Assembly: GCA_921293015.1 (NCBI GenBank)
Contig: OV121088.1
Span: 19,629,645-19,693,644 of the forward strand
Length of the DNA stretch: 64,000 nucleotides
DNA from: Phorcus lineatus
Taxonomy: Eukaryota; Mollusca; Gastropoda; Trochida; Trochidae
Direction of reading: 5' to 3'
The position numbers were made by a program, and so were the translations under genes. Every line of letters starts with the position of its first letter. Within the stretch, counting starts at the first letter, position 1. The notes under the pieces were generated by a model. It ran no database searches. It had not been told where the DNA came from and saw only the letters and a list, made by a program, of their open reading frames with translations. This document shows positions 1 through 64,000 of the stretch, one piece after another.

Positions 1-838
1 GAATATTATATCAGACAATTATAACCTAGAAAACGGAACTCAACAAGGAAGCATCATATCACCAACACTTTTTAACATCATGATAGATGACCTATTTGAT
101 AAAATACCTAAACAAATAGATACATCACAATTTGCTGATGACGGCGCCCTCTGGGTAAGCTACAAACATTAACATGTAGCAACGGAATTTCTACAAAAAG
201 CATTAGACAAAGTAAACCAATGGACCCAAAATTGGGGATTCCAACTATCTACCAGCAAAACAGTAGCAATTCTCTTTAAGCCTACTCCTAAGGCTGACTG
301 TAGAACGGAAACTGTATATAACGAAGAGAAACTTAATCAAGTCAAACAAGTAAAATTCTTAGGCATCGTATTTGATGAAAATCTAACATGGAATCACCAC
401 ATTGAAGAACTGGTACAAAGATGTAAAAAAGATCTCAGTATAATAAAATTGCTCTCTAACACTAGATTTGGTAGCGGAAAAGAAATGCTACTCATCCAAA
501 TTACTAATCTACATTACATTATGGAGCAGAAGCCTGGTGTGACACCAGCGAAAAAATGTACAAAAACATCCAACAAAACATCCAAAATCAGGCATATAGA
601 CTAATTTCAGGATGCCTCAGAAGTACACCAATAGACCTAGTTTGACATGAACTTACTCTTGAAAACGAATGGCAAAATAATATCACCAACTACATCATAA
701 GATCTCAACATAAACCATTTATACAAGACATAACTAAACCTCATAAGCATGTTATGACCAAAGAAGCTAAAAAATACCAATACCATTCGTGCAACCATTA
801 ACAAACATGTAGAAAAATACCAACTAGATCAACTAGAT
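1..838 (+). pseudogene. I-type LINE reverse transcriptase, 5' segment
   Basis: This is the palm and thumb part of a non-LTR retrotransposon reverse transcriptase, entering from outside the window. Reading from base 8, motifs are visible in order: a QQGSIISPTLFN block, then QFADDGALW with the catalytic aspartates (about 130-150), then a KFLGIVFDENLTWNHH block near 350-400. In-frame stops (TAA near 170) and later frame breaks show it is dead. The reading frame stops at 838 and resumes at 14,231 with the RNase H half of the same protein, because 13 kb of younger elements sit between. RT followed by RNase H and a terminal Cys/His knuckle is the arrangement of the I-group LINEs (I, Nimb, R1, Jockey relatives). 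I cannot choose the clade by eye. Confidence 0.8.
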
Positions 839-1075
839 ATATTTACTAGACAGACAGATAGACAGATTCTTTATTAGACAATTCAGTCAAAAAGTACATT
901 TTACAAACAACAAAAGTTTGCAGGACGGTGAAGAACAGTCTTATCTTATGCTTGTTATTTATCAACACATGAAAAAGCCTAAGAAATACTATAATTGGAC
1001 CTATTAATTAAATGACTTTAGTACAAGATACACATATTTCGCTAAATTGAAATTCAGTTTTTTTACAGTTACTAT

Positions 1076-3094
1076 TTAGAAGTTCTTGAAATGTAAACAA
1101 ACTTGGACGTCTATAGTAATAGCTAGGTATATAAATGTTCCTAATATTATTGACAGTTGAGTAAAGTTGAGTAATACATGAAACTCGTCCTCCACGTTAG
1201 TCGAGCAATAACTACATGTTCGTTGAGTAAGTTCTAATCTATTCTGGGCCCATCTTCCTTTTTCTATCATTAACTAATGGGAACTCAACCTAAACCTTGT
1301 GAGAGCAATTCTAAATTTATTATTAGTAATATCATCTAAATACATTTCAAACTTGAGACAGTTTTTAATATTAAGATAGCAACGAGTATCACTTAAACTG
1401 CTAAGCTGGTGATGCCACTGTTGTGTGTGTATATCATTAACTCTTTGCTTAAATTCACTTAAGAAACCATTTACATTACTTAAAAACTGGTTCAGCCAAA
1501 CATGTCCAAATCCATAATTAAAGAGTAGTTTCTTTACGAGTGTTACCCATGTCTCTATATGGGGCTTTGTTTCTGCAAGGTCAAAGAGATACCTATATGT
1601 TAACACTATATGCCTGTTTGGTTTACATAAAATAATCTTAATCCAGTATTTCAATATTCTAACTAACGTGTACAAATTAAGGGCAGAGTTCCTATCTTAC
1701 CATATACATAACATGATGGTGTACTTCTTTTAACAAACAATATAGATTTCAAAAATTTAAGATGTACACGCTCAATGCCTTGTGCTTCTCTGAACTCCCA
1801 AACTTCACATCCATAACACAATATTGGTTTAATACTTGTTTCAAAAAGTTCATACTGTAAACTAACTGATAAGTGTGGATTATTATTAAATATCTTATAT
1901 AAGGAATACAAAGCTTTTGTGCCTTGTTCTGATAGAGTCTTAATACCTTCTGAAAAGCTACCAGAACTACTAAAAACAAATCCCAAATAATTAAAACAAT
2001 TAACTACTTCAACTTCAACTCCTTTATAAAACCAAAATTCTTTCTTAGATCATCTACCCCCTTTCCTGAATATAATTACCTTAGTCTTATCAACATTAAC
2101 TTCTCGACCCCATTTGTCACAATAATCTGACAAAGCAGACAATCCGTCCTGTTAACCTCCTACACTTTCACTGAACAAAACCATATCGTCTGCAAATAGT
2201 AACAAAAACACATGAACGTGTGAAATATACACTCCAAAATCGGACAAGTGTGACAAGTCCTTGATAACATCATTTATAAATAATGCAAAAAGAAGAGGTG
2301 ATAGATTTTCACCTTGACGGACTCCAAAATTAGAATTTAAAAACCCTGAGTATGTTTTATCAGGCAATCTTACGCATGACTTAACCTTTTCATACATACT
2401 ACGAAAACGACGTAACATGTTTGAACTAATTCCAACATGTAATAAATTAAACCACAAAGCTTGTCTGTTAATTAAATCAAAGGCTTTACGAAAATCAATG
2501 AAACCACAATATAACTTATTCCCATTCGCAAGTGCCATATTAATCAAGTTATGCAATACAAATAAACAATCAACAGTACTATAGCCGGCTCTAAATCTCG
2601 CTTGCTCTTCAATGATAACATCATATTCACTGCACCAAGAATGTAATCTAGTATTCAGAATACTGGTAAATAGTTTACTGAAACACGATAAAAGAGTGAC
2701 GCCCCTATAATTATCAGCTATTGTTAAACCTCCTTTTTTATGAATCGGTATTATAATACCATTTGTCCATCCTCGAGGGAAATGTCCACAATCAAGTATT
2801 TTGGTGAATAATATAGATAACGTCATCGGCAACCTTTCGCCCCCAAACTTAAAAAATTCATTTATAAGAGAGTCGAATCCCGCAGATTTATCTTTTTTTA
2901 ACTTGTCAATATGATATCGCACTTCCTTAATTAAAATCGCCTTATCTAATTCCTGGACATAATTTGGGATACCGTCAATATCAACATTTACAACTTCTAC
3001 TTCACATTCGGGACTTAAAGGAGGGACGTTACAAGATCACGAAAATTATTTTCAAAATCACAATTCCCAACGACTTGATTCTTTTTGTTGTATG
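1076..3094 (-). pseudogene. CR1/L2-like LINE ORF2: RT and C-terminal region
   Basis: Would copy element RNA at a nicked target site. On the minus strand, 2,922-2,152 is an open block of about 256 codons. It has KSAGFDSLINEF, then IIPIHKKG followed by NYRGVTLLSCFSKLFT, then a GFIDFRKAFDLI palm motif, GVRQGENLSPLLFALFIND, and LLFADDMVLFSE with the catalytic DD. A stop at about 2,151 is followed in frame by a DKWGREVNVDKTKV block. The thumb and connection region continue at 1,986-1,663, then 1,675-1,274, and a CSYC...EFH knuckle lies near 1,200. Several frame changes and stops separate these pieces, so no full protein can be made. Upstream, 3,094-2,923 carries the linker with at least one frameshift. 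The neighbouring BEL LTR begins at 3,095. Confidence 0.85.
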
Positions 3095-3628
3095 TGGATT
3101 GAAGGGTTCGTTGTTTTTAAAAACGATCGCCAAAACGCAACTGATATTGACATGTTTTGTAGCTGCCCATGCTGAGAAGCACGTGGTAGCTTCACTTTAG
3201 ATTTTGACTTGGTTGAGGGCAGTCGCATATTTTCGGCGGCTGTCTCTCAACATGACTTTGATTTTGACAAACAAATAAATTGAAATTTGTTTGTAGGCAT
3301 ATGATATGCCATTTCGAACTTGTTAAAATTGATATTTGTATTTGTCTATATTGGAGAGAGTTCATACTTTTTCGGTGGCTCTTCTTAAATTGAGATACAT
3401 TCGTGAAAACAGAGTATTATTCGTAGCTCTATTTACATAGGAATTTCTGACACTAGGAAGTCATAATCGGACATTTGTGTCTTAAAAACATTGTCTTGTA
3501 AATAACATTGTACATGTTGGGGTATATTTTTTGGTTACCAATTTGTAATAAAATATCTGAATTTGAAGACCAAAGTGCTCTGTTGTTTATTTATGCCGTT
3601 TAAAAACACTAGCTTCCACTGCGTTACA
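3095..3628 (+). repeat. BEL 5' LTR (534 bp)
   Basis: Starts TGGATTGAAGGG and ends GCGTTACA, the TG...CA form of an LTR. It matches 10,059-10,574 almost throughout by eye. The main difference is an 18-bp stretch near 3,217-3,235 that is missing from the 3' copy, plus scattered substitutions. It should carry the promoter and polyadenylation signals. AATAAA occurs within it, but I did not assign a start site. Confidence 0.92.
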
Positions 3629-3945
3629 AAATAGTAGCAGAGCGTGGTTATTAATCATGCTTTTTGAGCATTTTTCTTGAAATTCAGATATTTTATCTTG
3701 ATATATTGGTTTGTTCAGAAATAGAATGTATGGCTTTTGTGTACTGGTTACTGATCAGTGCAGTTCTCCTGAATGAAAATGTATATAGGTTGACGGTAAG
3801 TGACAAGTTTGAAATGTAACAAACTTGTGAAACGTCCCATAAAGGGACAAGGAAAGTTAGTCTCGGTGATGAGATAACATTAGAAACTGTAGCAAACATT
3901 TCTCTTCCGTCCTCAAGCCACGAGGGGGAAGTAGAAGATGAGGAT

Positions 3946-5262
3946 ATGATTATCAAACTCAAAGGGCAGAAAATGGTTGTGAAATCTGCATTCACAAAGT
4001 CTAAAAACCGTTTAGAAAAACTGATTGACAACGAAGAAGCTTCTTCACGTCATGAAGTTAGGGAAGCAATTGACAAAGTCAATGACTGCAAGAGTAGGGC
4101 AATTGAAGTAATTGTTCAGCTTTCTGACTTATTTAGATCTCTAGGTGATAGACACAATAGTGCAAAGGTCATACAGGAAGGAGAACTGTTAGAGGAGATT
4201 GGTACTAACGCCCAAAATGATGCTCAAAGTTATCTCAAAGCTAGATCAGATTCTTCATCAAAACAATCCTCTAAATTTGATAGGAAAGAAGTGTTCAGTC
4301 CTCCTCAACAATTTCAAACACCACTTTCCCAAATTGCTAGGCAAAATACTGAAGAACACAAAGCACACGCACTTTCTCACAGTAATGACATTGGCAAAGA
4401 CATGTGGAAACAGTTGAAACGTGTATCGATACCACTGCTCACTGGTGATGCTAAGGCATATGAGGGTTGGAAAGCTGCGTTTAGTGCTTGTGTAGACCAA
4501 GTGCCTGCAACTCCTGAATACAAATTGCTTCAGTTGCGTCAGTATGTTGGAGGCGAAGCCTTGAAGGTAATTCAGGATTTAGGGCACTCTGCTTCAGCAT
4601 ATGATATTGCTTTAGAAAGGCTTGATCGAAAGTTTGGGGGAATGCGGCGACACAATGCATTACAACTAGAAGAAGTATCTAGTTTCAGTCCCATTCGTTC
4701 AGGTAATGCAAGGGATGTCGGACGATTTGCTGACATGTTGGATTTAGTAGTGGTCAATATGAAGGAATCTGATAGGTTTGAGGAGTTAGGATATGGGTCG
4801 TTGTATGTACAGCTTCTCATGAAAATGACAGAATCGATGATTGGTAATTACCAAAGATGGATTTATGAAACTCAACGACAGGAATCTGTTGAAGCTTTAC
4901 GTGAGTGGGTTTTAATGGAAGCAGAGTTTCGTACTATTGCTTCAGAGACAGTTTATGGGGTGTCTAAAATGGAAAGACCAATGAATAGAGACGTACGAAA
5001 ATCTGGGTCATTCTTTGGTAAGCAAGCTGAGTTCAATCAGAGATGTAGGATATGCCAAACGAACCACAACATCACACGTTGTGTCAAGTTCAGGTCTGTG
5101 CCAGTACCAAAAAGATGGGAAATGGCAAAACTGTTAAGTCTTTGCTTCAGATGTTTGGGATCAGATCATATAAGCAAGAGATGTAGTAGGAAATCCCAAT
5201 GTGGTAGCTCTTCACAATCAGCTTCTTCATTCAAATATGCGTGGCAATGCAAGTTACAATGA
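3946..5262 (+). CDS. BEL/Pao gag (DUF1759-like capsid plus zinc knuckles)
   Basis: Structural gag protein that would package element RNA in cytoplasmic particles. The 438-codon frame is open. Residues about 150-300 show a Pao-type capsid domain: a PLLTGDAKAYEGWKAAF core, then LRQYVGGEALKVIQDL and ALERLDRKFGG, the pattern of DUF1759. Near residue 365 a CRICQTNHNITRC cluster and at about 400 a clear CCHC knuckle (CFRCLGSDHISKRC) bind nucleic acid. The N-terminal 100 residues are Lys/Glu-rich and probably coiled-coil. The frame is open upstream of the first ATG to about 3,825, so a non-ATG or upstream start is possible. A stop at 5,262 separates it from the protease; in relatives gag and pol are often one frame. 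It ends shortly after the knuckles. Confidence 0.88.
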   Translation: MIIKLKGQKMVVKSAFTKSKNRLEKLIDNEEASSRHEVREAIDKVNDCKSRAIEVIVQLSDLFRSLGDRHNSAKVIQEGELLEEIGTNAQNDAQSYLKARSDSSSKQSSKFDRKEVFSPPQQFQTPLSQIARQNTEEHKAHALSHSNDIGKDMWKQLKRVSIPLLTGDAKAYEGWKAAFSACVDQVPATPEYKLLQLRQYVGGEALKVIQDLGHSASAYDIALERLDRKFGGMRRHNALQLEEVSSFSPIRSGNARDVGRFADMLDLVVVNMKESDRFEELGYGSLYVQLLMKMTESMIGNYQRWIYETQRQESVEALREWVLMEAEFRTIASETVYGVSKMERPMNRDVRKSGSFFGKQAEFNQRCRICQTNHNITRCVKFRSVPVPKRWEMAKLLSLCFRCLGSDHISKRCSRKSQCGSSSQSASSFKYAWQCKLQ

Positions 5263-5352
5263 TAAAGGTGGCTCTGTCAAGTCAACCAATGATACTTGCA
5301 ATGAACAGCAAGGTTCAATGAGTCCTCAAGGTTAGATTCTAAGGTCATAACA

Positions 5353-7653
5353 ATGTCATCTACACAGTGTCACATGACAGACCTTGTGTCGTTGCGCACT
5401 GTTCCTGTTGTCTTGAAAAATGGGACCAAACGGATAGTTGTTAATGCATTGTTAGACGATGCAAGTACACAAACATACATCAACGAGGATGTGTCTTTAC
5501 AGTTAGGGTTGATTGGTGAAAAACAGACGGTCTCTGTAAATGTGCTCAATGGTCAAAGTGAGAAGTTTGCTTCACAATGTGTTCAGTTTGGTATTGAGAG
5601 TTTTGCGTTGTTGATATGAGTCTATCTGCTTTGACAACAACGAGGGTTACAGGGCAGATGAGGGTTGTAGATTGGCAAAAACACGCAAAACAATGGCAAC
5701 ATTTGAAACACATACAGTTTCCCAAAGTTCAGACTCCTCACATTGTTGACTTGCTTATAGGGATGGATTATCTTGAACTTCATCGTTCTTATGAGGACGT
5801 GTCTGGAGGTGAAGGTCAACCGATTGCTCGATTGACTTCACTTGGATGGACATGTGTTGGAAACCTCCCTGGTCAAAAAGAAGTTGCTTTTTCCAATACT
5901 TTCTTCACGACTGAGTCAAAAAAGGATTTTGAACTCAATTCAATGCTTCATAAGTTCTGGGAAGTAGAAGAGTTTAGGTCTGATGGTCCAAATTTCACTA
6001 AACAAGATGAGTCAGTCATTTCTTTGGTACAAGATACAATCAAGTATGAAAATGACAGGTATGAAATTGGCATACCATGGAAGACTAATCCACAGACTCT
6101 CCCACAAAACTATGAAATGGCCTATAAACGCCTATGTAGTACTGAGAAAAAATTGTTGAAAGATCAAGTTGTTGGTGAGTTGTATGAAAAAACCATCACA
6201 GATTATCTCAAAAAAGGTTACATAAATGAAGTGAAAACTGTAGATACGTCTGAGAATCAGTGGTTGCTGCCACATTTTCCTGTGGTGCGACCAGATCGCA
6301 CTACCACTAAGGTGAGAGTGGTCTTTGATGCTTCTGCAAAGTGCCAAAGTATATCTTTGAATGACACAATACACCAGGGTCCAAAACTTCAAGGTGTTTG
6401 AGATCCTTCTTCGTTTCAGACGGTATCAAATAGCATTGGTTTGTGACATTGCTGAAATGTACTTACAGATAGGGATACCAAAAGTAGATCGTTCCTTCTT
6501 CAGGTTCTTGTGGCGGTTTTTGGATCAATCAAAGTTACCACAAATTTATGAATTCACAAGAGTTGTGTTTGGTATGAATGCTTCACCTTTCCTTGCTCAA
6601 CATATCTCCAGAGAAAATGCCCGTAGACATGAAGACTTACACCCTAAAGCTGCTGAAACGGTATATAAGTCTACCTACATGGACGATGGCATGGATTCAG
6701 TAAAAGATATAGAGGATGGTAAAGCATTGTACAGTCAGCTCAAAGAACTTTGGGGTAAAGCTGGGATGAAATCTCGGAAGTGATTATCAAATTCTCCTGA
6801 GGTTTTGGAGGTCATTCCTGAAAAAGATAGAGCATCGGAGGTGAACTTGACCAAAGATGAACTGCCGTCTGTTAAGACACTTGGTCTAGTTTGGATTGCT
6901 CAAGATGATGACTTTTGCTTTCGCAATTCGATCTCAGGTGCGAATATCATACTTACCAAAAGGGGGTTTCTACGTGAAATCGCAAAGTTGTTTGATCCTA
7001 TTGGGTTTCTTTCTCCATTCCATATCAGGGCAAAAGTTCTTATGCAACAGCTTTGGCTTTGTGGTTTGGAATGGGATGATGAACTTACGGCTGACCTGAA
7101 ATAAAAGGCATTACATGGCTGTCAGAAAGATCTGAGTTGAATGAAATACGATTTACCAGATGTTTGCAATTGAACCTACCAGTTAAGGAAAAACACTTGC
7201 ACGTATTTGTTGATGCTTCAGAACATGCTTACGGCGCAGTTGTCTACTGTGTAAATACTTACCTCAACGATGATGTTACAAGTCGCTTTGTTTGCATCCA
7301 AGAGTAGGGTTGCTCCTTTGAAGTCTGTTTCGATTCCTCGACTTGAGTTAATGGCTGCAGCGCTTGGAGTAAGACTACTGCTCACTGTTGATCATGCACT
7401 AGAGGTAGGGCTTTCATCAGCAACTCTGTAGGCTGACAGTTTTAATGTTTTGTGCTGGATATCCAATCATAGTCGCTATTTCAAAACTTTCATAGCAAAT
7501 CGCGTTGGATTCATCCAGGAACATACTGAACCATCACAGTGCAAACATGTTCCTTCTGATTTCAATGCTGCAGATATACTTACCAGAGGAACAGCAGTTT
7601 CAAACTTGACATCAGATATCTGGAAATGTGGTCCGAGTTTTCTTAAGCTGTAA
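5353..7653 (+). pseudogene. BEL/Pao pol, first part: protease, RT, RNase H (broken)
   Basis: Protease (5,353-5,619) has the active-site stretch ALLDDASTQTYI, a BEL form of the aspartic-protease motif (DUF1758 type). A frame change at about 5,616 leads into the end of protease (LLIGMDYLELH) and the RT N-terminus, with VVFDASAK near 6,320. A stop near 6,400 and another frame change lead to the palm (6,361-6,783) with the catalytic STYMDDGMDS. Another stop at 6,781 precedes the conserved Pao C-terminal RT region (6,805-7,104; FDPIGFLSPF). RNase H follows in pieces: HVFVDASEHAYGAVVYC near 7,200, IPRLELMAAALG near 7,340 after a frameshift, and DFNAADILTRG near 7,565. At least five breaks make it non-functional. 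The domains are in normal BEL order and close to full length. Confidence 0.92.
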
Positions 7654-7677
7654 GAAGGTGATTGGCCAGAACAGTCA

Positions 7678-9237
7678 GTGAAGTTAGAGTCGGGGAAAAT
7701 GACTGAATCAAAACAAGTAAAAGAAACTTGGTCTTTTGTTACATTCACGAATTCAGTTTGCTTGTTAGAACCTTCACATTTTTCAAGCTGGAACAAGCTT
7801 GTTCGAATTACGGCCTGGGTGCAAAGTTTTGTTTTCAACATTTCCTCAAGCTCTTGTAAAATAATGACTGGTTGTCTGTCGGCAGAAGAAATTCTTGATG
7901 CTGAAACTCACATCATATGTACAATGCAAAAGGAAGTATTTTCTGATGAGTACCATGCGCTAAAAGCTTCCAATCCATTGGCTAAAAGTAGCAAACTTGT
8001 AGATTTGAATCCTTTCATCGACGATGATGGTATGGTTAGATCTAGTGATAAACTTGAGCATGCAGAGTTTTTGCCATTTAAAACAAGATTTCCTATCATC
8101 TTACCAAGAAAAAACTAGGTCACAAAGTTAATTGTCAAAAAACATAATGAAGATGGTAACCATGCAATAGGCACAAATCAGTTGCTGTCAACACTGTCTT
8201 CACGTTTTTGGATCATAGCTGGTCGTGAAGAAATTCGGGAATGGGAACGTGAATGTGCATATTGTTGACGGAGAAAAGCAAAACCAGCAGCATAGGCCAT
8301 GGCTCCACTACCAAAAGTCCGTTTGAGATGTTCTCTTCGTGCCTTTGATCAAACTGGAGTAGACTTTGCAGGCCCATTCCTTACAATTCAGGGTCGAGGA
8401 AAGTCAAGAAATAAATGTTATCTTTGCCTCTTCATCTGTTTGGCAACCAGGGCTGTTCATCTTGAAATGGCTTATGGTCTTGATACAGATTCTTTCTTTA
8501 ATGCTTTCTACAGAATGACAAGCAGACGTGGACTGCCATCAGAGATGATATCTGACAATGGTACCAATTTTGTTGGGGCAGCAAATGAACTGAAACAGCT
8601 TGTTGCGAATTTAGACTCGGATAAAGTACAATCTTCTTTGGCAAACCGGGGTGTTTGATGGTTGTTTAACCCTCCTCATGCTCAACATTTTGGTGGTGTG
8701 TTTGAGTCGATGATAAAGTCTGCTAAGAGAGCTATTTTTGCAGTTCTTGGATCTGGTGACGTTACAGATGAAGAACTTATGACTGCCTTTGTTGGTGCAG
8801 AAGGTCTTATCAATTCGCGTCCTCTTACTTACCAGAGTGCACATCCTGTGGATAACGTTCCCTTAACACCTAATCATTTCCTACATGGGCAGAGTGGAGG
8901 TGGTTTTGCGCCTGATTCTTTTGATGAAACTGTTTTCAGTCCAAGGAAGCGATGGAGAAGGGTACAAGAACTCGTACGTCACGTGTGGAGGAGATGGATG
9001 AAGGAGTGGTTACCATCTCTACAAGCGAGAAAGAAGTGGTTCTTTCCCAGTAGAGATTTACGAGTTGACGACGTCGTACTTGTCATTTCGCCTGATGCTC
9101 CAAGTGGTACATGGAACCTCGGTGTCATCATCAAAACATATCCAGGTTCTGATGGACATGTTCACGTAGTGGTCATCTAAACTGAAAAGACCATTTTGAC
9201 AAGGCCAGTGTCTAAAGTATGTCCCCTCGAAGTTTTG
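7678..9237 (+). pseudogene. BEL/Pao pol, second part: integrase (broken)
   Basis: Would insert the cDNA into host DNA. The N-terminal zinc-binding region lies near 8,120-8,270 and is broken by stops and frame changes. The DDE core follows: [12 protein letters not shown] (first Asp, near 8,350), [12 protein letters not shown] (second Asp, near 8,550), and FGGVFESMIKSAKR (Glu, near 8,700). A TGA at 8,656-8,658 interrupts the core between the second Asp and the Glu. The C-terminal block has LTPNHFLHG and the DUF5641-like end WNLGVIIKTYPG. A stop at 9,178-9,180 comes before the conserved tail, which is still readable in frame (RPVSKVCPLE, to about 9,235). The start at 7,678 is only the edge of an open stretch. 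Confidence 0.9.
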
Positions 9238-9295
9238 ACGATAAAGACAGATAAAGAAGAACATGACAGCGGCACAAGACAGATGGACCAGATAT

Positions 9296-9557
9296 AAGGA
9301 CGCACTGGACAAAGGATGAAGAGGAGGCACTGGATACAAGATGAAGATGACGTACTGGACACAAGATGAAGAGGACAATGGACACAAGATGAAGAGGACG
9401 TAATGGACACAAGATGAAGATGACGTACTGAACACAATATGAAGAGGACAATGGACACAATATGAAGAGGACGTAATGGAAACAAGATGAAGATGACGTA
9501 CTGGACACAAGACGAAGAGGACATACTGGACACAAGATGAAGAGGACGTATTGGACA
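9296..9557 (+). repeat. 24-bp minisatellite with 73-bp higher-order period
   Basis: About ten units of 23-25 bp of the form GATGAAGA-K-GACGTA-CTGGACACAA follow the end of the BEL integrase. The variant unit GATGAAGATGACGTACTG recurs at 9,340, 9,413 and 9,486, exactly 73 bp apart, so units are organised in 25+23+25 triplets. Long overlapping ORFs on the minus strand here are products of the repeat and not genes. Confidence 0.93.
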
Positions 9558-10047
9558 CTACAACATGAAGAGGAAAAAATGGAAATAATGAGATGGAGAG
9601 GAATTCTATTGGATGTGAGTGTTCATATATGAAAATGAAATTGTGTAAATGTGATGATTCGTGAATTTCAAGGATAACAGGAAAGTGAGTGTTCATTTAT
9701 TTATCTATAGAAGTGAAATGTGTGAATATCACAATGGAGAGTGTTTTCTTTTCAGATATGGAATTCCTAGAAAAATTCGTGGAATTCATTTGAGGAATAC
9801 AGTGTTATTTATTTCAGATTGTTTTCAATTCTTTGTGGAAAAGTGACTTATTTTGAAAAGAGTATTATATGCATGTGATGCTTCGTGGAGATTTATTCAT
9901 GAATGTGAAAATGTAAAAAAGTGTTTTCCATCATATGTGAATTATTGATGACAATCGATTTTATATTTCAGTGAAAGAACATTTTGTCAACATTTTTTGA
10001 AATTATATGTACATATGTTACCAGAATGATAGCCATAGTTCTATCAT
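9558..10047 (+). other. BEL 3' untranslated region
   Basis: AT-rich sequence between the minisatellite and the polypurine tract. It has loosely repeated phrases such as GAGTGTTCATTTAT and GTGAATTTCA, with no ORF resembling a protein. BEL elements may carry an env-like gene here; I see none. Confidence 0.6.
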
Positions 10048-10058
10048 GGAGGGGGGAA
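10048..10058 (+). other. BEL polypurine tract
   Basis: GGAGGGGGGAA lies immediately before the TGGATTG start of the 3' LTR, the expected position for the plus-strand primer. Confidence 0.85.
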
Positions 10059-10574
10059 TGGATTGAAGGGTTCAGTGTTTTTGAAAACGATCGCCTAAAC
10101 GCAACTGATATTGACATGTTTTGTAGCTGCCCGTGCTGAGAAGCACGTGGTAGCTTCACTTTAGATTTTGACTTGGTTGAGGCGGCTGTCTCTCAACATG
10201 ACTTTGATTTTGACAAACAAATAAATTGAAATTTGTTTGTAGGCATATGATATGCCATTTCGAACTTGTTAAAATTGATATTTGTATTTGTCTATATTGG
10301 AGAGAGTTCATACTTTTTCGGTGGCTCTTCTTAAATTGAGATACATTCGTGAAAACAGAGTATTATTCGTAGCTCTATTTACATAGGAATTTCTGACACT
10401 AGGAAGTCATAATCGGACATTTGTGTCTTAAAAACATTGTCTTGTAAATAAAATTGTACATGTTGGGGTATATTTTTTGGTTACCAATTTGTAATAAAAT
10501 ATCTGAATTTGAAGACCAAAGTGCTCTGTTGTTTATTTATACCGTTTAAAAACACTAGCTTCCACTGCGTTACA
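10059..10574 (+). repeat. BEL 3' LTR (516 bp)
   Basis: Matches the 5' LTR from TGGATTG to GTTACA and lacks 18 bp present at about 3,217-3,235 of the 5' copy. It is not the physical end of the element; leader sequence and part of another LTR follow. Confidence 0.92.
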
Positions 10575-10726
10575 AAATAGTAGCAGAGCGTGGTTATTAA
10601 TCATGCTTTTTGAGCATTTTTCTTGAAATTCAGATATTTTATCTTGATATATTGGTTTGTTCACAAATATAAGTGCTCTGTAGTTTATTTATACCGTTTA
10701 AAAACACTAGCTTCCACTGCGTTACA
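10575..10726 (+). repeat. Extra BEL leader copy plus last 56 bp of a third LTR
   Basis: From 10,575 to about 10,669 the sequence repeats the start of the BEL leader (AAATAGTAGCAGAGCG..., as at 3,629). It then joins at about 10,671 to the last 56 bp of an LTR (GTGCTCTGTAG ... GTTACA). The outer TSD copy GTATG follows directly at 10,727. Relics of a tandem element are thus preserved inside one pair of TSDs. Confidence 0.9.
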
Positions 10727-10731
10727 GTATG

Positions 10732-11009
10732 ACCGAATCTTTTTACAAAACTTGCTAGGGTTATGTCTACTTAAATCAACTAATGATTTGGCCTTGTTAA
10801 TTAGAAATTGTTTGGATTTCAGTTTACAAAATTTCCGATAGCGAGATCTAGTATCGACCATTTTGGATCGATCCAAAGAATTATCAGTCGTACGAAATGT
10901 GGCCTCAGCCGTCTTAAACTCTGACCTCAATCTATGATAGTCTTCATCAAACCATGGTTTTGAGCGTGGCGCACGTGCGGCTGCAGATTTAGTTACCAGG
11001 TGTACCAGG
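10732..11009 (-). pseudogene. Linker region of the CR1/L2-like LINE, beyond the BEL insertion
   Basis: The minus-strand frame reads KPWFDEDYHRLRSEF, then a Lys/Arg-rich stretch ending HNPSKFCKKIRSYC, the usual linker between endonuclease and RT in these LINEs. It is interrupted after about 80 codons by the BEL element and continues at 3,094. The endonuclease proper is missing because the element is 5'-truncated at about 11,009. Confidence 0.75.
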
Positions 11010-11439
11010 TTACTGAACTAAAGGGGAAAAGGAACTTGTTGATAATATAAGTGATTTAGAAACGGAACTGGATCTTTCAGGAAATGATGAAACTAAAGAA
11101 GCCACATGCTTAGGCTACAGGAAACAAAGACAGAATTAAAAGAAATCTATAAATACAAAACTGAAGGTATCATAATGAGATCAAAAGTCGATTTGTACGA
11201 GCATTGAGAAAAGCCAAGCAAATATTTTATTTCCCTTGAAAAGCAAAATTTTTTAAATAAGGCATTCACCAAGCAAAAAAATGAAAAGAAAGAAATCATA
11301 ACTGGTAAGTCAAAATTGATCAAGGAAGTAAAAAACATTTTATAAGAAGCTTTATACAAAAAAAGATACAAAAAGTGTCAACTTACATGACCTTTTCAAA
11401 AACAAAACCATACCAAAATTTTATGACAACCAAAAACCA

Positions 11440-13960
11440 AGTATAGAAGGAGCGTTATCCTATGACGAAATTTTGAAATCACACAAGAAAATGAAAAATG
11501 GAAAAAGTTCAGGTCCCTCTGGATTCACAACAGAGTTTTACAAAAGAAATTTGGAATGATATTCACAAATTTCTATTGAGATCCTTAAATTAATTACGCT
11601 TATCGAAAGGGTGAATTATCAACTAGTCAAAAGCAAGGCCTAATTTCCTGTATACCAAAAAAAGAGAAACCAAAGCAATACCTTTCAAATTGGAGACCAA
11701 TATCACTACTTAATGTGTCGTCCAAGATCGGTTCAGCAGCAATTGCAAATAGAATAAAATTATCAACGAAGATCAGAAAGGATTCCTCGCTAACAGAGAT
11801 ATAGTAGAATGTACAAGAATGATATGCGATATAAAGGATTATACAGAAACTATGGAAATTCCTGGCATGTTACTATTGATATACTTCGAAAAAGCCTTTC
11901 ACTCCGTAGACTGGAACTTTATTGAGGAGGTTTTTGCATTTTTCAATTTCGGGGAATCTCTGAGGAAATGGATCAAAACATTATATTGTAATATCAGTTC
12001 ATCAGTTTTGGTAAATGGTTTCGGCTCAGATTTCTTTAACATAACTAGAGGATGTAGACAAGGTGACCCCCTTTCACCTTATGTATTCATTATATGTGCC
12101 AAGATCTTATCTGTAATGATCAGAAACAACCCAAAGATAAAAGGAATAACAATTGAAAATAACGTAAATCTAGTTTCTCAATTTGCAGATGATACGTCGC
12201 TTGTGTTTGATCGAACTGACAAGTGTTTACAAAATGTTTTACAAGTACTTGAGGATTATGCCTCCTTCTCTGGCCTTAAAATAAATGTAAGCAAAACATG
12301 AATACTTTGGATAGGTTCTCTGAAAGGATCAACTAATGTTCTATGCCAAAAGCGGAATTTAAATTGGTCTCAAACTGAGTTTACTGTTCTCGGTATTGTA
12401 TTTACCCATAACTTAGCTGAAATGGTTGAAAGAAACTACAAAGATAAACTCAAAAAAATAAAAAGACAAATGCAAATATGGACAGCTCGAAACCTCACAC
12501 CCCTTGGTAGGATAACAGTACTAAAATCTTTAATCCTTCACACAATAAACCACTTGTTTTCCTCCTTACTTAACCCACAGAAAAATATAATTGATGATCT
12601 AGAAAAACAATGTTTCTCATTTGTGTGGCACAATAAACCAGATAAGATTAAACGTAATATCTTAAATCAGAAGTATGAGGATGGAGGTCTAAGAATGCCA
12701 GACATAAAACAAACAATTGATTCCCAAAAAATTACTTGGTTTAAGAGAATTATTTCAAATGACTCAAAATTGAATGCGCTTTTTTTATACAATGTTTCTC
12801 AAAATATACAAGACTTTATGTTAATAAGAAAACAAATGATTTTTGGAGAGATGTTCTTTTAGCATACGTCATTTAAGAATAAGAAAGTTGTTCACGGTAG
12901 CGATGTCTTATCACAATGTTTGTGGTACAACGAACACATTCTTTTAGACAAAAAACTCTTTGTGTACCCACACTACGCACAGGTCGGCATTACCTTTGTG
13001 AACGACTCGATAGATACTGATGAGAAAATATACATAAATTTACATATTGAAATTTTCATGAGAAATATAGAGACAATTTAAAAACAAATTTTTTAGAGTA
13101 TGCAAGCCTAATAAAATCAGTTTTGGAGCGCGGTGGTGTAGTGGTTAGCATGCTAGCCTATCGCCGACGACCCGGGTTCGAATCCCGGTGGAGACACCAA
13201 ACATTTGTGACCTGGGTCTCATACCGCGTTGTGTCCTTGGGCAAAGCACTTCATCCACATTGCACTCAGTCAACCCAGCTGTATAAATGGGTACCTGAAT
13301 AAGGGAAGTACGGAAGCGCTAAGTAGCTGCTGTAGTACAATTCCTTCAGGGTAAAAATGTACCGCCAGTGAGCAGTGCCTCGCACTGGATATTAGGCGTT
13401 AAAATGTATATTATTATTTATTTATTAGTTAAACACTATTGTAAAACTTATTATATTTTATTTGATAAAAAACTAGAAATACCCTTTATTCCTTATTACT
13501 TTCAAGATATTTTTACAAATACAAAAATATTATGACATACTTAGTCCAGTAGTAGAACCTGATATGTATAGCTATAAGTTGAAGTGGGAAACAGAACTTG
13601 AGACAAATATAAGTGAAAAAGACTGGAAATCATATCAAAAGAGTATATTCCGAGCTCATAAAAATTCAGAATTTAGATGGTTCCAATATTCTGTGCTGCA
13701 TAGAATCTTGACAACAAATTAACTATTGTTTAAGATGGGTTACATTGAAAGTCAGGCATGTTCACTTTGTAACTCTGCATCTGAAAGCTTTATTCATCTC
13801 TAAAAATCATATTTGGGTTTCCCGAAAGAAGGAATGATGTCATTAATCTACTTATGACAATTGTGAAATTTACAATATTTAGTATAAATCATAAACATGT
13901 AATTCTGGATTTGATAAAATTAGAACTGAAATAAATAAAATTTACAATATCGAGAAAACA
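11440..13960 (+). pseudogene. Tx1/L1-like LINE ORF2 remnant
   Basis: RT pieces in order: an EILKSHKKMKNGKSSG block near 11,470; a SNWRPISLLNVSSK block near 11,690; then an open 160-codon stretch (11,819-12,301) with LIYFEKAFHSVDW, GCRQGDPLSPYVFIICA and SQFADDTSLVFDR carrying the catalytic DD, and SGLKINVSKT. The connection region continues at 12,422-12,862 (LTPLGRITVLKSLIL; CFSFVWHNKPDKIKRN). After the SINE a FRWFQYSVLHRILTTN block and a CSLC-type knuckle lie at about 13,670-13,800. The pattern is that of L1/Tx1-type LINEs rather than CR1. Many stops are present. Confidence 0.85.
13125..13437 (+). mobile_element. tRNA-derived SINE
   Basis: A tRNA-like head with a polymerase III A box (TGGTGTAGTGG, about 13,134) and a B box GGTTCGAATCC (13,175-13,185) is followed by a non-tRNA body. 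The body has TCCTTGGGCAAAGCACTTC near 13,235 and AACCCAGCTGTATAAATGGG near 13,275, then a TTATT-rich tail. That body resembles conserved central domains shared among invertebrate SINEs, but I cannot name the family securely. No clear TSD was found. It interrupts the Tx1-like ORF. Confidence 0.82.
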
Positions 13961-14230
13961 CATGCCATCTCATCTTGAAACTATGCTAAGTTTGTTGGGT
14001 TCTGGTCCAACTGTCACCATTTATGTGATTGAAACCAGCGGATCCTAAGTAATTATGTAAAGTATGTATGTATGCCCATGTTGCTATTTTATAGCCCTTT
14101 ATGTATTGAGTTCTTTACGTTTTCAATGTGAATCCCAATGACTTGATTAATACTTTGTTGAAAATTGATGTGATGATGTTGTACTACAAAAACTTGAAGT
14201 AAAAAAGTTTTTAAAAAATATTTACTGAAC

Positions 14231-15155
14231 CTTTCTCAGAATACACTCTCAAACCTCCAAGAATACCGGAAATAGAAGTAAACACAAAACTAAAAGACTA
14301 CATAGATAAAAGTGACCCTAAACCAAGTGACTTCACTAATACCCGAGCCTACATTGACTCTAAGTATAACCAAAATGAATATGTACAAATATTTACAGAT
14401 GGCTCCAAAGACGACCAAGGTCAGGTTGGGTCAGGAATAGCCTTCACCCACATGGGAGACCAAGTAATAGCCTACTAATAACTACCAAACAATGTCTCAA
14501 TCTTTACTGCTGAACTTACTGCAATCCTGCAAGCTCTCAAATTGTGCACGGGATACAAAAATAGAAACATAGCCTTATTCACTGATTCACTAAGCTCCTT
14601 ACAAACAATACATAATGAAACGGAAAAAACCGCCATGAACTACTACACCAAATATACTATTTCTGCAACTATCTAACAAAAGATCAAAATCAATTTAATC
14701 TTATAAGGTTCCCATCACATATAGGCCTTATTTGAAATGAACGAGCCGTCCTTAAAAAGCTTGCAGCCAAAGCCGGTCTCACACACAATCACCAAATAGA
14801 AATTCCACACACAATAAAAGAGGTAAAAAGTAAGATCATTAACCATATAACGAAATACACAAACAAAACATGAAACACACTAAATACAGCCCTTAAAAAT
14901 TAATAAAGTTAAAAATAATGACTTCAAGAGAGTTGATGTTGCCATTACAAGACTAACATTAAATAATGTTAAAAATCAAGTATATCTACCCAAAATAGGT
15001 AAAGCATCCGACAACCTATGCAAACACTGCCAAGCCATTGATAATATATACCACATTCTATTCGAATGTGATAAATACCAATCACATAGGGAACAATTAA
15101 TGCATAACGTTAAGGCAAACAATCTATCGGAATTGTTTGCCAATGCAAATAACTA
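14231..15155 (+). pseudogene. I-type LINE 3' part: RNase H and Cys/His knuckle
   Basis: Continues the frame left at 838. RNase H is visible as VQIFTDGSKDDQGQVGSG (catalytic Asp, near 14,390), IFTAELTAILQAL (Glu) and ALFTDSLSSLQTI (Asp). A fourth-site region PSHIGLI.NERAV near 14,710 has a stop within it. The C-terminal knuckle CKHCQAIDNIYHILFEC is near 15,020-15,070. Several stops (two adjacent near 14,476) and frame changes show decay. It would remove the RNA strand during target-primed reverse transcription. Confidence 0.85.
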
Positions 15156-16080
15156 ACGATAATTATCAACCTTTCTGTTTAAAAACAAATTATGTCCACA
15201 ACTATAACAACACCCTTCACCTAATACAGGTAATCTTAGCTAAGGGAATAACTATATTCACAATATAATATTATGTTAACACCTTTAACATATTACCTGC
15301 AAATAACTATTACAAGGGTTATATAACTAACACACCACAAGAACTGTTAGTTATTAATAAATTCCTGGCAGACCACAAGAGCTGCCAACCAATCCTTGCT
15401 CCGTAGTACCCTTAAGGGCCAAATGCAAGACAATAATAATAACAATAAATGCAAGTAAGCAAATATTTGTTATACAATAATATCAATAAAATAAAACCAA
15501 ACCTCTGCTACGTAGTCCCTTTTAGGGCAAAAGCAAGGGTATTACAACATCATTGATATTAAACAACATCTTGCTACGCAGTCCCTACGAAGGCAAAGAA
15601 GACAAAAACAACTAACATCCCACAAGAGCTGTTAGACAATAATATCCACAAAATAAAAACAAAGCCCTGCTACGAAATCACTTTAAGGGCCAAATGTAAG
15701 GGTATTACAACATCATTGATATTTAACAACATCTTGCTACGCAGTCCCTACGAGGGCAGATGCAAGAAGACAAAAACAACTAACATCCCACAAGAGCTGT
15801 TAGACAATAATATCCACACAATAAAAACAAAGCCCTGCTACGAAGTCACTTTAAGGGCCAAATGTAAGGGTATTACAACATCATTAATATCAAATAACAT
15901 CTTGCTACGCAGTCCCCCTAAGAGCAAATGCAAGAAAACAAAAACAACTAACATCCCACAAGAATTGTTAGACAACATTAACAATATACACAAAACCCCT
16001 TGCTACGCAGTCCTTTTAAGGGCAAATGCAAGGAAACCAAAATCACCCAACAACCCACAAGAACTGTTACTCAATATAAG
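15156..16080 (+). repeat. Repeated 3' UTR of the I-type LINE, ~164-bp period
   Basis: Downstream of the ORF the sequence becomes tandemly repeated. AACATCTTGCTACGCAG occurs at 15,565, 15,728 and 15,896 (spacing 163 and 168), each followed by CATCCCACAAGAGCTGTTAG and a second CTGCTACGAAGTCACTTTAA half-unit. Each unit is therefore a diverged doublet of about 80 bp. More diverged units lie at 15,380-15,560 and 15,960-16,060. The 253-codon frame running through it is a by-product. Confidence 0.8.
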
Positions 16081-17026
16081 TAAAAAATATTTTTCAATAC
16101 CGCGATGTATGTATTTTACCTACTTACACCAAAATCCCAAATACAAATACAAGGACCGTTATAACCACGGATACCACACATGCCAGCTACTTTTGGGGAA
16201 AGCGAACCTGCGGGGGATCCCCATCCAATCAAAGCTCGAGAATAGGAGAAGTGAACCCACGGTGGATCTCCTCTCTTCACCCCTTCCACAGGAGTGGACG
16301 GGAATGGTAACATACAGAAGAAAAATAGCACATTGCGAAGATATCAACGTTTTAAAAAGACCACTGGAACAACCTAATGGACAAGGTGAGTATTATCCTT
16401 ATTTACTCTACTATTTGTGTAACCCATTAAACAACCACACACAACAAATTATAATGTTAAATATAAACATTACCTAATTCAAATTCAAATTCTATATAAA
16501 ATTTACTATAAATTAAAATAATCAAACCTATCCAACATTTATTTATAACTTAACCTCTTAATATATATTTTTTTTAAACTTTACTACAATTTTAAATAAT
16601 TAAACCATTCCAAAATCTATTTATAATCTAACCTCTTTATAAAAACAATTTCCAAATTATTTATAACTCATCATTATTAAATACCACAAACCAATTGTTC
16701 CCATACGCTTAAAATCTTCTCTGTCTTTCTATTATAGACAACCACCTATTAAAGGGAGAAAAGGAACTACCTAAAGACAAAGAATAAGTATTATCTCTAC
16801 TTGTTATACCACTTACCACCACTCTCATTTTAAAATAATTATACCAAATAAAAACTTTATTTAAAACTCAATTACTTTATAAAAATTCCAAAAAATAATA
16901 ATTAAACATTAATAACTACCTTAAACCAATTTTCCCCATACACTCAAAATCTTTGATCTTTTTGCAGGTACGACCCATAACACAAAGTGAGACAACCCCC
17001 AATAACCCCCAATATCTATTCATATA
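16081..17026. other. AT-rich non-coding stretch with degenerate repeats
   Basis: Holds no gene I can support. A GC-richer island at 16,190-16,340 (GGGGGATCCCC, GTGGATCTCC) is unexplained. From 16,480 to 16,980 phrases such as CCCATACGCTTAAAATC (near 16,700) and CCCATACACTCAAAATC (near 16,937) recur about 237 bp apart, so it is an old tandem duplication. It forms the left flank of the GGATCC inverted repeat. Confidence 0.5.
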
Positions 17027-17316
17027 CACAGGGTGAATATACCCTGAATCCGTCAGCCGGATCCCTTGCCGGATCCTCCGGATCCTCGCAACAATGGTAT
17101 ACTGGGATCCGGAGCCGGATCCCTCACCGGATCCGGGATCCGGCCGTACACCGCCGGATCCCTTGCCGGATCCCCAGTAGAAACGAATACGGGGATCCGG
17201 AGCCGGATCCCTCACCGGATCCTAGATCCGGACGGACACCACCGGATTCTCTACCGGATCCTAAGTAGATAAGAATAATAGGATCCGGAGACGGATACCA
17301 TACCGGATCCTCTCCT
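17027..17316 (+). repeat. Left GGATCC-rich terminal inverted repeat
   Basis: Begins with a small palindrome (AGGGT GAATAT ACCCT) and then carries about 20 GGATCC/CCGGAT motifs. Internally it is an 88-bp tandem array: AGGATCCGGAG-type starts at 17,104, 17,192 and 17,280. Overlapping ORFs rich in Asp-Pro and Ser-Gly repeats on both strands are artefacts of the hexamer. Confidence 0.9.
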
Positions 17317-20300
17317 TATATTGATGTAGGAATGTAGTTGAGAAATATGAAGTTTTTGTAAGTTAAGTAAGCTTTTGTCAAAATGTTGTCTGAAGCAACC
17401 AATACACAATGCATCTTTGACAACTTTAACATATTGTTTACATGATATTGTCATATAAAGGCCATTTGCATTTATAAAGAGAAAGAACTGTTGAGTTCTA
17501 CACTCTTAAAACATGTCTTTGTGAAAGTTTGTTAGCCAAAGGTGACAAAGTCAGGTTTAAATGATAAATGTTTTGATGATGAGATTTAAATTGACATACA
17601 ATTTTCAGAAAAACAGTTTTTAATCGGAATCAGAATTCAAGGGGTCATTTCGTATTAAAATTCATTCAAAATATTTTCTGAATTAACCAATGTAAGCTAC
17701 ACTATTCAGCACCAATTGTCACACTTGAATGCACACTCATCACACCTGTTGGTCAGTCAACATATCAACTTGCCTAATTACGGTATTACATTAGCGTATA
17801 TATTGTAAATGAATTCGCTTTAGGTAATATATCATAGATCACAAATAGTTTAAGCAAAACTTTATCACACAAAATTAAATGAAAAATAAATCTAATCAAT
17901 TGTGTCAAACATTTATTTACAAACGCACTCACACATAAATATATAAACAATCATATATACATATATACAAATCAGTATGCACCTGAGGGTAGTGTTCGTA
18001 GATATTGCATGTTTGATTTTATATAAACATATATATACAAAGTCAAGTATACACCTGCACAAAGGTAATTGCAAAATTGTCAGATTTCAGAAAATTCATG
18101 AAACCCATTCTGTGATGAAATCATATACTTTCTTTAACTCATTAACGCCGAGACAGCTTCACGGTTCAACGCCTGGGCTGCTGACCACAGACGCTGCTCG
18201 CTGTAGCGAAACCAATTAGGTCAAAGCAAATCGGCGAGTGTTGAACGGAAACTGTCTAGCCTTGTACCATAAAGTCTTGATTGTTTTATTGTTTCATGAA
18301 GATCAAATGCAGGTGCTGAATGTGGATACTTTACAGGAATATAACAGGTGATATTTCACCGTAGAGTTTTTATTTTGCGGTCCGATTTCATTTCATAAAC
18401 ATATTCAAAGATGATCATAAGAATGGGAGAGAGTGAAATTGTTTTCATTGTCTCACCAAATGCAATTAACAAGTAAACTGCGTAAGATATCGCACCTTCT
18501 ATATTGGTCAAAAGGTCCTGAGAGACAATTTCTCTTACTTATACCTAAACAACAGTACTTAAAGAACAACAAAAAGTAAACACAGACACACACACTTACA
18601 TATTATGATATATATAGTACATACATAACCAAATATCACTTATAAGCGTTTGTCAATCTTCATGTTAGAATGTCTTTCTCAATCTACCACTACAGTGATT
18701 TGAAGGCGGCATATTGTTTACACGTAACGTTCCTCATATTTTCACATATGTTGATTCACATGCATTTTTATTTGTAAATACAAATACTGCATGTCTACAC
18801 ACCATGTTAAGTATATACAGTGTGTCACTAGTTCAACTATATGAATCATAATTATCAACTACTATCAACTACTATCTATGAAGCTATGATTGCAATCAGA
18901 TATGTGTCACTACCATAAAGTTGTATATATATATATATATTTTCTCATATGTAATTGCTTCGGAGCGGCCTTAAAATAAGCACCTAGGAGCTTGTTGGCC
19001 AATCCATTCATGATTTGTACATTTTATTGAATAAATATGTTTAAATCGAATCATAATTAAGAATAATGGAAATGATATCACGATTTAAGGGATAGAACGT
19101 AAGTAACATTAACGAATGTAAAAGTAGTCGAATTATTAGATAGAAATATATTCATATGCATGAAGAATTGACTTGTTGTTGACATAACTATTAAAAGTGC
19201 ATGTTACATCACTTCACAGGTTTTTAAGTGTTTCATTCTGTTGGGACGACATCGACTCGAAGTATAATTTAACATGTGCAAAATATATGTAACGCGAATT
19301 AAATCAATTATTTAAACTCAAAAGAATACAAATAGGATTGAATTGTCATCTTTACAAAGTAACTATTTTTCATATGGAAGATTTCATCAAAACTCGAATG
19401 CCTAATTACAGGTGATGATTGTGAATATGTATAGAATGATGGGCGTAGCTCCATGAAGAAAATTGTCCAATGATGTAACCTAAACTTTATTCTACAATTT
19501 TTACGTGACAAAGATTAGCGGCGCGTATACAGGTGTACCCCTACATGATTCTTCCTGTATCGGTTTTTCGTCAAAAGAGACTGACTTTATTGCATCGAAT
19601 AAACAGGTTATTGTCGTTTAGTGACTGGAATAACCCAGCGCTCTGATAAATAAATAATGCAAACTATGTGCAGGTGTGTATGTATCCATTCAATGGCAGA
19701 CAGGGGCGTGCATCTATTAAGCATATTGTCGAATAAAAAACATGTATATGCTAAATTTATTAATGTTACAGGACCGTTATTGACCGTGCTTGATAGACTA
19801 TGCGCTCAGCATGTTCAGTAAAGCGTTACTCGAATAAACTCTTATATTAATAATAGTATTCAAAGTAGAATAACACTTGCGATCAAAATATCAATTACAT
19901 GCAATAATAAAATTGATAAGTCATGACATAAGACTAAAGTGATGCATTCAAGAAGTAAATTAAAATCAAAGTGTAACTTTCTATAGCCTCAAATTCTTCA
20001 CAAATGTTTTATGAATAGATGTACATAAATGTATATGATAACGCTTCCTTCGTTTCGTCTTAGATATATGAATTCAATGCGTTTTACAGATCAAATGTAT
20101 CTAACACTGTTTCAAAATTGGTAACTTCACAAAGACTCCAATCGTTTCATCTGATTTAATAAATCTTCTTTTTTAAGTATTTATTTTTCCCTTTCAAGAC
20201 CCACATATGCAGAATGTTGTCATTTACCAAACGTATTATATTTTTGCACAAAGAGCAACGATTTTCAATTCCTCTTAACTTAACATACTTAAGAAACTCG

Positions 20301-21030
20301 TTGTCCTCATTTACTATATTGAAATCTATATGCCTACACCCTGAGAAAAAGATTTATGAGATGACTATGATTATGGTTCTTAATAATTGTTATGGCAACT
20401 AGATTTGACAACATTTTCTAGAATAAAGAAGGCTTCTTTAATTTTTTCCTTTGATTTCTGGATGACAGGTTTTTTAAAGGTAGTTTGTATGCATATCCAC
20501 AACATCATTTTGAAATTGGTAGGTCTACAAAACTTTATTACAAATTTTGTCATTGAGATCTGCATTATCATTTCAAAGAAAGAACAGTAGCAGTATCTTT
20601 CACGTGTATGGTCTACATTTACTACTATTACAATATCAATTGATGAATGGAAATGTTACATTCATTTGGATGTTAGACGAAATTAGGGTTCATTACCTGG
20701 AAGTAGACAATTGTGATGTCTATAACAACAAGTGAGGGCGAAACATGGGGATTTTCTAGTCGACTGAATTTGGGAAACAATGGGCATAATCTGTGATGAT
20801 AAGCATGCGGGTAGCACCAAATTCGCAACTGAAAATGAACCGAAATTGAAAGATCAGGTGTAACACAAAACATAAGTGAATATAGAGAAGTTTGTATTTA
20901 TTCATGGAAAACAATGTTCAACAATTCATTCAAGCACTTTTTATCTAAAAATATGCAACAATTTTGACAACCATCTTATTTGGAGGAATGGACATAGTTC
21001 ACCCGTGGTCATATTTTAATAACTACCAAA
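17317..21030. other. 3.7 kb with no supported gene
   Basis: AT-rich unique-looking sequence with a short TA microsatellite near 18,924. All ORFs are under 85 codons, lack domain-like patterns and show no splice-compatible neighbours. I see no RNA gene or recognisable repeat. Confidence 0.5.
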
Positions 21031-21300
21031 TCAATGTCAATCAGTCTAATAATAGCATTGACTTTTTGAGAAAGGTAGTGTTCACTCGATCAAATATTTG
21101 ATTTTGTGTTCACTTAATCAATGTCAATCAGTCTAATAATAGCATTGACTTTTTGAGAAAGGTAGTGTTCACTCGATCAAATATTTGATTTCGTGTTCAC
21201 TTGATCAATGTCAATCACTCTAATAATAGCATTGACTTTTTGAGAAATGTAGTGTTCACTCGATCAAATATTTGATTTCGTGTTCACTTAATCAATGTTA
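21031..21300 (+). repeat. 87-bp tandem repeat, three copies plus a partial fourth
   Basis: TCAATGTCAATCA starts at 21,031, 21,118 and 21,205, and TCAATG again at 21,292: exact 87-bp spacing. Copies differ at only a few bases. Each unit contains the palindrome CAAATATTTG flanked by GTTCACTCGAT and GTGTTCACTTAAT. It lies outside the CACTA-like element and has no coding potential. Confidence 0.93.
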
Positions 21301-21659
21301 GTATTCACTGTTTCGTTCACTTAATTGGCTCCTGTTTCGTTGTGGAGTTCAGAATATTGTATTTCCCAGAGAGTTAATCCCTTGTAACAACACACGCCTT
21401 CCTCCCCCTGACATCAAAGGATTTTTACTGTAATAACAAATGTCTACTTCCCAGGAATACCCCGAAATTAGTTAACCCCCCTCCCCCACCCCAACCCGGT
21501 CTATCTTGTCACGGATCGTTGAGCTCCGCTCTATTTGAAGAAAAGAGGCTTGCTCCTGTCTGATTGCTTGTGATTGCATAAAGGTGTTTTATGACCCCAA
21601 AATGCTAATTGGCGTGGAACTAACAAAAGGAGTCACTGGAGTAACGAGCGTTCATTCCA

Positions 21660-21825
21660 AAAGCTTAAAGGCGTCCTTTCCAAGAGGAAAGAGGCACCCT
21701 TCCACACCTTTCCATAAAGGAAAGAGGCACCCTTCCACACCTTTCCATAGGCTTAAAGAACGCCCTTTCCAAAGCCTCTTTGGAAAGAACGCACGGCAAG
21801 GTGACCTTTCCACAGCCTTTAAAAC
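21660..21825 (+). repeat. Left subterminal CCTTTCC/GGAAAG cluster
   Basis: Contains a perfect 32-bp tandem phrase (GGAAAGAGGCACCCTTCCAC... twice near 21,688 and 21,720) and further CTTTCC motifs. In CACTA elements such repeats are transposase binding sites. The right end has the matching cluster in inverse orientation at 27,970-28,057. The 82-codon frame across it is not a gene. Confidence 0.75.
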
Positions 21826-23274
21826 TAATTAGCACCTTACCTGTCTGACCAAGAGTTATGTCCCTTTATTCTGTTTGTCAAATTCGTCATGTTATTGAAT
21901 ACCTTTAGAAGTTTTTGATTAAGTTAACCTATAGTTATTTTTATATTTTGAAAATCTTTATTTTGTTTGAAAGATTGATTCTTAAAAGACATGAAATTTA
22001 ATTTACCTTTGAAAAAAATTTAAAATGTTTTTCATGGCAATTTTTTAACAAAAGAAGACTTTGTTTTTAAATGATGAATCAAATCCTGCAAATTAGTTTA
22101 TTGCAGAAATTAAATAAATCATTTTACTATTTAAGGATTGACTTAAACACATGAAATGAATAAGAGATATAGAGTTTGAAAATTGCATCATTTAAAATTA
22201 AAAGATATTTAGAAAATTGTATGAATTTGATCATGGAAAATGTTAATAAACAATTTTTGGCAATGATTATCATTTGTTCGCAATAATTTGTTTGATTTCA
22301 AAGGTAAATGGTGACCTTTTTGAAAGTGAAGTTTGAAAGATTATCAATGACAAAGTACATACCCGTTTCAATCGTCAGAAAAAGTAATCCATGAATTGTT
22401 TGCAACTTGATCGACTTCCTGAATAATCCTATTAAATTTGGGTACCTTTCCAAGTGATCTACTTTTTTCAAGTGACTGTAAGCATCGATAGCATTGCCGA
22501 ACATTTTCTTCTCATTGGTTGAACGTATATTCTACAAGTTCATTGGTTTATAACGTTTGTCGTTGTTAAGATGTACTAATTAGCTGTGTAATGCCAAGAG
22601 TTATGTCAGTATGAACGGATGTTGACATAAGCCGCCATTTACCAAAGGGTCCAAAGCACAGGTGTGGGCCTGCTATTTGAGACAAATAATCTGACAATGA
22701 AATTTGACAGGAAATAGATTACATAATAGGCACCTGTTAATTATGACAAATTCCAAGCTTCATAGGTTCAAAATTTAATTGGATCAGGTAAAAACTATTA
22801 TGCATACAAGAATGTATGAATGAGTTTTTAAAAAGAATATAATATGTTGATGTAATAAGAGCAGTGTGAAGATGACAATATCCCTTGTCAATCGTTAAAT
22901 TTTATATAGAACAACTAAATACAGGATCATATGACGAATATTTGTACGGAAACATTTTGATATGTGTATGTAAATTGCAACTTACAATGTCATGTATAAT
23001 TATGGTAAAACTTATGATATCAACAACAAAGCGTTGATCTAATATTAATTCATTGTTCATGAGCTTAACATAATAAAGAACATCTTAGAAATAGAATTTA
23101 GAAACATACAATCTAATGCTATTGTTTGATAATAACAAGCAAAACAGAAAAATCTTATAAAACAGATCCACAAAAATATTTTATTGAATCTTACATATCC
23201 CCTATTTCAAATAATGCACCTTAGGCTTTCTGTGAGAAGAATCGCTCATTATAAACAATATACATCTTGTTAAT

Positions 23275-23400
23275 TTGTCTAGCCGACAATCAAGAGTGCC
23301 TCTTTGATCTCATAGTGGTAATTAACTGGATGCGTTTAGTGTAGAGGCTGGACCAGAAAGGGTGAGGGGGCGTGAGGGGTGGGGCGTCTGGAAGTGACAC
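23275..23400 (+). repeat. Direct repeat with G-quadruplex motif, copy 1
   Basis: Starts TCTAGCCGACAATCAAGAG. It contains at 23,360-23,384 four G-runs (GGG, GGGGG, GGGG, GGGG) with loops of 3, 5 and 1 bases, a canonical quadruplex pattern. Its partner is at 24,915-25,025. Confidence 0.75.
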
Positions 23401-24914
23401 TAGCTTGGAAATAGCGTCTGACAGGATTGCTTTCATTGCTATTTGGCGGTCTATGGTATAGTATTCCCGCTATGCCATTGCCGAGACCTGGACTAACGGA
23501 TTATGAATTGAGTTTCACTTGAATGTCATATATAAAATATAGATTTAGCCAATGATCGAGTTTACAATTTATGATGAAAATATTAGGCTTTTCATTATTA
23601 CATTAACAGGGCTTATTTCACGTTTTAATATATCAAACCCAGTAACCACATACTTGAACCAAACCTCAAATGTCCACAAAAGATTTTATAGAAAGCTGAG
23701 CATAGCTTAAAATATAGTTTTATGAACAATTCATTTCTGTTGATAGGTTTGCTCATTCATGAAACGGTATAAGATTGTTTTCTGACAATTCCTATGTTGT
23801 ATCAATTCTTTTGAAATTAAGGAAATAATATAAATGTCTGTATCAAGGTTAGAAACGCGGTGTAAAGTAAAATTATCAATAATATCAAGTCACAGAAACG
23901 GATGTATGAAAACATATTAATGGATATTTGTAATCAACTGACGATACTTTATACATACTGATACTACAATATGTGCACATATCCATTAAAAGTGGTAAAT
24001 ATTGTAAATAAAAACTTCACCTTGCGTATTAACCTCTGTCTAATAAGTAAAATTTGCACTTGCTTCCATGGTGTGCTAACAGTGAAATAAATGGATGATT
24101 AAGACAATCAACAACGGGTTTCATATCATGTTAAAAGATGTCTTACATTTCTTTTATCAACTCTCCATGCTCCAGATCTTGCTTCATATGTCTTTCTGTG
24201 AATGTTCTCTTTGCCGTTCAACAAACGGTTTTATACCATGTGATAATGTCGCATACATTTCACATTCAAGCTCTTGATTTTGTCAAATAATCAAGTGCGC
24301 CTCAAGCTCGATTGTAGTGAATGCAAAAAAATTAATAGACAAATATCGGACACGTCCAGATGTTTTTGGGGAAATTGACAAAGTATGTTACATGTTCTCT
24401 TAATTTGTCTAAAATTTTAAGAGCAAATATATTTCTATATTCATGGATATGAGTTCTATACGGTAGTGACAATTTGAGCTACTTAACGAATAGAAACATC
24501 CTTAATTCAACACGTTTTATACACATAAGTAAACGATTTTCGTGATTTCTTCAATTATTTTGAATTTAATTCACGTTTATAATCACGTGCTTCAGTTGAG
24601 CAACAATTTTGAAAATTTTCGCTATGCTTTGTTATTTATAGCACAAGTTCTCTCAAGTTTTTTACTTCTCTAATTCGTTGTTATGTTCTGTATCCATGTA
24701 TTGTTTAATTTTGTATTGGTACGGCGTTGAAATAGGCCAAATGACTTGTTCGCCAGTCCAAATTTTTTACAAAATAAAAATATGGTTATTAAACAATCTC
24801 ATACAAATTGATAATACGGCTTACCTTGCTAAGTAACTACACAGGTCTCTCTGTCAACTCAGAGAGAGGATGTTGCACAATTTTATTACATGGTAATTAA
24901 CCGTTCGTTACCTA

Positions 24915-25025
24915 GTCTAGCCGACAATCAAGGATGTCTCTCTGATCTTAACATGACAATAAACTTGATGGGCGTGTGGGAGGGGCAGGGAGAGAGTCAG
25001 CAAAAGAAGTGACGTTGTTTGACAA
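24915..25025 (+). repeat. Direct repeat with G-quadruplex motif, copy 2
   Basis: Starts TCTAGCCGACAATCAAGGA and is diverged from copy 1. At 24,970-24,990 it keeps four G-runs with loops of 5, 1 and 2 bases although the surrounding bases differ. Confidence 0.72.
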
Positions 25026-25933
25026 CAAAGATTAACGAGATCAAAATAAGAAATTAATTAATTAATAGGGCATATCCTCCCCCAAAGTATAAAGTATACC
25101 AATGGTTTCATAAAAATATAATGATATATATACTGTTGTTAGAATTAAAAAAATATGAAATCATAATATTACACTGTATTCTCGAATGTTGAAAAGGTTG
25201 GTTGTTTCAATGAATGTCTTTATTCAACTAGAAAAATTCATGCTTTTGGGCATCCACATGACTACATGTATGTCATGTAAACATTATGTTGGAAAATATC
25301 TGCCTGTTAAATTTAAAAGCATGTGGACTGAATTTAGCAATTAACTTTTTTCAACTGAAGACAAGGTTTGATTACCAATAATATTGCTTTAAATCAAATC
25401 CTTTAGTATAGAAAAACATGTCTTGGCGAAAATCACAAAATAATATGAAATAATGAAGAGAGGCTTCATAATTAACGCCACAAGAACAGGCTGATGTTGG
25501 ATATATAAAACGTTCATTTTATATTCATTTAGGTCGCTGCATTCAAGTCGAAGAGAGCAATATATTATTTGACAAATTCTGATTCCTTTGCAAGTGAAGG
25601 TGGCCGTAGATATATGTCTCGTTATTCATAATCTATGTTAGAATATCAGTGATCTATATTTGGTATGCATTGGTCTAACCAAGAGATGTACTTTAAACAA
25701 CAAAATAACCTTGATTTAGACATTATTTATGTCAATCACTTACCTCAAAATGAAGATGGTCTGGCGAATTTGGGTTAGTTCCCTTCAAACTTTCTATCCA
25801 ACAAATTCATAAACACATTACACTCTTCCTTCTGGAGCGTCAAAATGTACACGCCCCATTTAAGAATACATAGTGTAATACTGATGTAGACATCACCTAC
25901 TCTTTTCTGCAATGTTCTTCTGTAAATTATTGA

Positions 25934-26210
25934 CAAAGGGTCGTTCACAAGCATTTAGTTAACAGTAATCCTATTTAAAACAACATCAAGATTGACTTAT
26001 TTATCTAGACCCAAGCTCAGTGCTACTTCGGGATTCTTCTAAAAGCTTTATTATCAAAACAGAAATAACAGATTACACTGCATACCCACTTTACATTAAA
26101 TAAAGAAGGGTCCTTAACAAGCATTTAGTTAACAATAATCCTATCTAGAACAACATCAATATCCATCTAGATCCAAGCTCCCTGCTTCTGCAGGGTTCTT
26201 AATTTCAAAC
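25934..26210 (+). repeat. Imperfect tandem duplication, ~171-bp spacing
   Basis: The phrase CAAGCATTTAGTTAACA followed by TAATCCTAT and AACAACATCAA occurs near 25,948 and again near 26,118. Each is followed after 50 bp by TCTAGA-CCAAGCTC and a short hairpin-like TGCT...GGGATTCTT. No coding potential. Confidence 0.7.
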
Positions 26211-26821
26211 TTGTTTTCTTATATTAATGGCTATATAGAGCATATGACAAAAGTTTATCATATCAACTGTTTATATATGAAAATAACTTGATGCCTTTTA
26301 CTTAAAGTGGCTTTATTCTAAGTTAAATTGTTTATTTTATAAAAGTGGTACCTCATCCAAATTCCTCTACCTTAAAACATAGGTTTCTATGTTCATTAAT
26401 ATGTTTTGACTTGATGCCTCAGGCAAAATATAGAAAAAACAGCATGTTGTTATAAACTCATGGTAAAATTCCGAATATCACTAAATATTTTAGTATCAGA
26501 GGAAATCATATGAGATGTGTGTGCTGATCTTTTTGTTATTATTATTTATTTATTAAGATGTATGTTCATCCTTTTTCGTGCCTCTATGCAAAATGATTTT
26601 GTGTGGTCATTCTCTTTCATCTATGTCATCCAGCATTCAATATTATTTTTTACAGTGAGTGACTTATTTTTCTGAGATCCGCATGGGCAAATTTAGATTT
26701 TATTATTGTTATGTTGTTCTGATTTAAGAAAAATTAACAAATGTTACTAAAACAACGAGTTAGCGTCAGATAATACCATTTAGCATCTCAGACCAATAAA
26801 ACCTATCAGACTATGACCAGT

Positions 26822-27010
26822 ATTTATTTACCCTCTGGCATTCATTCCAAATCTTTATCAATTCAGAAACTCTCCTAATTACCATTTTTTTTGGGTACCC
26901 CATATCTTATTCCAAATTTTACTCCTTATATTCGGCTATAACAAGTATGGGCTCCCACGTCGGCGACATCACCAAGAGGTGGAAGCAGACGCATAAACCC
27001 CAACCCAACA
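26822..27010 (+). repeat. Interspersed repeat, copy 1
   Basis: Shares with 30,946-31,138 the sequence TTTATTTACCCT-TGGCATTC, then GGGT-CCCCATA-CTTATTCC, and the GC-rich end GTCGGCGA-ATCACC followed by AGGTGGAAGCAGACGC. Copy 1 ends in CCCAACCCAACAACAACAA, possibly a LINE-type (AAC)n tail. An ORF of 78 codons starting here has no recognisable domain. Confidence 0.68.
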
Positions 27011-27183
27011 ACAACAACCAGTTGTCAGCTTCAGGTATTGAGCAGGTGTCAAACGTGCTGTACAAACACATGCAGGTGGCTTGTAGACAAGTGACCATGT
27101 ATCAGTCTGTTTTGTCAGGACGGTGTCTCTCGTGTCTTGAAACAACAGGATACACTGCTTTACCGCATCCTGTTATCCAATGA

Positions 27184-27959
27184 AATCTGAGAGGTTAGAT
27201 AAGAAATAATCAAACTAATTTTGCATCGGCTTTCTTTTTCTCATCTGGTTGCCATTATTGTTTGAATGTGATAGCTGGATGTAGAGATTGTGTCGTTTAT
27301 CTGTTTAGCCACTGATCAGTGATGGGTTTTTGTTCTGTTCTTAAGCTAAAAAGGACTTGGATATTTATGTTATTGTGGATACATTCACTGAAAAGGTACG
27401 TTCCACATGTTTAACTGATCAACTAACACATGCTTTATTGATTTATGAAAGAAGTATATGCGGCAGCTTTTCATTTTTACCTAACTTAATTTAGCGCTTT
27501 GCAAATTCGTTACCTTCAGAGTAATGCACTTTAAGCATGTATCAGTGCGTGGAAAAGTGCCATATAACTATCCATAAAATTATTATAACAATCACGTTAT
27601 ACGTTAAATAACTATAAAGTAAATCCCTTTGATGACCTTTATAGATATGTGAACTATGTTATCCAATTAAATATGATACTGTTTCTTTATATATGCTACT
27701 CAACCACTCGATTTAATACATGTTGAACTACTAACTTAATTCAAAATGACTTCTTAACAGCTTTTCATTTCACTTTTCTCCTAGTTATTAATTTTAAAAT
27801 AATCATTCCACGTCCATGATTAACACAGTTTCATGATCTCGTAATTTCATGACATCAAATTCATGTTTCAAATAGGAAATAAAAAACCCTTTTCAACCAT
27901 ACTGCTTAGAATTGAGAAAAACATAAAGTGCGATTTTATGCGCGCTTCATTGACTTAAT
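27184..27959. other. No supported gene
   Basis: AT-rich sequence inside the CACTA-like element up to its right subterminal cluster. I see nothing in it. Confidence 0.5.
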
Positions 27960-28088
27960 CGATTTGGAAAGATAGGCAACGGAAAGGCGACCTTTCCTTA
28001 GTATGGAAAGGACGCCTTTCAGTTTTTGGCAAGACCGCCTTGCCAAATTTGGAAAGTTATGGAATGAACGCGCGTTACTCCAGTGAGT

Positions 28089-30550
28089 ATAATTGCGCGG
28101 GACTACTTGAAGTCATCAGATTAAATTGACGACACATACACACGTAAAATATTTACTGGTATAGGTATTCCTTATATACATGACGCTCTGTATTGACTAA
28201 CCACCGGAGGTATCTAACCCTTTGGTGGGGTTGGAATACACATCCGCAAAAAAACACCATAATGATTTGGGTGAAGAATTAGATTTGTCTTCCACTGTAA
28301 AACATTAGATTAATTTAAGAACTCTATTATTTGAAAATCTTTCTTTATCGTAATTGTAACTAAAACAAGTTGAACACTTTATTAAAGATATCATTTATAT
28401 TAATTCCTGCAATCAAAACTTTTTGATCACTGAACCAATTTACTACAGATTTCAGATTTTGAGACAATCTCAATTTGAAGTACACTGGCTCAATTTTTAT
28501 CAATTATCTGATTTTTTTCAGATTTTATAAATTGCTTTATTAAATGGAATGAGTTTAATATATTGTTGTTCCCTTCAATTGAAATACCGAATTCATGCGG
28601 CTGTACTGTTGCAAACATGTTTCAATAAAAATAAGCAAAAATGTGCTCATTAATGTTACAACATCCAGTACTTTTTAGATGATAGCAACAATGAAAACGT
28701 GTCCTGATGGGCTACGTTGAAATAAAAGGTCACAATTCGCAATGTCATACTCAAATAATCCTTCCAGTAACTATATCCCCTTAAAATATTATTTCCGAAC
28801 GTAATTTCTCCTACACAGGATAATGTGTTTACTGCTTTGGTACAAGTTCATAATATCAGTTTAACGGCTGGATTCACAAACATTCGTAAAATTTCCTTAG
28901 ACTGAAGAATTCTTAAATCAGCCAAACCATCTTAAGGAACAATACGTTTCATAACTGTAAAAATGAGAAAAGCCGGTCCCATTTCATCAACAGAGACAGA
29001 GAGAACCTATTTCCAGTTCCCAATGATTAAAGGTTAATCAGGGGTGTAGTAACGACTTTCAAAGAGAGAGAGGGGGAGGGGGAGGGGGGGACTAATTAAG
29101 GTACGAGAGGGTTTAGTACAAGTAGGCCCCTACATATTAATTTTATCTCTTGCGCAAAAGGTGTATTAATCCTTGAAATTCCTTATTCTAATTGAAGGCG
29201 ATAAGTATCATTGTACTTATGGAGAAGGAATAGATTTGACAAATTGCACGAACAAGCTTTTCTGCAAAAGCAGCACTATCTTTGCATGTGTAGTTTAACT
29301 ATGCGAATCCATTACCTTCTCTGAAAGATTAGAACGTGTTAAAAGACAAATTGTTGCTAGTGGATTTTGCTTGATTCTTGATAATTTCTTCGATTAGACT
29401 AATACAGAGGATCGGTTTGAGTAACGAGATGTTTGACCTCTTAAGATAGTACATTTGGCATAAGTAAATGTTTATTTGTGAAATTTTGGTTAATAATGAC
29501 ATTAAAATAATTTCCTTCTGCCCCGTTAAAGACGGCTTCGGTATAAAAGTGTTTGGCCATTCTGCCTATAAATTGTTACTTATTCTGTATATATCGTATC
29601 CCCTTTTAGTCAGTTCCTAAACTTTTGTACACCTTTTCTGTTCCTTAATCCTGTATATATATTCCTGTAATCGTCAAAACAAAGTGCTTTATTTGGCTTC
29701 AGGTGAAAATGATTGTTTTATTTAGTTTAAGTCGACTTTACATACCATATTGAAAATAAAATATAAATGCATATGATCCTACTTTAATCGTTAACAATCG
29801 AATTAAAATTTTCAATTTCCTGCCTTACCAAAGGGTAACTTTGATAATTCAGAATTTGTTTGGTAACATAATATATTTCAAGTTTTACGTTATTCATTAT
29901 TATTGTCCTATTATTTTATATTCAAACACTAGTAACCATTTTGAAACTGTATTATAAGAAAAAATAGAAGTATTAAACAGCGTTAACTTTATACTAACTG
30001 CCCTTATATGTAGAGATATAAGATGCATGTTTTTTCTAATGTGCATGTTAAGTTACAGTTCTAAATCCATCTATTGCCGCTTGCCACTTTATTTAAGTTT
30101 CTCTATTTTGTTTTGAAAAATCAGTGAAAGAAAGTTACTGAACGGTAATTGAACACATGCTTCGAATATATGTATGTATATTCTTATTTCATCTGTTGCA
30201 GCAATAAGACACAAATGAGTCTATGTGAAATGTGAATACGCTAACAGGTGTAATGATCAAGTGTGTGCGTTCAAGCGTTACAGTGTATAACATTGAACCT
30301 TACTTCTATAAAATTAAAACAGCCTGTTTAGCAAATTCCCTTCTGATTCTAATTTAAACAAATATTTAAAAGCTACAGGTTAAAACAAACACTTGATATT
30401 AATATATATAATAATGTTAATAGTAAAGTGACAATGTCATTTCAGGAATATGATAGTAGAAGGTAACAAATATACTAGTATGATGTATTACTTTTTTAAT
30501 GAAAATCTTCATACTTTCATATTCATTCATTCTTGCCTACTCTTGCCACC
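28089..30550. other. 2.4 kb with no supported gene; G-rich run
   Basis: Between the CACTA-like element and the right GGATCC repeat. It contains a purine-rich G run at 29,062-29,090 (AGAGAGAGAG then GGGGGAGGGGGAGGGGGGG), which can fold as a quadruplex. No ORF of note. Confidence 0.55.
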
Positions 30551-30840
30551 AGGAGGGGATCCGGTATGGTATCCGTCTCCGGATCCTAGTATTCTTATCT
30601 AATTTGGATCCGGTAGAGAATCCGGTGGTGTCCGTCCGGATCTAGGATCCGGTGAGGGATCCGGCACCGGATCCCTGTATTCTTATCTACTAGGGATCCG
30701 GCAAGGGATCCGGCGGTGTACGGCCGGATCCAGGATCCGGTGAGGGATCCGGCTCGGGATCCCAGTATACCATTGTTGCAAGGATCCGGAGGATCCGGCA
30801 AGGGATCCGGCTAACGGATTCAGGGTATATTCACCCTGTG
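30551..30840 (-). repeat. Right GGATCC-rich terminal inverted repeat
   Basis: Reverse complement of 17,027-17,316 over the full 290 bp with roughly 13 differences by eye. Its outer end is CACCCTGTG and its inner end is AGGAGGGGATCC. Sequences inside the two arms are unrelated. Confidence 0.9.
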
Positions 30841-30945
30841 ATATTAATTTATTTTTTTTATTTTTATTATTTCATATTTAAATATACATATATATTATAT
30901 TTATCTTCATTTAATTTTTTATCCCTCATATTTCAAATTCAAAAT

Positions 30946-31138
30946 TACTTTATTTACCCTTTGGCATTCCTTCAAATTTTTTACCTTTCGAAACTCAAAT
31001 AAAATTCCCTTCTATCCAATTTTTTGGGCTCCCCATACCTTATTCCAAATTTTATCCCTTATACCTTTAATACAACCATGGATGGGCCCCAGGTCGGCGA
31101 TATCACCTAAAGGTGGAAGCAGACGCTGAAACTCCAAT
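30946..31138 (+). repeat. Interspersed repeat, copy 2
   Basis: Second copy of the repeat at 26,822-27,010, in the same orientation. It ends at AGACGCTGAAACTCC directly beside the TTAA target site of the Kolobok-like element and is outside the GGATCC-bounded region. Confidence 0.68.
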
Positions 31139-31383
31139 TTAAAGGGAATAGGAAATATGACCTATTTTGAAGATTAGAAATGTTATTTGAAGTGTATAGT
31201 GACTTATGATGCAAACAAATAATTTTTAACCGACCAGAATAATTAGTAATTGGCATCTAAACTTGATCACCTATAAAAACGTAAACAAAATTCGACCTTT
31301 GACCTAATGACGTCACGAAGGGAATCGTCCCCCATTTGTTTACATAGAGACGAATGGAAGTCGGAAACAGAGGAGTCGGAAAT

Positions 31384-31679
31384 ACCTCGTATATGTGTGT
31401 TAGGTGGCTGTAAACTGTAGTAACATCACACAAGTAAACTTAATGTTTCATGTTTTGCCATGGGATATCGCAAAACAATGGACGAAAATTGTGCAAAGAA
31501 CCCAAACCGACTGGAAATCAGGACCCAGTAGCCTAAGTGGATACAGCTACATTTGTTCAGCACATTTAAACGACGATTCCTACATCAAACCTAATTTTGT
31601 AGCTACAACGTTACGATCGAAACCCAAAAATGAAGCCGAATGCATGTCTCACGGTCTTGCCAACACATGTATGCCATAA
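31384..31679 (+). pseudogene. THAP zinc-finger domain remnant
   Basis: THAP domains are C2CH zinc fingers that bind DNA and sit at the N-terminus of several transposases. The first Cys pair lies in RICVLGGCK (C-x4-C) in one frame, which ends in TAG. The rest continues in another frame: SNITQVNLMFHVLPWD (the conserved Pro), AKQWTKIVQ (the invariant Trp), and YICSAHLNDDSYI (C-x2-H). A frameshift between the two halves, near 31,410, inactivates it. The expected DDE region does not follow; the next kilobase has only short open stretches. The open frame after the shift has no ATG at its start. Confidence 0.75.
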
Positions 31680-31689
31680 TTTAAGAAAC

Positions 31690-33000
31690 TGTTAGCGCAA
31701 TATTGCGAGTGAAAGAACAAAAAATGGCCGAGTAGGCGTTTACGTCGAAGTGACCTAGCGCTCATCGTTTCGGCAGAGGGAGTTTTCAAGGGTGAGTGTT
31801 GATCATGTTAAATACAGTAAATATGTACTGTTATTCTGTAAGTATTTTGTAACTAAATATCAGTTATAATGATTACGAAAAGCAAAATCTAAACAAACGT
31901 CGGCTATTATGACAATTTAACGTGCTCTTGATTATGTGTCGTCCTGTTTTCGATCACTTGAAATTCAGCGTTAGATTTGGGCCCTAGGCGAATTCTTTCA
32001 CACGTGATCAAGAATTGATCACTAAAAATTGTTCCTATATTTTTTCAAGAAGCTACAGACAAGAGGAACTCATGATCATGATGCTGAGGGTACTGCCAAA
32101 CCACAAAAAAAATTGTGATTGATGAGGGCAACACAGCAGACACCAGTATGTTATGGAAGGTGCTTTTTACATCAATCAAGCAGATGGAAGCCAGGTAAAG
32201 GACAAAAATATTCAACTTAATTTGAAACCAAAGAGGAGTAAAGGTTTGTAAAATACAACAATGAAAGCAAAATGACTCCAAGTGTGATTTTAATCTAGTA
32301 AATAGTGTCATTGAGATATTAACATACAAGTTTTAGACAAATGTATAAATTAGATGAAAGATAAAACTGAATACCTTTTATTTAACATTTTTTAATTGTT
32401 AAATATTTTGTATTGTGTGAAAATCACTAAAAAAATTAGTTACATTGTCAGTTCCTCATATTTCAATGTCTTATGAAAATTGATGAATTTCATTTTGTAT
32501 TGCAGGTGTTTCTACTCCAAGGATTGATTCCTAATGAGATACAGAGCCAATGGGTTTTCGGAAAAAACTGTAACAGTACAGTAACAATATTGCCTACTTT
32601 TTTCTAGCATAAGCAAAATAAAATTATTTATTTGTTATACATTAGATCATTAAAAGATTTTTTTATATATTTGGAGGGGGAAATGTTGCCATAGATTTTT
32701 TTTCGAAAAAAAAAGGAATAACAGTTTTTCACCTTGTCATAGACTTTTGTTACTGTTTGCTAGAAAATTGAACTCATGGTACTGGAATGTTTATCTGTCA
32801 TATAAATGCTTGGTATGTAATTTAAATACACCATGAGAATAAACAGAGGAAATTTTTTATGAGTTCAGAATCATTTATTATGTGGGCAGTTTGTTTATAA
32901 TAAGTTTGACCACTGTATAGTTTATTATTATTTGGAATTTGATCTTGTGTTTTCATTACACATAAAAATTGTCAAGAAATAAATAATTCATTTCAGATTT
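31690..33000. other. Non-coding or decayed interior of the Kolobok-like element
   Basis: No domain-like ORF. A minus-strand stretch at 32,515-32,600 (with FFRKPIGSVSH before a stop) might be a third exon of the P2X7-ballast-like gene, but this is weak. Confidence 0.35.
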
Positions 33001-33001
33001 A

Positions 33002-34881
33002 TCTTCTTTTTTGTCACTTTGACTTGCTCATCTGGTTGCTGCCTGAACTGGTATTATGCTGTATCCAGCACATCAGTGTTCACTGTTCAGGCAAACAGCA
33101 TAAAAACTAGGGTGGAGGGTGAGACAGCAGACAGGAGGGTCCCAAGCCCTGCACTTATCCCTGTACTGGTCAACCTCCTGACAACACTGGCTCTCTTTGG
33201 CTGTGGACATCATATTACAATGGTTACACTCTCACCTGAAGAAAAGAATTTGACTATGTGAAGTGATATTATACTTTATAATCCATCCATAAATGATGAG
33301 TAGAGACTTGAGAAAAGTTAAACGTTTGTTTACTCTCCCTCTCCCTCTCGTGTCACCTATTTCCGTTGTATTAAGAAATCAACTGCTGTGCACTTCATAG
33401 ATAGATTGTACATATTTCAAACATTTTAAACTGAACAAACATTTATTCTGGTGTTAATTATATTTAAACATCATTCAAAAAGATGCCACGTTTTACTAAT
33501 AATTTTGGCGTCACTTTTTTAAATTGTATTTGTATTGGGTCAAATAATGACAACATAACCCATGCGACAGGTAATATTTTACTGAATTTCAAACACAAAT
33601 GGTGACTTAAACAAAACACCATTCAAACTAAACTTGTTACATGTTTAAAAAGTTCACATGCTCATTGAATTACTACATTGTCCTTGATATAAATATTTAT
33701 ATATATAATAATATTAATATATAATATATAATATATAAATATTTCGGGTGAAGGAAAAAGAATTTAAGCCTAGTAAGTGTTCATGTAGATTTCTTCTTAA
33801 CAGCCTATATCTTGTATATGATATAACATCAATTTCTATAGATGCGATCCAAGCAAAGTTTGATGTTAAAATGATGCATCATTTATTTTTCACTGTAAAA
33901 TTCTACAAATGCCAAAATGTATTTAGGAAATAACCCTTCTGCATTAGCACAGATTTAAAAATTGATCAGGGACTCTTCTCTGGTTATATATTTGACAATA
34001 AGAATCATGTCAGCCTGGGGAAGCAACCATTAATATAATTTGGTGACATATATATTTTGAACAAATGATTGATAAAAAAAAATTTCCTTGAAGTTGTATT
34101 AAGTGAACAGCATGAAATAGCACTTGATTTTCATTAGTGAAGTTAACAGTTGGGTAGATTTATTGAATATTGATCGTGTCTATGCAAAACAACTGATCAA
34201 CAAATTAAGTGCTATCTAGCCGGGACCTGTTTATGTCAAGCGAGCAAGATTGTCATATGTAAATAGTACTAAATACTACTACTACGAAATCAGGTGACAC
34301 GTGAATAAAGGTTACTCGTTTGCTATTTTAGATAACTTTGAATGAGTGTATTTTATAACGAAACGGTCACATATAAAGATGAAAACAAGATCAGCTATAA
34401 TAGAAATCGAGGATATTATATTATCCTACATTTGACAGAATAATTCAGAAAAGAATATGGTCAATCTTCATACGATCGATGGCCAAGGGAAGTAACTCCT
34501 AACAATATTATTTTCATTTCAAGCAACTTGTTAAATAATCTACTTAACAGATATTGTTATTAATTAAATCCCTTTTCAAATTGAATTTGAATATAGCTTA
34601 GACATAAAAAACAACAACAAGGCTTTCATTACTATGAAATAACTTGAAAATTACCATGCAAGCAGTGTTCAGTCGGTCATGGTCGTCAGAGCCGTTGCCG
34701 TCAGAACTCGAGGAGGAATCCCTCACTGGCTCGAATCTATACGGATTCTGCGGTTCGGTCGAACTTGCCGTCAATAAATTTTTGTCCTATCTGACTCATC
34801 TCCATTGTCAGATGAGTCGGAAGGCCACGGGGAGCCATCACTGTGGTCACTCAGTTGGTACTCTTTACGTGTTGACGCCAT
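33002..34881 (-). pseudogene. P2X7 C-terminal 'ballast'-domain-like gene, broken
   Basis: Two exons can be read. Exon 1 (34,881 to about 34,655) starts ATG, is Ser/Asp-rich, and after a frame change carries NPYRFEPVRDSSSS, then a GTAATT donor. Exon 2 starts at 33,235 after a TTTTCTTCAG acceptor. It reads ECNHCNMMSTAKESQCCQE, then CRAWDPPVCCLTLHPSF and YAVCLNS, and after another frame change DVLDTA and YQFRQQ. Spaced Cys residues (C-x2-C, CC-E, a further Cys, then AVCLN) match the zinc-binding intracellular domain of P2X7 receptors, which also occurs without any channel in many invertebrate proteins. A TGA sits just after the acceptor where a Trp is usual, and a stop precedes YQF. No ion-channel segments are present. 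The 3' end is uncertain. Confidence 0.7.
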
Positions 34882-35151
34882 GTTCGTGTTCCCTTCATGA
34901 CGTCACATTATCACGTGACATAAAACTTGTCCTTTTTCTAGGTCAGTCGATTTCAGCTACTTTACGTAGCCTGTAACTTTTAAATGCATGGTCCCAAAAT
35001 TTTTGTTTTCAATGGAATTTAATATCATTACGTTTATGAGTAAGGTGTTACATGTGGAAAGTGTAATTTCAACATGATTTCCTAAACCCTTTAACAACAA
35101 CAACAACAGTTCAGTCACTCGCATCTCATGCTCTGAGGTGACAACACCTAG

Positions 35152-35324
35152 TGTTACAATATCATTATTTATATTCAATTTAAATAATGCTCCCGTAAAG
35201 TCCCAATGAACGGTCCCGACCGGACATACGGGCAACTGTAAAAACATGGCTGAAGAGTAAACTGATGTTGCACTCGCCCTCGCTGTTTGTTCTCTGATTT
35301 GAGGAGCTACAAGTTATTGAAACA
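35152..35324 (+). repeat. Gypsy 5' LTR (173 bp)
   Basis: TGTTACAATATC to TTATTGAAACA. It differs from the 3' LTR only at its 12th base (C against A) and near its 49th (G against A). Confidence 0.95.
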
Positions 35325-35338
35325 TGGTGGCAGCGGTG
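35325..35338 (+). other. Gypsy primer-binding site candidate
   Basis: TGGTGGCAGCGGTG begins directly after the 5' LTR, where minus-strand synthesis is primed by a tRNA 3' end. The tRNA identity is not assigned. Confidence 0.7.
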
Positions 35339-35364
35339 AAAACCGTTTGATTGGATTGGATATA

Positions 35365-35426
35365 TAAAGGTTACTCGTTTGCTATTTTAGATATTTAAAT
35401 TGAATATAAATAATGATATTGTAACA
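35365..35426 (+). repeat. Patchwork replacing gag: copied 28 bp plus inverted LTR end
   Basis: 35,365-35,392 is identical to 34,316-34,343 inside the Kolobok-like element. 35,393-35,426 is the exact reverse complement of the first 34 bp of the LTR (35,152-35,185). The two patches abut. Gag and the protease start are missing. Confidence 0.9.
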
Positions 35427-38400
35427 TCTCCCTTCCAAAGAAGTACTTGCCTTCAAAAACAAAAATCACGAAAACACGAAATGTGTTAAAAATGTGGAAT
35501 GGATCACAAGTGTGTCCTGATGGCACGGCCAGGCTCAAAATAAGAAATCCTGCTAATCTCAAGCTCTACAGCGTTGAGTTTGTGGTTGTAAGTGATCCAG
35601 ATGTCGGTCTAACACCCCTGCTAGGTGCAAAAGCAGTACAGCAAATGAACATTTTGACAGTGAATGCATCCAATTTCAAACAAGTCAGTGCTCTCAAACC
35701 AGGAAAGCATACGACAGAAGAGGATAAACCCCCACAGAGTGCACAAAAGATTGTGGACAAACATGCAGATTTGTTTGAAGGTGAACTTGGCACCTTGCCA
35801 GGAAAAGTTCACTTATATGTTGACAAAGATGTCAAACCGTCAGTTTCACACAGAAACAGAGTTCCGATTGCTTTACGTGAACACCTCAAGTCAGAGCTAG
35901 AGAGACTTACACAATCTGGTGTGATTGTACCGGTTGATGAACCGACAGAATGGGTTAGCTCCCTTGTGATTGCGCCCAAAAAATCAGGTGGTATACGGAT
36001 ATGTCTTGATCCTAAACCCCTGAATCTGGCTCTGCAAAGAGAACATTATGAACTGTCAACAATTGAAGAAGTCTTACCTGATCTTACCAATGCCAAAGTA
36101 TTTAGCACATGTGACCTATCTGCAGGGTTTTGGCACCTCGAACTTGACCATGAGTCAAGTATACTCTGTACTTTTGGTACACCATTTGGTAGATTTAGGT
36201 GGACTCGACTACCATTTGGATTGAGTGTCTCTCCAGAAATATTCCAAAAACGGCTCAATGAAGCATTAGAAGGTCTTACTGGTGTGCGGTGTATAGTGGA
36301 TGATATTCTCATCTTTGGTAAAGGAGATGACAAAGAAACAGCACAACTTGATCATGATAGAAACCTGAGTGAATTGTTCCAAAGATGCGAAAAGCTTGGG
36401 ATCAAGTTGAAACGAGAGAAACTGCGTCTGTGCAGAGAGGAAGTTGCCTTTTTGGGGCATGTGATGACTGACCAAGGTTTGAAATGTGATCCGCAGAAGA
36501 TAAAAGCTGTTCTAGACATGCCAGCACCAAAGAGCGTAGAAGAGGTACAGCGGTTCTCTGGTTTTGTGAACTACCTGTCAAGATATCTGCCAGGACTATC
36601 AGGCCTCATGCAGCCAATCCGACGCCTCACACACAGTGATGTTGAGTGGAAATGGACCACTGAACAAGAGGATGCCTTCATGAAAGTGAAGAAGTTGGTA
36701 ACAGAAGCACCCGTTTTGGCATACTATAACAAAGCTGAAGAATTGACTTTGCAAAGTGATGCGAGTTCAACAGGTCTTGGTGCTGTGCTGTTGCAAAATG
36801 AAAAACCAGTTGCGTATGCAAGTAGAGCTCTATCTCCAGCTGAAACCAGGTATGCACAGATTGAAAAGGAACTTCTATCTGTTGTGTTTGGGCTTCAGAA
36901 ATTTCATACCTACACCTTTGGAAGGAAGGTCAAAGTTGAAAATGATCACAAGCCCCTGGAAGCAATAACCAGCAAACCACTTCACAGTGCACCACGGAGG
37001 CTACAGTCAATGATTCTGGCAACGCAGAAGTATGACGCAGAAATCAAATACAAGAAAGGGGAAGATGTGGTTCTGTCAGACACTTTATCAAGAGCATACC
37101 TTCAGACAGTTGAAGAAGAGAAAACAGATACATTCAGTCAGGTAAACATGGCAAAATATCTTCCAATCACAGAAACAAGGCTTAAAGAGATCAGGGAACA
37201 TACTGAGAGGGATGAAACTCTGCAGAAGCTGAAGGAAGTTGTCCTCAGTGGTTGGCCTGACTTAAAAGAATCATTGCCATTTGATTTGTACCCTTACTTC
37301 AATTTTAAGGATGAAATCACACTTCAAAATGGTCTTGTGTTCAGAGGAGAAAGATTGATAATTCCTCAGAGTCTTCGAGCTACGATGAAAACAAAGATCC
37401 ACTCTTCGCATTTGGGGATAGAAGGCTGTCTGCGACGGGCACGAGAAAGCCTATATTGGCCCCACATGTCTGACGACATAAAGCAGTATATCAGCTCTTG
37501 TGAAACATGTTGCAAGTTCCAGGCAGCACAGCAGAGAGAGACGCTTCTGCCAACAGAAATGCCAGAGAGGCCATGGCAAAAAGTAGCAACAGATTTGTTC
37601 ACTCTTGATGGGAGAGAATATCTCATCACAGTGGATTACTATAGTAATTTCTGGGAGGTAGACTGTCTTTCAGATACAAAGTCAAGTACAGTCATACACA
37701 AGTTGAAAGCCCATTTTGCTAGATATGGGATCCCAGACCAAATAGTAAGTGACAATGGACCTCAGTTTGTTTCTGAAGAATTCCACAAGTTTATTGTGGA
37801 CTGGGAAGTAGAGCACCTGACATCGAGTCCTTATAATAGCCAGGCTAATGGGAAGGCTGAGTCAGCTGTAAAGACGGCTAAAAGACTAATGAGGAAGGCG
37901 AAAAGTAGTGGCAATGACCAGTACATGGCCATCCTGGACTACAGGAACACACCGACACAGGGACTTGGGTCGAGTCCAGTACAGAGGTTAATGAACAGGA
38001 GATCTAAAACGCTGATACCTACCAGTGAGACACTATTAAAACCACGAACGGTGGTTGAATGCAGTGAGAAAGATAAACTCCTACAGAAACAGAAATTGCA
38101 GAAAGATAGGTTTGATCAGCATGCGAAGGACTTAAAACCGCTTGTTGAAGGTGACGCTGTGAGACTGAAACCATTCAGTCTTAACGACAAGGTTTGGAAA
38201 CGTGGGACTGTCATAAGGAGACTTGATGAACGAAGTTACGAGATTGACTCACCCCACGGCACTCTACGGCGAAATAGGGTTCACTTGAAGAAGACTGCAG
38301 AACAGAACTTTGGGCACAATACTTCTCTTGACCAAACATCCTCAGATCAGGCACAAGCAACAATGCCTAGAAGTGATGACCAATCAAGCCAGACAACTCC

Positions 38401-38542
38401 GAGAAAACTTACACAACGAAGTGAGATGTCCCCGATGAGAGCTGTAGAGCCGGAGTCGGTGAACGTGCAAGTGACACCTACCCTGACAAGAAGTGGGCGT
38501 ATTGTGAAGCCTCCTTCCCATCTGAGAGACTATACAGTATAG
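35417..38542 (+). CDS. Gypsy pol: protease end, RT, RNase H, integrase
   Basis: An open frame of about 1,030 codons. It begins inside the protease (end motif PLLGAKAVQQM) and has no proper start; the first ATG is near 35,492. RT: SSLVIAPKKSGGIRICLD, FSTCDLSAGFWHLEL with the first catalytic Asp, RLPFGLSVSPEIFQ, and CIVDDILIFG (IVDD in place of the usual YVDD). RNase H: LQSDASSTGLGAVLLQ, with a conserved LSDTLSRA later. Integrase: zinc site H-x4-H near SSHLGIEG and C-x2-C in SCETCCKF; core VATDLFTLDG (Asp), IVSDNGPQFVSEEF (Asp), NSQANGKAESAVK (Glu). The tail has VWKRGTVIRRLDERSYEI and no chromodomain. The architecture resembles K02A2.6-like/Mag-type Gypsy elements. No stops or frameshifts are visible. 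Confidence 0.95.
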   Translation, partial: YCNISLPKKYLPSKTKITKTRNVLKMWNGSQVCPDGTARLKIRNPANLKLYSVEFVVVSDPDVGLTPLLGAKAVQQMNILTVNASNFKQVSALKPGKHTTEEDKPPQSAQKIVDKHADLFEGELGTLPGKVHLYVDKDVKPSVSHRNRVPIALREHLKSELERLTQSGVIVPVDEPTEWVSSLVIAPKKSGGIRICLDPKPLNLALQREHYELSTIEEVLPDLTNAKVFSTCDLSAGFWHLELDHESSILCTFGTPFGRFRWTRLPFGLSVSPEIFQKRLNEALEGLTGVRCIVDDILIFGKGDDKETAQLDHDRNLSELFQRCEKLGIKLKREKLRLCREEVAFLGHVMTDQGLKCDPQKIKAVLDMPAPKSVEEVQRFSGFVNYLSRYLPGLSGLMQPIRRLTHSDVEWKWTTEQEDAFMKVKKLVTEAPVLAYYNKAEELTLQSDASSTGLGAVLLQNEKPVAYASRALSPAETRYAQIEKELLSVVFGLQKFHTYTFGRKVKVENDHKPLEAITSKPLHSAPRRLQSMILATQKYDAEIKYKKGEDVVLSDTLSRAYLQTVEEEKTDTFSQVNMAKYLPITETRLKEIREHTERDETLQKLKEVVLSGWPDLKESLPFDLYPYFNFKDEITLQNGLVFRGERLIIPQSLRATMKTKIHSSHLGIEGCLRRARESLYWPHMSDDIKQYISSCETCCKFQAAQQRETLLPTEMPERPWQKVATDLFTLDGREYLITVDYYSNFWEVDCLSDTKSSTVIHKLKAHFARYGIPDQIVSDNGPQFVSEEFHKFIVDWEVEHLTSSPYNSQANGKAESAVKTAKRLMRKAKSSGNDQYMAILDYRNTPTQGLGSSPVQRLMNRRSKTLIPTSETLLKPRTVVECSEKDKLLQKQKLQKDRFDQHAKDLKPLVEGDAVRLKPFSLNDKVWKRGTVIRRLDERSYEIDSPHGTLRRNRVHLKKTAEQNFGHNTSLDQTSSDQAQATMPRSDDQSSQTTPRKLTQRSEMSPMRAVEPESVNVQVTPTLTRSGRIVKPPSHLRDYTV

Positions 38543-38570
38543 CAGCAAATTGTCGTTAATATGTTCAGTA

Positions 38571-38720
38571 ATTTGTTAATTGTAGGGAATGCATAAAGGC
38601 CGGGATGGTCATGGACTTTAATTTGATTCACCTACTTAAAGGGTATTTTTTATGATTTGTTAATTGTAGGGAATGCATAAAGGCCGAGATGGTCATGGAC
38701 TTTAATTTGATTCACCTACA
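38571..38720 (+). repeat. 84-bp duplication before the Gypsy polypurine tract
   Basis: ATTTGTTAATTGTAGGGAATG starts at 38,571 and again at 38,655. The copies run to TTTGATTCACCTAC with one difference (GGGATGG against GAGATGG). Copy 1 is followed by TTAAAGGG and copy 2 by the true polypurine tract. Confidence 0.92.
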
Positions 38721-38731
38721 AAAAGGGGAGA
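38719..38731 (+). other. Gypsy polypurine tract
   Basis: CAAAAAGGGGAGA precedes the 3' LTR directly. Confidence 0.88.
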
Positions 38732-38904
38732 TGTTACAATATAATTATTTATATTCAATTTAAATAATGCTCCCGTAAAATCCCAATGAACGGTCCCGAC
38801 CGGACATACGGGCAACTGTAAAAACATGGCTGAAGAGTAAACTGATGTTGCACTCGCCCTCGCTGTTTGTTCTCTGATTTGAGGAGCTACAAGTTATTGA
38901 AACA
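38732..38904 (+). repeat. Gypsy 3' LTR (173 bp)
   Basis: TGTTACAATATA to TTGAAACA. 171 of 173 bases equal the 5' LTR. The CCTAG TSD follows. Confidence 0.95.
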
Positions 38905-38909
38905 CCTAG

Positions 38910-39207
38910 AGTCGCAATTACCTATATATCAGAATTTCCCTAGCTACTTAGTTGTAAGTTATAAGAATTTGAAATATCTCAATGAAATAGAAACACCTAT
39001 TTTACAAACATTAATCTATGAACAACTAATTTTTAATTATTATTGGTAAATATATTAGATAGACAAATAATAGTATTATTAATTGTAAAGAAACAAGTAC
39101 TGAAATATCATTGAATATTAGACTCTCAACTCTTATATGTTGCCACTTTAAGCCAAAAGACACTCAAGCCAGACTTGAACCTTAAACGAGCTATTGTTGT
39201 TTTTGCA
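38910..39207. other. Spacer without a gene
   Basis: AT-rich sequence between the Gypsy element and the ISL2EU element. I see nothing in it. Confidence 0.5.
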
Positions 39208-39293
39208 ATTGACCCCTCCGCACAGAGCACGTAGTCACGCCCCCTCAGAGGTCAGGAACCCAAAAGCACTTCCTTAGACAAACATTGACCAAA

Positions 39294-42200
39294 ATGGCGG
39301 CACCTTCGACTGGCAAAGTAGCGAAGCTGACAGATCTTCCGGCGGATTTTTCTGTCAGTTTTCTTCGTAATGCTGATGTTTCTTTGAAAAGTAAACAGAC
39401 GGGGTTTAAGTATTTTAGCGAGAGTTTTTTTCACTCAGTAAGTACGTTCAGGAGCCAAGAAACCGAGGAATGCATTTCTGTGAGTGCGCGGTGCTACAGG
39501 AGTCAACGGAAGACTGAAGTTCCACATATACTCAACATGGACGTCAAACCATCTGAGATATTCTATGCACACTGTTCTTGTCAAGCTGGGTAAGAAGATT
39601 TCTTTTATTTCAATGTGTTTTCAGCCGCATCAAAGTAATTGAATCTACTGCAGTAATTATTGTCTCAGTATCATATCTTCATTATTGAACAGTACCCAGG
39701 TGGGGTATCTTCACGTCTGTCGAAATAAGCTCGGCTACAAATACACGAATCTTAAATAACTGATTGGGGAACATTTTATATATATAGCGTTTGGCAGTTA
39801 CTTTTTATATCAATGATCATTTTGATTTTTTTATGAGCAAATTAACTCGGCCATAACACCCTCGTGTTACCTGTTTCCGTGGTATTGATAAATACACTTC
39901 TATAAGAGTGTAACTGCCGATTCTGACAAACATCCTGATAATCATAAATAACATATTTCCCCACCCTTTAATGTCAAATAAACAGTTCTTTAATTATTTG
40001 GTTAAATCATTTTAACATTTTGAAAACATATGCCAATATTTACTTATTTACATGGGGTCCTTGTTTCCATGGTATTTCTATAAAATATGGCAAAGCAACC
40101 CCTGCCACAGCTTAAAATTTTACTGTTTTTCTATCATACTTTGCAATACTTTTATAATTAACAGTAAGGTGATTCAGGATAATAATTATACATGTTTTTC
40201 TCTTATAATAAAACAAATCAGTAATCAATAGGAAACTTCTTGGAAATCATTATGATATGGATGCATAATAAAATAATTAATGAATGAATTTTTTTGACAG
40301 TGTGGTTGGATCTTGCGCTCACATAGTGAGACTGATCATAGCTCTACAACAGTGACAGCTGATGGGTTTCACAGAGGTACCATCTCAGCTGTCCTGTACC
40401 TCCCTACCCGAGCAGTGGAGCGTGCCCAGGGGTCGCAAGATTCAGCCAGTTGATGTTCCTCACCTCATCTTTGTCAACCCGAAACCAGACCGGAAGAAAT
40501 GACCAATACAGAACACGCTCACCGATTGCAGGTATGAAATTTATTTTATTTACATGTTTGAAGTTTTTGTACAGTTTTATAAGATCTTGTTCAGTTTGAT
40601 AGGACTACTGAAATGGACACAAGACATAATGAATTCAAAACACCTGACAGACTTTCTCATGGTTGGCATTTACAATATTACAAATAATTTGGTCATATCC
40701 AATTTTATCACATTTGCTTACTTGAGTTGAAGGAAATGAACACAAAGAGTTTTTTCTAACATCTAATAATTTGTCCAGTGTAATTAAAAGTACTTGCAAA
40801 TTTGAATTTACATTTAAAAGCTACAGGGTTTGGGCTGATATTTTTTAAATGCTGGAAAATCTGTATCTGGTATAAAAAATATTATCAAATTTTTTTGATT
40901 AGGAAAATAAAAGTGAAAAAGGAGGACCTGGAACACCTTCAGGCCCTGAAGAACTACCCCCTAGCCTACCTGGTGTCCAGTCCGCAAACAACTCTGGACA
41001 CTCATGTTGGACCTGTACCCTTGGGTAGCGGGTTATCAACACATGTAAGTACTTTGATCAATTAGACTTTAAAAACATTCTTACTTTCTTTTTATACAAG
41101 GTGGCATGAAATTTGTGAGGAAGGAACAAACAAACCATATTTGATCAACAGATGACATCAATGATAAAGGTATACGGCAACAAAGAGCCTTGAGTGAAAA
41201 AGGTTTCTGGATTTTGATCTCAGTACAGTCAACAATAATAAATGTTGTTGGAAATTCAGATTTATAATCTTCAGGCATATTTTCAAACAAAACATCTCTA
41301 CTGGGCCAGATGGAAACTTCTCCAAATCTCAGAAACATGTAATTAATCCAAGAATTGAAAATGACACCAATTACTTGTTGGGTTAAACCAAAGCGTAGAG
41401 CCAAATCTTGCAAGTCAAAATTATTTCTTAATCTACAAAGAGTAAAAAATAACTGATTTTTTAGAGAAACATTCTTAATTTGGGACAAATGACCTTTCCC
41501 AATATATGACGATGGACAACTATCATAACATGGGACTAAAAACTTAAATATTGCTAGAAACATTTCCTTTGGGTATCCTGTATAATAATGGATCAAACTG
41601 TCCACAGTAAAAGTGACAGTTTTAATTTTCTTTAGATGTTCACATTCAGCTTTCTTCTCTTCTAAAAGCCTTGAAGTTTCGACTTGTTCCAGGGTATTTT
41701 TGGATAGTTCTCTCTTCATCATCTCATTCTCCACAGCAAGACCCATGAGATCCATCGGCTCCACCCCTGAAATTAATTAAGAAAAACGATGCATTGGTTT
41801 TATTTTTAATCAATTTTTTGAAAATATCAGTACTTATTATGAATATTATTATTTCAGGCAACATTCTTTGAACCAGCTGACCTACAACCAGTTGTTACCC
41901 AGTGTGGTAATTTAGTTTTTCCACGCGCTTCACAGCTGACAACTGATAATTCAACATCTATGGGCAAAAGTATAAGCCAAGAACAGTGTGAAGCCATTGA
42001 GGAGAAGACCAGGGATCAAGCTCAGAGTCCTGTATGGAGGGAGTAAGGTAAACATCGACTGACTGCCTCAATGTTTGGAACTATTTTAAAACGTAGATCC
42101 ATAACTGATAAATTTTTAAATACAATTTACATCACCCCAAACTTCTTATGGGACAAACAATGAGAAAATTGCTATCGAATTGTACTTAAAGAAAACAGGT

Positions 42201-42596
42201 TACCATGTCCATGATTGTGGTTTGATAGTTAATCCCAATTTTCCATTTTTAGGAGCATCCCCGGATGGGAAAGTTTGTGACAATAATTCTATAACAGGAT
42301 TAAATGAAATTAAATGCCCATTTAGTGCACGTGATATGTTGATCAAAGATGCTACAATTCTGCCAAACTTTTGTTTGAAAGAAAATATTGATAAAGAACT
42401 CTGCTTAAAAACAGATCACCAATATTATTATCAGATACAGGGTCAACTTTTAACCTCAGGTGCACCATTTTGTGACTTTGTTGTTTATACAAGAAAGGAA
42501 ATTTTCATTGAAAGAATACTCCCAAACCATGATTTTATGCAGCAGTTGTTAAATGACTTAACTAAATTTTATTGTGACTACATGCAACCTTATTAG
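39294..42596 (+). pseudogene. SWIM zinc finger and YqaJ exonuclease protein of ISL2EU
   Basis: Four exons with consistent phases: 39,294-39,589, 40,301-40,531, 40,903-41,044 and 41,858-42,596 (donors GTAAGA, GTATGA, GTAAGT; acceptors TTTGACAG, TTGATTAG, TATTTCAG). The SWIM finger spans exons 1-2: HCSCQAG, then VVGSCAHIVRLIIAL (C-x-C, C-x-H). Exon 4 is the YqaJ fold of the lambda-exonuclease type: HRLTASMFG, then GASPDGKVCDNN, LNEIKCPFSARD (E-x-K), YYYQIQGQLL and CDFVVYTRKE. These supply the D...E-x-K catalytic set. Breaks: TGA near 40,352 and 40,499 in exon 2, TAA at 42,044, and a frameshift near 42,130-42,160. The nuclease half from about 42,165 is open. The start is the first ATG in the open exon, 84 bp inside the terminus. 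Confidence 0.9.
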
Positions 42597-44177
42597 AACA
42601 GCCAAGTTTGAAGCCACACTGAATATCATGCCTTATATTTTCTAGTTCTTTTACCCCTATTTTTTGTAGCAAATGTTGTCTGATAAAAAAAATACTTTGA
42701 TTCAGAAAAAGTAATTTTATTTCAGGACAAAAGTCATTATCTATTTCAGCAACCGGTTAGTTCCTTTCATATCACCAAAAATTATAATTTGATCTGTGAA
42801 CGTAAACTTATAAACAACAATGTTGTTTTTTCACCTTCTAGTTTTGACACAAAAACAAGTTATTTTTGGTACAAATTAATTCAGTCCAACTCTGTTAACA
42901 TTTAGTATCCTATTATAGTTTTGATGATTGGAGTTGCTTAATTTTTTCCAGGCAATTATCATTTATTATAAAATCAGTCCATCACTTACAGTTTGCTGTA
43001 GTCTGAGTTCCACAGGAGTTTGTCCTATCTTCAGCAGCCTCTCCTCCCTCATGGTTAGTTGGGATTATGTCATCACTTGAAAAGAATTTAAAATATGACC
43101 ATCTATAATTTCTATTTCAAAATCTTATATCAGATATTTGACTTAAGTTATGAATATAATTACTGATTATAACATTGGGTGGATTCTTAGAAAAAAATAC
43201 ACACCAGTCGATGGGTCAACTTAGGTTTCAGCTTTCTAGGGATATTTTCTCGAGAAAATAAAGTCTTAAGGATCCATTTCTACAACAAATGTGTCTGCAG
43301 ACTAGACTCAGTTAATTAAAGAAAGAATGTCAAGAAAGAAAGAACAAGTTTAAATTATTTATGTATGTATAGTTTGAATGTTTTTAGTCTTTTTAAAAAA
43401 AGTTTTAAGACAAAGAGTGCAATCACATAAACTAACCTTTGTTCAAGATATGAATTAGCCATAGATGTATCTGTGAATGTCCTTTTCTTTGGGGCCTTGC
43501 GGGTTAGAGGAATTCTGTTTGAGGGATCAGCAGGCAAGGGATCCGGAAACTCTTCACTCGGGAATTTATTTACAAAGTGCTGAAGAAAAATATGCAAAAA
43601 TAACAAATGCAATTTTCGATTTGTTTGATGTGAGTTATACAGTATAGATTAATGTGTATAGATTTCGAAATAAATTTAAGGCTATTTACATTTAATTGTC
43701 ACATCACTTAAGGGTCAAAGTGGTAAGGGAACACAATATTCATTCAAGGAGGAATAAGATACAATTTGTGTTTAGCATGAACCCTGCGAACAGTCAGTTA
43801 TGTTGGAAAAGATCTACCTGATAAAAAATTCTCACTATGTAAACAAACAATTAATTAATATGGCCACCTCAAATAGTCAATATAACGACAATTATTAGTA
43901 TCGGCATATGAAACTTTTTCAGTTGAAAACTAAGAGTACGTGTATGAAAGCTTTTATATTAAATCAAAATTATTACCTTCGAACAGACATATCTATTGCT
44001 GTTTATTCTGGATGGATTCAACTGACTGTGTGGCCTGCCACATAGCTTGATCCAACGGAGGCATTTTTCTGGGTTGCTTTTAGGTTTTGGGAAGGGTATA
44101 AACATAATACCGCCTTCCAAGCGCTCAGGATATCGGTCGTCGCTCTTACACAGACCGTGACTACAACGTTTCACCAT
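41081..44177 (-). pseudogene. THAP-HTH-DDE transposase of ISL2EU, catalytic core deleted
   Basis: Four exons with matching phases: 44,177-43,977, 43,579-43,437, 43,075-42,990 and 41,766-41,081. Exon 1 holds the THAP finger (KRCSHGLCK, then MFIPFPKPKS, CLRWIKLCG and YVCSK); exon 2 completes C-x2-H with HF. Exon 4 starts with a coiled-coil-like stretch. It continues with the helix-turn-helix (SLKNQLFFTLCRLRNN, DLALRFGLTQQVIG) and the first DDE_4 Asp in FIIVDCTEIKIQKP. The frame then jumps to the protein's C-terminus (DQIWFVCSFLTNFMPP), so the second Asp, the Glu and roughly 130 residues are missing. It could bind DNA in principle but not cut it. The first ATG after the open upstream stretch is taken as the start. 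Confidence 0.9.
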
Positions 44178-44351
44178 AACTTTCGCGGGAACCAAACTAC
44201 AAAGTATAAAAACTGACCGTAGGCGTTTCCTTCGACAAGTTTGTTTGTCTAAGGAAGAGAGTTCCCGCGAGAATATGCGCGCGCAGCTATGACGTGTGTC
44301 ATGCTGATTGGTCGACTAGATCATGTGACTATTTCTTGCGGAGGGGTCAAT

Positions 44352-44609
44352 TGTTGGTTTTGCTGAATTTAACTGAATGAACTGAATTTAAACCATGTTC
44401 ACTTGAATTCTTCTTCTTCGTGGTTCTTCAAGGTGGCTTACAATTTAAAATGTAAATTCATGAAAATACTTCTCTATTGCCTCCCTGCACAAGTACTCTA
44501 TATTCCAATTATACCAACTATATCAAACTAATAACAGAATGTTATGAACTCATCATTGAGAAGTTCGTATGCGATATCATGCACGTTCTACACCATACGT
44601 GACAGAAAA
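44352..44609. other. Short spacer
   Basis: Flank of the ISL2EU element. I see nothing coding. Confidence 0.45.
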
Positions 44610-45110
44610 TGACCTGGAAGTACACCTCTGACATGGCCAAGACCCTGACTATGAAATGCATGTCCTCGCTGTCTTATCAAATCTGTTTCAACTTGAGCTC
44701 TTGCTCTGTCCATTTCGAGCTTAACATTTATTTCTGAATGTTAATGAGTAGAATAATGAGTTGAATGAAGAGTAAGTCTTCAGACATGCTTATATCACCA
44801 TATTTCAATAGTTTCCCTTTAAATAAGAGTGAATCATTAGTACTGCAATTTATGCGGTTGCATCTTTTATTTTCTATCACAGATCGCCCTTAGCAAATTG
44901 TCTCTGATAATTTCACGTAAGTGATTTCTGCAATCCTCCCTACAACTCGATTTTGGAATGCCATGAAAGATTTAATCATTGCGACGACTTTGATTTTCAA
45001 GATAGTCAACCTCATTCGTAAGTGTGGATATGTCACTTCTCAAGGGACACTTCTCTCTTTCAAGAGACTTGCATTTACTTGTAAGATCCGTTACATTGTC
45101 ATTTAATATT
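44610..45110 (-). pseudogene. LINE ORF1-like coiled-coil/RRM fragment
   Basis: On the minus strand from 45,105: DLTSKCKSLEREKC, then TLTNEVDYLENQSRRND, a stop, and IFHGIPKSS. A leucine-heptad coil ending in LE-x2-SRRN and leading to a (I/L)-x-HG(I/L)P strand is the hallmark of L1-type ORF1 proteins (Transposase_22 family), which coat LINE RNA. Near 44,720 a VKLEMDRAR stretch is the later ER-A-HR-like region. Stops and frame changes throughout. It is not obviously part of the plus-strand LINE fragments to its right. Confidence 0.65.
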
Positions 45111-45294
45111 GTGATTGACTGGGACATAACAAACTATTTTTATGAAAGGTCTGCCTGATAAGAGTCAACCTAAAGGCAACAACTTCTTAAATTCGGAAGG
45201 GTTACCAAGGTCAGCAGCGTGTCCTGGGATAGAGTAAACGCCTAAATGCAACAACAACACAATGACAGGATCGGCAACCATTGAATTGACTTAA

Positions 45295-45960
45295 GGACGG
45301 GGGTTATACAAGATCTTCTGGATGTAAGAGATGTATGGACTTATGATAAAGATGATTACGACCTATTGAATAGTTATATCAGTAGCATAGATTGGAATAA
45401 TCTGATAACCAACAACTCTGACATTGACGAAGCAACAAACATATTTTATGACCATATAGGAACACATATCAGAGAATGTATTCCATCAAAAAAGGTAACA
45501 ATTCGACCAAACGACAAACCATGGTAAAATTCGGAAATAAGACAGGAATCAAGAAAACGCAATCGATTGAGAAAAAAGGCCAAAAGAATTAATAGAATTG
45601 AGGATAAATTATCGTACCGTAAGCAAAGAAACAAAGTAAAACCACATGAAGTGTTATGCAAAGGAGCAGTATCTTTCGAACCTGGATGAATTTATAAATG
45701 AAAAGGAAACAAGCCATCATATTGGAAAGTGTTAAGGAGTCTAATCAAAGAATCGGGGTCTATGAACCCTATTGCGGCACTACGATTGAACGAAACGGAT
45801 AACAGCCCGAGTTTATTTTCTGATTTTTATAAAGTAGAATCATTAAATTCATATTTTGCTTAACCTGAAGTAGACAGAAATGGGCAGGTTAGACTAAACA
45901 ATACCCCCATATAGACTTGGTCTACACGAAAAGGGGAATAACCGCAGTAAACAAACCAAT
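45295..45960 (+). pseudogene. LINE ORF2 fragment: linker between endonuclease and RT
   Basis: Reads VIQDLLDVRDVWTYDKDDYD-like, then IRECIPSKKVTIRPNDKPW, a Lys/Arg-rich stretch (RKRNRLRKKAKR), and after a frame change KPSYWKVLRSLIKES. It parallels 46,600-47,050 of the neighbouring LINE, so both belong to one CR1-like family. Stops near 45,528 and later. No RT palm is present. Confidence 0.75.
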
Positions 45961-45974
45961 AAATTTAAAGGTGC

Positions 45975-46214
45975 AAGTGTAGATGTTATTCGTAGCGAAT
46001 TAGGGTTTAAAGATTATAAACTTCCAAACCAAAACCCAAAACTGAGAGAGCACTTCAGAGTTCAAAGTCACAATGGAATGAGGCAAACTTGAATAAAACA
46101 ACCAACCCAGGACATTATTGAAGCTAAGGATGCAATATACAAAGCCATAAAGACTTTTAACGATCCAGAGTTTCCAATCGCAAGGGCTCAACGAGGCAAT
46201 GTTAATAACTTATC
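45975..46214 (+). pseudogene. Unrecognised ORF remnant, left part (interrupted by a LINE)
   Basis: One frame reads KGASVDVIRSELGFKDYK, then REHFRVQSHNGMRQT, a stop, DIIEAKDAIYKAIKTFNDPE, and RAQRGNVNNLS. It breaks at 46,214 and continues in frame at 48,219-48,268 (QLTELDELLEKIKKN and a stop) once the LINE is set aside. The Lys/Glu pattern suggests a small helical protein. I do not recognise the family; a gag- or ORF1-like origin is possible. Confidence 0.45.
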
Positions 46215-48014
46215 TAGTAAAATTGCAATAGTTGGCGACTTGAATGTAAATTAATTGTCAGGAAGGAGTTCTCACTTAAAAAATATCCTTGAAAGAAAAC
46301 AGTTAAGAAACATAATTAAAGACCCTACTAGAATAACAGCAACAACCAGCACTCTGTTAGACCCAATAATAGTAAGTGATGAAATAAATGTCGATGATTG
46401 TGGTGTAATTAATTTTGACAAGAATATTTCTGACCATAAGAGAACATATATCGCAATCAATGAAAGTGTAAATACAAAAAGGTCTTACAAACGAGAGATA
46501 TGGTGTTACAACCAGGCAGATTTTTCTACTCTTGACAATCTTATTGAAGGCATATAATGGGCTGAATTATTTAAACGTTATGATGATATAAATGATATGT
46601 GCATTGTTTTTTATGAGAGACTAAATGATGTAGTTAAAAAATGTATTCCAACAAAAGAAGTAACTATTAGACCCAACAACAAACCATGGTCTGATTCAAA
46701 GCTTAGACGTGAATGTAGACGACGAGATAGGTTTAGAAAGAAAGCAAAAAGAACAGGCAAAGAAAACGACATCATCCTATACAAGAAACAGCGAAACAAA
46801 GTAAATAATATGTATAAGTATTTTGCCAAAGAAAATTTCTATGCAAATCTTGACGAATTTCTAACAGAATTGAATGCAGTAAGCAAACCATCATACTGGA
46901 AAATTCTGCGTCATGTTGTTAGAAAGTCAGAAGTAACGACAGATATACCGCCTCTTAGAATAAATGAGACTGATGACGGACCAGCTTTATTTACTGATAT
47001 TGAAAAGGCAACTAAGCTAAAGGAATATTTTAAATCTGTTTCTACTCTGGAAGATGGCAATAAACAGTTACCATACTTTGAGAAGCGAACAAGAAAAGAA
47101 TTATGTGCTATCTATATTACGCAGGATGAAATCTCCGACATTATAAAATGTTTACCTGAAAAAAAAACATGTGGTCCAGACAGAATAAGTCACAAATTAC
47201 TCAAGAATACTGTTGATTCAATAAGCAAAGTTTTATGTCTTTTATTTAATAAATCATTGCAATCATCTACGTATACAGATGCCTGGAAAGTAGCACATGT
47301 TTTACCCTTGTTTAAGAAAGGAGACCATTCTATTGCGTCAAATTACAGACCTATTTCCCTCATTTCCGGGTGGGAAAAATTATCAGAACGTAGAGAAAGG
47401 AGAAAGTTAACATTATATAATATAAAATACAGCGTAGCAGTGCACCATCATATCTGATAGAATTACTCCCTACCACCGTTGGTGATTCAACTCCTTATTT
47501 TCTTAGAAACGCAGACCAATTTGTTATTCCGTCTTATAGATTGAAACACTCAACCATGTCGTTTAACCCTTCAACCACATTGTTATGGAATAATATCCCA
47601 TTAGATAAGCGAAATTTACCATCAAGAGAAAAGTTTAAATCGTATTTGGAAAAACCCAATATTTCAGCACCTATTTACTTTTCATCAGGTATTCGCATTC
47701 TAAATATTCACCACACTCGTTTGAGATATCATGTAAGTGACTTAAATTATGATTTATTCAATGTTGTAATTAAGCCAGATTCAACATGCAAATGTGGTTA
47801 TTTATGCAAAAATGTTTTTCACTTTATGTTTGAGTGTCCAATATATGACTACCAGAGACGAATAATGTTCAACGTGTTACAACTGTATGTGAAAGATAAT
47901 GATGTAAATTTAGATTTACTTTTAAATGGCAGTAAGAACGTATCAGATCTGCACAATCAGACCATCTTCAAAGCAGTCCAACAATATATATCAAACAGTA
48001 AGCGATTCTCCTGA
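46215..48014 (+). pseudogene. ORF2 remnant of the CR1-like LINE
   Basis: Begins in the endonuclease (IAIVGDLNVN, then a stop; later NISDHKRTYIAIN with the SDH motif). The linker follows (CIPTKEVTIRPNNKPWSDSK, Lys/Arg-rich). The RT fingers are KTCGPDRISHKLLKN, VLPLFKKGDHSIASNYRPIS. After ISGWEK near 47,375 the sequence jumps, with no FADD palm motif, to the C-terminal region from about 47,430. That region includes YLIELLPTTVGDSTPYFLRN, SFNPSTTLLWNNIP and the knuckle TCKCGYLC...HFMFECPIYDYQRR. The last 157 codons (47,541-48,014) are open. Stops at 46,554 and near the junction. Loss of the palm makes reverse transcription impossible. Confidence 0.9.
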
Positions 48015-48207
48015 CTGCAGTATGTACAGTGTGTTAATTTGTATATTTCTTACTATACTATTTATGTAATATATCACTTTCCTTGTTACATATATGTTTT
48101 TGTGTAACTTGCTTTTGTAAATACTTGGGAGAAGGTTACCTAAGTTGGATAACTTGTACCTAATCCTTTTCTTCACTGAATAAAATATGTTTAAATCAAA
48201 TCAAATC
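46215..48207 (+). mobile_element. CR1-like LINE, internally deleted, with 11-bp TSD
   Basis: TSD AATAACTTATC at 46,204-46,214 and 48,208-48,218. The 3' tail is AAATC repeats (near 48,193-48,207). It is 5'-truncated in the endonuclease domain. The RT palm and thumb are deleted, so the coding part jumps from the RT fingers to the C-terminal region. Confidence 0.9.
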
Positions 48208-48218
48208 AATAACTTATC

Positions 48219-48268
48219 CCAACTAACAGAATTGGATGAACTACTAGAAAAGATAAAGAAAAATTAGC
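48219..48268 (+). pseudogene. Unrecognised ORF remnant, right part
   Basis: Continues 45,975-46,214 in the same frame after the TSD and ends KIKKN and TAG. Confidence 0.45.
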
Positions 48269-48269
48269 C

Positions 48270-49420
48270 AAATCGGACAACCAAGAACACAGACAATGTC
48301 CTTTTATAGAGAATAAAAGGTTTGGGAGATAAAAGGTTGGCATGTTAGGAAGCCGCTTCAACAAATAAAGAAGCATTATGATCACAGTTTCAGCGCGTTC
48401 GCCTGACTATTGAAAGGATATTAGTTGGATATACATCGCTCAGCATCTTCGAACTTTGTTTCAGGAACATTGAAATAACTGTTGCTAATATTGTAACATC
48501 GAAAGGCCAGATAGTCTCTACTTTGGTTCTTGCTATAACTGGAGGCCCGACTGCCACAACATAACCAAACCAGAAACCTATTAAACTCAAGGAATGTTCA
48601 CAATATATATAAAATAAAATTAGCAGTAAAGGCTGCAGCTGCATGACCGGGTATCATAGGAAGTATACTATCATGGCTTTTAAACTTTTTTGCTAAAACA
48701 GCATCGTGGTGAAGTAAAAATCTCTGGACAATGCTAGTGGCTATTGGTAGTTTGATAATTTTTAAAACTACAATCGCCAGCAATACTCAAACCAACTACT
48801 AAACTAAAAAAAATTCTATTCTCATGCTGTTGAAGAATGTATTGTTTATCCCCTTGTAAGTTTTTACTTTTAACATCATGTGATTTTTTTAGGTAATTCA
48901 GTATACACAACTGTTTAAATACTGTTTTACTTTATGTAAACATACCAATCTTTTGCAACAACGATTTTATTAATATAGCCTTCGACTTGACCAAACTTTC
49001 ATTAAACTGGGCGCAATGTACAAATCTAATCTAAAAAATCTACCTAGAAATCTTCCACGTTTGCCTGAAACTGTTTTTAGTAATTGAATGATGTCCCTTC
49101 GGACTGGATACTCATTATAGTTTAAGATTGATAACATAGTAATGCCCAGACATTTGTCCTAAAAATCGTTTAATCTTTGAAACGCTGGCTTAGTAAATCC
49201 TTTCGAATCATTGAGAAAATAGGTATCCCAGTGTATGTGAGTCTGCTTTATGAATGCAATTTGTTTTTTAAGGGTTGTATATTAAAGTGTGTTATTTTGT
49301 TATTGAAGGGGAATCTATATTTGATAGCTATTGCATGTCTCAATGCGTCTTTCTTTTCTGAATAAATATGACATCTGTCTGGCAACGTTTGAATAAGTCA
49401 ATTAAGTCCGTTATGCAAAA
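48270..49420. other. No recognised gene; hydrophobic minus-strand ORF pieces
   Basis: Minus-strand frames at 48,783-48,598 and 48,644-48,390 overlap and are hydrophobic (IGFWFGYVVAVGPPVIA; LKIIKLPIATSIVQRF), which might be a decayed membrane protein exon. There is no start context, splice site or family motif that I trust. The remainder to 49,420 is AT-rich and empty to my eye. Confidence 0.3.
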
Positions 49421-49429
49421 TTCCTCCCC

Positions 49430-50365
49430 ACTCACCCCGCAATGCAATAGTCAGTCAAAGAAGTATCTGAGACGTTTAGGGATGTTGACGTTCACATCCA
49501 TCCAGTTTATTCCAACGGTGTTTTATTAGATTACCGATCTCAGATCACTGATAGATTTTGAGGTTCAAATGGACAAGGTAGTGGACCATGACGCATGCTG
49601 TTTGTGAATTAGTGTAATCTTGCTGAAACAACTCCCTCTGTTTGTCAATAATCGTATGCATGTCCAATCCGAGGAAGTTGTTGATGAACTGATTTTCTGC
49701 TATATTCCCCTGAACCACCATTTAATCAGATCCTTTTGTGCTTGATATAGCTCTTCGTTACTTCACACTATTTCAGCCGAATCTGCCGACCTTTCGATGG
49801 AAATTGTTTGCAAAATATGCATTTTATCAATCATAAACATTACAAAGCAAATTATTCTCCATATCACCATCGCAGACAAAATTGTGATTCATCACTGAAG
49901 CAAACCTTCCAAAACTTTTTAAGGTTCAAGTTCTTGAAATTGTTCATAGCAGAGGCAATGACTGACCTTATAGGTCAAATATCGTATTCTCGAGAACGAT
50001 TCCGGCAAGGTAGGTCGAATTTTTTTCTCAAAAGAGGAATGTGTAGTGAAGTCTCCATTGTTTTGACAAAACGTTGACGTACTTGGTTGACCCGGATGAA
50101 GGAATTTTTGGCATGTGGAGGTAACTCTTGGAAAGACACATCTGGAGCTCTTTTTGGCGGAATTGGTTTGCAGGAAATATAGCAGTCCTATGAACGCCCA
50201 ATTGTCAGGAAAATGTGAATTGTGACTTGACGCTTACGGTTCGACTACAGTGACGTTCTTATTTTGCAATTAATTCTTGGCTTGCTGATAACCTCTTTTC
50301 CATGCACAGTATTTGAAATGATGAGGTACCACCTCCTTTCACACTTACTCTCCATTCAATTTTAC
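49430..50365 (-). pseudogene. Tc1-like transposase remnant
   Basis: On the minus strand the sequence reads QRFVKTMETSLHIPLLRKK, then FWKVCFSDESQFCLRW near 49,915-49,865. The W-x-V-x-FSDES-x-F-x-L motif carries the first catalytic Asp of Tc1/mariner transposases. About 250 bp on, ELFQQDYTNSQTACVMVHY corresponds to the QQDNA-x-x-H second-Asp region, with the Asp in place but neighbouring residues altered. Frame changes and many stops lie between. Termini were not located. This domain would cut and rejoin DNA at TA sites. Confidence 0.72.
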
Positions 50366-51094
50366 TATTCATTTTTGCTATATGACGTTTTTTCAGAAAC
50401 GCTTTAAAATACTTATTACAAAGGCCAAAAGGTCCAGATTGATTGGTTTTTGCTGGTAATAATCAGACAGCAATTACAGTCCCTTATAGGCAACTGCAAC
50501 CAAATTATTTTTGTCAAATATTCATCATTTTTCATTTCTTGGATAATAACATTATTTTTTGAAAAGCTTATCAGTTGAGATTTGACAACAATTTCGAATT
50601 CGTCTCGGGGCATGTTGTAAAAACAAATGACAATTTAGGAATAATTTGGTCAAAGAATTCAAATTAATTACTCTGTCTATTAATCATCAAATTAAACATT
50701 TTGCGTTGGTTGACAAATTCTACTACCAAGCATCCTACAAAAAAAATAGACATACATATTTCAACATGAACATTCATTAATGCTATTACAATTTACAACA
50801 CATCTTATTACAATTTACTACATATTTGATCTGAACATTTTATGGCACCCCCTACTACAATACACTGCACATATGTATACTACATTTTAACCCTTTTTCA
50901 TTACAAATCAACGCAATTATTACATATTACTGCATTTATTACATCTTAAATTGTAACAGGACGCAAAGACAGTGGATTCCATGTCCATTGTCAAACAATT
51001 GTCTGGCAACTCATTGGTATCGTATTTTTAATGTCCATGGTTTTATCATAATCTTCTAACAAATATAGCATTAAATATTAGACAACTACATAGG
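50366..51094. other. No supported gene
   Basis: AT-rich; 50,770-50,950 has loosely periodic CTATTACAATTTACAACA-type phrases, probably a degenerate repeat. Confidence 0.4.
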
Positions 51095-51370
51095 TTTTCA
51101 AAAGAAAAATAATTTCCTGTTCGAGCGACGGGGTCCTGATCTCAGATCATGACTGCGATCTTGGTTCTGTTGTGTGCTACCTTGCGAAGTAGAAGATCGC
51201 TTGTGTGCTGTAGCACTGTCCTGGTCGACATGTGGTTCTCTGGGCTCGTTCATAAGTTTGTTACCCTTGTAGTAGAATCTAAGCTTGGTGATCACTTCGA
51301 TTTCTGTGGAGCTCCTGTCAATGTGTCGATGTTAAGTCATTAGCGATCCAGACACCTTGATCTTTTAGGA
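51095..51370 (-). pseudogene. Unclassified ORF remnant
   Basis: Minus strand: LKDQGVWIANDLTSTH, a break, then EVITKLRFYYKGNKLMNEP, and a polar Ser/Gln/Arg-rich end (HDLRSGPRRSNRKLFFF). The base composition is more GC-rich than its surroundings and the frame is open for 65 codons. It may be a piece of a LINE ORF1 or gag-like protein; I cannot say which. Confidence 0.35.
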
Positions 51371-51424
51371 TACCCCTCATCTTCATCGAGTGCCATTTAA
51401 CCTCCCAGTGGTGTAAGATACAGG

Positions 51425-51480
51425 AGTGAGTGAGTGAGTTGGGGTTTAACGTGCTTTGAACAATATTTCAATCAAGGGAG
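51425..51480 (+). repeat. SINE 3'-domain fragment
   Basis: GAGTGAGTGAGTGAGTTGGGG then TTTAACGTGCTTTGAACAATA. It resembles the 3' domain of the neighbouring SINE (GTGAGTCAGGGTTTAAAGCCGC at 51,520) and is probably an older relative. Confidence 0.6.
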
Positions 51481-51514
51481 AAAGGGATACAGGAAAGATT
51501 ATCTCTAGTATGAG

Positions 51515-51831
51515 GTGAGGTGAGGTGAGTCAGGGTTTAAAGCCGCTTTCAAGATTATTTCACTTATATCGCGGCTGCTAGTATTATTGCAGGGAGAAAG
51601 CCCGCAACACTATTGTGGCTATGCATTGCGGTGAAACCTGCGAGCATCGGCTGGAACTAGCGAACCATGGGTGGTACTGCGCTGAATTTCAGTATAGCAT
51701 TGCACCCAAACCTGACTGCGTGTAGAACAGTTCTCTACTGCAGACAAAGTTGCCGAGCCCCTGGCGGGATTCGAACCACGGACCTCCTGATCCGAAGCCG
51801 AACGCGCTAACCACTGCGCTATCCCGTCCCC
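51515..51831 (-). mobile_element. tRNA-derived SINE (317 bp) with 12-bp TSD
   Basis: TSD CTCTAGTATGAG at 51,503-51,514 and 51,832-51,843. On the minus strand the head has an A-box-like GATAGCGCAGTGGTTAGCG and a B box GGTTCGAATCC (complement of 51,767-51,777), then a body and a tail of CTCAC repeats. The perfect TSD suggests fairly recent insertion. Confidence 0.93.
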
Positions 51832-52554
51832 CTCTAGTATGAGACAAATGTAACATGAAGAAATAAGAACATATAAGTAAACTATCTTTAGGTTTAATGT
51901 GATATAAAAGCCGCACAAAAGATATGTGTAATTGTAACTTAACATAGGACTTATCCCGATCGAAAGATAGGTAAACAAATAAAAAAGATGTTACATATCA
52001 GGTTGATTAAAATTATTCATTTAGAATCACATGATAATAACCATAAAGTATAAACCAACTTTGTTTTTGTGTCAGTTTGTGTTATTTTTACACAGTGGAA
52101 ATAAATATACCTTGTGTTGTGACTGTAATGATTGGAAAGATTTAGGACATTGGTTAACGAAAATATAGTATTTTCATATGGTTTCTTGACAGTAAGGCAA
52201 TTTGGCCGATTTATGTCTTACCAGGTGTGTTGTACACTAACATTAACATTTTAGAACCGTCAATACATTGATGAGAAAAAGTGATTATTATCGTTAAAGC
52301 AAAACTTAATTATGCCATTTCCAAATTAACCGCTGTCTCGAGCCTCCATTTTCAGTACGGGGGGGAGGGGGGGTGTCGCTGGTGTAAGTTGCAATATCAT
52401 TCTTTTCATTTCTTATTCTCATCTCTTTTCTTATCATTCGAACAAAACTGGTCTATTCAGCGTGGAAACATCCAAGGGACAACTGTGGAACGAGACATCC
52501 TTACAAGTAGTGCTAGTATACATTGTAGCTTTCAGCAACGCAATGGTCTGGTGT

Positions 52555-52996
52555 ACTTCCAAATCACACTTATAACACAGACCTGAAAACTGTTAAGTTT
52601 CTACCAAGCGGTGAATTTTGTGTCAGGTGCTTGGGGAGGACATGCTACAGACAAGCATATTAACCTGAACAGTGGAAAGTTGAAAATTTAACTCCCGGTT
52701 CGAGTCTGATGGCTGATCTTGGATTTCTAGTGACGGAGGAATTACGCTCGCTGGGAGTGAAGATGATCATACCTCATTTCAAAGGTAGAGAGAGGCCTCA
52801 GTTCTCTGCTGCTGAAGCTAGAGGCTCTGCACAGATCAGCAGTGCAAGAATCCACATTGAGCGTATCATCAAGCGCATCAAAACTTTTCAGATTTTGGAG
52901 AAGTCTGTTCGTATGGACCGAAAAGACTTGATAGAACAAACATTTCGTGTATGTGCCTACTTAGTGAACTTGCAACGGCCAATTGTAAAGGATTGA
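52555..52996 (+). pseudogene. DDE_4-type (ISL2EU/Harbinger-like) transposase C-terminal half
   Basis: Reads LKTVKFLPSGEF, a frame change, VSGAWGGHATDKHINL, a stop near 52,690, then LMADLGFLVTEELRSLG with the second catalytic Asp. HFKGRERPQFSAAEA follows, then RIHIERIIKRIKTFQIL with the catalytic Glu, and RVCAYLVNLQRPIV at the end. This order is typical of DDE_Tnp_4. It supplies the half of the core missing from the other ISL2EU copy, but from a different family. Upstream THAP/HTH exons were not found. It points toward the minus-strand YqaJ gene, the same convergent layout as at 39,210-44,349. Confidence 0.85.
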
Positions 52997-53580
52997 AAAT
53001 GTATTGTGAGGAAAAAAGCAACAACACTTGCGTTGAGGTTGATCAGTATATTTACAACCTATGTATATGACCCCCACTGTAAAAATATATTACTCTTGTC
53101 TAATTGTTGAAATAACATAGTTAAATAACATGTTCATTGATAGATGGACTATCATTGCAATACATTGTAGTTATTTCAAATAATGTAAGAATTGACACTG
53201 ACCACTTAATATGTTCATTTAGTGTGTACATTTTCAATTTGTTTACAAAATTATAATTTTTTATGGTTAAAACATTGCAGTTGTTTAATTACAAATCTGG
53301 ACAAAATGTATTCATATCCTTCCTTGTACAATGGTATTGTATTTATCTATGATAAATGTAACATTGAACATAAGGTTAAATCAACATGCATTTATTTACA
53401 TTGTTTTAAGCATACACGTGTGATAGCCATTTGATTTCAGTCTATGATTTTATGTTTCTCTATATATATATATGCTCTATTGTATACAATTACTCTTTAG
53501 TATACAATATACAAGGTTATAAAAAATTTGCCTTTACAAATTGTTTCTTTGTTATTTTTTACTATGGTCTTTTGTTACCA
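52997..53580. other. No supported gene
   Basis: AT-rich, with a short TA microsatellite at 53,460-53,472. It may be the 3' flank between the two convergent remnants. Confidence 0.45.
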
Positions 53581-54176
53581 TATCATTGCAAAATATCAGA
53601 CAGTTGTATTAAATGTGCACTTTGTGCACCTATCTTAAAGAGATCTTTGTGGTGTCTTGTAGCTCTGGCAGTGTAGGCCTTTCGGGCAACCGACTCGTAG
53701 CGCAGTCCATACTTCAGACTAGGAGCTGAGACGGACCGCTCATGAGGGTTGGCACCAAGTCGGTAGCCCATAACATTACGCACCAGGACATCAGGATCGG
53801 TTTTCCGGGTGGTTACGTATCTTACAATACGACCAAAGTTACTTGAGATCAGGCTGCCGTGCTTCTGCTGAAACCACTCCAGGTTACTGCTCAGGAAAGA
53901 GGGATGACTTGCGTCGTCAAAGGTCTGGTGAGGAAGAGAGGCGATAGGAAGAGGTCGGCTGGTGACAGTCACTTCAGAAGAGTAGGCAAGGTCTGGAGAA
54001 AGAAGGCTAGCAGTTGGAGGCAGGCAAGAGTGTGAAGTAGCTGGCTGTCTTGTACTGGAGAATCTGGATGGGTCCAGGGCATACACCCTAGGGCACACCC
54101 ACCCAAGATGGCCGGTTGCTTTGATGAGGTCAGCTCGAAAGTTGCTGACCTCCTCTGTCGTCAGTGGCCTAGTAAT

Positions 54177-54226
54177 GGTGCTGACGGTGGTCCCGTAGTC
54201 CCGTAGTCGGGACCACCGTCAGCACC
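54177..54226. repeat. Perfect 19-bp inverted repeat in the YqaJ exon
   Basis: GGTGCTGACGGTGGTCCCG (54,177-54,195) and its exact complement (54,208-54,226) are separated by a 12-base loop that contains a direct CCGTAGTC duplication. It shifts the reading frame of the host exon. Confidence 0.95.
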
Positions 54227-54729
54227 ACTACGCTCCTTGCTGCCAACGTCCTTGAATTGCTTGTGTCTCACTGCTGCAGCTGTAATCAAATACATTCAAC
54301 TTAAAACTGTAGCATAAAAAGTTTAATAGCCATTCAAATTGAAAAGCAGCATAAGTGAGCGCACTTTCTATGTGCAATGTCTAGAAATATTTGTTGATAG
54401 TTGTTTGATGTAAAGACACATGTTCATATAATTGCCTGGTCTGTTTAATGGAAAGCACCTTATAAAATATAATATTTATAATATGTTTATGACTTTCCTA
54501 AAGTGGAAAGACCTTTTTTATGATGTTCCACATGTGCCTAATGATAGCATTAATAATGGCTATTGTAATTATGTATATGATAGCATTTACTATTTACCTT
54601 TTGGGTTGATCCAGGAACAGAGCTTGTCCGTACAGGCAGGTTGACCAGAGGCTGTCTCCACTCCGTGTGCCTGCCACTCAGCCAACAGGCACAGCAAGGC
54701 TCCAACGTGGCCGCAAGTCTGGGTAAATC

Positions 54730-56238
54730 CGAACACAAATAAAACAATTTAATTTACTAGTACTTATCTAAGTTTCATGCTTATCTTTTCAGATAATTTG
54801 CATGCTGAAGTCGATGTCTGCTTTACCTTATATTTTTTTAATTACAAAATTTAGATAGATATTGAACACATTTATTAAATCCATAAGCAATTTAAAATAA
54901 TCAACAGTTAACAAAGCAAAAACAAGCCTATGGTGTACATAGGTTATCATTAAGCTTTGCACTACACAACTCACACAGTGAAAACATATGTTAGACAAAC
55001 ATGGGTCAGATATTATCTGTTCATGAAAATTAAATCATGTGATTTCTTGTACCACAAAAGTATGTGTAGAGACATGTATCATGTTACAAAATTGTCCCTT
55101 AGGGGAAACACAATTAATCTTAAGTCACAAGCAATATAGTTAGGATAAGATTTCTACATACAGAACATGTTCTTTAATATGTAGGTGTAAATAAATATAT
55201 ACACCTGTTCTCTCAATTACATCTTGTATCTACTATTTCAGACCATTTTTCAGTTTCAATTGCAATTAATATATTAATCAAATGGCAGGATTTATTTACT
55301 CAACTCACTGATATACTGTGCAAACAAATGTGAAAGACCTGAGAATAATTCACATAATAAAATGACATGGTTGAAGTAAATAATCATTTTGAATTAGTCT
55401 TGGCATAATTACACATGGCTTTGAGTACATAGGAAAAAATTGACAAATCTCGTCAAATACCTTGTATAACTCATCGTGTGAAGTAGAAATTAAGAAATTA
55501 ATATAAATATATAACTTTCTGCTTGACAAGATGCGATATACATGATATTCAACGAGAAATGTCTAATTATGTTTCCCAAATGTAGTAAATGACTTAACAC
55601 TATGAACGAAGTTGCTTGTCAAAGGCGACCATATCAAGTATGTCTTAAAGATCGGGTGAAATGCCCTATGGTCGATTTCGGAATTCGCTAAAAGGGATTA
55701 CAATTTGACGTGGACTCAACTTTAAATTTCTGAAATCGGCCGCTAAACAACATAAATACGGCTTTGTAATTAAACTGCCTAATTACGACCGGCGAGCAGA
55801 ACCTGAAAGGCCCTGTGGTCACTGAAGCGTGAATCTTTCGTGACGTGCTAGTTGGCATATCATCATACGCTCGTTATGTAAAACAACACTAGCCGATAGT
55901 AAATCTCGCAGTTAAACCGTCGGTTATACCTACTAAACGTTATCCAAACAACTCAAACCTTAAAGGAATCTAGTGTTTAATTCATTGTCTGGAAATTTCT
56001 ATTTTTGCAAGCGCAAGACCCTGATTAATTTCGATGCTGTGTGCACTTTCCTACGGAATGTTTTTAAAAGTCACGACCCTGCGCCATTTTGTCATAGTTA
56101 TAAGATTGCGCTATAACGCGTGAGATCCCGGAAGTATTTCTTACATGAACTATGCTCACTTATTGGACATTATATTGAGGGATGCACCGGCATCCTTACT
56201 CTCATAAATATATAACCTTTATTAAGTATTAACGCGTA
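54730..56238. other. Intron/intergenic, no supported gene
   Basis: Within the large gap between exons 1 and 2 of the SWIM/YqaJ gene. No recognisable ORF. A possible TTAA-bounded end near 55,962 was considered without finding a partner. Confidence 0.4.
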
Positions 56239-56424
56239 ATGTACTCCAGCGATTCAGAAAGTGAGATATCATTATCTATGGAATGTGTCTCATCATGTTC
56301 AGAATCGCTAATTTCAATTGACGGGGCCGATACTTTTCCTTACTTATATGAGCCAAATGACAGTTCGAGTGGCATAAGAGACGACAAGCAATCAAAACGG
56401 AGACAGATTGAACAACATCGACTG
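56239..56424 (+). CDS. First exon of a P2X7-ballast-like protein
   Basis: ATG, then an acidic Ser-rich stretch, then DTFPYLYEPNDSSSG, a basic run (KQSKRRQIEQHR) and a GTATGA donor at 56,425. This matches exon 1 of the broken gene at 34,881-34,655, which has NPYRFEPVRDSSSS. The P-Y-x-(F/Y)-E-P motif followed by a Ser tract is what I know from the N-termini of channel-less P2X7-like proteins. No Cys-rich second exon was found downstream to 58,280, so the gene is partial or decayed. It lies on the strand opposite to the surrounding SWIM/YqaJ gene, inside its intron. Confidence 0.45.
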
Positions 56425-56429
56425 GTATG

Positions 56430-58270
56430 AATTTCTTTTGGCATTTTCAATTTAATTTTTATGCTATTACAACAAAACTAAGAACTTACTATTAATGCTA
56501 TTGGACTGATTATTTTTAAAAAAACAATTCTCCATTAGATTTATATATTTTTTCAGTCAACAGAAATAATAAAATAAAATTGAATGTATTATTGACCATG
56601 GATTATTTGAATATGATATCCATATTTTTATGTATTTTGGCGTTCACACAATTTTCTAAATGTAATGCAGGCATGTAGTGTATGATGAATGAGACATTAT
56701 TGTTGAATAGCTAAGTGGAAGTCAAATCCTATCACATTTGTAGGTCATACTTCATAAATGTACATCCACAGATAATTTCCTGGGTCCCGTTGCACAAAAC
56801 TCTAAGGAGGTAGCCTTAAGTCACTAAGGTTAACCTTAAAGTTAAGTTGTTCATCAATTACGACGTCTGCCAAATGTTGTCACAACAATCAGATTGTTTT
56901 AACTAGTTTGTTTGTTTTTATGACACACAGGTGGCCGTTATGTAATCCTATTGCATTCAATTTCAATTCTTGATTTAATGGTCTCTAATTATACCTTTTG
57001 AATTTTAACGCCTTGGACCCGCCAAGCGGAATATATGTCCGGTCATAATGGCGTAACTCTTGGCATTCGACTGGTACTTAGTTTATTGTCACGGCGTCCA
57101 GTCATTTTAAACCAATGAACTTGTAGAATATATATTCAACCAATAAATTAAGAGAAGGAGATTTGGCTCATGCACTTCTACGGACGATGACACACATTTA
57201 AAAAAGTACATCGTGAATAACGGGAACCAACATTCTTTAGGATTACATAGGATGTTTCTAACGCTTGCGCCAGGTATGTTTTCATGTCATTTATTGTTAA
57301 ATCCAAAGACAGAGATATTGCAACACGGTGTGAGATGTTATACTAGATAAGAATATGATATGTGTTAGTTAAATACAAACGAATCATCCAATAAGTACTT
57401 AGTTGTCATGAAGGTGAAGTGAAACAAAATTATTTTTTCTATAGTCATTAAAAAAGTTTCTAAATTGTCTCCCGTTTATTACAAAAACCTTCATTTTTTC
57501 GAGACAATTTATAACTTCATATCGATAAATACATGTTGTAACACTACGTGATACCCCATTGTAATTGGATCTCTCACCGACCAAGTTCTTTACCTTTTTG
57601 ATATAAACCCACCCAAGAAAACCGCGTCCAAGGATTGTCACAGTCCAATTAAGGTGGATTTGACGACTGAGAGGGAAAGTTGATATCATGAAGCCGTTAT
57701 ATATCGTATTTTGGAATTCTTTCGGTCATGCTATTGCCTCTATTTTGCTGTTGAATTTGCTTAAAAATACAGAGAAAATCAAAGGGCTGGGCTTTCGGCT
57801 GACCACTAGCACGTCACACACTGGGCGTGGCTTCGAGTCATGCTTGGGTGATTTTGTGTAAGCGTTCGCCAGTCTCATTAGGCGGCTATCCAAAACAGGG
57901 GTATAAAAGGTCTCCTAGTAGTCGAATTAAAGCGTATATTTTCTCATTTTTTGGCTCTATTGATTCATATAAGTGAAGCGAATACAGATACAAATTTGTA
58001 ATAATCAAATTCATGCGTTGCTTCTCCTCTTTAACGCATAGATGATGACGTAAGTTTGCATGGTTATATAACTGAATAGAGTTATATTCTTATTTCCCTC
58101 AGTTAAAATATGGATTTTATTTTCACCAATAAATGGCATGTTTCACCATTGAAAAGACAATCAAATACAAAATGTTTAGATGTGTTAAAGAAAAAACCCT
58201 TTCTAAAAAGTGTTTAGAATGAAACATTAATTTATCAAAGTACAGCTTATAGAATTGTCAGTCCTTTCCA
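56430..58270. other. No supported gene; possible MITE-like motif
   Basis: 56,788-56,850 (GGGTCCCGTTGCACAAAAC, then CTTAAGTCACTAAGG and TAACCTTAAAGTTAAG) resembles the ends of short inverted-repeat elements common in invertebrates, but I found no matching right end. The rest shows nothing. Confidence 0.35.
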
Positions 58271-58959
58271 TATCATTATTTCAAGATATTATAATTATGC
58301 TCAGGTTAACGTTAACAACCTGAAATACTGGTACATACCCAACAGTACAGGGACAGTAAGCCGAACACGGGTCCCCAGTGACTGTGTCGAGGACCAGGTG
58401 AAGAATCTTCACGTCGTCTACCTGGGTGCTCTGGGAGGGGTTGCACTTTGCCTGGATGCAGAAGAAATCCGGATAGTGTGGGTGTCTTGTTACGAGAACT
58501 GAATGGATATTATCTTTCAACTGCAAAGCACGAGAAAGTTTATACTTCTTTATAGCACTTGAGTCTAAAATATGGCATCCAATGACAATGTTCTCATCGA
58601 TGTCAGGGAGTGAAGAAATGTCGGGTGACCACGACTTCAGGCGGAGCAGGTTCAAGGGGGAAAGTTTCCTTAGCGATGTGATCTGCTCTTCTGAAAGGCG
58701 TTCTTCTCCTATGGTCAGGAAACCGTTGAGAGGGGAAACAGAACCAGTGGTACTGAGACCTAACAAATGGCACAGGAAAATTACACGAGCAGATTTGGGC
58801 AAAGTATTTGAGATATGGTGTCTTAAACACAATGCCTTAAGTTCATTTGCACTTAGCTGATTTACTTCAGTCTTGAGCTCTGGTTTAGACTCGCTTGACA
58901 TAATACAGAAAGCAATAGCAAATATTTGCAACTGAACCATTGAATGAAATCAGTATATA

Positions 58960-59919
58960 TAGACCCCGTTTTGAACAAAATATATACAACTCACGACCAG
59001 AGAAGGTACAAATGTAGAGTTCATAGATGAAATTATGATGTTTTCAGAAACATGAATGATAAGCCCCATCTCAGTTTAATCTTAATAACAACATCAAGGT
59101 TGTCTGAGGTCTATGTCAATTGAAATATATCAGTATTAGTTAAATAAACAACTTAAGTCATGTAAAGAAACTGTTGTCATAACACTATCACCACTGTGAT
59201 TGCTTTGGGACACCCCCTTCTCAAAACTAAAAAAACACATCGTTACAGAAATACAATTAAAAAATCGATCATCAACTATTGAAAACTATGTGCATTAGAA
59301 GCTATATGCTCACCTGTGAACAACTGTCGAATGTAAATAATCCTGTAAACGGCCTCTCTTTTCGGTGTATTTACATGAAAATTCTATTAGCGACCAAACC
59401 GGAACTCCACCAGGCGATGTTTACACCGCTCTGCGCATGCGCACATCGAGTCGATAAATATTGTGAAACTCGCGAATGACAACTGAGCGTTACTTTGGTT
59501 CTTTTGCAAAATACGAAATGTACGCATGTCATCATTTTGATAACTGCTTTGATAACCAGATAATACTTTCATCCCCCAAGAGAAACTATTATCTTTACCG
59601 AAAACTTTGATTTTAATAATTACGAGTCTTGAAGTATGAATCGTTTCATAAACGGTAGCCATTTTTAATGTTACGTGATATGCTAATGAGGGTTATTCCA
59701 AAAATGCGGACTCAAGTTATGACGAACTTTGATTGCATGAGCATCAATGCTGAAATTAAATCATCTTCCGTTTAAGTATATGCATTTCTCAATTTTGATG
59801 CCACCATTTAAAGTCGTGTGTAACAAACTGCAAACTATTATAATGTTCACGATAACTATTCAAGATTTGCTTAAATTATTCAGGAAATCTCTGAAAATAG
59901 TTTATTTTGTAATCATAAC
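58960..59919. other. No supported gene
   Basis: A 91-codon minus-strand ORF at 59,662-59,387 starts with a plausible ATG but has no recognisable domain. Otherwise AT-rich. Confidence 0.35.
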
Positions 59920-60083
59920 GATTGTTTTACATTTTTTTGTGCCTCTATCGATGTATAACACCACAAAAATTTGTGCCTCTATCGATGTATAACACCTGTT
60001 ATACATCGATGTATAACACCTGTTATACATCGATGTATAACACCTGTTATACATCGATAGAGGAACAAAAATGTAAAACAATC
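59920..60083. repeat. Palindromic element built of 24-bp units
   Basis: Outer arms GATTGTTTTACATTTTT...CCTCTATCGATGTATAACA on the left, with the inverse on the right, enclose three exact 24-bp units (ATCGATGTATAACACC + TGTTATAC) at 59,981, 60,005 and 60,029. Each unit is itself a hairpin (GTATAACA / TGTTATAC). On the left, CCTCTATCGATGTATAACACC is also directly duplicated with 34-bp spacing. The whole can fold as a cruciform. Confidence 0.93.
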
Positions 60084-63000
60084 CTCAAATAAAGGGAGGT
60101 AACTTACCCCTTCAGCCATCTTCCGTGCAGGGATGTGCGCATGTCAAGCCTACGCACTACGAAGGCCGAAGTCCGAGGTGCGCAGACCGCCTGCGTTGAG
60201 GATGCCTTCAGCATTACAAATAAGAAATAGTGTTCGAATCACTGTCTGGAAAATATTTTTTGGAAAAATTTATTCATAAATTATTATAAAACTATCATGA
60301 CGAAGGCCAAAAGTGAAACAATTAAATTATGTTACTACTTTATTCATTCATTGATTTAATTCAAAATATTTCAGAATAATTCAATATATCATGTATTTAT
60401 TTGATTAAAATTGTGTTACTGTATCAACTTGAATCTGATATTGATGTTTTTCATAAGAGAAAATATATTTTTGAGAACATACTAATTTCGAATTTCGATT
60501 ATAATTCTTTTCATAGGGAGGTGGCTATTAACTTAAATTTGTTGAAAGACTTTCCATTTGAGAAAAGGATTTTTTTCACTGTTCGGACAATAACTTTTGT
60601 AACGTTTTAAGACGGAGGTGAACGAATGTAAATGCTAACAAATGGAAGGGACGCTACTATAATTCTAATGGTAAAATATTAAAACGTCAATATCATAAAA
60701 ACTAAAAATATATTGTCAAAACTTTTATCTTCATGAAAGCGACAAATATCGATAAAGAATGACACAATATATCATGTCACATACTATGTCTTGGATACTG
60801 CAAAAACGATTAGTAACCATTATTATACCTCTGTGATTAAAAAGAAAATGAAGGTCAACATCGAATTAATCAAGATGAAGTCTTGAAATCCTAGATATTA
60901 ATATCACCTTATTCATCCCTTTTAAAGGTTAACATTAAGCAATGCTTAAAATAAGCATGTGCAAATTTAAACTAGATGAAATAATTATAAGAGATGTTAT
61001 TCAAAAGTGCATGAGGTCGCATATTTTCAAAAAGGGCAAATAAAATCAAGATGGCATCGACACCATGTGACTAACGACTTTGTCATGATTAACTTATTTG
61101 ATTTTTTTTTATCGCGCATCTTTTTAAACAAGTTGGAAGCCTCTAAATGCATTTTAAAAAGAAATATCATGTTAATTTTCAAAACTTTGTGTCGTTCTGT
61201 GCCTTAAATGAATGGGCCGATTTAGATCAAAAACCTATTGGACCATCTTCTAGTAATGAGAATTGAAAAGTTTGGTTGTAAGAACAATAGCCGTTTATGA
61301 TTAAACTTAAACACACTAAAGCACAAATGATAATAATAACTAAGACTGCCGCGGCAGTACTTAGATCCTCACGACTTCCTTTTCACCTTCAAACAATGTT
61401 TGACCTTGACTTCAATTTTAGTCACAAAGTTACAGTTATGGAGTGTGAATATTATGTACAGAATCAGAAACCAACATTTTTAAAATTCAGAGTTTTAGTT
61501 ATAGATGAAAAAAATGGGCCATGGTGGCAAATGTCAGTTTCGATTGAAATCTGTAGAGAATTTTGTAACTTACAAGTTTTCTAAAACCGTTTTAGAAATA
61601 ATTTTCTAAACATTGAGTAACATTTATATAAGATTAATTATTATTAGATTATATTAAATATTGAATGGACATCAATCAAGTTTTTTTTATTATTTTCAAA
61701 GGTCATAAAAGTAAAAGGATTTATCTGGTAATGTTAACCAAAAATATATTGTTCGAAAATGATTTGAACACCTTTGCATATTTGTAATCTCTTTTAAAAT
61801 TTTGATATAGCTTTCAGTTTATTACTTTATATTTGTCATATCAATTCAAAACGAAAGGAAATGTCGACAGTTTAAAAAGTCTGTACTTTCTAATACCCTG
61901 AGTTAATTAATTTAGAATTTTCTCAGGTTCTATATTCTATATTGTGATTAGGTTTTAAACAATGCTGTTTGAGGTGTCGTTCGTTAGTGACGACTTTTCA
62001 AACACACTAAAAAAAATTGGAAATTTGCAAATTTGACATTCCCGTGTGACTGGAAATGACTTTTCGCGATCGATTTTATTATTGATTTATCAGACAATAC
62101 TTATGTCATAAAAGAATCATTAAATTCTGCGGCTATTCGAGTAATGCCGAGAAAAGCACTTTAGGGTTGCCCGGCAGTCCTGGAGAAATCATGCAGTTGT
62201 CATTCAAATATTTTAATTATGTTCCCTTGAAATTGTTAGTAATGCATTTGACTATTAACCGGAAATGACTGTTCGCGAGCGATTTTATTCTTCATTCTTA
62301 AATACCTTAGTCGTGTAACTCTCATGCAAAAATCATGAAATTCAACATGTAAGTTTCTAGTTATTTGCCCTTGTAAGTTTTTCAGTTATCTGCCCTTGAA
62401 GATTGCAGATTCCGAGACATTTCTTTAGTTAATTTTCAAAACTATGGGTCGAACAGGGCCTCCGTCCCGTTCACAAAAAAACAACCAAAAGGATGGCTGA
62501 ATCGTAAATAAAAGGATGGATTTGGATAAAAATACACAATTTGTCTTGATGACCTAAAAATATTCGAATGCTATTCCACATCAGTGTGCTTTTGTATTGA
62601 TGTTCTGCTGGGCCTTATAGTTTGCCCTATCGGTGTTGTGTAAGTGAGCGACGCGCTTTAGATGCCACTAATTCCACACTATCTGATCCATTAGTGCTAA
62701 ATTCTTGTGATTGGTGAATCCAATACGCATGCGTAAATTTCTATCAGTTCATGCAACGTGTTGACGGGGGAGGTTATCAAAGAATCCTAGGACACGCAGG
62801 TAGGTCAGTCACACATGCCATGTTTATATCTAGTATATGCCGTTACCCTTCAGACAATGGAACCGTTGTTGCTGTCAGTGTGTATATTCTACTTTGCGGG
62901 CTGGGTTAGTCAGTAGTCATTCAACAGACTCGTTATAATCTAAAATATGCGACTTTCTTCGTTTACACAATAATTAACTCATGTCAAGCCTACTTGCACA

Positions 63001-64000
63001 ATATCAAATTGTAATTTTCTGTTATATATGATATAGATTTAATTATGTATTAGGACTTTTATTCGTTCTTTTCATTTATAACAACGAGAGTTTATTCACA
63101 GAGCGCTGTTAAAATAGTTAAGACATCGAAAATGAAAAAAGTAGGGGCAAACCAGTTAATTATAATATTCAGTTTGGCTGCATGTGCAGCGACAGGTTCT
63201 TTATTTATGAGGATTTATTAGTATGATGATTGAGGTCTTTGGTGCGATTTAACATTTACATTTCCTGACATAGATTTTCATAAAAATCTGTTATTCTAAA
63301 AATAACTCTTACCAGACTAGAAATATTTTCATAAATAAATTCAAGGGACGTTTGTAGGCATTCATGGGAAAACTTAACAATCTGACACAAATAAAAGTTT
63401 ATTTTATCTGAATTATGCACATGATTCGTTCATCATCATATTGCCGCACGTTGGTATCTTTGGTCTAACAATTGTTATGACCATATATGAGTGGCAAGTG
63501 TATGTTGAGAATTGGATAGGCTAATGTCTATATTGATAATTTGAATGATTTTGACACACTCTTATATAATCAACCCAAAACAGGTTCCAAAGTCATATTC
63601 TTATACCATGACCTGCGAGTGCAAATTATTATCTAAACGATGAATTTTTACCCCCATATACCTTTGAATAACAAGAATAATTTCTATTACCAATGTTTAT
63701 CCTTAAGCGTGTTATTTCTCAGGGACAAGGCAGGTTTAAGAAATGCGTTCTGTTAAAATCAGTTTACTTGCAAAAGTATACCACATTTTGCAAATAAAGA
63801 AATTCCTAACAATGTTTAAGATGTTTATGACGTTAACTCATACTGACAATTGAAGGGTCATTTAACTTTAAAAGAACTAAAAAGGATGACTTAACCTATT
63901 TATTATCTAGGGTTATCTTTTCATATATATTATTCATATGGGAAAAGTATCACATTGTTTGTTTTTCTTCACTATTATCGGCACCAAATCCCAGTCTCCT
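60084..64000. other. 3.9 kb with no supported gene
   Basis: AT-rich; ORFs stay below 100 codons without recognisable domains. The phrase GGAAATGACT-TTCGCGA-CGATTTTATT occurs near 62,052 and 62,264, a diverged direct repeat about 212 bp apart. Near 62,350-62,400 a TTTGCCCTTG-type phrase is repeated. No RNA gene seen. Confidence 0.45.

Follow-up and report, generated by a model that had tools for sequence, protein, structure and literature searches.

The segment at 31143-35090 of the window that we analysed, 64,000 nucleotides (64 kb) of contig OV121088.1 of the gastropod Phorcus lineatus, is very likely what remains of a Kol0-like Kolobok transposon, a dead copy from which the transposase has probably been deleted. 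The set of features observed comprises inverted ends, a pair of TTAA sites, a THAP remnant and a remnant of a gene of the KolX type. According to Kojima and Bao (2022, PMC9587614), Kolobok elements of the Kol0 lineage encode KolX as their second protein; this protein has the ballast fold, matches the C-terminus of P2X7 and gave rise to the tail of that channel.

The TTAA at 31139-31142 recurs at 35091-35094, as in the target site duplication of Kolobok elements, and directly inside the two copies lie the terminal inverted repeats, AGGGAATAGGAAAT at 31143-31156 (+ strand) and AGGGTTTAGGAAAT (reverse complement) at 35077-35090 (- strand), which match at 12 of 14 bases. The element thereby takes the form 5'-AG...CT-3', that is, the 5'-RR...YY-3' form of the Kolobok superfamily. 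Frog Kolobok elements likewise have a TTAA target, and their T2-MITEs are reported to carry an AGGRR motif (PMC6004289); the left end here (AGGGA) fits this motif and the right end (AGGGT) departs from it at the fifth base. When a pattern covering both ends was searched with a tolerance of two mismatches, it recovered within the window just the two ends of the element. As a control we collected TTAA pairs 0.5-8 kb apart from 30 simulated windows with the dinucleotide make-up of the real one, which gave 11 equally strong pairs in total, one of them with at least five G/C in the repeat. The real window holds one further pair of that strength, 35395/38763 (14/14), whose AT-rich match is accounted for by the LTR of the neighbouring retroelement. 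A stricter screen at 15/17 bases did not list the pair 31143/35090. Taken alone, the inverted ends are weak evidence, modestly above chance; since the simulated windows yield comparable TTAA pairs, the ends count only when combined with the content of the element.

The left flank of the element is repeated at 26823-27003, and the similarity stops at 31137, two bases short of the TTAA. When the joined flanks were aligned to the repeat at 26823-27023, the alignment crossed the junction and past the TTAA covered just 17 AAC-rich bases, a right-flank match that was not extended by adding the sequence behind a nested retroelement; the repeat has no TTAA at the corresponding place. As an empty-site comparison this is suggestive, not proof. 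No second copy of the element was found within the window. The surroundings contain several other mobile sequences. After a gap of 57 bases the element is followed on the right by a Gypsy-type retroelement (35152-38904) that has CCTAG on both sides and LTRs of 173 bases (171/173 identical) and seems to lack the beginning of its coding part. Among the 120 matches listed for the Gypsy protein, the best shows 65 % identity. Inside the retroelement, at 35364-35426, a 30-base exact copy of the Kolobok interior (34305-34334) is joined to 35 bases that repeat the LTR start (35152-35186) exactly in inverted orientation, an arrangement resembling templated filler at the site of a deletion. Repeats rich in GGATCCGG at 30551-30848 and 17018-17316 are 95 % identical and lie in opposite orientation. 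Farther to the right, remnants of HTH_Tnp_4 (-), YqaJ (+) and THAP (-) lie within 3.2 kb at 41084-44315, the THAP at 43962-44315, a set like that of an ISL2EU-type element.

Within the left part of the element a decayed THAP zinc finger can be recognized at 31277-31676 on the + strand, where the earlier note, made from the sequence alone, had placed a THAP remnant. In a Pfam scan the open reading frame 31404-31676 matches THAP (PF05485) with E 7.2e-7 and 30.3 bits against a cut-off of 23.9. The first THAP cysteines (CVLGGC), which begin about 250 bases inside the left end, are in the frame of 31277-31417, a piece with no Pfam match on its own, and the remainder is in the frame of 31404-31676. 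The frame changes between CVLGGC and the rest, and the finger is a remnant. Kolobok transposases usually contain DDE, THAP and H2CH domains (PMC6004289), and the THAP DNA-binding domain is present here in decayed form. Neither a DDE core nor an H2CH finger was found by Pfam in the scanned fragments of the element, a screen that a decayed Kolobok core could escape. Ten further fragments, searched on both strands, gave no Pfam match better than E 0.024, the matches all being sub-cut-off and unrelated, and no piggyBac model was matched in the scans of the element's fragments.

The opposite part of the element encodes the remnant of a KolX-type gene on the - strand. To fetch relatives, a database was searched with a composed probe sequence, and this returned 131 proteins with E <=0.001 among 137 candidates; the profile was built from 120 of the 131, with the probe itself excluded, and the probe's own Pfam and PDB matches were not counted as evidence on the window. 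The database's own annotation gives PF20478 for 112 of the 120 matches listed, and the named relatives among the 120 include molluscs, an annelid, a nemertean, echinoderms, hemichordates, cnidarians, a sponge, ticks, amphioxus and fishes. Among the 2761 six-frame segments of the window, this profile matched 33076-33231 (-) with 50.0 bits (E 5.3e-14), the runner-up segment scoring 7.5 bits and the best segments of 20 simulated windows 4.4-8.7 bits. The segment aligns gap-free to the CGNC...ESVCC...CITEHPGF..VCLN core, and tblastn matches reach E 8.5e-13, the strongest being to a protein of the scallop Mizuhopecten yessoensis. It would represent the second exon, with the zinc-cysteine part of the ballast domain. 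The exon continues in another frame at 32997-33083 (-) with an in-frame stop (VLDTA*YQFRQQ), a stretch matched by tblastn and, with E 7.7e-5, by a sub-profile chosen for it and run on the six frames of the element. A decayed first exon lies at 34655-34881 (-), with the motif PYRFEP, then DRLNT before a GT, and one internal frame change; its best tblastn match, at 34676-34744 and covering PYRFEP, has E 2.3e-4, and the gene starts some 210 bases inward of the right end. An intron apparently splits the gene, the exon ends given here being our reading of these matches. The Cys-rich gene of P2X7 pattern reading toward the THAP finger, as proposed in the earlier note, is thus recovered by the profile at 33076-33231, and of the two - strand regions put forward there for a profile search the second-exon region stands out clearly, whereas the first-exon piece scores 6.9 bits with the whole profile, within the simulated range.

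A profile of 18 relatives matches P2X7 in four distinct solved sequences, at residues 471/472-594, with E 4.6e-13 to 5.2e-10. The P2RX7_C model (PF20478), present in the library, gave no match in Pfam scans to the pieces from the window or to their read-through; the similarity is shown solely by the profile of relatives. P2X7 was not matched in PDB searches with the same pieces and read-through, and one PDB match (E 0.36) and one Pfam match (E 0.38) obtained from them were set aside as chance. A database search with the read-through returned two candidates, none with E <=0.01, and among viral contigs 26 pattern matches were found and 0 confirmed. The gene carries several lesions that the earlier note had not mentioned, namely the frame change in the first exon, a stop (TGA) directly before 33076-33231, at the position of the first zinc cysteine of the relatives, a shift of frame behind VCLN and the stop in VLDTA*. 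No match to the C-terminal half, which includes the third cysteine cluster, was obtained in any of the six frames of the element. By our own count against the clusters that Rump et al. (2020, PMC7016195) describe, five of the seven zinc cysteines are kept, one is replaced by a stop and one is gone with the C-terminal half; a KolX protein with ballast-type cysteines, as in the Kol0 lineage, is recognizable from the profile match at E 5.3e-14. In the account of Rump et al. the ballast domain (ZCD) is found across animals, including oyster and limpet, and a tick protein combines the ZCD with a domain that the paper spells TAHP and that is presumably THAP; the string "transpos" is absent from the main text of that paper.

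The region before the first zinc cysteine also offers a hint of a conserved intron. CxCx2-3C, taken as a simple pattern, occurs in 68 of the 120 relatives listed and gives no match in the other 52, and the residue preceding it is W in 44 of the 68, R in 17 and another residue in 7. The 17 cases of R are as expected if the corresponding gene models read from an intron that ends in AG|G. A further trace of the family may be present near 56 kb. At 56245-56424 (+) we noticed a possible remnant of a KolX first exon, SSDSESEISLSM...PYLYEPNDSSS, followed in another frame by DRLNNIDW, which ends before a GT as expected for exon 1 of a KolX-type gene. Its tblastn matches, in two adjoining frames, have E 0.001 and 0.003, numerically weak values given that chance-looking matches of the window reach E 0.007, and by profile it scores 7.5 bits, inside the simulated range; its assignment as a possible second exon 1 follows from the order of the motifs. 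No second exon was found nearby. With the TTAA at 55960 tried as the left end of this remnant, the best of the right ends compared with it matched at 8/14, and none of the TTAA sites at 55400-56235, paired with sites up to 64000, reached 10/14. About 2 kb away, an open frame of 222 aa at 58284-58949 (-) has no Pfam match at E <=0.01.

On this basis the active parent of the element would have carried two genes, one for a THAP-DDE transposase starting at one end and one for KolX pointing inward from the opposite end. Through its THAP finger the transposase would attach to the ends and carry out cut-and-paste insertion into TTAA, with duplication of that site, and KolX might serve the transposase complex as a zinc-binding helper. 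This copy has decayed, and any movement of it would depend on enzymes that another copy provides.

Three other explanations of the locus deserve consideration. It could hold a domesticated, Nanor-like host gene derived from KolX that has decayed here, with the TTAA ends present by chance. Nanor-like host genes are known, as Rump et al. record (PMC7016195), and chance ends of this quality do arise, as the 11 pairs from the 30 simulated windows attest; yet the THAP remnant, inside the same TTAA pair and reading toward the KolX gene, and the end of the flank similarity at the left TTAA speak against it, and the possible second exon-1 remnant at 56245-56424 is of the kind left by a mobile family, so that we consider this origin improbable. 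A chance juxtaposition of two unrelated remnants, with THAP and KolX coming from different transposons and lying between fortuitous TTAA ends, has in its favour the richness of the window in transposons and the other THAP remnant at 43962-44315. It is very improbable, as the inward orientation of the two remnants and their positions, about 210 and 250 bases from the ends, fit a single element.

A piggyBac-type element would also account for the TTAA, and Kojima and Bao (PMC9587614) mention a few piggyBac families that encode a KolX-like protein. According to the same source, those families are without most of the seven cysteines, five of which we count here, and the 5'-RR/YY-3' ends are given as a difference from piggyBac; together with the THAP remnant this leaves such an origin hardly credible. 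We therefore retain the Kol0-like Kolobok element as the preferred interpretation. A wider scenario, which we consider unlikely, may be sketched around it: in an invertebrate Kolobok lineage KolX would be convergent to the transposase, a conserved intron would interrupt the codon of the tryptophan that precedes the first zinc cysteine, and transposase-less copies would have spread as carriers of KolX, providing stepping stones for fusions like P2X7.

The proposal of the earlier note that the segment is a Kolobok-like transposon with a ballast-type second protein fits the sequence and agrees with what Kojima and Bao report (PMC9587614), and its suggestion that such a transposon may have been the source of the P2X7 tail accords with their account of KolX. 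Since the link between KolX and P2X7 was published in 2022 (PMC9587614), this idea is not new. The locus adds a further decayed case, in which a single TTAA pair encloses remnants of both THAP and KolX and raw sequence again shows a P2X7-ballast-type protein within a DNA transposon, the general point having been made in that publication.

Among known systems, the element shares with KolobokP the Kolobok superfamily and the TTAA, but differs in having no terminal direct repeats of ~450 or 660 bp (for 30500-35700, 16 families of direct repeats were listed, none of this kind) and no His-Me nuclease in the fragments scanned by Pfam. It resembles the cytoplasmic ballast domain of P2X7 (PF20478) in that cysteine clusters 1 and 2 follow in the same order at roughly the same spacing, whereas there is no channel, cluster 3 was not found and a stop replaces the first cysteine. 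Compared with the Kol0 lineage (Kolobok-1_XT), this copy is broken, with no DDE core found and a KolX lacking its C-terminal half, but it has the TTAA, the RR/YY ends, the THAP remnant and a KolX-type protein with the ballast-type cysteines in common with that lineage.
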